Shown here one piece after another: positions 1 through 34,839 of a DNA stretch of 34,839 nt (its first letter is position 1; every line of letters starts with the position of its first letter). The translations under genes were made by a program, and so were the position numbers. The notes beneath the pieces are model-generated. The model did no database searches and was not told where the DNA came from. It was given only the letters and a program-made list of their open reading frames with translations. Origin of the DNA: Candidatus Aphodenecus pullistercoris (lineage in GTDB: Bacteria; Spirochaetota; Spirochaetia; Sphaerochaetales; Sphaerochaetaceae); contig JADIMU010000032.1 in assembly GCA_017694495.1 (NCBI GenBank), positions 1 through 34,839 of the forward strand. The letters are read 5' to 3'.

Positions 1-1
1 C

Positions 2-823
2 AGTACACTCATGGTCGAGGCGGCGGCCCCCGGCGGCCAGCTGATGTTCATCGACCAGATCGAGAACTATCCGGGCCTCGGCCCGACATCGGGCTTCAAG
101 CTCGCCGAGGACATGGAGGCCCAGGCCACAGGCTTCGGAGTCGAGAGCGTCTACAGCGAGGTCACAGCCATCGGAAAGGATGGGGACATCTTCACAGTCA
201 TGACGGGCGACGGGCCCCTGCTTGCCAGAACCGTCGTCATCGCCACGGGAGCGCGCCACCGCCATCTGGAGGTTCCCGGAGAGGATGAGTACCAGGGACG
301 TGGCGTGAGCTATTGCGCGACCTGCGACGGGCCCTTCTTCAAGGGAGGCACTGTCCTCGTCGTCGGCGGCGGCGACACTGCGATCACGGACGCGATCTAT
401 CTGGCGAAGCTGTGCAAGCGCGTCATCATCGTCCACAGAAGGAACGAGTTCCGCGCCCAGAAGGCCCTCCAGGACCGCATGAGGGCGACAGGGAACATCA
501 CAGTCCTCACTCCACATACCGTCAAGGAGATCCTCGGAGACGGAGCCAAGGTGACGGGTGTCAGGCTGGACGACGGCAGCCTTGTCGAGTGCGACGGCGT
601 CTTCATCTTCACGGGAATCCTGCCCAACAGCCAGCTCGCCTGCCCGCTTGCCGACCTCGATGAAGCAGGCTTCATCCTGACCGATGGGCACATGGAGACC
701 AGGACGGCCGGACTCTACGCAGTCGGAGACGTGAGGGCGACAACCTTCCGCCAGGTCGTTACGGCCTGCGCCGACGGCGCCGTGGCCGCCCACAGCGCGG
801 ATGCCCATCTGGCGCACAGCTGA
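2..823 (+). CDS. trxB: Thioredoxin reductase, 5' end missing
   Basis: This is a FAD- and NADPH-dependent thioredoxin reductase, a cytoplasmic enzyme that keeps thioredoxin reduced. The frame is open to the left edge, and the N-terminal FAD-binding GxGxxG segment (about 35-45 residues) lies outside the window. Visible family marks are APGGQL near the start, the redox CxxC in YCATCDGPFF, the NADPH-binding VVGGGDTA, the HRR basic patch in IIVHRRNEFRA, and the C-terminal FAD motif YAVGDVR followed by RQVVTACADGAVAA. Inside the visible part an ATG at 11 could be mistaken for the start, but the protein homology clearly continues upstream of it. A strong terminator follows, so it ends its transcription unit. 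Confidence 0.95.
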   Translation, partial: STLMVEAAAPGGQLMFIDQIENYPGLGPTSGFKLAEDMEAQATGFGVESVYSEVTAIGKDGDIFTVMTGDGPLLARTVVIATGARHRHLEVPGEDEYQGRGVSYCATCDGPFFKGGTVLVVGGGDTAITDAIYLAKLCKRVIIVHRRNEFRAQKALQDRMRATGNITVLTPHTVKEILGDGAKVTGVRLDDGSLVECDGVFIFTGILPNSQLACPLADLDEAGFILTDGHMETRTAGLYAVGDVRATTFRQVVTACADGAVAAHSADAHLAHS

Positions 824-838
824 TTGACACTCATGCAT

Positions 839-880
839 GGGGAGATGTGGGTCGAAATGCCCCCATTTCCCCTGTTTTTT
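839..880 (+). terminator. Intrinsic terminator after trxB
   Basis: A hairpin with arms around 839-851 and 861-872 (GGGGAGATG pairing with CATTTCCCC, then GGG with CCC past a bulge) is followed by six T at 875-880. It ends trxB transcription and lies only 2 nt before the -35 box of the glgA promoter. Confidence 0.85.
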
Positions 881-882
881 GC

Positions 883-911
883 TTGACTTGTCATTTGAGA
901 CAGAGTGTAAT
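883..911 (+). promoter_or_regulatory. glgA promoter, predicted leaderless
   Basis: TTGACT at 883-888, a 17-nt spacer and TGTAAT at 906-911 form a near-consensus housekeeping promoter. The -10 hexamer ends 7 nt before the ATG at 919, so the expected transcription start coincides with the start codon. Confidence 0.75.
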
Positions 912-918
912 TTAGGAC

Positions 919-2349
919 ATGAACGTCCTGATGGTCACTTCAGAATCCGTACCCTTCTCGAAGTCGGGTGGGCTTGCCGACGTCGTCGGTGCCCTGTCCC
1001 GGGTCCTCGTGCGCCAAGGGCATACTGTGGCCATCGTCATGCCGCTCTACGGCTCTGTGGACCAGAGCACCTTCTCCAGCGCCTTGAAGGTCACCTGCAC
1101 CATGCTCGGCCACAGTGAGACGGTCGAAGTCCGGAAGGCCGTCGTGGACGGCGTCGACTATCTGGGCCTCGCCCACCCCTGGTACACGGACAGGAAGGGC
1201 ATCTACGGAGACGACTCCTTCTCTCCCTATGCCGACAACTGCCCCCGCTTCGCCCTGATGTGCAAGGCGGCGGTCGAAATCGCCAGGCAAAGGGATGTGG
1301 ACATCATCCACTGCCACGACTGGACGGCCGGACTCGTGCCCATGCTCGCCAAGGAGGCGGGCCTCAGGTGCGCATCGGTCATGACGGTCCACAACCTGGC
1401 CTACATGGGCACCTTCCCCCGCTACGACGCCCTCCTCGCCTGTCTGCATGGAAGCGGTGACATGCTCGACGGCTTCGGTCTCCAGACGAAGGTCAACTTC
1501 CTCAAGACTGGCCTGATGACGGCCGACTCGATCACGACGGTATCGCCGACCTATGCGAAGGAGATTCAGGGCGCCGAACAGGGCTGCGGCCTCGACTGGC
1601 TCCTGAAGCGGCGCGCCGACAGGCTCGAAGGCGTCATCAACGGCATAGACACCGACGAATGGGGCAGCACGAAGGACAGCTTCTTCAGCGAGCACTTCAG
1701 CGCCGACGACCTGTCTGGCAAAGCCGCCCTCAAGGAGCGCATCCAGCGCCAGTTCGGCCTTGCACCCAGGCCTGACGTCCCACTCTTCGCCATGATCAGC
1801 CGCCTTGCCGAGCAGAAGGGCTTCGGTCCCCTCCTCGACGGCCAGCCCTGCGCCCTCGAGACGGTCCTGTCGACCCTCGATTGCCAGTTCATCATCATAG
1901 GCACGGGCGACGAGCGCTACGTCTCGAAGCTGCGCGATGTAGCCAGCCGGCACGACAACATCTCGGTGAACATCATCTTCTCGCAAGCCGTCTCCCACCA
2001 GGTCGAAGGTGGAGCCGACTTCTTCCTCATGCCCAGCAAGTACGAGCCGTGCGGCCTCAACCAGATGTACTCGCTTCGCTACGGAACGCTGCCCGTCGTC
2101 CACCGCACGGGAGGCCTTGCCGACACCGTCAGGGACATGGACGGAGAGGACGGCGACGGCTTCCTCTTCGAGAACGCATACAGCGACGAGATCGTCGCCG
2201 CCGTCAGGAGGGCATGCGCCTTCTACGCCGACAAGCAAGCCCTCGACGCCGCCCGCCGCAGGGCCATGGCACAGGACTTCTCCTGGAACAAGAGCGCTTT
2301 GGAATATGCTAGAATATACGCGAACACAATAGGAGGAAAGCAAGCATGA
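919..2349 (+). CDS. glgA: Glycogen synthase (ADP-glucose)
   Basis: This GT5-family glycosyltransferase extends alpha-1,4-glucan from ADP-glucose. The protein has 476 residues, the normal family length. The N-terminal substrate loop reads KSGGLADVVGAL, where the family usually has KTGGLADV. It is followed by HCHDWTAGLVP and TVHNLAYMGTFP, by TVSPTYAKEIQ and NGIDTDEW in the domain linker, and by the C-terminal Rossmann domain with ISRLAEQKGF, a PSKYEPCGLNQMYSLRYGTLPVVHRTGGLADTV block and the usual C-terminal helix. The ATG at 919 has no real Shine-Dalgarno; a strong promoter ends 7 nt upstream. The stop overlaps the glgC start (ATGA), so the two genes are translationally coupled and together make glycogen. 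Confidence 0.96.
   Translation: MNVLMVTSESVPFSKSGGLADVVGALSRVLVRQGHTVAIVMPLYGSVDQSTFSSALKVTCTMLGHSETVEVRKAVVDGVDYLGLAHPWYTDRKGIYGDDSFSPYADNCPRFALMCKAAVEIARQRDVDIIHCHDWTAGLVPMLAKEAGLRCASVMTVHNLAYMGTFPRYDALLACLHGSGDMLDGFGLQTKVNFLKTGLMTADSITTVSPTYAKEIQGAEQGCGLDWLLKRRADRLEGVINGIDTDEWGSTKDSFFSEHFSADDLSGKAALKERIQRQFGLAPRPDVPLFAMISRLAEQKGFGPLLDGQPCALETVLSTLDCQFIIIGTGDERYVSKLRDVASRHDNISVNIIFSQAVSHQVEGGADFFLMPSKYEPCGLNQMYSLRYGTLPVVHRTGGLADTVRDMDGEDGDGFLFENAYSDEIVAAVRRACAFYADKQALDAARRRAMAQDFSWNKSALEYARIYANTIGGKQA
2307..2315 (+). promoter_or_regulatory. Possible internal extended -10 for glgC
   Basis: TGCTAGAAT lies near the 3' end of glgA, about 30 nt before the glgC start and upstream of its AGGAGG site. 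It matches the TGCTAnnnT form repeated at other starts in this window. No convincing -35 box is seen. Confidence 0.4.
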
Positions 2350-3644
2350 CAACGAAAGGAAAGAAGGCCATCGCCATCATCCTCGGTGGAGGACGGGGAA
2401 CGAGGCTCTACCCCCTGACCATGGACAGGTCCAAACCGGCCGTCCCCTTCGCAGGAAAGTACCGCCTGGTGGACATCCCCATCTCGAACTGCCTCAACAG
2501 CGGCGTCAACAAGATCTACGTCCTGACGCAGTTCAACTCCGCCTCGCTGCACAACCACATCGCGAACACCTACCAGTTCGACCAGTTCTCCGGCGGTTTC
2601 GTCGAGATCCTGGCCGCTGAGCAGACCTACGCATCCGAGACCTGGTACCAGGGCACTGCCGATGCCGTAAGGAAGAACCTCAAGCACTTCAGCGACCACC
2701 AGGCCGACTACTACATCATCCTCTCCGGTGACCAGCTGTACAGCATGGACTTCCGCGCCATGCTCGACAGGCACATCGCCGCCGGAGCCGACCTGACGAT
2801 CGCCGCCAAGCCGATCAGCCGCCAGCAGGCGACCGGTCTGGGCATCATCGGAGCCGACGAGCAGGGCATGATCCGCAAGTTCTACGAGAAGCCCGCCCCC
2901 GACATGGACATCAGCGAGTACAAGGTCAGCGACAAGCTGATGAAGGACCAGCTGAACAAGAAGGTCGACGAGTCCAACGAGTACCTCGCCTCGATGGGCA
3001 TCTACATCTTCAACGCCAAGGCCATGGAGGAGGTCCTGAACAACGACAAGACCGACTTCGGCAAGGAGATCATCCCCGACGTCATCAAGACCCGCCCCGT
3101 CGCGGCCTACCTCTTCGACGACTTCTGGGAGGACATCGGAACGATCAAGGCCTTCTACGAGACGAACCTCAATCTGGCCTCGATCAACCCGAGCTTCAAC
3201 TTCTACAATGAGGAGATGCCCATCTACACCCACCGCCGCCACCTGCCTGCGACGAAGATGAACTTCTGCAACATCTCCTACTCGCTGGCCAGCGAAGGCT
3301 CGATCATCACGAACGCCTACATCGTCAACTCCATCATCGGTGTGCGCACCATCATCGAGTCGGGAGCCTCGCTCGACGGCGTCTACTACATGGGTGCCAG
3401 CCACTATGAGACCGAGGAGGAGAAGGCAGAGAACGCACGCAAGGGCATTCCCAACATCGGAATCGGCAAGGGCACGATCATCCGCAAGGCCATCATCGAC
3501 CAGAACGTCAGGATCGGCGACGGCTGCCGCATCGGCATCGACGACATCCCGCGCCCGGAAGGCGACTACGAGATGTACTCTGTGCATGACGGCATCATCG
3601 TCATCAACAAGAACGCCATCATCAAGAATGGCACCGTCCTCTAA
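2346..3644 (+). CDS. glgC: Glucose-1-phosphate adenylyltransferase (ADP-glucose pyrophosphorylase)
   Basis: The enzyme makes ADP-glucose from glucose-1-phosphate and ATP, the committed and usually allosterically controlled step of glycogen synthesis. It is 432 residues long. The N-terminal nucleotidyltransferase domain shows LGGGRGTRLYPLT, SKPAVPFAGKYRLVDIPISNC and SGDQLYSMDF. FYEKP and DFWEDIGTIKAFYETNL follow, and a C-terminal left-handed beta-helix runs from about residue 300 (repeats such as GSIITNAYIVNSIIGVRTIIESGA). The overall form resembles the cyanobacterial/plant type more than the E. coli type. It overlaps glgA by 4 nt and has an excellent AGGAGG site 9 nt before the ATG. A terminator follows. 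Confidence 0.96.
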   Translation: MTTKGKKAIAIILGGGRGTRLYPLTMDRSKPAVPFAGKYRLVDIPISNCLNSGVNKIYVLTQFNSASLHNHIANTYQFDQFSGGFVEILAAEQTYASETWYQGTADAVRKNLKHFSDHQADYYIILSGDQLYSMDFRAMLDRHIAAGADLTIAAKPISRQQATGLGIIGADEQGMIRKFYEKPAPDMDISEYKVSDKLMKDQLNKKVDESNEYLASMGIYIFNAKAMEEVLNNDKTDFGKEIIPDVIKTRPVAAYLFDDFWEDIGTIKAFYETNLNLASINPSFNFYNEEMPIYTHRRHLPATKMNFCNISYSLASEGSIITNAYIVNSIIGVRTIIESGASLDGVYYMGASHYETEEEKAENARKGIPNIGIGKGTIIRKAIIDQNVRIGDGCRIGIDDIPRPEGDYEMYSVHDGIIVINKNAIIKNGTVL

Positions 3645-3661
3645 GAGGACTTCATCATGGC

Positions 3662-3697
3662 AAGGGGCCTGTGCCGCAAGGTGCAGGCCCTCTTCTT
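3662..3697 (+). terminator. Terminator after glgC
   Basis: A GC-rich stem (3664-3675 with 3680-3691) closes on a GCAA tetraloop and is followed by TCTTCTTA. It ends the glg operon. Its 3' end touches the stop codon of the opposing lipoprotein gene. Confidence 0.8.
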
Positions 3698-4073
3698 ATC
3701 CACCCTGCCTCTCAAGCCTGACTTCACTCAGCCCATCCCCCTCCTCCAGCGCATAGGTCATGACAAGCTCTCCATCAACCAGATTGAAGCTGAAGCCCTG
3801 GCTGCTCTTGTAGAGGTGCCAGATGGAGAAGGACCTGTCCGTGGACACGATGTCGTATGAGAAGGGATCTGAAGAGACGAGGTCAGCAATGCTGACAGTC
3901 CGTCGTTCATCGTAGAAGCTGATGCGTATGTCGTCGCTCATCACGGCGACATGGATGCCCTCTTCCACATTCTCCCAGTCCCCACGCAAGGCGACTGGAA
4001 TGACGAGGTCGTAGCCGGAGCCGCATGAGACGAGGCAGAGCACAACGAGAAGGATGAGCCTGAGGACTTTCAT
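3696..4073 (-). CDS. Small lipoprotein, unknown function
   Basis: The 125-residue product begins MKVLRLILLVVLCLVSCGSGYD, a typical lipoprotein signal with lipobox LVSC, so the mature protein should be anchored through Cys17. The rest is short, soluble and beta-rich (for example GDWENVEEGIHVAVMSDDIRISFYD). This recalls small lipocalin-like or META-like folds that measure how well a 'normal' value fits, but no family is recognised. It has no Shine-Dalgarno; TGCTAGACT ends 6 nt before the ATG, implying a leaderless mRNA. The gene stands alone between the ends of glgC and ilvE. Confidence 0.8.
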   Translation of the reverse strand: MKVLRLILLVVLCLVSCGSGYDLVIPVALRGDWENVEEGIHVAVMSDDIRISFYDERRTVSIADLVSSDPFSYDIVSTDRSFSIWHLYKSSQGFSFNLVDGELVMTYALEEGDGLSEVRLERQGG

Positions 4074-4079
4074 GACATG

Positions 4080-4088
4080 AGTCTAGCA
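4080..4088 (-). promoter_or_regulatory. Extended -10 promoter of the small lipoprotein gene
   Basis: On the minus strand TGCTAGACT ends 6 nt before the ATG at 4073. It sits directly downstream of the ilvE terminator, so the terminator's T run and this promoter are nearly contiguous. Confidence 0.6.
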
Positions 4089-4090
4089 TA

Positions 4091-4122
4091 CAAAATGGGG
4101 CGGACACTGTCGCCCGCCCCAT
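4091..4122 (-). terminator. Terminator after ilvE
   Basis: A 9-bp perfect stem (ATGGGGCGG at 4095-4103 with its complement at 4114-4122) encloses an inner GACA/TGTC pairing. On the minus strand it is followed by TTTTG. It lies 16 nt beyond the ilvE stop. Confidence 0.8.
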
Positions 4123-4138
4123 CGTACTGTGTGCTTTG

Positions 4139-5167
4139 TCAGCAGATTCTGTGTATCCAGCCCTCGGGAGCCTCCACAGTACCCATCTGGATGCCTGTGA
4201 TCGTCTCGCGCAGCTTCGTAAGGACAGGACCCATCTCAGCCATGCCGCTGGGCACCTTGATGTCGCCGTCCTTGGTGTGGATCTCGCCGACCGGGCTGAT
4301 GACTGCGGCGGTTCCGCACAGGCCGACCTCGGCGAAGGAAGGCACCTCGCTGAAGGCGACGGGCCTCTCCTCGACCTCGAGGCCAAGGTAGTCCTTGGCG
4401 ACCACAGTCAGCGACCTTCTGGTGATCGAGGGAAGGATCGAGTCGGACTTCGGAGTCACGAGCTTCTTTCCATCCTTCGTGATGAAGATGAAGTTGGCAC
4501 CACCCGTCTCCTCGACGTAGGTGCGGGTCGCAGCGTCGAGATACATGTTCTCATTGTAGCCGAGCTTGTGGGCCATCTCGCCGGCGTAGAGGCTCATTGC
4601 GTAGTTCAGACCCGCCTTGATGTGGCCGGTTCCGTGGGGAGCGGCCCTGTCGAAGTCTGAGAGCATGATCCTGATCGGCTTGACGCCACCCTTGAAGTAG
4701 GCGCCAACGGGAGTGCAGAACATCCTGAACTCGTAGCTCGGAGCCGGAGCGACGCCGATGACAGGTCCACAGCCGTAGATGAAGGGTCTGATGTAGAGGC
4801 TGGCTCCGCTGCCATAGGGCGGGACATAGGCGAGGTTCGCCTTGACGAGCTCGTCCAGTGCCGCAAGGAAGTCCTCAGTGGAAATCTTGGGCATGATCAG
4901 GCGGTCGCATGTGCCCTGCAGCCTCTCGGCGTTCAGGTCGGGGCGGAAGGCTACGACCTCACCTTTGACCGTCTCGTAGACCTTCAGGCCCTCGAAGCCT
5001 GTCTGGGCGTACTGGAGGACACCGGCGCACTCGCTGATCGTGACCTCAGCCTTGTCGGTCAGACCACCCTCCTTCCACTGGCCATCTTCCCAGATGCGGG
5101 AATAGCGCCAGTCCGTCTTCATGTAGCTGAAGCCCAGCGAGCTCCAGTCGATGTTCTTCTTCTCCAT
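4139..5167 (-). CDS. ilvE: Branched-chain amino acid aminotransferase
   Basis: This PLP-dependent class IV aminotransferase interconverts Leu, Ile and Val with their 2-oxo acids, using glutamate/2-oxoglutarate. It is 342 residues long. The PLP lysine lies in GTGHIKAGLNYA. Other family blocks are GLKVYETVKG, RPDLNAERL, YIRPFIYG, EETGGANFIFI, SILPSITRRSL and the phosphate-binding GLCGTAAVISPVG. The long N-terminus places it with the bacterial/eukaryotic BCAT group rather than with D-amino acid transaminases. The ATG has AAGGAGG 9 nt upstream. A near-consensus promoter and a 16-bp palindrome lie just before it, suggesting repressor control. Confidence 0.95.
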   Translation of the reverse strand: MEKKNIDWSSLGFSYMKTDWRYSRIWEDGQWKEGGLTDKAEVTISECAGVLQYAQTGFEGLKVYETVKGEVVAFRPDLNAERLQGTCDRLIMPKISTEDFLAALDELVKANLAYVPPYGSGASLYIRPFIYGCGPVIGVAPAPSYEFRMFCTPVGAYFKGGVKPIRIMLSDFDRAAPHGTGHIKAGLNYAMSLYAGEMAHKLGYNENMYLDAATRTYVEETGGANFIFITKDGKKLVTPKSDSILPSITRRSLTVVAKDYLGLEVEERPVAFSEVPSFAEVGLCGTAAVISPVGEIHTKDGDIKVPSGMAEMGPVLTKLRETITGIQMGTVEAPEGWIHRIC

Positions 5168-5183
5168 AATCCTGTGCCTCCTT

Positions 5184-5199
5184 ATGCAAACATTTGCAT
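5184..5199 (-). promoter_or_regulatory. Palindromic operator candidate upstream of ilvE
   Basis: Plus-strand ATGCAAACATTTGCAT consists of perfect 7-bp arms (ATGCAAA/TTTGCAT) around a 2-bp centre. It begins about 4 nt after the predicted ilvE transcription start and ends just before the Shine-Dalgarno, a position where a bound repressor would block transcription. Confidence 0.55.
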
Positions 5200-5209
5200 T
5201 TTGATGCAG

Positions 5210-5238
5210 ATTCTATTCCTTCAAACCATCTTTGTGAA
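5210..5238 (-). promoter_or_regulatory. ilvE promoter
   Basis: On the minus strand TTCACA (5238-5233), a 17-nt spacer and TAGAAT (5215-5210) match the housekeeping consensus well. The -10 overlaps the stop codon of the Nudix gene. Confidence 0.7.
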
Positions 5239-5617
5239 GCAGGAAGTAGAGGATCCGGCGGTCGGAATCGACAAGATCGAGCTTCCAGACCTCCTCTGGG
5301 CTGAGGAAGGAAAGCGTGCTGTGCACGCTCAGCTTGAAGTCGTGTGACAGGAGGACGACCTCGTAGGCCTTCAGATGGTAGCTGACGCCGGCGTTCGTGA
5401 AGTCGACCTGTGTCAGGTAGTCCCCGACGGAGACCTCGACGCCCAGCTCCTCCATGAACTCGCGCCTCAGCGTCTCCTCGCAGCTCTCCCCCCAGCGGTT
5501 CTTGCCGCCGATGAACTCCCATCGTCCATCGATGAGGCTGCCTTCAGTCCTACGCCTTCCGACGAGGAGGCGCCCCTCCTCGACCACGATTCCTGCTGTG
5601 GTGATACGTTCTTCCAT
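5213..5617 (-). CDS. Nudix hydrolase (MutT/8-oxo-dGTPase-like)
   Basis: The product is a 134-residue single-domain Nudix hydrolase that should cleave a nucleoside diphosphate linked to another moiety. The Nudix box GX5EX7REUXEEXGU is complete, from GKNRWGE through REFMEELGV (about residues 38-61). The WEFIGGK before the box and the short length resemble the MutT/CTP-pyrophosphohydrolase subgroup that sanitises oxidised nucleotides. Substrate cannot be fixed from sequence. The ATG at 5617 has no Shine-Dalgarno; TGATAGAAC overlaps the stop of the preceding gene and ends 6 nt before it. Confidence 0.88.
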   Translation of the reverse strand: MEERITTAGIVVEEGRLLVGRRRTEGSLIDGRWEFIGGKNRWGESCEETLRREFMEELGVEVSVGDYLTQVDFTNAGVSYHLKAYEVVLLSHDFKLSVHSTLSFLSPEEVWKLDLVDSDRRILYFLLHKDGLKE

Positions 5618-5623
5618 GTCTGA

Positions 5624-5632
5624 GTTCTATCA
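5624..5632 (-). promoter_or_regulatory. Possible leaderless promoter of the Nudix gene
   Basis: On the minus strand TGATAGAAC, whose TGA is also the stop codon of the upstream membrane protein gene, ends 6 nt before the Nudix ATG. Read-through from the upstream gene is the alternative. Confidence 0.4.
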
Positions 5633-6007
5633 GAAAAGCACCAGCTGTGGACAGAGGAAGTGGACCAGGGTGAAGACGAGAAGCGCGATCGCGCAGTTCC
5701 TGTCGCTGACTTTGAGATAGGTCTTCCTGTCCTCATCGGCGAACCTGGCGTAATAGAGCGCGATGAAGAGGCACAGGATGGCTGGAAGGAAGTCTCCGAG
5801 GATTGCAGGCCCGGGGTACATCGGGAAGGCGAGGTTCAGGACGCAAAGGATGATGCCACAAGCAAGCAGAGCGGTGCGCAGCCTCCCATCGACAATCAGG
5901 TGGTGCTTGAAGGCGAGCATGAAGCCAAGCGTAAGACGATAGTCGTCCAGGAAGAGGACGAGGATGGTGAGTGCGAAATAGCACAGCGTCAGGAACCAGA
6001 TCTGCAT
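5630..6007 (-). CDS. Small integral membrane protein, unknown
   Basis: The 125-residue protein has about four hydrophobic segments (near residues 3-20, 42-62, 68-88 and 105-122). The only charged stretches are the loops LDDYR, KHHLIVDGRLR and RFADEDRKTYLKVSDRN. A YhhN-like or lysoplasmalogenase-type fold is possible, but the match is not strong enough to name it. Its ATG shares one base with the stop of the NAD(P)HX repair gene (TGATG), and AGGAGG lies 5 nt upstream, so translation is coupled. An in-frame GTG one codon earlier is less likely. Confidence 0.75.
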   Translation of the reverse strand: MQIWFLTLCYFALTILVLFLDDYRLTLGFMLAFKHHLIVDGRLRTALLACGIILCVLNLAFPMYPGPAILGDFLPAILCLFIALYYARFADEDRKTYLKVSDRNCAIALLVFTLVHFLCPQLVLF

Positions 6008-7401
6008 CACCGCCTCCTGCCCACCTCGTCGATGAGCTCATCGGCGCTGTAGAAGCCCTTCTGATTGGCCAACGCCGCACCACTGGCCTGATGGAGGAGG
6101 ACACCGTTGGAAGGCGGCTCCCCCTTGCCCAGCGCCGCGATGATGCCGGCAAGCACATCCCCGCTGCCTGCGACGCCAAGTGAGGGCTTGAGGCCAATGA
6201 CGATGTCGACGCTCCTTTGCGTGGCTATGTAGACGGACTCGGCCTTGTAGACGATCGTGGCGCCGAGGCGGCCTGCCGTGGCCATCAGACCGGCGTAGAA
6301 GTCGTTGGGGCTGGAGGCATCCCCTCCCCCGGCAAGGATGCGGTATTCCCCGACGTGTGGAGTCAGGACGACCTCGTCGGCCTGGGCTCCTTCGAAGAAG
6401 CGGATCGCGTCCGCGTCGACGACGAGGCGGGGCACCTTCATCCCGCATACCCTGCCGACGATCCGACGCGCCTCCACCCCCTGGCCCAGTCCGGGACCGA
6501 CAAGGATGCTGTCGAAGGATCCGGCAGAGGCCAGGTCACTGAAGGGGCGCACCATTGTGGAGGCGGGACAGTCCAGGCTGACCAGGTCGACGAGGGAGGG
6601 ATCGGTGAAGACTGTGACCATGCCGGCCCCCGCATGGAAGGCGGCCCTGGCGGCGAGACGGACGGCCCCACGGTAGTCTGGACTGCCGCCGATGATGGCG
6701 ACACGCCCACGGCTGACCTTGTATGCGTCGCCTGGCAGGCTGAGCCTGCGGTAGTCGTCCTCATCAAGGAGGCACACTGGGGGATCGTCACGGAAGAGCT
6801 GTGGGGGATAGCTCAGCGGCGCCCTGACGATCCGTCCGCAGCCGGCAAGGTTGCCCCTGGCGTAGAGGCTCCGCTTCAGCGGACCGAAGACGATGGTCGC
6901 CTGAGCCTGGATGCTCGGGTTGTAGGCTTCGTCCGAGATTCCACTTGGAACATCGAGACAGAGGATGGGAGCCTTGGCGGCAGCCATGAGGTGGATGACC
7001 TCCTCGGCCTCCTTCCTCAAGGCGCCCCTGAGTCCGGCGCCGAGGTAGGCGTCGACGATGAGGCTTGCACCGTCCAGGCTGTCGGTGGTGCCGATTCCCA
7101 GCGCTTCACAGCAGCGCCGCTGGGCCTCATTGCCAGCGCTCATTCTGCCCGGCACATGGAAGATGGAGACGCGGCGCTGTCCTGCCGTGTGCAGAAGACG
7201 GGCCAGCGCCAGGCCATCGGCCCCGTTGTTCCCGCTGCCGGCGACGATGGTGACGTGATCTCCATCTTTAGACATGTCATACACTTGTGCGGCTGCCGAC
7301 ATGGCCGCCTGCTCCATCAGGCACAGGGGTGGAAACAGGTATTCCTCCTCTGCCCTCCTGTCGGCCTCGAGGACCTCGCGCGAGCTGTAAAGCCTTTCCA
7401 T
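6007..7401 (-). CDS. nnr: Bifunctional NAD(P)H-hydrate epimerase / ADP-dependent NAD(P)HX dehydratase
   Basis: This repair enzyme reconverts damaged hydrated NADH/NADPH (NADHX/NADPHX) to the normal cofactors. The 464-residue protein fuses two domains. Residues about 10-205 form the YjeF_N epimerase (LMEQAA, VAGSGNNGADGLALARLL, VDAYLGAGLRG, LCLDVPSGI). Residues about 225-460 form the ribokinase-like dehydratase (GRVAIIGGSPDYRGAVRLAARAAFHAGAG, ILVGPGLGQG, VVDADAI, LTPHVGEY and the catalytic GVAGSGDVLAGIIAAL). The ATG at 7401 fits the homology and has a -10 TAGTTT ending 7 nt before it. A further 13 in-frame codons upstream are not conserved-looking. Confidence 0.94.
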   Translation of the reverse strand: MERLYSSREVLEADRRAEEEYLFPPLCLMEQAAMSAAAQVYDMSKDGDHVTIVAGSGNNGADGLALARLLHTAGQRRVSIFHVPGRMSAGNEAQRRCCEALGIGTTDSLDGASLIVDAYLGAGLRGALRKEAEEVIHLMAAAKAPILCLDVPSGISDEAYNPSIQAQATIVFGPLKRSLYARGNLAGCGRIVRAPLSYPPQLFRDDPPVCLLDEDDYRRLSLPGDAYKVSRGRVAIIGGSPDYRGAVRLAARAAFHAGAGMVTVFTDPSLVDLVSLDCPASTMVRPFSDLASAGSFDSILVGPGLGQGVEARRIVGRVCGMKVPRLVVDADAIRFFEGAQADEVVLTPHVGEYRILAGGGDASSPNDFYAGLMATAGRLGATIVYKAESVYIATQRSVDIVIGLKPSLGVAGSGDVLAGIIAALGKGEPPSNGVLLHQASGAALANQKGFYSADELIDEVGRRR

Positions 7402-7408
7402 ACGGGAA

Positions 7409-7437
7409 AAACTACCGCAAATGGCCGCCCAAGTCCA
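7409..7437 (-). promoter_or_regulatory. Promoter of the NAD(P)HX repair gene, predicted leaderless
   Basis: On the minus strand TGGACT (7437-7432), 17 nt and TAGTTT (7414-7409) are followed by 7 nt and the ATG. No Shine-Dalgarno is present. Confidence 0.5.
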
Positions 7438-7444
7438 CAAGCAT

Positions 7445-7509
7445 TTGGATGCATATTATTCTATCTTTATGCAATTTCCTTGCAAAGCTATTGCACAACA
7501 AGAGAAAAT
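7445..7509 (+). promoter_or_regulatory. Upstream control region of the opp operon
   Basis: This AT-rich stretch stands out in the GC-rich window. It holds ATGCAA at 7469-7474 and TTGCAA at 7480-7485, a near-palindrome similar to the one before ilvE, and a third TTGCA at 7491. Possible -35/-10 pairs include TTGGAT (7445) with TATGCA (7468), and TTGCAA (7480) with GAAAAT (7504). The promoter cannot be settled by eye. Confidence 0.4.
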
Positions 7510-7546
7510 CATCTAAAAAAGTACCATTGCGAGGAAGAAACAGCAG

Positions 7547-8476
7547 ATGACAAAGTACATTATCAAACGCCTCATCGGCATGATACCTACCCTATTCATC
7601 ATCGTCACTCTCAGCTTCTTCATTGTCCGCATCGCACCGGGCGGTCCTTTCGATGGCGAGAGGGCCCTTCCCGAGGTCGTCAAGCGGAACATCGAAGCGA
7701 AATACCACCTCGACGAGCCTCTGGTCGTCCAGTATGGACGCTACCTCTTCGACGTGCTCAGGGGAGACCTGGGCCCGAGCTACAAGTACAAGGACTATGA
7801 TGTCAACACCCTGATCGCGGCCTCCCTGCCCAACTCGATCGTCCTGGGAACAATGGCCATGATAGTGGCCTTGGTCTTCGGAATATCGTTGGGTACGCTG
7901 GCGGCGGTCAGACAGAACACGATACTGGACTACATACCCATGATACTTGCCGCCTTCGGACTGTCGATACCGCTCTTCGTCTTCGCACCGCTGCTGCAGC
8001 AGATCTTCTGCATGTGGCTGGGGTGGTTCCCGACGACGGGCTGGTTCATGAACGGGGCCAGTCTGAGGACGGCAGTCCTGCCCACAATCGCCCTGTCCTT
8101 CGCCTACTATGCCGACATCGCGCGCCTTACCCGCTCCAGCATGGTCGAGACGCTGCGCAGCGACTACATCCGCACGGCGCGTGCGAAGGGCATGAAGAAC
8201 AGCACGATCGTCTTCAAGCACGCCATGAAGGGCGCGATGCTGCCTATCGTCTCCTACCTGGGCCCCGCCTTCGCAGGCATCCTGACCGGCTCGATCGTCG
8301 TCGAGCAGGTCTTCCTCGTCCCCGGACTCGGCAAGTTCTTCGTCCAGTCCTCCTTCAACCGCGACTATACCCTCATCGTCGGTGTCGTCATCGTCTACTC
8401 GGTGATCCTGATAGTCATGAACTTCATCGTGGACATCGTCTACGCCTTCCTCGACCCGAGGATCAGCTACAAGTAA
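7547..8476 (+). CDS. oppB: Oligopeptide ABC transporter permease OppB
   Basis: This is one of two inner-membrane permeases of a peptide importer, 309 residues with six predicted membrane segments. It begins TKYIIKRLIGMIPTLFIIVTLSFF and carries the family's APGGPF block in the first external segment. The cytoplasmic coupling loop reads RLTRSSMVETLRSDYIRTARAKGM, the EAA-type motif that contacts the ATPases. The C-terminal VEQVFLVPGLGKFFVQSSFNRDYTLIVGVVI is typical of the OppB/DppB family. A weak GAGG lies before the ATG. It is first in an oppB-C-D-F operon; the binding protein is encoded separately downstream. Confidence 0.95.
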   Translation: MTKYIIKRLIGMIPTLFIIVTLSFFIVRIAPGGPFDGERALPEVVKRNIEAKYHLDEPLVVQYGRYLFDVLRGDLGPSYKYKDYDVNTLIAASLPNSIVLGTMAMIVALVFGISLGTLAAVRQNTILDYIPMILAAFGLSIPLFVFAPLLQQIFCMWLGWFPTTGWFMNGASLRTAVLPTIALSFAYYADIARLTRSSMVETLRSDYIRTARAKGMKNSTIVFKHAMKGAMLPIVSYLGPAFAGILTGSIVVEQVFLVPGLGKFFVQSSFNRDYTLIVGVVIVYSVILIVMNFIVDIVYAFLDPRISYK

Positions 8477-8486
8477 GGAGGCGGCA

Positions 8487-10091
8487 ATGGCAATATTCAA
8501 AAGAAAGGACAAGATGGTCGCCACCAACGAGTTCGACCAGGTCATCGTCGGAACCAGCCTTACGAAGGAGGCCTGGAAGAGGCTGAGGAAGAACAAGCTG
8601 GCCGTCCTTGGCGGCATCATAGTCATCATCTACTCCCTGGTGGCCATCTTCGCCGACTTCCTGCCCCTCTACCCATACGACGAAGCCATCCCCGACCACA
8701 AGAACCTGCGCCCCTCCCTTACGAGGACGGCCGGTGACCTCATGCTTGAGCAGGAGATGAAGAACCTCTTCTTCCAGGCCTACAGGCAGGGACGCCTTCC
8801 CGTCGACGAGGAGGAGGCTGCCATGATCGAGGACTGGGTCGCCAACAACAAGACCAACGACGTCTGGGACTTCGTCTACCAGCGCGGCATGGAATGCATC
8901 GCCGATGGCACCTTCGAGTGGAACTCCTCCGAGCAGAGGCGCATCGACAGGATGCTCGACGACATCGAGACCGAGACGCAGATCACGATCAATGAGGTCA
9001 GCGTCATCAACGAGGACGGCAGCAGGACCAACATCGAGGCCATGGGCTATGAGGAGCTGCGCGACCTCTACGCCTCCCTCCTCGGCGTCGACCTGACAGT
9101 CCTGGAGGAGTCCCTCTACAACGAAGTGCGCGCCGCCGTGTCCAACCAGCTCAGGACGAACGACAGCACCCTCTCCGGTGAGGACCTCGACGCGGCCATC
9201 GAGCTCGAGATGACCGGTCTGGGAGACGAGGGCATCCACGACAGGGCCATGACGAACCTGATCGGCTACATCGAGCAGCTCGCCCAGCGCGGCGCCAACA
9301 GCGACATCAACGCGATGATCCGTGAAGGCAGCATGCAGTTCCCCTACAAGGGAACCTTCGACCTCTCCAACGGCCTGCACGTCGAACTCGAGGTCACCAA
9401 GATGCATGAGAGGCGCTACATCTTCGGCACCGACTACCTCGGACGCGACCTCCTGTCGAGGATCATCTACGGCAGCCAGGTCTCAATCGCGGTCGGCCTC
9501 ATCGGAACCGTCACCTCGATCCTCATCGGCATCCTGGTCGGCTCCATCGCCGGCTACGTGGGAGGCAAGGTCGACTACTACCTGATGCGCTTCGTCGACA
9601 TCATGTACGGTCTACCCTACATGCTCCTGGTCATCATCTGCATGGCCATCTTCGGGCGCAAGATCACGAACCTCTACTTCGCCCTGGCCATCGTCTCATG
9701 GCTGACGATCGCCCGAATGGTCCGTGGACAGATCATGAGCCTGAAGAACCAGGAGTACGTCGAGGCTGCCCGCAGCATGGGCGTGAGCACCTTCAGCATC
9801 ATCATGCACCACATGATACCCAACAGCCTTTCGATCATCATCGTCTACTCGACGATCAGGATTCCGAACTTCATCATGCAGGAGAGCTTCCTCTCCTTCC
9901 TTGGACTCGGTGTCCAGGCCCCGCTCGCATCCTGGGGCTCGCTGATCGGCGACGCTGTCAGCTCCATGGCGCTCTACCCCTACAAGCTGATCATCCCCTC
10001 GATCATCATGGTCATCTTCCTCTTCTCGATGAACTTCCTCGGCGACGGCCTGAGGGACGCATTCGACCCGCAGAGCAAGAACCAGCTTTAA
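8487..10091 (+). CDS. oppC: Oligopeptide ABC transporter permease OppC with large extra periplasmic domain
   Basis: This is the second permease of the peptide importer. It has 534 residues, while OppC proteins are usually near 300. The first membrane segment (about residues 38-58) is normal. The conserved FGTDYLGRDLLSRIIYG starts only at about residue 313, and the remaining membrane domain with the coupling motif VRGQIMSLKNQEYVEAARSMG follows normally. Between them lie about 230 mostly charged, helical residues (for example LEQEMKNLFFQAYRQGR and DEEEAAMIEDWV) predicted outside the membrane. Codon use does not differ from the flanks and the frame is intact, so this looks like a genuine domain insertion. 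AAGGAGG lies before the ATG. Confidence 0.93.
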   Translation: MAIFKRKDKMVATNEFDQVIVGTSLTKEAWKRLRKNKLAVLGGIIVIIYSLVAIFADFLPLYPYDEAIPDHKNLRPSLTRTAGDLMLEQEMKNLFFQAYRQGRLPVDEEEAAMIEDWVANNKTNDVWDFVYQRGMECIADGTFEWNSSEQRRIDRMLDDIETETQITINEVSVINEDGSRTNIEAMGYEELRDLYASLLGVDLTVLEESLYNEVRAAVSNQLRTNDSTLSGEDLDAAIELEMTGLGDEGIHDRAMTNLIGYIEQLAQRGANSDINAMIREGSMQFPYKGTFDLSNGLHVELEVTKMHERRYIFGTDYLGRDLLSRIIYGSQVSIAVGLIGTVTSILIGILVGSIAGYVGGKVDYYLMRFVDIMYGLPYMLLVIICMAIFGRKITNLYFALAIVSWLTIARMVRGQIMSLKNQEYVEAARSMGVSTFSIIMHHMIPNSLSIIIVYSTIRIPNFIMQESFLSFLGLGVQAPLASWGSLIGDAVSSMALYPYKLIIPSIIMVIFLFSMNFLGDGLRDAFDPQSKNQL

Positions 10092-10103
10092 GGAGGAGAG
10101 AAA

Positions 10104-11132
10104 ATGAGCACATTCAAGGACGCAAACGTACTGCTCGAGGTCAAGGACCTCAAGACATACTTCAAGACCGACAACGGCATCCTCAAGGCCGTCGACGGCG
10201 TCTCCTTCACAGTGCATGAGGGAGAGACCGTCGGCCTGGTCGGAGAGTCCGGCTGCGGCAAGAGCGTGACGAACCTCTCGATCATGCGCCTCGTCCCCTC
10301 GCCTCCCGGCAAGATCGTCGGCGGCGAGGTCCTCTACCGCGGACAGGACATAATGAAGCTCAGCGAGAAGGAGCTGAGGAGCATAAGGGGCAACAAGATC
10401 TCGATGATCTTCCAGGACCCGATGACCAGCCTCAACCCCTACCTGAGGATCTCCACGCAGATGATCGAGACGATCAGGCTGCACCAGGACATGACGAAGC
10501 AGGAGGCCAGGGAGAGGGCCATCCACATGCTCAAGCTTGTGGGCATCCCCTCCGCCGAGTCGAAGGTCGACTGCTATCCCCACCAGTTCTCCGGTGGAAT
10601 GAGGCAGCGCGTCATGATCGCCATGGCGCTGAGCTGCAACGCCGACCTTCTGGTCGCCGACGAGCCCACCACGGCCCTCGACGTCACGATCCAGGCCCAG
10701 ATCCTCGAGCTGATCAAGCGCATCAGCCAGGAGCTGAAGACGGCCGTCATCCTGATCACCCATGACCTGGGCGTCGTCGCCGGCATGTGCGACAAGGTCT
10801 GCGTCATGTACGCCGGGCGCATCGTCGAGTCCGCCCTTACCGATGAGCTCTACGAGAACCCGACCCATCCCTACACCCAAGGCCTCATCGCCTCTGTTCC
10901 CAAAATGGATGGAAAGAAGGAGGAGAGGCTCTTCTCGATCGAGGGCCAGCCGCCCAACGTCATCGATCTGCCCCCCTGCTGCCCCTTCCACCCCAGGTGC
11001 CACAAGGTGTGCGACGTCTGTCAGCACGCCTATCCGCCAGTCAAGCAGGTGGGAGATGACCACTATGTCGCCTGCTGGCTCGCATGCAGCGAGGAAGAGA
11101 GGCAAGCAGCCCTCAAAGGAGGTGAGATTTGA
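10104..11132 (+). CDS. oppD: Oligopeptide ABC transporter ATPase OppD
   Basis: This cytoplasmic ATPase energises peptide import with OppF. It is 342 residues long. Walker A GESGCGKS lies at residues 47-54, the Q-loop in MIFQDPMTSLNP, the signature in FSGGMRQRVMIAMAL, Walker B in LLVADEPTTALDVT and the switch His in ITHDLGVVAGMC. The C-terminal oligopeptide-family domain is present, with the iron-sulfur-type cysteine cluster CCPFHPRC, CDVC and CW seen in OppD/DppD. AAGGAGGAG precedes the ATG. The stop overlaps the start of oppF. Confidence 0.96.
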   Translation: MSTFKDANVLLEVKDLKTYFKTDNGILKAVDGVSFTVHEGETVGLVGESGCGKSVTNLSIMRLVPSPPGKIVGGEVLYRGQDIMKLSEKELRSIRGNKISMIFQDPMTSLNPYLRISTQMIETIRLHQDMTKQEARERAIHMLKLVGIPSAESKVDCYPHQFSGGMRQRVMIAMALSCNADLLVADEPTTALDVTIQAQILELIKRISQELKTAVILITHDLGVVAGMCDKVCVMYAGRIVESALTDELYENPTHPYTQGLIASVPKMDGKKEERLFSIEGQPPNVIDLPPCCPFHPRCHKVCDVCQHAYPPVKQVGDDHYVACWLACSEEERQAALKGGEI

Positions 11133-12241
11133 GCACAGACAAGGAACTCATACTGTCCGTAAAGGACCTCAGACAGCACTTCCCCATCGACGGAGGTGGC
11201 ATCTTCAAGAAGACTGTAGGCTTTGTGCGCGCCGTCGACGGCATCAGCTTCGACGTCTACAAGGGTGAGACCGTCGGCATCGTCGGCGAGTCGGGCTGCG
11301 GAAAGAGCACGACGGTGCGATCGATCGCCCAGCTCTACAAGCCGACCACCGGAGAGATCCTTTTCCACGGCGTCGACCTGTGCAAGGCCGACAGAGAGAC
11401 CCTCCTCAAGGAGAGGAGGAACATCCAGATGATCTTCCAGGACCCCTACGCCTCACTCGATCCCAGGATGACGGTGCGCAACATCATCATGGAGCCGCTG
11501 AGGGTCTACAACAGGCGTGGCCTTCTGGACCGCAAGTACAGCGAGGATGAGCTCGACGCCCAGGTCAAGGACCTCATGGACAAGGTCGGCATCAACCGCG
11601 CCTTCGTCAACCGTTATCCGCACGAGTTCTCCGGTGGACAGAGGCAGAGGATTGGCATCGCCCGCGCCCTCGCCCTCAAGCCTGAGATCATCCTCGCCGA
11701 CGAGCCCGTATCAGCGCTGGACGTCTCGATTCAGGCCCAGATCCTGAACCTGATCAGCGACATCCAGAAGGAGATGGGAATCACCTTCATCTTCATCGCC
11801 CACGACCTTGGCGTCATACAGCACATCTCGCACCGCGTCATCGTCATGTATCTGGGCAAGATCATGGAGATCGCCTCCTCGGATGACCTCTACGCCCAGC
11901 CCATGCACCCCTACACCCAGGCCCTGCTCTCGGCGGCCCCCATTCCCGACCCCAAGGTCGAGAGGACGCGCAAGAGGATCGTCCTGGAGGGCGACGTCCC
12001 TTCCCCCGACAAGGAGAGGCACCAGTGCTACTTCTACGACAGGTGCTCCAAGAGAATGGACAAGTGCGCATGCTGCCAGCCCCCGATGTTCGACTGCGGC
12101 AACGGCCACAAGGTCGCATGCTTCCTCTACGACGACAAGCCTGTCGCCGAGCCGGCCAACGACAATCCGACTCCCGGTGAGCTCAAGCTCCGCGAGAAGG
12201 AGGAGAGGAAGGCCGCAAGAGCCAAGGCCAGCCAGAACTGA
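11129..12241 (+). CDS. oppF: Oligopeptide ABC transporter ATPase OppF
   Basis: This is the second ATPase of the peptide importer, 370 residues. Walker A GESGCGKS is at residues 53-60, followed by MIFQDPYASLDPRM, the signature FSGGQRQRIGIARAL, Walker B IILADEPVSALDVS and switch AHDLGVIQH. The C-terminal domain carries the cysteine set CYFYDRC, CACC and C. The start is TTG, overlapping the oppD stop as TTGA, with a perfect AAAGGAGGT 5 nt upstream; no nearer ATG or GTG is in frame. The last 40 residues are a charged tail rich in Lys, Glu and Ala. A hairpin terminator follows. Confidence 0.95.
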   Translation: MSTDKELILSVKDLRQHFPIDGGGIFKKTVGFVRAVDGISFDVYKGETVGIVGESGCGKSTTVRSIAQLYKPTTGEILFHGVDLCKADRETLLKERRNIQMIFQDPYASLDPRMTVRNIIMEPLRVYNRRGLLDRKYSEDELDAQVKDLMDKVGINRAFVNRYPHEFSGGQRQRIGIARALALKPEIILADEPVSALDVSIQAQILNLISDIQKEMGITFIFIAHDLGVIQHISHRVIVMYLGKIMEIASSDDLYAQPMHPYTQALLSAAPIPDPKVERTRKRIVLEGDVPSPDKERHQCYFYDRCSKRMDKCACCQPPMFDCGNGHKVACFLYDDKPVAEPANDNPTPGELKLREKEERKAARAKASQN

Positions 12242-12257
12242 GAAGACCGAATCGACT

Positions 12258-12286
12258 GCAAAGCCTCCCTGCCCGGGAGGCTTTGC
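12258..12286 (+). terminator. Bidirectional terminator between oppF and the convergent membrane gene
   Basis: A perfect 12-bp stem (GCAAAGCCTCCC with its complement) has a 5-nt loop. It lies 16 nt after the oppF stop and just beyond the stop of the opposing gene, and can serve both. Confidence 0.75.
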
Positions 12287-12291
12287 CACAT

Positions 12292-12855
12292 TCAGCGCAG
12301 CCTCGACCGCAGTCCCGTCTCCAGGACGCTCCTGTCGATGTCCAGTGCAAGGCCGGTAAGTCGGGCCAGCGTCTTGGCAAGCTCCTCTATCCTGAGGCCA
12401 TCACGCTTGGCCGTACCGATCTCGATATTGACGTAGTCGGCACCCTCGCTGTCGAAGTTGAGCCTCAGCGAGCTCATCTCCTTGTGCCTCCAGCTGGGCT
12501 TTACAGACTCCGTCCCCTCCCCGATACCCTTGTAGAAGTGGCGCACGGCGATGCAATCGATCTCATCGTAGGAGTGCACTGTACGTCTGACGAAGGGGCC
12601 GAGTCCGGTGATCGAGGAGGCGCTGCGGCTGGCCTTGTCGAAGACCCACTCGTCCCGATAGAAGGCGACAAGCAGGAAGAGGATGGCGAAGATGATGGGC
12701 ACTATGGCCGATGCCGACATGAGACCTTCGGCTATGTAGCTCGCCAGGCCCAGGGCCAGGACGATGGCGAAGGCCAGGGCGAAGATCCTCGTGACGATTG
12801 TGGTCGAATAGACGATGCGACCATCCTTCTTCCGGTGCACTCTGTATCTGAACAT
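12292..12855 (-). CDS. Membrane protein with PH-like cytoplasmic part, unknown
   Basis: The product has 187 residues with two membrane segments (about residues 22-42 and 47-66). A soluble part follows beginning YRDEWVFDKASRSASSITGLGPFVRR, with alternating hydrophobic residues as in bacterial PH-like (YdbT/YcxB type) membrane proteins. That resemblance is weak and no function is claimed. The ATG at 12855 is chosen because a -35 TTGTCT, 17 nt and a -10 TAGTAT end 7 nt before it. A longer in-frame version starting near 12984 would run back to the edge of the intron remnant and contains no convincing start. Confidence 0.7.
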   Translation of the reverse strand: MFRYRVHRKKDGRIVYSTTIVTRIFALAFAIVLALGLASYIAEGLMSASAIVPIIFAILFLLVAFYRDEWVFDKASRSASSITGLGPFVRRTVHSYDEIDCIAVRHFYKGIGEGTESVKPSWRHKEMSSLRLNFDSEGADYVNIEIGTAKRDGLRIEELAKTLARLTGLALDIDRSVLETGLRSRLR

Positions 12856-12862
12856 GTAAGGA

Positions 12863-12891
12863 ATACTAGCCCTGGCAGGGAGGAAAGACAA
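12863..12891 (-). promoter_or_regulatory. Leaderless-type promoter of the PH-like membrane protein gene
   Basis: On the minus strand TTGTCT (12891-12886), 17 nt and TAGTAT (12868-12863) are followed by 7 nt and ATG. Confidence 0.6.
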
Positions 12892-12986
12892 TCGGAATCT
12901 GGATTCTTGTCCAGCGAATGCATGCAAAACTTGGATTTTCTGGATCAGGTCAAACTGCTTCGGAACTATAGAGTTCATATTCATCT

Positions 12987-13075
12987 GAACCGCCGTATAC
13001 CGACCGGTACGTACGGTGGTGTGAGAGGAAAGCTCTCAAGGATGGAAAAAATCCCTGAGAGCCTACCTACTCGAT
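12987..13075 (+). mobile_element. Orphan group II intron 3' end (domains V and VI)
   Basis: Positions 12987-13021 read as the catalytic domain V hairpin of a bacterial group II intron, beginning GAACCGCCGTATACC and ending GTACGTACGGTGGTG. Its base stem ACCGCCGT pairs with ACGGTGGT, and its tip TACC pairs with GGTA. The linker TGAGAGG and a strong hairpin (GCTCTCA at 13032-13038 with TGAGAGC at 13056-13062, plus inner GGAT/ATCC) make domain VI. The sequence closes with CCTACCTACTCGAT, the usual 3' end. No maturase/reverse transcriptase reading frame and no 5' intron domains are present, so it is a fragment or a heavily reduced intron. Confidence 0.8.
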
Positions 13076-13103
13076 TTTTTCTGCGATGAGCTATGCAGAA
13101 AAA

Positions 13104-13134
13104 TGCATGAAGGGTGCATGAAAATCTGATTTTC
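13104..13134 (+). promoter_or_regulatory. Repeat and palindrome upstream of oppA
   Basis: TGCATGAA occurs at 13104-13111 and again at 13115-13122, an 11-bp step that puts both copies on one face of the helix. The second copy runs into the perfect palindrome GAAAATCTGATTTTC (13120-13134). This lies 15 nt before the -35 box of oppA and is a candidate regulator site. Confidence 0.45.
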
Positions 13135-13148
13135 CTTCCTCAAAGTGC

Positions 13149-13176
13149 TGGACTTTTTTTCCTCCAAAGGTATAAG
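13149..13176 (+). promoter_or_regulatory. oppA promoter
   Basis: TGGACT (13149-13154), a T-rich 16-nt spacer and TATAAG (13171-13176) lie 31 nt before the ATG. A TTGGAGG site at 13198-13204 shows that this gene, unlike several others here, has a normal leader. Confidence 0.55.
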
Positions 13177-13207
13177 GTCACACCATAAAACACCAATTGG
13201 AGGTTCT

Positions 13208-14944
13208 ATGAGAAAACTTGGATTGATCCTGCTTGCTCTGCTGGTCACCTGTTCCTTCGCCTTCGCAGGCGGAGCCAGCGAGACCCAGGCAGTCGCGGTC
13301 ACAGCGGCGCCTGTCACCACGCAGACCACCGCTACTGATACATCCGCCAGCACCACGACGGATGTCCCCGAGGAGTCCCACATCGGTATCGTCACCGGTA
13401 CGGTCTCCCAGAGCGAGGACGACCCCCTGATGAAGGCCGTCACGTTCACGATCGCCAACGGCGCAGAGCCGGAGTCCCTTGACCCGAGCCAGATCCAGGG
13501 TGTTCCCGAGCACAGGATTTTCGAGGCCCTCTTCGAGGGTCTGGTCGCAGTCGATCCCCAGACTGCGGATGGAGTTCCCGGTGTCGCAGAGAGCTGGGAT
13601 GTCAGCGATGACGGTCTGACCTACACCTTCCACCTCAGGGAGGATGCCGTCTGGTCCGATGGTGTGCCTATCACAGCAGATGACGTCGTCTACTCCTGGC
13701 TGCGCGAGCTCGCTCCCGAGACGGCATCTCCCTACGCCTGGTTCCCCGCGATGTTCATCGCCGGTGCCACCGAGTACAATGCCGGTGAGGTCGGACCTGA
13801 GGCTGTCCAGATCAGGGCGGTCGACGACCACACCTTCGAGATGACGCTGATCGGACCCCTCCCCTACGTCATCGGCGCCCTGTGCCACTACTCTTTCGGC
13901 ATCGTGCCCCAGCACGCCATCGAGAAGTACGGCCAGGCTTGGACACAGCCCGAGAACTTCGTCGGCAACGGACCCTTCGTCCTGACCGAGCATGTTCCCC
14001 AGGACAGGATCGTCTGTGAGAAGAACCCGCTCTACTGGGATGCCGAGAACGTCGCCCTCGACGAGGTCGTCTTCCTCGCTTCCGACGACACCGCCACGAA
14101 CTACAACATGTACGTCTCCGGCGAGGTCGACTGGAACACCTCAATCGATCTGAACAACTTCGACCAGATCTCCATGAGGACGGACTACCAGGTCGCTCCC
14201 CAGCTGTCCACCTACTACTACACGATCAACGTCACCGAGCCTCCCTTCGATGATCCCCTCGTCCGCAAGGCCGTCAGCTACGCCATCGACCGCGAGGAGC
14301 TCGTCTACTCCGTCACCCGCGCCGGACAGATCCCCTGCTGGGGCATCGTCCCCGAGATGGCCGGCTACGAGCCTCTTGAGGAGAGCGACATCGGCGGATC
14401 CCTCTACGATCCCGACTATGCCCGTGAGCTTCTGGCCCAGGCCGGCTACCCGAACGGTATCGGCTTCCCGACAGTCAGCATCCTCTACAACACGGATGAC
14501 GCCCACCGCCAGATCGCAGAATTCATCCAGCAGCAGCTGAAGGACAACCTGAACATCAACGTCGAGCTGGAGAACCAGGAGTGGGCCACCTACCTCGCCA
14601 ACAGGAACGCTGGAAACTTCCAGATCGCCCGCGCTGGCTGGGTCGGCGACTACCAGGATCCCAACACCTTCCTCGACATGTTCATCACCGGTGCCGGCAT
14701 GAACGGTGGAAAGTACTCCAACCCCGAGTACGATGCTCTGATCAACCAGGCCGCCAGGATGCCTGCTGGTGAGGAGAGGATGGCCACCCTCAAGGCCGCC
14801 GAGGACATCCTCATCAACCAGGACCAGGCCATCATCCCGCTCTACTTCTATGTCTCTCAGAACATGATCGACACCAACAAGTGGGGTGGCTGGTATCCCA
14901 ACACGATGGACTACCATCCGGTCAAGAACATCTACCTCAAGTAG
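13208..14944 (+). CDS. oppA: Oligopeptide-binding protein OppA
   Basis: This periplasmic binding protein of the SBP_bac_5 family delivers peptides to the OppBCDF transporter. The protein has 578 residues. The signal peptide MRKLGLILLALLVTCSFAFA is followed by GGASET, a mature end common in spirochaete binding proteins. A Thr/Ala/Val-rich linker runs to about residue 60. Core motifs include EPESLDPSQIQG, IFEALFEGLV, GVAESWDVSDDGLTYTFHLR, WSDGVPITADDVVYSW, FVGNGPFVL, VRKAVSYAIDRE and WVGDYQDPNTFLD. The ATG at 13208 has TTGGAGG 3 nt upstream; an in-frame upstream stretch from 13145 crosses the promoter and is not coding. It is separated from oppBCDF by a convergent gene and has its own promoter and terminator. 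Confidence 0.95.
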   Translation: MRKLGLILLALLVTCSFAFAGGASETQAVAVTAAPVTTQTTATDTSASTTTDVPEESHIGIVTGTVSQSEDDPLMKAVTFTIANGAEPESLDPSQIQGVPEHRIFEALFEGLVAVDPQTADGVPGVAESWDVSDDGLTYTFHLREDAVWSDGVPITADDVVYSWLRELAPETASPYAWFPAMFIAGATEYNAGEVGPEAVQIRAVDDHTFEMTLIGPLPYVIGALCHYSFGIVPQHAIEKYGQAWTQPENFVGNGPFVLTEHVPQDRIVCEKNPLYWDAENVALDEVVFLASDDTATNYNMYVSGEVDWNTSIDLNNFDQISMRTDYQVAPQLSTYYYTINVTEPPFDDPLVRKAVSYAIDREELVYSVTRAGQIPCWGIVPEMAGYEPLEESDIGGSLYDPDYARELLAQAGYPNGIGFPTVSILYNTDDAHRQIAEFIQQQLKDNLNINVELENQEWATYLANRNAGNFQIARAGWVGDYQDPNTFLDMFITGAGMNGGKYSNPEYDALINQAARMPAGEERMATLKAAEDILINQDQAIIPLYFYVSQNMIDTNKWGGWYPNTMDYHPVKNIYLK

Positions 14945-14965
14945 GTCAGAACTTGATCCATCCGC

Positions 14966-14999
14966 AAAGGCGTCCGGGCGACTGGGCGCCTTTCCTTAT
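14966..14999 (+). terminator. Terminator after oppA
   Basis: AAAGGCGTCC at 14966-14975 pairs with GGGCGCCTTT at 14984-14993 (one G-T pair). TTTCCTTATT follows. Confidence 0.85.
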
Positions 15000-15065
15000 T
15001 TCTGGGGCCACAATGTGGGGAGAAAGGGGGAAGGCCAAGCATCCCAGTCCGCACTCCCCCTCCCG

Positions 15066-15095
15066 TTGACCAAAGGCGCACTCTTGTGCTTAGCT
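15066..15095 (+). promoter_or_regulatory. Promoter of the thiamine transporter operon
   Basis: TTGACC (15066-15071), an 18-nt spacer ending in TGC, and TTAGCT (15090-15095) make a plausible extended -10 promoter. Its expected start lies at the 5' edge of the riboswitch. Confidence 0.5.
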
Positions 15096-15172
15096 GTCTC
15101 CTGTCCGGGGTGGCGTAAAGCCTGAGATCATACCCGAAACCTGATCTGGACAATACCAGCGTAGGGAGACTG
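15096..15172 (+). ncRNA. TPP riboswitch (THI element)
   Basis: The conserved aptamer core is plain: CGGGGTGGC, GCCTGAGATCATACCC, then ACCTGATCTGGACAATACC and AGCGTAGGGA. These are the pyrimidine-sensing (CTGAGA) and pyrophosphate-sensing (CCTGATCTGGATAATGCCAGCGTAGGGA-type) helices of the thiamine pyrophosphate riboswitch. The closing stem can form between 15096-15101 and 15165-15170. Downstream, AGCCC at 15195-15199 can pair with GGGCT at 15220-15224, covering the thiB ribosome site GGAGGG. CTGG at 15170-15173 could compete for part of the AGCCC strand. This suggests control of translation start, with TPP turning the operon off; no intrinsic terminator is seen in the platform. Confidence 0.93.
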
Positions 15173-15232
15173 GATGGAAACTCATACTTGTACCAGCCCA
15201 TGGATACATTCTATCTGGAGGGCTTCAGAAAT

Positions 15233-16261
15233 ATGAAAAAGCACATCATCGTCCTGGTCATGCTCGTCCTGTCATGCAGCCTCGTCTTCGCACAGGCGGC
15301 CGGCGAGAGTACGGAGGGCGGCAAGGAGATCACGCTCTACTGCTACGACACCTTCTCGTCCGAATGGGGCAGCGGCCCCACTCTCATCCCCCTCTTCGAA
15401 GAGGAGACGGGAATCAAGGTCAACGTCGTCTCTTCCGGTGACGCAGTCGAGATGCTCTCGAGGGCCATCATGGAGGGCGAGGACTGCCCTGCCGACCTCA
15501 TCATGGGAATCTCCGACGACCAGGCAAGCGCCGCATATGAGAGTGGACTCTTCACTTCCTACGAGTCACCGCTCCTCGAGAAGGTCGACGACAGCCTCGA
15601 GTTCGACGGCGAGCACAGGCTCATCCCCTTCGACTACGGCGTCTTCGCCTTCGTCTGGGACAGTGAGAGCGACGTTCCCGCACCCCAGAGCCTCGACGAC
15701 CTCAAGGACCCCATCTACAAGGACAAGATCATCCTGATCGACCCGCGCACCAGCTCCGTCGGACTGGGTCTGCTGATGTGGACGATCGAGGTCTACGGCG
15801 AGGACGGCTACCTCGACTGGTGGCGCGCCGTCGGCCAGAACGCGCTGACGATCGCGGACGGCTGGTCCAGCGCCTACGGCCTCTTCACGGAAGGCGAGGC
15901 GCCCATCGTCATCAGCTACACGACGAGTCCCGTCTACCACGTCCTCAACGAGGACACGACCCGCTACCAGGCCCTCGTCTTCCCTGAAGGCCACCACAAG
16001 ACGATCGAGTCGATCGGCATCCTGGCATCCAGCGACAACAAGGAGGAGGCCCAGGCCTTCGTCGACTTCATCCTCTCTGAAGGCCAGGTCGACACCGCCA
16101 TCGCCAACTCCATGTATCCCGCCAACGGCGAGACCGTCCTGCCCGAAGCCTACGACTACGCTCCGCTGCCTGAGAAGATCTTCGACACAGACCCCGCCTA
16201 CGTCGCAGCGAACATCGACCGCTGGACCGAGGAGTGGACCCAGGCCATGATCAACCTGTAA
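15233..16261 (+). CDS. thiB: Thiamine ABC transporter substrate-binding protein
   Basis: This periplasmic thiamine-binding protein (TbpA/ThiB type) has 342 residues. The signal peptide MKKHIIVLVMLVLSCSLVFA is followed by QAAGESTEGG. The mature protein opens ITLYCYDTFSSEWG and continues LIPLFEEETGIKVNVVSSGDAVEMLSR, PADLIMGISDD, PFDYGVFAFVWDSE, SPVYHV and DFILSEGQ, in the order of the ThiB family. The ATG at 15233 is chosen over one 45 nt earlier because it starts the signal peptide and has GGAGGG 10 nt upstream. It is first in the riboswitch-controlled thiBPQ run, and permease and ATPase genes follow directly. Confidence 0.94.
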   Translation: MKKHIIVLVMLVLSCSLVFAQAAGESTEGGKEITLYCYDTFSSEWGSGPTLIPLFEEETGIKVNVVSSGDAVEMLSRAIMEGEDCPADLIMGISDDQASAAYESGLFTSYESPLLEKVDDSLEFDGEHRLIPFDYGVFAFVWDSESDVPAPQSLDDLKDPIYKDKIILIDPRTSSVGLGLLMWTIEVYGEDGYLDWWRAVGQNALTIADGWSSAYGLFTEGEAPIVISYTTSPVYHVLNEDTTRYQALVFPEGHHKTIESIGILASSDNKEEAQAFVDFILSEGQVDTAIANSMYPANGETVLPEAYDYAPLPEKIFDTDPAYVAANIDRWTEEWTQAMINL

Positions 16262-16274
16262 GGAGATGGGGAGA

Positions 16275-17951
16275 GTGAGGAGAGACGGGAACGGACGCTT
16301 CTACTTCCTGCTTGCGCTGCCATCTCTGGCAGTGCTCATCCTCGTCTTCCTCCTTCCCCTCGCCTTCAACCTCTCGAGGGCCTTCTTCGTCGATGGCGGC
16401 TTCACGCTCTACCTCGTCAAGGAGGCCTTCACGGACGGCTACACCTGGCGCCTGCTGTCCTTCACCCTGCTGCAGGCCTTCCTCTCATCGCTTGTCAGCG
16501 TCCTTGTGGCCCTTCCCGGCGCCTACCTGTGGGCCAACTACCGCTTCCGTCTCAAGGGCCTGATGCTCTCGCTCTCGAGCCTGTGCTTCACGCTGCCAAG
16601 CATCCTCGTCGTCCTGGGCTTCGTCATCTTCTATGGCAACTCCGGCTTCGTGAACAGCCTGTGGCGCGCTCTCACCGGCCGCGATGAGCCGATACGCATC
16701 CTCTACTCCTTCCGGGCGATCATCCTGGCACACGCATTCCTGAACATCCCGGTCGCCCTCAACCTGATCACGGGCGCCTGGTCATCCTTCCCCAGGACGC
16801 TCGAGAACGCATCGCACACGCTTGGCGCCGGACGCGTGAGGACCTTCCTCAGCGTCACGCTGCCCCGCCTGAGGGCGACCATACTCTCGGCCTCCCTCCT
16901 GATCTTCCTCTTCTGCTTCACCAGCTTCTCCATCATCCTCGTCCTGGGTGGAGGCCCGCAGTACACGACCCTCGAGGTCGAGATCTACAGGACGAACAAC
17001 ATCGTGCTTGACAGCGCCAAGGCCAGCGCCCTCTCGCTCTTCAGTTTCTGTGTGAACATCATCATCGTCCTCCTCTATGTCCTGGCAAGCCGCAGCGAGG
17101 AAGGTAAGGAGAGGGCTGCAGACAGGGCCGTGAAGGCCACGAAGCTCAGGACCCGCCTCGCCCTCTTCCTCTACAACACCCTGATGCTCATCTTCATCCT
17201 CGGTCCTCTGGCCTCGATTGTGACGCGCTCCTTCATCTCGACCTCCAAACGCTATGGGGAAGGCTTCAGCACACGCGCCTACCAGGAGCTGTTTGGCCTG
17301 ACGCGCAGCATCGGCGCCATGGGGGAAGCCTTCACCGCCCTCCTCAATAGCCTGGCCATAGCCCTCGCCGTCGCACTCTGCTCAAGCATCCTCGCCCTCT
17401 TCCTCTCGCTCTACATCGCACGCCGACGCAGCCGCCTAACCGAGCTCGTCGGCATGTTCCCCCTCGCCGTCAGCTCGGTCACGCTTGGCCTGGGCTACTA
17501 CATCATCAAGGCGAGCATAGGCGCTTCGAGCGTCCTCGTGGGCGCCATCACCGTCATCCTGGCCCATCTCGTCATCGCCCTGCCCTTCGCAGTGAGGACG
17601 CTGGTGCCCGCAGTGAGGATGAATGGAGAGCGGACGGTCCTGGCCGCATACACGCTCGGAGCCGGCCGGATGAAGGCCCTCTTCACCGTCGAGATCCCCG
17701 CCCTGCGTGGCGCCATCATGAGGGCCTTCATCTTCTCCTTCGCCCTCTCGGTGGGAGAAGTCAACGCGACGCTCACCCTGGCAGAAGGCAAGGTCGTCAC
17801 ATTGCCAATCCTGCTCTACCGCCTCATCAACAGCTACAACTATCAGGGAGCATGCGCCATTGGCACACTCCTCATACTCATGACACTCGTCGTCTTCGCC
17901 ATCTCGCAGGCCATTGGAGACGGAAGGAGGAAAGCGGATGGGAAAGCTTGA
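16275..17951 (+). CDS. thiP: Thiamine ABC transporter permease
   Basis: This fused inner-membrane permease has about 558 residues and roughly twelve membrane segments, two copies of the usual six. Each half has its ATPase-coupling loop: ENASHTLGAGRVRTFLSVTLPRL near residue 180 and LAAYTLGAGRMKALFTVEIPAL near residue 460. This duplicated form is typical of ThiP/iron (FbpB) permeases, and the neighbouring thiB and riboswitch decide for thiamine. The start is probably GTG at 16275, 9 nt after AGGAG; an ATG at 16266 is in frame but directly abuts that site. The 3' end overlaps thiQ by 14 nt. Confidence 0.92.
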   Translation: MRRDGNGRFYFLLALPSLAVLILVFLLPLAFNLSRAFFVDGGFTLYLVKEAFTDGYTWRLLSFTLLQAFLSSLVSVLVALPGAYLWANYRFRLKGLMLSLSSLCFTLPSILVVLGFVIFYGNSGFVNSLWRALTGRDEPIRILYSFRAIILAHAFLNIPVALNLITGAWSSFPRTLENASHTLGAGRVRTFLSVTLPRLRATILSASLLIFLFCFTSFSIILVLGGGPQYTTLEVEIYRTNNIVLDSAKASALSLFSFCVNIIIVLLYVLASRSEEGKERAADRAVKATKLRTRLALFLYNTLMLIFILGPLASIVTRSFISTSKRYGEGFSTRAYQELFGLTRSIGAMGEAFTALLNSLAIALAVALCSSILALFLSLYIARRRSRLTELVGMFPLAVSSVTLGLGYYIIKASIGASSVLVGAITVILAHLVIALPFAVRTLVPAVRMNGERTVLAAYTLGAGRMKALFTVEIPALRGAIMRAFIFSFALSVGEVNATLTLAEGKVVTLPILLYRLINSYNYQGACAIGTLLILMTLVVFAISQAIGDGRRKADGKA

Positions 17952-18945
17952 ACTCAGGGGCCTGAGGAAGGCCTACCCCAACTTCACGCTCGAGCTCGAC
18001 CTCAGCGTCGAGGAAGGCGAGTTCCTGACCGTCATAGGACCCTCGGGAAGCGGCAAGTCGACCTTGCTCTCGCTCATCAGCGGACTCGAGTCGCCCGATT
18101 CCGGCCAGATCCTCCTGGACGGAAAGGACATCGTACCCCTACCGCCGCAGAAGCGCTCCGTCGGTCTCGTCTTCCAGGACTACGCGCTCTTCCCCTCGAT
18201 GAGCGTCGAGGACAACGTCTCCTACGCGCTCAAGGTGCGCCACATCCCCAAGAAGGAAGGCCGACAGGCCGCAGGCGACCTCCTCGACTTCGTCAGTCTG
18301 CCCGGCTACGGGAAGAGGAAGGTCACGACGCTCTCTGGAGGCGAGGCCCAGCGCGTCGCCCTGGCCCGCGCCCTGGCCGGAGAACCCTCCGTCATGCTCC
18401 TCGACGAACCGCTGTCAGCCCTGGACGCGGCGCTGCGCCGCCATCTGAGGGACGAGATCCGGCGCATCCACGACGAGGACAGGGGACTGACGACGGTCTA
18501 CGTCACCCACGACAGGGAGGAGGCCTTCGCGATCAGCGACCGCATCGCCATCGTCAAGGACGGCAAGCTAGAGATGGCAGGCACGCCGGAAGAAGTCTAC
18601 AAACAGCCGGCGACCCTCTTCACGGCCTTCTTCACCGGAGAGGGGACGAAGCTGCCGACAGCCCTCTTCAACCTGGACAAGGACGCGGACACAGTCTTCT
18701 TCCGGCCCGAGGCCGTCGCAGTCAGACAGACGATCTTCTACGGCGACGCCGACTCCTGGCTGGAGCTGGGCCAGGCGGAGGTCCTGTCATCGGAGTTCCT
18801 CGGCAGGAGCTACCTGCTCGGCCTGCGCTGGCAAGGCCATCCCATCCTCGCCGAGAGCACAGTCCACCCGACAAGCCGCCACGCGGACCTGTATCTCGAC
18901 AAAAGCCGCCTCATCTTCTTCAAAGATGGTAGACTTGTGCCATGA
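17938..18945 (+). CDS. thiQ: Thiamine ABC transporter ATPase
   Basis: This cytoplasmic ATPase drives the ThiBP importer. Walker A GPSGSGKS is at residues 34-41, the Q-loop in LVFQDYALFPSMSV, the signature LSGGEAQRVALARAL near residue 130, Walker B VMLLDEPLSALDA and the switch His in VTHDREEAFAISD. At 335 residues it is longer than the roughly 230-residue E. coli ThiQ. The extra C-terminal 100 residues (FFRPEAVAVRQ and EVLSSEFLGRSYLLGLRWQG) look like the TOBE-type domain of CUT1/FbpC ATPases. The ATG at 17938 has AGGAGG 7 nt upstream. Its stop overlaps the next start as ATGA. Confidence 0.92.
   Translation: MGKLELRGLRKAYPNFTLELDLSVEEGEFLTVIGPSGSGKSTLLSLISGLESPDSGQILLDGKDIVPLPPQKRSVGLVFQDYALFPSMSVEDNVSYALKVRHIPKKEGRQAAGDLLDFVSLPGYGKRKVTTLSGGEAQRVALARALAGEPSVMLLDEPLSALDAALRRHLRDEIRRIHDEDRGLTTVYVTHDREEAFAISDRIAIVKDGKLEMAGTPEEVYKQPATLFTAFFTGEGTKLPTALFNLDKDADTVFFRPEAVAVRQTIFYGDADSWLELGQAEVLSSEFLGRSYLLGLRWQGHPILAESTVHPTSRHADLYLDKSRLIFFKDGRLVP
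18927..18935 (+). promoter_or_regulatory. Possible internal promoter for the caspase module
   Basis: TGGTAGACT within the end of thiQ ends 6 nt before the ATG at 18942, and that gene has no Shine-Dalgarno. It fits the leaderless pattern seen elsewhere in the window. No -35 box is evident. Confidence 0.4.
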
Positions 18946-19469
18946 GAAGGCTTGCCGTCCTCATCCTATGCCTGATCCTGCCCTCATGCCTGATGGCGCA
19001 GGGAATGGTCACACTCGGCCTTCTGGGTGGAGGCGCACTCATCTACGAGACGATGCAAGGCGAAGAGGCGAAAGTGCGCACAGCCTGGACGGGTGAAGCC
19101 TCTGCAGGCTACCTCTTCCGCCTGAGTGACAGCATCCTCCTCGGCCCTCAGGCAGGCGTGGTCTGGACGGGACGGACCAACATCGTGCACCGGAACTTCT
19201 ACGCCGCCTCAATCCAGGGCGAGCTCGCCCTCGCCCTCCTCTTCGAGACGGAAGGGCACAGCGCCTTCTCCCTCGCTCTGGCCGCAGGGCTTGGAAGCTG
19301 CATCGACACCGACATCTTCGCAACAAGCCTCAAGCTCTCCTTCCAGTACCACTGGCGGATCGTCAAGGCCCTCTCGCTCACAGCCGGACTCGACGCCCGA
19401 CTCACGCATGATGGCCCCTCAGCCGCCCTCAGCCTCGGCCTGACGACACTGATCGGAGTGGGACAATGA
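18942..19469 (+). CDS. Small exported beta-barrel-like protein, first copy
   Basis: The 175-residue protein starts with a hydrophobic signal (MRRLAVLILCLILPSCLMAQG). Cleavage could be by signal peptidase I after MAQ, or at the Cys of LPSC if it is a lipoprotein. The mature part is Gly-rich and alternates hydrophobic and polar residues in about eight strands, for example TGEASAGYLFRLSDSILLGPQAGVVW, with an aromatic or Gly at strand ends, as in small outer-membrane barrels. No family is recognised. The gene overlaps thiQ and the following caspase-like gene by 4 nt each. The same arrangement recurs 1 kb downstream, so its job is probably tied to the caspase-like partner. Confidence 0.8.
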   Translation: MRRLAVLILCLILPSCLMAQGMVTLGLLGGGALIYETMQGEEAKVRTAWTGEASAGYLFRLSDSILLGPQAGVVWTGRTNIVHRNFYAASIQGELALALLFETEGHSAFSLALAAGLGSCIDTDIFATSLKLSFQYHWRIVKALSLTAGLDARLTHDGPSAALSLGLTTLIGVGQ

Positions 19470-20401
19470 GAAAGGCGCTCATAATCCTCACCGCGCTCAT
19501 CGCATTGACATCATGCACGCTCGAGACGGTCGACAAGGACTACAGGGTCCATTTCGTCTCGGTGGCATGCAACTACGTCGGCCTCGAGCACATAAACAAA
19601 CTCGAAGGCACACTGAACGACCAGCGCCTCTTCAACGAGCAGCTGGCCTTCCTCGGCAGGCAGTCGGGCGTGACCTTCACGAGCGAGCTCCTCAGCCAGG
19701 GAAGCGTCGATGCCGACACAGGGCGGGACGACCTTCTTGAGGAAGGAGCCTTCAGAACATCTCTGTCAACCGACGGTTCCGTGACTAGGAGAAGCGTCGA
19801 TACAGGCCACTTCACAGAGGAACTGGAAGCCATAATCAAGGAGGCGGCTTCAAGCCTCGGCGAAGGCGATGTGCTGATCTTCCACTACTCGGGACACGGC
19901 ATGGATGATGGCGGCCAGCTCGCCCTGCCCGACACTGACAGCACAGAGGAACTGAAGATCCAGGCCCTGGAGCTTGAGACGCTGCGCGCCATGCTGGAGA
20001 GCGTCCAGTGCGACAGGCTGGTCATCCTGGACTCATGCTTCTCGGGAAACATCATCAGGGATGGGGACATCGACCCGAGGACGGACTTCATCACAGCGCT
20101 CTCGGCCCTCTTCAAGCCGACTGGGGCTCAGGTCATCCACACCTGGATCAGCGCGGCGGCACACAGCACGGAGGAGGCCTTCACCGTCGACGGCTATGCA
20201 ATACCGATAGGTATGCACAGCCAGGCCATCCTCGAAGCGCTCGGCTACGACTTCGATGCCATGCGTCCCGCCTTGCCTGATGACAGGCTCATCACGATGA
20301 ACGGCATCCTCTCGGCCGCCTCCAGCGAGCACTCCCCATTCAGCCGCCAGCACTCTCTGGAAAGCGAGACGACGAGGGACCTCGTGCTCTTCCAGATCTG
20401 A
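19466..20401 (+). CDS. Caspase-like (peptidase C14) lipoprotein, first copy
   Basis: This protein of 311 residues is predicted to be secreted and lipid-anchored: MRKALIILTALIALTSC ends in lipobox LTSC. The mature part is a caspase/metacaspase-type p20 domain. HFVSVACNYVG forms the first strand, then comes KLEGTLNDQRLFNEQL, the typical L.G..ND.. helix. The catalytic His144 lies in FHYSGHGMDDGG and the catalytic Cys191 in VILDSCFSG. The C-terminal third is shortened, ending with IGMHSQAILEALGYDFDAM and DLVLFQI. Cleavage specificity cannot be told. A GGAG site precedes the overlapping ATG. It is predicted to act outside the cytoplasm, unlike most caspase-like proteins known in defence or programmed death. 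Confidence 0.85.
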   Translation: MRKALIILTALIALTSCTLETVDKDYRVHFVSVACNYVGLEHINKLEGTLNDQRLFNEQLAFLGRQSGVTFTSELLSQGSVDADTGRDDLLEEGAFRTSLSTDGSVTRRSVDTGHFTEELEAIIKEAASSLGEGDVLIFHYSGHGMDDGGQLALPDTDSTEELKIQALELETLRAMLESVQCDRLVILDSCFSGNIIRDGDIDPRTDFITALSALFKPTGAQVIHTWISAAAHSTEEAFTVDGYAIPIGMHSQAILEALGYDFDAMRPALPDDRLITMNGILSAASSEHSPFSRQHSLESETTRDLVLFQI

Positions 20402-20450
20402 ACTTGCACAAAAGGAGGCGAGATCGCGTACAGGAGTCAGGAGATGAACT

Positions 20451-21002
20451 ATGAGACGAATCCTCTTGACCATGCTCCTGCCCGCCCTCCTCGCATTCCA
20501 AGGTCTGGCAGTGAGCTACACGCCCTCGCTGGCCATGCACACAAGCATCGCCATATGCTCGAACCTCAGCCTCGATGACGAGCCTGTCGCCTCGCGCACC
20601 TCGATCAGCGTCGACGCTGAGCTCAACGCGCTGTCGATGGACATCGCAAGCGTCCATGAGGTCTCGCTGGGCATGAAGGCCTCCGTCCTCAGCGACTCGC
20701 TGGTCTACATGAACAGCTACATGCTCGGAAGCACGCGCTTCTCGCTCTACGCCGAATACGAGGCCCAGCTGTCAAGCTTCCTCATCGGCGGCGCCTTCGG
20801 CCTGGGCTACGGCCTGGTGCACCGCCAGAACATCGGCTACTGGTTCCTGGAAGGCTCGCTGTCGACAGGCTTCCAGCTCAGTCCCTGGGTCGCGCTGGAG
20901 TGCCAGCTCGCCCTCCTCTACAGAAGGGAGTATCTGGAGACGCACATGGGACTCGGCTTCCGTGTGACTGTGCCTGACGGCCTGATCGGAGGTGCAAGAT
21001 GA
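20451..21002 (+). CDS. Small exported beta-barrel-like protein, second copy
   Basis: The 183-residue protein has signal MRRILLTMLLPALLAFQGLA, probably cleaved by signal peptidase I. The mature part has repeated amphipathic strands, such as TSISVDAELNALSMDIASVHEVSLGMKASVL, TRFSLYAEYEAQLSSFLIGGAFGLGYGLV and WFLEGSLSTGFQLSPWVALECQLALLYRR. The last of these and a final GLGFRVTV are barrel-like. Length, strand pattern and position match the barrel-like gene at 18942, though direct identity is low. AGGAG lies 7 nt before the ATG. It starts 49 nt after the first caspase-like gene and overlaps the second by 4 nt. Confidence 0.8.
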   Translation: MRRILLTMLLPALLAFQGLAVSYTPSLAMHTSIAICSNLSLDDEPVASRTSISVDAELNALSMDIASVHEVSLGMKASVLSDSLVYMNSYMLGSTRFSLYAEYEAQLSSFLIGGAFGLGYGLVHRQNIGYWFLEGSLSTGFQLSPWVALECQLALLYRREYLETHMGLGFRVTVPDGLIGGAR

Positions 21003-21979
21003 GGGCTAAGCTGTTCATTCTGCCGCTTCTGGCCATCGCCATGCTCACAGGCTGCGACCTTGCAAACCCGTCTCATGAGGACAAGGACGTCTACCTGCTC
21101 TCGGTCGCACTGGACTACGAAGGGACGAACCTCAACCGGCTTGAAGGCGCAGTCAACGACCAGAAGGCCATGGTGGCCCAGCTGGGCCATCTCGCCCAGC
21201 TGGAAGGAAGCGACTTCCACGCCGTCGCCTTCACGGCCCGCGACGGCGTATACATGCGCACCGAGTCGATCTACACGGCCTCGCTGGACGAGAGCGTCTC
21301 CTACAGCGCCTTCCTGCCCAACGCTTCGATGAAGGACAGAATCCGCGACGAGATCGCGCTCTTCGGCAAACGTGCCAAGCTGGGCGACATCTTCATCTTC
21401 CAGTACGCCGGCCACGGAGCCGACAGCAGCCAGGAGGAGACGAAGGAGCTCAACGGAGGCATGGTCGTGGGTGACATATACTTCCCGGAGCTGGGAGACT
21501 GGAAGGACGAGGCCTCGAACCTGGGCAGCATATTGCGCATCGACGAGCTGCTGAGCTGCGTCGCCGCAGTGGGATGCGAGCGCCTCATAATCCTGGACTC
21601 GTGCTACTCCGGCGCCCTCATGCCTGATGAAGGCAACATCTTCGCACTGGACGACGCGCTGGGCGCCTTCAAGGCCCTCACTCTCAAGGGGGACGATGGC
21701 AACGGAGACCTCTACATGCTAAGCGCCTCGACAAGCGGCGAGCTGAGCTGGGAGGACGACCAGCACGGCATCACGCACGGCCTCTTCTCGGCCGCCCTTC
21801 TCGAGGCCCTGGGCTACAACTTCTACGTCGAGGGAATCGAGGGCGTCGGCCGTCCCTCGGACGGTCTTGTGACGGTCTCAGGCCTCTACCAGAAGCTGAA
21901 GGACGACTTTCTGTGGGACTACCAGAGCCCACAGATGAACATGTGGTATACGGACCTGGTCCTCTTCACTCTGAGATGA
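20999..21979 (+). CDS. Caspase-like (peptidase C14) lipoprotein, second copy
   Basis: The 326-residue lipoprotein has lipobox LTGC in MRAKLFILPLLAIAMLTGC. The C14 domain shows VYLLSVALDYEG, RLEGAVNDQKAMVAQL, the catalytic His139 in FQYAGHGADSS and the catalytic Cys202 in IILDSCYSG. It also keeps the later caspase block that the first copy has lost: YMLSASTSGELSWED followed by ITHGLFSAALLEALGYN, close to the ASxxxxxSxE and GxFT blocks of metacaspases. Both copies end alike (TDLVLF and RDLVLF). GGAGG precedes the overlapping ATG. The last 14 nt overlap the convergent uvrB gene. Confidence 0.87.
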   Translation: MRAKLFILPLLAIAMLTGCDLANPSHEDKDVYLLSVALDYEGTNLNRLEGAVNDQKAMVAQLGHLAQLEGSDFHAVAFTARDGVYMRTESIYTASLDESVSYSAFLPNASMKDRIRDEIALFGKRAKLGDIFIFQYAGHGADSSQEETKELNGGMVVGDIYFPELGDWKDEASNLGSILRIDELLSCVAAVGCERLIILDSCYSGALMPDEGNIFALDDALGAFKALTLKGDDGNGDLYMLSASTSGELSWEDDQHGITHGLFSAALLEALGYNFYVEGIEGVGRPSDGLVTVSGLYQKLKDDFLWDYQSPQMNMWYTDLVLFTLR

Positions 21980-24035
21980 GGCCCTTCTTGACGGCCTCGA
22001 TCTCGTCGCGGATCGTGGCCGCCTTCTCGAACTCGAGCCTCTCGGCGCATTCGCGCATCTCCTTCTCCAGTGCGCGGATGTACTTCTTGCGGTCCTTCTC
22101 GACGAGGAGGTTGTAGCTGGAGCGCTGGATCTTGAGCTCCTCCTGCTGGATCTCCTCGGCGTCCTTCATCTGGCGCTCGAGGATGTCCTCGACAGCCTTC
22201 CTGATCGTCCTCGGCGTGATGCCATGCTCCTTGTTGTAGGCCATCTGGACGGAACGGCGGTGCTCTGTCTCCTCGATGGCCTCCTTCATCGCGTCGCTCA
22301 TCTGGTCGGCGTACATCAGCACGCGCCCGTCGGCGTTGCGCGCCGCCCGTCCTATCGTCTGGATCAGGCTGGTAGCCGAGCGGAGGAAGCCGATCTTGTC
22401 GGCATCGAGGATGGCGACGAGGGAGACCTCGGGCAGGTCCAGTCCCTCGCGCAGCAGGTTGATGCCAACCAGGACGTCGAAGACGCCCTTGCGCAGGTCC
22501 GTCAGGATCTCGACGCGCTCTATCGTCTCGATCTCGCTGTGCAGGTAGCGCACCCTCAGTCCCAGGCTGGACAGGTAGTTCGACAGGTCCTCGGCCATCT
22601 TCTTCGTCAGCGTCGTCACGAGGACGCGCTCGCCCTTCCCGACCGTCCTGCGTATCTCTCCGTAGAGGTCCTCCATCTGGCCCTCGGTCGGCCTCACCTC
22701 GATCGAGGGGTCGAGCAGGCCCGTCGGGCGGATCAGCTGCTCGACGACACGCACGCTCTCCTTGAGCTCAGTCTTTCCAGGTGTCGCGCTGACGTAGACC
22801 CGCTGGCCGACCTTGGCGTCGAACTCCTCGTACTTGAGCGGACGGTTGTCCAGGGCGCTGGGCAGGCGGAAGCCGTAGTTGACGAGGTTGAGCTTGCGCG
22901 AACGGTCGCCCTCGTACATCGCGCCGATCTGGGGCAGCGTGACATGGGACTCGTCGATGAAGACGATGAAGTCGTCGGGGAAGTAGTCCAGGAGGACGGC
23001 GGGACGCTCGCCCACAGCCCTGCCGGCAAGGGGGCGCGAGTAGTTCTCGATGCCGGAGCAGTAGCCGACCTCCTTGAGCATCTCGATGTCGTACTCGACG
23101 CGGCTCTTGAGCCTCTCCTTCTCCACGAGCTTGCCCTGGCTCTCGAAGTATTCCAGCTGGTCCCTCAGCTCGTCCTCGATGCGCACTATGGCCTTGTCGA
23201 GGGCCTCGCGCGGCATGACGAACTGCTTGGCCGGGTAGAGCGTGAAGCTGTCAAGCACGTCCAGGCGCTCGAGGGAGACGGGGTCGAAGACCTCGATCCT
23301 GACGATCTCGTCCCAGTCGAGCCTTATCCTGATGGCCGACTCGAGGTAGGCCGGGTAGATCTCGACGATGTCGCCCCGCACACGGAAGGTGCCTCGGGTG
23401 AGGACGGCGTCGTTGCGCTCGTAGAGCATGCGCACCAGCTGGTCCAGCTCCTTTCGGTGGTCGAAGACCTCCCCCACCGTGTAGGAGTGGATCATGTCCT
23501 TGATCGAGACAGGGTTGCCCAGGCCGTAGATGCAGCTGACGGTCGAGATGACGACCACGTCGCGCCTCTCCATCAGGGAGAAGGAGGCCGAAAGGCGCAG
23601 CCTGTCGATCTCGTCGTTGATGTCGGCCTCCTTCTCGATGTAGAGGTCCTTGCCCGGCACGTAGGCCTCGGGCTGGTAGTAGTCGTAGGTCGAGACGAAG
23701 TACTCGACCGCGTTGTCGGGGAAGAAGGACTTGAACTCCCGGTACAGCTGGGCCGCCAGCGTCTTGTTGTGGGACAGGACCAGGGTGGGCCTGTTCACAC
23801 GCTCGATGATCTTGGCCATCGTGAAGGTCTTGCCCGAGCCGGTGACGCCCTTGAGCGTCTGGGCCCTGTCGCCGGCCTCTATGCCCCGGCTCAGCGCCTC
23901 GATGGCGGCCCCCTGGTCACCCGACACGTCGAATGGGGCCACGACCTTGAAGTCCCTGCGTCTGGCCACTGCACCCTGATGGACGTTGACGACATCATCC
24001 CCCGCCCAGGAGGCGTCCGCACGGTTCTCGCTCAT
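21966..24035 (-). CDS. uvrB: Excinuclease ABC subunit B
   Basis: UvrB is the damage-verifying helicase-like subunit of nucleotide excision repair, loaded by UvrA and followed by UvrC. It is 689 residues long. Walker A GVTGSGKT lies at residues 63-70. The beta-hairpin reads [13 protein letters not shown]. Later helicase motifs include [65 protein letters not shown] and QTIGRAARN. The C-terminal UVR domain [32 protein letters not shown] is intact. The start is taken as ATG at 24035, overlapping the HtrA stop as ATGA with AGGTGG 8 nt upstream; a GTG at 24047 is possible. Confidence 0.96.
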
Positions 24036-25282
24036 CTGATCAACCACCTCATGTTCTCAGCCGTCTGCTCGACGAGACGTACATCCCTGACCGTCGTCCG
24101 GCTTCCATTTCTGACGACGGTCACGTCCACCTCCTGGCCGGCGCTGCTTGCCGCCATGAAGGCGTAATAGTCCTCATAGCCAGTTATGGGCACATCGTCC
24201 AGGGCGACGATCACATCGCCGCCGAGGAAGATCGTGGACGAGCCGTACTGCGTCCTCACGCTTCCGCCCCTGATGCCCGCCTTCTCGGCCTGACCTCCAG
24301 GCAGGACCTGGCTGACGAGGATGCCCTCGTCGACACTCAATCCGGCGTAGTCGACAATCGAGGGATTGAGCTCGACGCTGGTCAGATCCAGCGTGCCGCG
24401 GCTGACGCGGCCCGTGCGGATCAGGCTGCTGGCGACATCGACGACAGTGTCGACCGGAATGGCGAAGCCCAGTCCCTGGGCGCCGCCGCTGGTCGAGTAT
24501 ATCGCACTGACAAGTCCCACCATCTCGCCACGGGCGTTGAGCAGAGGTCCCCCGCTGTTGCCCGGGTTGATCGAGGCGTCCGTCTGTATGAGGCCTGAGA
24601 GCGTGATGCCGCTGGAAGATGTCACTGTGCGCTCCAGAGCGGAGACGGTACCCACGCTCTGCGACCAGGAATAGCCGTATGGGGAGCCGATAGCGATCAC
24701 CTTCTGGCCCACGACCAGTCCTTCGGCAGAGCTCAGCGGCAGTGGGACGAGGCCGTCGGAGTCGACCTTTACGACGGCGATGTCCGTGATCGGGTCGCTG
24801 CCGACCAGGGTGGCGTCGTGGACGCTCCCGTCGATGAGGCGGACGACAAGGCCATCACCCGAGCCGACCACGTGGGTGTTCGTGACGATGTAGCCGTCCG
24901 ATGAGACCACGACCCCGCAACCCGAGGCCGAGGAGATGCTCGATGATGCATAGACCTCGACGACGGAGGGGGATGCCGACTCATATGCCGAGATGTTCTG
25001 CATCTCGTCCGCCGAGTAGAGCCAGTGTCGGCTGCCCTCCTCGAAGAGGATGAGGCCCTCATCTCCATGGAAGATGTTGTCGACGTCGTAGCCGGCGAGG
25101 GAGAGGACGGCCCTCTCCCCTCCCTGGGCCGCCACCTCGCCAAGACGCGTCGAGAAGGCCTCGTCCTGTCTGTCCCTGGCGATGGACAGCGTCCAGAATG
25201 CCAGGAGGGTGAAGAGCGCGATGGCGACGACGGCGAGCATGGCGGCGACGATGATGCGGCTGAGGGGAGCTTTTTCCTTCAT
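24032..25282 (-). CDS. HtrA/DegP-type serine protease with one PDZ domain
   Basis: The 416-residue protease is membrane-anchored by one N-terminal segment (about residues 9-33), placing the rest in the periplasm. It should degrade or sense misfolded envelope proteins. The S1C triad is His137 in NTHVVG, Asp167 in TDIAVVKV and Ser243 in NPGNSGGPLL. A PDZ domain covers about residues 300-400 (GILVSQVLPGGQAEKAGIRGG and DVIVALDDVPITGYEDYYAF). Residues 40-105 form a short spacer before the protease fold. The ATG at 25282 is preferred; TTG at 25291 is in frame but overlaps the likely transcription start. uvrB follows with a 4-nt overlap. Confidence 0.92.
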   Translation of the reverse strand: MKEKAPLSRIIVAAMLAVVAIALFTLLAFWTLSIARDRQDEAFSTRLGEVAAQGGERAVLSLAGYDVDNIFHGDEGLILFEEGSRHWLYSADEMQNISAYESASPSVVEVYASSSISSASGCGVVVSSDGYIVTNTHVVGSGDGLVVRLIDGSVHDATLVGSDPITDIAVVKVDSDGLVPLPLSSAEGLVVGQKVIAIGSPYGYSWSQSVGTVSALERTVTSSSGITLSGLIQTDASINPGNSGGPLLNARGEMVGLVSAIYSTSGGAQGLGFAIPVDTVVDVASSLIRTGRVSRGTLDLTSVELNPSIVDYAGLSVDEGILVSQVLPGGQAEKAGIRGGSVRTQYGSSTIFLGGDVIVALDDVPITGYEDYYAFMAASSAGQEVDVTVVRNGSRTTVRDVRLVEQTAENMRWLIR

Positions 25283-25291
25283 GTCGCACAA

Positions 25292-25320
25292 AAGCTAGCA
25301 CCAAGGACAAGGAGGGTCAA
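25292..25320 (-). promoter_or_regulatory. HtrA gene promoter
   Basis: On the minus strand TTGACC (25320-25315), 17 nt ending TGC, and TAGCTT (25297-25292) lie 9 nt before the ATG. Back to back with the methyltransferase promoter, it fills a 68-nt divergent gap. Confidence 0.6.
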
Positions 25321-25334
25321 CAAAGGGCCCATCG

Positions 25335-25343
25335 TGCTACAAT
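25335..25343 (+). promoter_or_regulatory. Methyltransferase gene promoter, predicted leaderless
   Basis: TGCTACAAT, an extended -10 box, ends 7 nt before the ATG at 25351. There is no Shine-Dalgarno. Confidence 0.55.
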
Positions 25344-25350
25344 GCTTCCT

Positions 25351-26124
25351 ATGGACAATGAGCTCAAGAGGCTTAACAGCCTCGCCTGGGACGGCGAGGT
25401 CGAGAAGGGCAACTGGTGGACGCGTCCGGCGTCACATGAGACGATACAGAGGGCGAAGGAAGGAGAGGTGGAGATCACGCTGACGCCTTGCCGGCGCGTC
25501 CCCTCCTCCTGGTGCGGCCGCATCGGCCACAGGGTACTGGCCCTGGCAAGTGGAGGGGGACAGCAGGGACCCATCCTCGCCGCGAGCGGCAGGGATGTGA
25601 CAGTCGTCGACCTGAGTGCGGCCCAGCTGGAGCAGGACAGGAAGACGGCCGCGCGTGAGGATCTGGCCCTCAGGACGGTCAGGACCTCGATGGACGAGCT
25701 GGACTGCTTCGAGGACGAGGCCTTCGACTGTGTCGTCAATCCCGTGTCGGTCAACTTCGTCCCTGATTGCAAGGAAGTCTTCACCCAGGTGCGCCGCATC
25801 CTGGTCAAGGACGGCCTCTTCCTCTTCGCCGTGGCCAACCCGATCATGTACATCTTCGACGTCAAGGGACTCGAGAAGGGAAGGATGAGGATCAGGTACA
25901 CCCTCCCCTTCAGCAGCGACCACAGCCTGAGCGTGAGGCAGCGGCGCAGGATGGCGGAGCGTGGCGACACCTTCGAGTTCAGCCACAGCCTGGACAGCCT
26001 GATCGGAGGCCTTTGCGCCACCGGCTTCGCGATTGAGGACTTCTACAGCGACGCGAGCGGCTTCGAGCCTGTCGACAGCTTCGTCCAGGACTGCTACCTC
26101 GCCTTCCTGGCCCGTGCGCTGTGA
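25351..26124 (+). CDS. Class I SAM-dependent methyltransferase
   Basis: The 257-residue protein has a Rossmann-type methyltransferase fold. Motif I is RVLALASGGGQQGPILAASG, followed by the acidic end of strand 2 in VTVVDLSAAQLEQDR. The post-motif FDCVVNPVSVNFVPDCKEVFTQVRRILVKDGLFLFAVANP resembles UbiE/Methyltransf_11 proteins. The N-terminal NSLAWDGEVEKGNWWTRPAS is typical of a subgroup of small-molecule methyltransferases of unknown substrate. The ATG at 25351 is preferred over one 9 nt upstream that falls inside the -10 region. It is divergent from the HtrA gene, and its stop is one base from that of the opposing ApbE gene. Confidence 0.88.
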   Translation: MDNELKRLNSLAWDGEVEKGNWWTRPASHETIQRAKEGEVEITLTPCRRVPSSWCGRIGHRVLALASGGGQQGPILAASGRDVTVVDLSAAQLEQDRKTAAREDLALRTVRTSMDELDCFEDEAFDCVVNPVSVNFVPDCKEVFTQVRRILVKDGLFLFAVANPIMYIFDVKGLEKGRMRIRYTLPFSSDHSLSVRQRRRMAERGDTFEFSHSLDSLIGGLCATGFAIEDFYSDASGFEPVDSFVQDCYLAFLARAL

Positions 26125-26125
26125 C

Positions 26126-27085
26126 TCACAGCCCGATGCGGATCTCCTCTCCATTTCCGGTGAGGATGACGGCCGACAGTCCCCACTGGCGGCAGAAGGT
26201 GGCCGCATCCGTGCTTCCCATCACGAAGAGGGCCGTCGTGAGGGCGTCGGCCATCGTAGAGTCGTCCATGATGAGGGAGACGGAGAGGATGTCGCTGTCG
26301 GCAGGCCTTCCCGTGGCCGGGTCGAGTATGTGGTGGTAGGCCACGCCATCCTCGATGAAGAAGCGCTGGTAGCTTCCAGAGGTGACGACGGACGAGTCGC
26401 TGACAGACACGGTAGTGAAGTAGGCCCCGTCCTGTGACGAAGGGTCCTGGAGGCCGACGGTCCAGGGCCTGTCCTCCTCCCGCTGTCCTATGCACCAGAC
26501 ATTGCCACCGAGGTTCACGACCGCGCGCTCGACTCCAGAAGCCTTGAGGAAGGCTGCGACCTCGTCCGCGGCATGGCCCTTCGCTATGCCACCCAGGTCG
26601 AGCGAGATCCTGTCGTCGGCAAGGTATACAGTCATCGCACCGTCGTCCAGGACGAGATTGTCGATGTCGACGGCCTCGAGGAGGCGGGCGATCTCGTCAT
26701 CGTCAGGCACAGATGGGCTTGCGCTCCCGAAGCCCCACAGGTCGCTCACGGCCCCCATGAGCGGATTGAAGGCCCCTCCCGTCATGACGGACAGCTCCTT
26801 GGCCCGCTTTATGAGCTTGTAGGTCGGCTCGCTGACGGACACAGGAGAAAGCCCTGCCTGGGCGTTGATCCGGGCGACCTCGCTGCCGGTGTCGAAGCGG
26901 TCCAGGCGCGCGTCGATCTCCTCCAGAATGGCGAAGGCCTCATCGGAAAGCTCCTCGTCTCCCCTGTCGTAGAAGGTGATCGAGCACCAGGTGTCCATGA
27001 GGAAGGCATGCTCCTCGACGGGCTGTCTGGAACAGGAGGCAAGAGCGCACAGCATGAGGATGGCGGCGAGGACTCTTCTCATCAT
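26126..27085 (-). CDS. apbE: FAD:protein FMN transferase (ApbE family) lipoprotein
   Basis: ApbE proteins attach FMN covalently to Thr of redox subunits such as those of Rnf/Nqr; in Treponema a relative acts as FAD pyrophosphatase. This 319-residue copy is a lipoprotein (LCALASC). Family marks are FLMDTWCSITFYD, EEIDARLDRFDTGSEVARIN, SVMTGGAFNPLMGAVSDLWGFG, the flavin-binding LDLGGIAKGHAADEVAAFL, NLGGNVWCIG and the metal-site block HHILDPATGRPA followed by DDSTMADALTTALFVMG. No flavinylation target is encoded in the window. Two adjacent ATG codons (27085 and 27082) could start it; TAGAAT ends 8 nt before the first and no Shine-Dalgarno is visible. Confidence 0.92.
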   Translation of the reverse strand: MMRRVLAAILMLCALASCSRQPVEEHAFLMDTWCSITFYDRGDEELSDEAFAILEEIDARLDRFDTGSEVARINAQAGLSPVSVSEPTYKLIKRAKELSVMTGGAFNPLMGAVSDLWGFGSASPSVPDDDEIARLLEAVDIDNLVLDDGAMTVYLADDRISLDLGGIAKGHAADEVAAFLKASGVERAVVNLGGNVWCIGQREEDRPWTVGLQDPSSQDGAYFTTVSVSDSSVVTSGSYQRFFIEDGVAYHHILDPATGRPADSDILSVSLIMDDSTMADALTTALFVMGSTDAATFCRQWGLSAVILTGNGEEIRIGL

Positions 27086-27093
27086 GGAAGCGC

Positions 27094-27123
27094 ATTCTAG
27101 ACCTTTTGGCCGCAAGGGGGCAA
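27094..27123 (-). promoter_or_regulatory. apbE promoter, predicted leaderless
   Basis: On the minus strand TTGCCC (27123-27118), 18 nt and TAGAAT (27099-27094) are followed by 8 nt and ATGATG. Confidence 0.5.
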
Positions 27124-27131
27124 TCAAGAGC

Positions 27132-27160
27132 TTGAAAGAGGAGGCCAATGGTCCTAATCT
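27132..27160 (+). promoter_or_regulatory. Promoter of the diguanylate cyclase pair, predicted leaderless
   Basis: TTGAAA (27132-27137), 17 nt and TAATCT (27155-27160) end 6 nt before a GTG start codon. It faces the apbE promoter. Confidence 0.5.
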
Positions 27161-27166
27161 GGACGG

Positions 27167-28861
27167 GTGAAAGCGGATATCCTCAAGTCCATAACCATAT
27201 TGCGCACCCTCCTGCTGCTGACGACGGCCGTCGTCATCGTCGCCGCGCTCTTCTTCCACAGCGAGATCGACTCACCATCGATCTACAGCACGGACCGCCG
27301 CAGTGCAGGAAGCGTCATGGACCTGAGCGTCGACGGCGTCGACCTCGGCAGCCAGAACTGGGCGAGGAAGAGGATCCACATACCACCGCTCTCGACTGCC
27401 AGACTCAGCGGGACGCTGGACCCCTCGCTCGAAGGCAGCCACTTCATGTTCCTCTCCGACGCCGCGATCGTGCGCGTGTATGGCGACGGCGTCCTCATCC
27501 TCGAGGACGGCAAGGCCTCGGGCAGCCTGGCAGAGCTCAGGGGCGACCGGCCCCGCCTGATCATGGGAGCCTTTCCAGACGGGAAGGTGCCACAGCAGCT
27601 TGTCATCGAGTTCGAATCCACTGCACAGCCTGACTCGCAGTTCATCAACATCGACAGCCTCCTCATCGGCTCGAAGAGCGGCATCCGCTCCAGCCTGAGG
27701 TCATCCATCATCTTCTTCGTCATCCTCCTCGTCCTCAACCTGACGATCGTCACCGTGACCGTTCCCATCATGTTCAGGCAGAGGGGCAAGGACCTCCACT
27801 TCATCGCACGCATCTTCTGGCTGGGATGCATCACGGCAGTGATGACGCTCTCGACGATGGACATCCGGGTCCTCCTTCCCGGCGGCGAGGCCTTCTGGTC
27901 GACGCTGAACCAACTGGCCCACCTCACCCTGCCCATGGCCATACTTGAGATCCTCGTGAAGAACGACGGCCTGGAGCTTCTGGACCGGCGCTGGGCCCGC
28001 CTGATGGCCCACCTCACCCTGGCCATCCTGGCATCCTCGGCTCTGGTCCTGCCCTTCAGCACGACAGCCTCCTTCATCCTGCTGCACTGCCTCGTGCCTG
28101 CATCGATACTCGCCCTCCTCTCCTACAGCATCGCGATAATCCTTGCCGTGTTCAGGGACAGGGGCGACGGGGACCTGCAATACCATCTGGCCTTCTGCCT
28201 CCTGCTGTGCCTGTCCTTCATCCTGGAGCTCGTGCCGACGGCCAGCCTCACAGGCTACAAGGCCCTCTCGATCGCCGACAACCTGCTGCGGCTCCTGGCC
28301 CTTGTCAGCTACATCTTCCACGCCTTCTCGCGCTACCTGACGAGGGAGCGCATCATCCTGGGCCGCGAGGGTCTGGACGAGCTTCTGTACAAGGACGCGC
28401 TTACAGGCTGCCTCAACCGCCGCCATTTCGACTCCTTCTCGGCGGACGACGAGGCGCTGGGGGAAGGCTTCTTCATCGTCGTCTACGACCTGGATGGAAT
28501 AAAGCACGTCAACGACAGCTTCGGCCACAGCGAGGGCGACAGGGTCTTCTCCCACTTCGGCCAGGCCGTCGGCCAGACCTTCGGCGAGAGGAGCTTCACC
28601 TGCCGCACGGGAGGCGACGAGTTCGTCTCCATCGTCTACGGCCTGGACGAGGAGGCCTTCACAGGCGCCCTCGAATCCTTCGCCGCCACCTTCCCCACCG
28701 AGTGTCCATACAGCGCGACCTTCTCAAGCGGCTGGTCACGCTACGACGGAGGAGGACGGGACGACTTCGAAGAGGCACTGAGGAAGGCCGACGAGATGAT
28801 GTACAGCCAGAAGGAAGAGCACAGAAGGCAGATGGCAAGAACGCTGGGGAGGCTGGAATGA
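27167..28861 (+). CDS. Membrane diguanylate cyclase, first of a tandem pair
   Basis: The 564-residue protein should make cyclic di-GMP in response to an external signal. It has an N-terminal membrane segment (about 10-28), an extracytoplasmic jelly-roll-like domain to about residue 175, and about seven membrane helices (180-400), the plan of 7TMR-DISM receptors. A C-terminal GGDEF domain follows. Its parts are YKDALTGCLNRRHF, VVYDLDGIKHVNDSFGHSEGD and the active-site GGDEF at residues 482-486 in CRTGGDEF. The usual inhibitory RxxD before it is absent (RSFT). Start is GTG at 27167. It overlaps the next gene as ATGA. Confidence 0.9.
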   Translation: MKADILKSITILRTLLLLTTAVVIVAALFFHSEIDSPSIYSTDRRSAGSVMDLSVDGVDLGSQNWARKRIHIPPLSTARLSGTLDPSLEGSHFMFLSDAAIVRVYGDGVLILEDGKASGSLAELRGDRPRLIMGAFPDGKVPQQLVIEFESTAQPDSQFINIDSLLIGSKSGIRSSLRSSIIFFVILLVLNLTIVTVTVPIMFRQRGKDLHFIARIFWLGCITAVMTLSTMDIRVLLPGGEAFWSTLNQLAHLTLPMAILEILVKNDGLELLDRRWARLMAHLTLAILASSALVLPFSTTASFILLHCLVPASILALLSYSIAIILAVFRDRGDGDLQYHLAFCLLLCLSFILELVPTASLTGYKALSIADNLLRLLALVSYIFHAFSRYLTRERIILGREGLDELLYKDALTGCLNRRHFDSFSADDEALGEGFFIVVYDLDGIKHVNDSFGHSEGDRVFSHFGQAVGQTFGERSFTCRTGGDEFVSIVYGLDEEAFTGALESFAATFPTECPYSATFSSGWSRYDGGGRDDFEEALRKADEMMYSQKEEHRRQMARTLGRLE

Positions 28862-30519
28862 GGCGCAAGGTCCTGATCGCTGCGACAATCATCCTGACGG
28901 CCGCATACACGCTCCACCTTCTCCTGTCGACCTTCGTGGGACAGGGCGAGGACAAGGGAGGCATGACGACTCTCACCGGTTACGACGTCTACAGGGAGGG
29001 CGTGCTCGTCGAGACGGACCTCGAGAGGGCAGACATGACGCTGGGTCCGGATCCGGGAGCCGTGTGGGAGTTCACGACCGACCTTGGCCAGGTGGGGGAG
29101 GACTACCAGGACCCGGCCATCATCCTGCGCTCCTATTCGGCATCCCTCATCGTCTATCTGGACGGCGACCAGATCTACACGCTGGACTCGTCGGGAAGCT
29201 ACCAGCCCCAGTCCTTCATGGGTGGGCGCTACAACATCTTCAGCCTGCCTGACGGCTGGCACGAGTGCCAGCTGAGGATCGTCTACAGGACGGACGACGT
29301 CACCGCCCGCTACGGCTTCTACTCGCCCATCATCGGGGAGCGCAGCACCCTCGTCCAGAAGGTCGTCGGAGCCAACCTGCCCTCCCTCATCATAGGGCTG
29401 GCAATCATCGCCTCCTCCTTCCTCATCCTCTGCCTCGTCGTCATGATGGACAGCACACGCAGCCGCATCAACCTGCTCACGACGATGGCCATGCTCTCGG
29501 TGACCGGCATCTGGGTCATCATGCAAGGGCGCAGCAAGCAATATCTGATCGCGAACGCGACGATGGCCATGGACCTGTCCTTCCTCATGATGGCCCTCCT
29601 GCCCCTGGTCACGCTGAGCTACATACGCACGAACTACAGGACGGTCATAGGAGGGCGCACACTCTCCATCTTCGAGCATTGCGCCTACATCTACCTCCTG
29701 GGCTTCGTCCTGTGCTACATCCCCTTCGTCTTCCTCCATTCGACCTTCAGCACCATACTCTACATGCTGAGCTTCATCCTGGTGCTCTACTTCCTGGCCC
29801 TCTTCATCTCTGTGCTGGGCATATACATCAAGAGCCGCTTCAGCGGAGGCGGCTACCTCCTTGCAGGCCTCTTCCTCTACCTGACCGCCATCGTACTGGA
29901 GCAGATCCTGCTGGCGCGCGACGTCACACTGAACATCCAGCTGGCAGTCTACCTGCCCTACATCATGGCACTCTTCATCTTCCTCATGCGGGCCGTCGGC
30001 GAGAGCATGAGGGACTCGCGCTCCCTGGCGGAGAAGAGGCGCTTCCTCTCGCTCGTCTACACAGACCCGATGACGGGCGTGCTGAACCGCAGTGCGCTGG
30101 AGGACAGGCTGGAGCGCCTCTCCTGGAGAAATGACATGGTCCTGATCATGATGTTCGACATCGACGGGCTGAAGGAGTGCAACGACAACTACGGACACGA
30201 GGTGGGCGACCGCATGGTCCAGGCCTTCGCCGAGAGTCTGAAGGCGGAGACGGCGGACCTGGACCGCTACATCTTCCGCTACGGCGGGGACGAGTTCCTC
30301 CTCATGGTCGTCGGGCAGGACCTGGGCGACGGGAAGGCCCTCGTCGAACGCATAAGGACGACCTTCAAGTCGCTCTCGCCGGTCGACAAGGCCGACTTCT
30401 CTGCAGGTCTCGTCCACTACAGTCCGGCCACCGAGAGCTCAATCAGGGAGCGCATCAGGCTTGCCGACCGCAAGATGTACTACGAGAAGTTCCAGGACGG
30501 ACGGCTCAGCCGGCGCTGA
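28858..30519 (+). CDS. Membrane diguanylate cyclase, second of a tandem pair
   Basis: The 553-residue protein has the same plan as its neighbour: a membrane segment (about 4-22), an extracytoplasmic domain (to about 175, with YDVYREGVLVETDLE and SASLIVYLDGDQIYTLD), seven membrane helices (about 180-375) and a GGDEF domain. YTDPMTGVLNRSALEDRL and MFDIDGLKECNDNYGHEVGD precede the catalytic GGDEF at residues 476-480 (FRYGGDEF). The inhibitory RxxD is again missing (RYIF). The ATG at 28858 overlaps the previous stop and has GGAGG upstream; open frame before it is the shadow of the first cyclase. Low overall identity suggests old duplication. The 3' end overlaps the opposing gene by 14 nt. Confidence 0.9.
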   Translation: MRRKVLIAATIILTAAYTLHLLLSTFVGQGEDKGGMTTLTGYDVYREGVLVETDLERADMTLGPDPGAVWEFTTDLGQVGEDYQDPAIILRSYSASLIVYLDGDQIYTLDSSGSYQPQSFMGGRYNIFSLPDGWHECQLRIVYRTDDVTARYGFYSPIIGERSTLVQKVVGANLPSLIIGLAIIASSFLILCLVVMMDSTRSRINLLTTMAMLSVTGIWVIMQGRSKQYLIANATMAMDLSFLMMALLPLVTLSYIRTNYRTVIGGRTLSIFEHCAYIYLLGFVLCYIPFVFLHSTFSTILYMLSFILVLYFLALFISVLGIYIKSRFSGGGYLLAGLFLYLTAIVLEQILLARDVTLNIQLAVYLPYIMALFIFLMRAVGESMRDSRSLAEKRRFLSLVYTDPMTGVLNRSALEDRLERLSWRNDMVLIMMFDIDGLKECNDNYGHEVGDRMVQAFAESLKAETADLDRYIFRYGGDEFLLMVVGQDLGDGKALVERIRTTFKSLSPVDKADFSAGLVHYSPATESSIRERIRLADRKMYYEKFQDGRLSRR

Positions 30520-31192
30520 TCCAGCTCCTGATTGCCGCCTCCAGGACGGGATTGGTCGGCCTTGGGTCATCGCCAAGAAGGTGGACGACGGGAGCCAGGC
30601 GCTCGACGTCCTCAAGGCCGAGGAAGCTGATGTCGTAGTCGTCAAGGACGAGCTCGTCGGCCTCGATGAGGCCTTTCGAGAGCTGGCGCGCCATCATGCA
30701 GGCGTCGATCGGGCCCGCGGCGCGGCATGCCGGATAGAGGACGATGCGCGGCCTCGGATTGAGGAAGGTCGCGCTGTCCAGATAGGCGCCAAGCAGCGAA
30801 TTGTGGTAGATCGCCGAGCCCACGATGACGAAGGTGGTCACGTCGCTCTGCGTCCCCAGGCTCTCGCTGACCTCCTCTGTGGACACGTCGAGCGCAGAGC
30901 TTCCCGTAATGTAGTACGAGTCGCGCCCACCCTCACCATCCTCGATGACGAGGCTGGTGGAACGTGAGGGGCTTACCAGGAAGGGGTCGAAGAAGATGCG
31001 CTCATGCACGAGACTCTCGAGCAGCATGCGGCCCGGCATGTCGTTCGAGATCTTCGCGAGCACTGCGACTCGCGGGTCGATGTCCCGCCTTATGTGCAAG
31101 GCCGTCTCATAGAGCGTGCCGCCGGGGACGAGGACAAGGCCCTCCCCTTCCTTCCTGATGTGGCTTTCGAGTATTCCGGCTAGATAGAGCAT
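30506..31192 (-). CDS. PfkB/ribokinase-like protein, shortened
   Basis: The 228-residue protein resembles the N-terminal two thirds of PfkB-family sugar kinases. PGGTLYETALHIRRDIDPRVAVLAKISNDMPGRMLLESL matches the family's N-terminal nucleoside/sugar-binding block (GG..N.A..L..LG....L...G.D..G). VIVGSAIYHNSLLGAYLDSA and PRIVLYPACRAAGPID match the central sheet, and ADELVLDDYDISFLGLEDV the NE.E..LLG helix. The C-terminal kinase signature with the catalytic GAGD is missing, and the protein stops cleanly about 70-90 residues early. It may be a non-catalytic sugar- or nucleotide-binding relative, or a decayed kinase. GGAGG precedes the ATG. Confidence 0.65.
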   Translation of the reverse strand: MLYLAGILESHIRKEGEGLVLVPGGTLYETALHIRRDIDPRVAVLAKISNDMPGRMLLESLVHERIFFDPFLVSPSRSTSLVIEDGEGGRDSYYITGSSALDVSTEEVSESLGTQSDVTTFVIVGSAIYHNSLLGAYLDSATFLNPRPRIVLYPACRAAGPIDACMMARQLSKGLIEADELVLDDYDISFLGLEDVERLAPVVHLLGDDPRPTNPVLEAAIRSWISAG

Positions 31193-31236
31193 TGTCGAAG
31201 GACCTCCATTCCATGCTAGACTCTAACATCTGGAGG

Positions 31237-31695
31237 ATGACAGCGACAATGCTGAAGATCAGGAAATGCCAATGGATCGGACGGCCCGGGAAGGTGCGCG
31301 TCCTCAGCTCCTCAAGCCTCTCCTTCCCCGTGACGGGCGTCCATCGCCTCGTCTGGACGGCGGGCGTGGAGGACGACGACATCGTCTTCGACAGACAGGG
31401 CGACTGCCGCTATGAAGTGGGCGTCATCCTCGCACCCGGGGCTGGAGTCAGCCTCGGCGAAGAGGATGGAGGCCTCGTCTACAGCCTGCACATCCTGGAC
31501 GTCGAGACGAGATCCTTCTTCCCAGGCCTCGACACGCAGGGCCTCGTCGTCTCGCGGCGCGCCGACACCGTCAGCTTCATCAAGGACGGGATCGTCCTCG
31601 CCAGCCTCAGCTATCCGACGATCGCGGCCTCCGTCTCCGTGTACTTTTGCGCACATGGAGGCTCAGAGGCCCTTTTCCGCTTTTCGCAAGGCTGA
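31237..31695 (+). CDS. Conserved-looking protein of unknown function
   Basis: About 152 residues, soluble, without signal peptide or membrane segment. It is beta-rich, with strands such as GKVRVLSSSSLSFPVTGVHRLVWTAGV, CRYEVGVILAPGAGVSL and GLVYSLHILDVE. No family is recognised. Codon use is normal for the window and the minus-strand reading is less convincing. TGCTAGACT at 31214-31222 looks like an extended -10. ATG at 31237 follows TGGAGG directly, and ATG at 31249 has better spacing from it; an upstream ATG at 31213 falls inside the promoter. It ends 62 nt before glnS. Confidence 0.6.
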   Translation: MTATMLKIRKCQWIGRPGKVRVLSSSSLSFPVTGVHRLVWTAGVEDDDIVFDRQGDCRYEVGVILAPGAGVSLGEEDGGLVYSLHILDVETRSFFPGLDTQGLVVSRRADTVSFIKDGIVLASLSYPTIAASVSVYFCAHGGSEALFRFSQG

Positions 31696-31703
31696 AAAAG
31701 TAC

Positions 31704-31709
31704 TATAAA
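31704..31709 (+). promoter_or_regulatory. Probable -10 box for glnS
   Basis: TATAAA lies in an AT-rich stretch 48 nt before the glnS ATG. No clear -35 box is seen. The gene has an AGGAG site at 31747-31751. Confidence 0.4.
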
Positions 31710-31757
31710 AGGCCAAAAGACCAAGCGCACCTTTGAAAGTGCAGTAGGAGAAGACAT

Positions 31758-33446
31758 ATGAGTGAGAACACTGAGCGCCCCCTCAACTTCATCGAGAAGA
31801 TCATCGAGGACGACCTGGCAGCCGGCCGCGTGCCTGGAGGTGAGATCGTCACCCGCTTCCCGCCGGAGCCGAACGGCTACCTCCACATCGGACACATCAA
31901 GAGCATCTGCCTGAACTTCCAGCTCGCCGAGAAGTACCATGGCCGCTGCCACCTCCGCCTGGACGACACGAACCCGGCAAAGGAGGAGAACGAGTACATC
32001 GACGCCATCAAGGATGACATCCACTGGCTCGGCTTCGACTGGGGCAAGCATGAGTACTACGCATCCGACTACTACGACCAGCTCTATGAGATCGCGCTGC
32101 GCCTGATCCGCGAGGGCAAGGCCTACGTCGACTCGCTCTCGCCCGAGCAGATGAAGGAGTACCGCGGCACGCTCACCGAGCCGGGAAAGGAGAGCCCTGA
32201 CCGCAACCGCAGCATCGAGGAGAACCTCCGCCTCTTCCAGGAGATGAAGGACGGCAAGCATCCTGAAGGCTCATACACGCTGAGGGCCAAGATCGACATG
32301 GCAAGTCCCAACATGAACCTCCGCGACCCGGCCCTCTACCGCATCAAGTTCGCCACCCACCCGCGCACCGGTGACAAGTGGTGCATCTATCCGATGTACG
32401 ACTTCACCCACCCCATCAGCGACGCCATCGAAGGGATCACCCATTCGATATGCACCCTCGAGTTCGAGGACCACAGACCGGCCTACGACTGGGCGACGAG
32501 CATCGACGGCATCGAGCATACGCCCCACCAGTACGAGTTCGCCAGGATGAACGTCAGCTACCTGCTGATGAGCAAGCGCAAGCTCCTGTACCTGGTCAAC
32601 AACAAGCTCGTCAGCGGCTGGGACGACCCGAGGATGCCGACCGTCGCCGGCATCAGGAGGCGCGGCTACTCGCCCGAGTCGATGAAGGACTTCGTCTCCC
32701 GTGTCGGCGTGGCCAAGGTCGAGGGCGTCGTCGACTACTCCCTCATGGAGTTCTGCGTACGCGAGGACCTCAACAAGAGGGCCAAGAGGCTCATGGCCGT
32801 CCTGGATCCCCTCGAGGTCGTGATCGACAACTACCCTGAGGACAAGTGCGAGTACTTCGAGGTCGAGGACAACCCTGAGGATCCCAATGCCGGACGCCAC
32901 AAGATCGCATTCAGCCGCAGCATCCTGATCGAGCGCGAGGACTTCATGGAGACGCCCGTCAAGGGCTACCACCGCCTCTACATCGGCAACGAGGTCAGGC
33001 TGAAGGGCGCCTACTACATTACGGCGACGAGCTGCGAGAAGGATGAGGATGGAAAGGTCGTCCGCGTCCACGCGACCTACGACCCCGACTCCCGCGGCGG
33101 ACAGACTGCCGACGGACGCAAGGTCAAGGGCACGAGCCACTGGGTCAGCAAGGACCACTGCCTGCGTGTCGAGGTGCGCCAGTACGACAAGCTCTTCAAG
33201 AGCCCCAATCCTGGCGAGGCGACGGGCAACTACCTTGACGATCTCAACCCCGACTCGCTGGTCATCCTCAATGACGCCGCCCTCGAGGAGGAGGCTTCCC
33301 GCGTCACGATGGACGACTACCTCCAGTTCATCCGCAACGGCTACTACCATCTCGACAAGGACTCGAAGGAAGGCCACCTGGTCTTCAACAGGACATGCAC
33401 CCTGAAGGACTCCTGGGCCAAGCAGAAGGCCAAGATGGGACTGTAA
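31758..33446 (+). CDS. glnS: Glutaminyl-tRNA synthetase
   Basis: This class I aminoacyl-tRNA synthetase charges tRNA-Gln with glutamine. It is 562 residues long, the normal bacterial GlnRS length. The opening RFPPEPNGYLHIGHIKS contains the HIGH motif at residues 43-46. LRLDDTNPAKE and YPMYDFTHPISDAIEGITHSICTLEFEDHRPAYDW follow. The KMSKS-equivalent is MSKRK at 271-275, then VSGWDDPRMPTVAGIRRRGY. Two anticodon-binding barrels follow, with HWVSKDHCLRVEVRQYDKLF. The presence of GlnRS implies direct charging rather than transamidation for this tRNA. AGGAG precedes the ATG and a strong terminator follows. Confidence 0.97.
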   Translation: MSENTERPLNFIEKIIEDDLAAGRVPGGEIVTRFPPEPNGYLHIGHIKSICLNFQLAEKYHGRCHLRLDDTNPAKEENEYIDAIKDDIHWLGFDWGKHEYYASDYYDQLYEIALRLIREGKAYVDSLSPEQMKEYRGTLTEPGKESPDRNRSIEENLRLFQEMKDGKHPEGSYTLRAKIDMASPNMNLRDPALYRIKFATHPRTGDKWCIYPMYDFTHPISDAIEGITHSICTLEFEDHRPAYDWATSIDGIEHTPHQYEFARMNVSYLLMSKRKLLYLVNNKLVSGWDDPRMPTVAGIRRRGYSPESMKDFVSRVGVAKVEGVVDYSLMEFCVREDLNKRAKRLMAVLDPLEVVIDNYPEDKCEYFEVEDNPEDPNAGRHKIAFSRSILIEREDFMETPVKGYHRLYIGNEVRLKGAYYITATSCEKDEDGKVVRVHATYDPDSRGGQTADGRKVKGTSHWVSKDHCLRVEVRQYDKLFKSPNPGEATGNYLDDLNPDSLVILNDAALEEEASRVTMDDYLQFIRNGYYHLDKDSKEGHLVFNRTCTLKDSWAKQKAKMGL

Positions 33447-33464
33447 GCGGTCTCTGGACACAGG

Positions 33465-33493
33465 AAGACCCCGGCAAGCCGCCGGGGTCTTTC
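33465..33493 (+). terminator. Terminator after glnS
   Basis: AAGACCCCGGC at 33465-33475 pairs perfectly with its complement at 33481-33491 around a 5-nt loop, followed by TCC. It lies 19 nt after the stop. Confidence 0.85.
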
Positions 33494-33509
33494 CATATCC
33501 ACAGGTTCC

Positions 33510-33659
33510 TCACCTGCCGTTGAAGGCGGCAGGAACCCAGGGACAGCGCTTCATCACATCATCCTCGAAGTCCTTGAGACGGCTCATGTCATCGACGATG
33601 CGCTTGATGTCGATGTGGTCGACGAGGCGGGCGATCACCTCCCGTCCCCGCTCAGACAT
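33510..33659 (-). pseudogene. C-terminal gene remnant, unknown family
   Basis: On the minus strand an open frame of 49 codons from ATG 33659 to TGA 33510 reads with normal GC3-rich codons (GREVIARLVDHIDIKRIVDD, then DFEDDVMKRCPWVPAAFNGR). The frame stays open 26 more codons upstream (including CHTWEGRAPSAIRS), up to a TAG near 33740. That upstream part lies over the AraC remnant on the other strand. There is no Shine-Dalgarno before the ATG and the product is very short, so it is more likely the tail of a lost gene than a complete one. The family is not recognised. Confidence 0.4.
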
Positions 33660-33816
33660 GGCCTTGCGCTCCTCCACGCTCCTGATGGCGGAAGGGGCCC
33701 TGCCCTCCCAGGTATGGCAGGACTGCGGCTTCCAGGACTACTCAGGCTTTTACAGGGCCTTCACCAAGATCTATGGGATATGCCCCAAAGACTATATGGC
33801 CATAGGGGCGAAATGA
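33655..33816 (+). pseudogene. Remnant of an AraC-family regulator (C-terminal HTH only)
   Basis: The plus-strand frame ending at 33816 contains SQVWQDCGFQDYSGFYRAF followed by TKIYGICPKDYM. This is the second helix-turn-helix of AraC/XylS regulators (consensus: IA..CGF.D.SYF.R.FKK..G.SP..YR). LLMAEGALP before it may be the preceding linker helix. Further upstream the frame becomes Ser/Arg-rich and is clearly non-coding. The N-terminal ligand domain and the first HTH are missing and there is no start region, so the gene is a fragment. Its stop codon directly abuts that of the opposing LysR-like gene. Confidence 0.65.
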
Positions 33817-34692
33817 TCACTCAGCCTTCACCTTCTCCACAGCGGCCATGATCTCCTCGACCCTGGCGCTGGGCTTCTGCGAATAGATGAGGCCGTAGGG
33901 CGACTTGTAGCCCCAGTCGACGGCCACGGTCTTCAGCCCGTAGGAGGAGAGGTCCTCCTCCTGGGCGACAAGGACGAGGCCGCCCTCCTCGCACAGAGCC
34001 TTGAAGAGGGCGCTGTCGCGGCGCGGGCACTCCTCCACCATGATGTGGGGATGGAAGGCCCTCAGGTCGCCCGTGAGCATGTCTATGGCTTTCGAGTGGC
34101 CCTTGCGTGGGACGTAGAGCCGCTGGTCGTAGAGGTCCTCGATGTCGAGGCGGCGGCGTGAGGCGAGCTCATGTGCCGAGTCGAGGGCGACGGCGAGGCG
34201 CACTTCGCCAAGGGGATGGACCTTGACGCGGCAGCGCCTCAGCCAGGCCTCGTCGATGAGGCCTATGGCGAGGTCGAAATCGGCTCCGAGGGCCTTGAGG
34301 CGCACCGGAGCGTCGTCTCCAAGACTGTCGAAGAGGAGGGTCTTGACCTTGCATGATGTGGCCTGTCTGATCGCCCTCCCCGCCCCTTTCGACAGCGTCG
34401 CGACGATCAGGCAGCTCTCACGCTCCCTTTTGACCGATTCGGCCTTGAGCTCGGCCTGGCGGAAGAGGCGGCTTGCCTTCGCGCAGGCCGCAGCGTAGGC
34501 CTGACCCACCGGCGAAAGGACGACACTGTCCCTGTCCAGCGTCGAGTAGAGGCTTGCTGGAATGCCCTCGTCGAGGCTTGCAAGCAGCTTCCTCAGCTCG
34601 TCACGCTCCATTCCTCTGGACGCTGCCAGAGTCTCGAGGTCGCCGTTCTCGGCCACCTGCGGCAGGATGTCGTAGAGCCGGTTGTAGACCAT
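33817..34692 (-). CDS. LysR-family-like transcriptional regulator
   Basis: The 291-residue protein follows the LysR plan. A divergent N-terminal winged HTH (about residues 1-65) reads ILPQVAENGDLETLAASRGMERDELRKLLASLDEGI, then LYSTLDRDSVVLSPVGQAYAAAC, in place of the usual A..L..SQPA.S..I..LE. A periplasmic-binding-like effector domain runs from about 90 to 290 (FDLAIGLIDEAWL, HPLGEVRLAVALDSAHELASRRRLDIEDL and GGLVLVAQEEDL). The usual conserved SQPALS helix is not recognisable, so DNA binding may be altered. Its ATG shares a base with the lepA stop (TGATG), so it is probably co-translated with lepA. Confidence 0.75.
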   Translation of the reverse strand: MVYNRLYDILPQVAENGDLETLAASRGMERDELRKLLASLDEGIPASLYSTLDRDSVVLSPVGQAYAAACAKASRLFRQAELKAESVKRERESCLIVATLSKGAGRAIRQATSCKVKTLLFDSLGDDAPVRLKALGADFDLAIGLIDEAWLRRCRVKVHPLGEVRLAVALDSAHELASRRRLDIEDLYDQRLYVPRKGHSKAIDMLTGDLRAFHPHIMVEECPRRDSALFKALCEEGGLVLVAQEEDLSSYGLKTVAVDWGYKSPYGLIYSQKPSARVEEIMAAVEKVKAE

Positions 34693-34839
34693 CAGTCCTT
34701 CTCGCCCTCCGTCTTCAGTACGGCAAGGAAGGCGCTCTGTGGAATCTCGACATTGCCGACCATCTTCATGCGCTTCTTGCCCTCCTTCTGCTTCTCGAGA
34801 AGCTTACGCTTTCTGGAGATATCACCACCATAGCACTTG
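34692..34839 (-). CDS. lepA: Elongation factor 4 (LepA), 3' end only
   Basis: The minus-strand frame entering from the right edge begins with [20 protein letters not shown] and ends with [22 protein letters not shown]. This is the strongly conserved C-terminal tail of the ribosomal back-translocating GTPase LepA/EF4. About 48 residues are visible; the GTPase domain and the start lie beyond the window. The stop overlaps the start of the LysR-like gene. Confidence 0.96.

Follow-up and report, generated by a model that had tools for sequence, protein, structure and literature searches.

A group IIC-like intron remnant at the edge of a probable promoter and signal-peptide swap upstream of oppA in Candidatus Aphodenecus pullistercoris

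Introduction

Bacterial group II introns that carry a CGC catalytic triad in domain V constitute group IIC (class C); they insert after the hairpins of intrinsic terminators and encode an RT/maturase of the TIGR04416 type. The literature records the triad in some introns, gives insertion at terminators as a group IIC habit and describes truncated copies as the majority state of bacterial group II introns (PMC4424553). In another study the truncated copies described are those that have lost their 3' end (PMC4496777), whereas the fragment considered in this work is a surviving 3' end. A second kind of system to which the locus can be compared is the deletion-born gene fusion, in which pieces of two genes are joined in frame and a promoter is captured (PMC12803068).

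Here we describe a locus in a stretch of 34,839 nucleotides of contig JADIMU010000032.1 (hereafter the window) that shares features with each of these systems. Its intron family resembles group IIC in the triad, the insertion habit and the maturase, but at the window locus only the last 105 nt survive; as in other truncated group II introns, a decayed piece of a retroelement adjoins other mobile DNA; and, as in deletion-born fusions, two genes have contributed pieces to one reading frame together with a captured promoter, although in the relatives examined these genes are not adjacent to each other, and at the window locus the edge bears scars of mobile elements. The arrangement is very probably that of a group IIC-like intron reduced to 105 nt of its 3' end and carried in as debris with the promoter and signal-peptide block of a DUF3798 binding-protein gene. 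The intron remnant as such is of an ordinary, known kind; the fusion is more interesting, and this kind of promoter and signal-peptide swap is not shown by routine annotation.

The intron remnant and its relatives

The Rfam model of group II domains V and VI (RF00029) matches the forward strand at 12988-13075 over its entire length (model positions 1-77 of 77), with 45.2 bits against a curated gathering score of 40 (E 6.4e-06). When the window was compared with the full intron by BLASTN, positions 12971-13075 aligned to the 3' end of a copy on contig C52 of the same genome with 95.3% identity over 106 columns (E 1.7e-42). The sequence-only reading, which had placed the 3' end of a group II intron upstream of oppA and proposed a covariance-model search, is thus borne out. 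Both domains are on the forward strand: domain V lies at 12989-13020, as placed by the Rfam alignment, the fold and identity with C52, with the C-G-C triad at 12991-12993, and domain VI with the intron 3' end (...CTACTCGAT) lies at 13022-13075, as placed by the model and the fold. The 89 nt of the fragment fold to -42.0 kcal/mol, compared with -20.0 +/- 3.1 kcal/mol for 200 dinucleotide shuffles (z -7.1). The fragment and the C52 copy differ by four substitutions and one indel, none of them inside domain V, which is identical in the two; the full pairing of this domain, previously taken as a hint of conservation or recent arrival, is therefore explained by closeness to a live intron copy in the same genome.

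Immediately upstream, and overlapping the model match by one base, positions 12971-12988 of the forward strand (GAG TTC ATA TTC ATC TGA) hold the final five codons of the maturase ORF with its stop, reading EFIFI-stop where the intact C52 maturase has EFVFI-stop; base 12971 is assignable either to this ORF or to the mobile element on its left. Nothing else of an RT or maturase is found at the locus, and positions 11000-13400 of the window, compared with ten full-length or near-full intron copies, matched only their 3' end. The earlier reading, which saw neither domains I-III nor any part of the maturase, therefore holds for the domains and extends to domain IV, but needs a small correction for the maturase. 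The fragment is a remnant, not an intron; having lost domains I-IV and the maturase, it can no longer splice or move. No direct- or inverted-repeat signature surrounds it in 12800-13220. The possibility that the fragment acts as a terminator was rejected, a scan of 12200-13300 having returned no terminator-like site.

A search of the window's own genome (G000; 2.07 Mb in 70 contigs) for introns with the same 3' end, also proposed by that reading, found one further RF00029 match, the C52 copy, directly 3' of an intact 452-aa maturase ORF that scores 416.6 bits against TIGR04416 (cut-off 300); the 5' end of this copy runs off the contig. The donor family of the fragment is present in this genome with an intact maturase. 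Related introns occur across the genus and family, and nearly all copies with a readable end terminate in CTACTCGAT, with different flanks beyond, the exceptions being interrupted, degenerate or contig-cut copies (e.g., L027, L028, L075 and L076). In an alignment of 14 copies, with the window left out, both-sided changes are seen at 10 of the 28 pairs of domain V and the domain VI stem. Eight loci include the intron start together with 60 nt of 5' flank; immediately 5' of the intron, seven of them have a stable hairpin (-16.7 to -25.8 kcal/mol) and the eighth a weak one (-7.5 kcal/mol). Insertion after terminator hairpins is a property of the family, the fragment's own 5' side being gone. Because of the CGC triad and this insertion habit the family would fit a group IIC-like class, an assignment made by these features and not by RT phylogeny.

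A covariance model of the 3' end gave 86 matches in 44 of the 138 genomes of the family. We examined 75 of them; the remaining 11 begin no more than about 330 nt from the end of a contig. Of the 75 examined, 58 have 300 nt or more of DNA on their 5' side, and an RT match, in several cases only a partial one, was present upstream in 52 of these 58. The six without an RT match are the window, G013:C13, G056:C12, G032:C92, G001:C6 and G010:C12: the second and third are bare 3' ends directly after terminator hairpins with T-rich tails, G032:C92 is a bare end that may keep a short maturase tail, an insertion interrupts domain V of the G001:C6 copy, and G010:C12 retains domains I-III. Thus, 3' remnants recur in the family, yet they form a minority.

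The 5' region of oppA

The left neighbour of the block is p187 (12295-12855, reverse strand), a gene for an uncharacterised 187-aa protein without Pfam or NCBIfam match, which is transcribed in the opposite direction to oppA and whose orthologues adjoin oppA in seven relatives. It is followed by the truncated end of a multi-copy mobile element (12926-12971, forward strand), whose last base is exactly where the intron similarity starts. Positions 12926-12969 match, with 95% identity, one end of a G009 repeat that is present there in four copies with different DNA beyond a common ...CCATGG. All four copies are cut at contig ends, and no transposase was found for the element. Own genome G000 holds no second copy of this end; among the 138 genomes, one weak match was obtained in G012 and none in the remaining genomes besides the window and G009.

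On the other side of the fragment, positions 13092-13424 (forward strand) appear to be an imported block with the promoter, ribosome-binding region, signal peptide and linker of a DUF3798 binding-protein gene. This DNA is 75% identical to G014:C15 over 334 columns and likewise to G007:C7, and has shorter or weaker matches in G009, G012, G013 and G015. The product of the G007 gene is a 426-aa DUF3798 protein (424 bits), and the G009 gene was read as a similar 426-aa protein; the reading frames were read in these two relatives, the other four being matched by the 5' region. The oppA gene (13208-14944, forward strand) encodes a protein of 578 aa, identified by BLASTP/tblastn and an SBP_bac_5 match, that is a fusion: residues 1-72 are 68% identical to the G007 DUF3798 protein, residues from about 73 to 80 come from further inside a DUF3798-type gene, with 13418-13442 matching the interior of the G009 gene (92% over 25 nt, E 6e-4), and the remainder is native OppA. 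It is as if the stretch between two GACGACC-like sequences had been lost from the DUF3798 gene. Native oppA homology resumes at 13451; correspondingly, in seven of seven relatives' oppA genes similarity to the window OppA begins only at residue 76-78, and these genes have no match to 13092-13424. Elsewhere in G000 there is no match to the DUF3798 protein or to the 5' DNA of its gene, and the 7 kb around the G007 DUF3798 gene otherwise gave only short hits in G000, five at 65-77% and one of 32 bases at 91%. The promoter, the signal peptide and residues 1-72 of OppA thus appear to be derived from an unrelated DUF3798 gene.

Eleven relatives in the genus carry p187, and the retrieved flanks include oppA in seven of them. 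DNA like 12862-13091, which contains the fragment, is absent from the p187 loci of all 11, including those seven. The order p187, oppA, thiBPQ is kept in all six of the relative regions examined, with oppBCDF preceding in five and not found beside p187 in G009. A rearrangement breakpoint between p187 and oppA had been suspected from DNA matches to the oppA start on other contigs in relatives and was rejected, given this conserved order and the finding that the off-contig matches are DUF3798 genes. A TPP riboswitch (61 bits) is found at 15096-15184, just 5' of thiBPQ.

The probable oppA promoter (TGGACT and TATAAG, 16 nt apart; 13149-13176, forward strand) lies 3' of the intron fragment and was not reported by a generic sigma-70 scan. 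Six relatives have an equivalent of this promoter in front of their DUF3798 gene, so oppA transcription most likely starts downstream of the fragment, which is probably not transcribed with oppA and would be a passenger. A TGCAT-N6-TGCAT-like motif near 13103 also occurs upstream of the relatives' oppA, and the pattern has no match in the six DUF3798 regions; being short and loose, it was set aside. Most probably, the fragment is debris bordering a swap of promoter and signal peptide. Debris was one of two roles that the sequence-only reading had offered for it, and the downstream position of the best oppA promoter and the absence of the fragment at the relatives' locus support that choice. 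That reading did not include the five codons of the maturase, the end of a mobile element to the left of the fragment, or the promoter and signal peptide of foreign origin to its right.

Origin of the arrangement

The fragment, which has a truncated element end directly to its left and foreign DNA to its right, may have reached its position in four steps. An intron copy would have inserted after the terminator hairpin that precedes a DUF3798 binding-protein gene; a second mobile element would have landed in or beside the intron; the piece comprising the element end, the intron 3' end and the DUF3798 promoter and signal peptide would have come to abut oppA; and deletions would have fused the beginning of the DUF3798 gene in frame with native oppA, the remaining DUF3798 gene being lost. 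At 13076, right after the intron 3' end, the window aligns, loosely by several bases, to the point where the terminator hairpin preceding DUF3798 in G007 and G014 ends, and this alignment suggests that the intron originally inserted at the DUF3798 terminator and then travelled with the DUF3798 promoter. No genome holds an intermediate stage, either an intron upstream of DUF3798 or DUF3798 beside oppA.

Direct retrotransposition with 5' truncation, in which an early stop of reverse transcription left only the last 105 nt, is an unlikely competitor. The bare ends of G013:C13 and G056:C12, directly after T-tailed terminator hairpins, are what it would be expected to produce; here, however, the left neighbour is a mobile-element end and not a terminator hairpin, and the fold of 12862-12971 contains no terminator-like stem. 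We give considerably less credit to an assembly chimera, in which the intron and its flanking repeats joined unrelated contigs. The junctions are those of the 70-contig draft assembly, and repeats do break it, since the C52 copy stops inside the intron at a contig end; against a chimera, the fragment is not identical to that copy (four substitutions and one indel), the reading frame runs through the fusion joint and keeps a 578-aa ORF, and gene order on both sides matches that of relatives. Retention of the fragment as a functional RNA of the oppA leader, through structure, mRNA stability or a trans-acting domain V, which was the other role offered for it, has a strong fold and an intact domain V in its favour but is highly improbable, given that the intact pairing is already accounted for by similarity to the live copy, that the conserved promoter at 13149-13176 lies 3' of the fragment, and that the fragment is missing at all 11 relatives' p187 loci, the seven with p187 beside oppA among them, and so is no conserved oppA leader at orthologous loci.

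Under the preferred reading of transported debris, the remnant is useful as a marker, flagging the edge of a block that gave a nutrient-uptake gene the promoter and export signal of an unrelated binding protein. Since introns of this family settle between the terminator of one gene and the promoter of the next, their copies might act as shared joints that move promoters and signal peptides between genes, with OppA a product of such shuffling at intron edges; we regard this as a long shot. If terminator-loving introns do aid such swaps, an excess of intron ends at the borders of fusions and promoter swaps would be a testable consequence.

Other introns and retroelements in the family

Some further loci were observed in the course of this analysis. 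L068, L069, L071, L074, L079 and L141 form a sub-lineage with several paired changes in the domain V helix relative to the type of the window. In G001:C6 (56467-59971; L027 and L235) an insertion of about 3.4 kb apparently splits an intron within its domain V. The G010:C12 copy (L036, approximately 825-1576, reverse strand) is a short intron with domains I-III like those of the window's intron family, a canonical but different domain V (65 bits) and no RT match; it is possibly an ORF-less chimera. On another contig of G000 (G000:C67, 519-2298; L004), an RT gene matching RVT_1 falls below the group II cut-off and is preceded by a gene whose product has a weak match to Avd (21.4 bits; cut-off 80), and this locus is possibly a diversity-generating retroelement.
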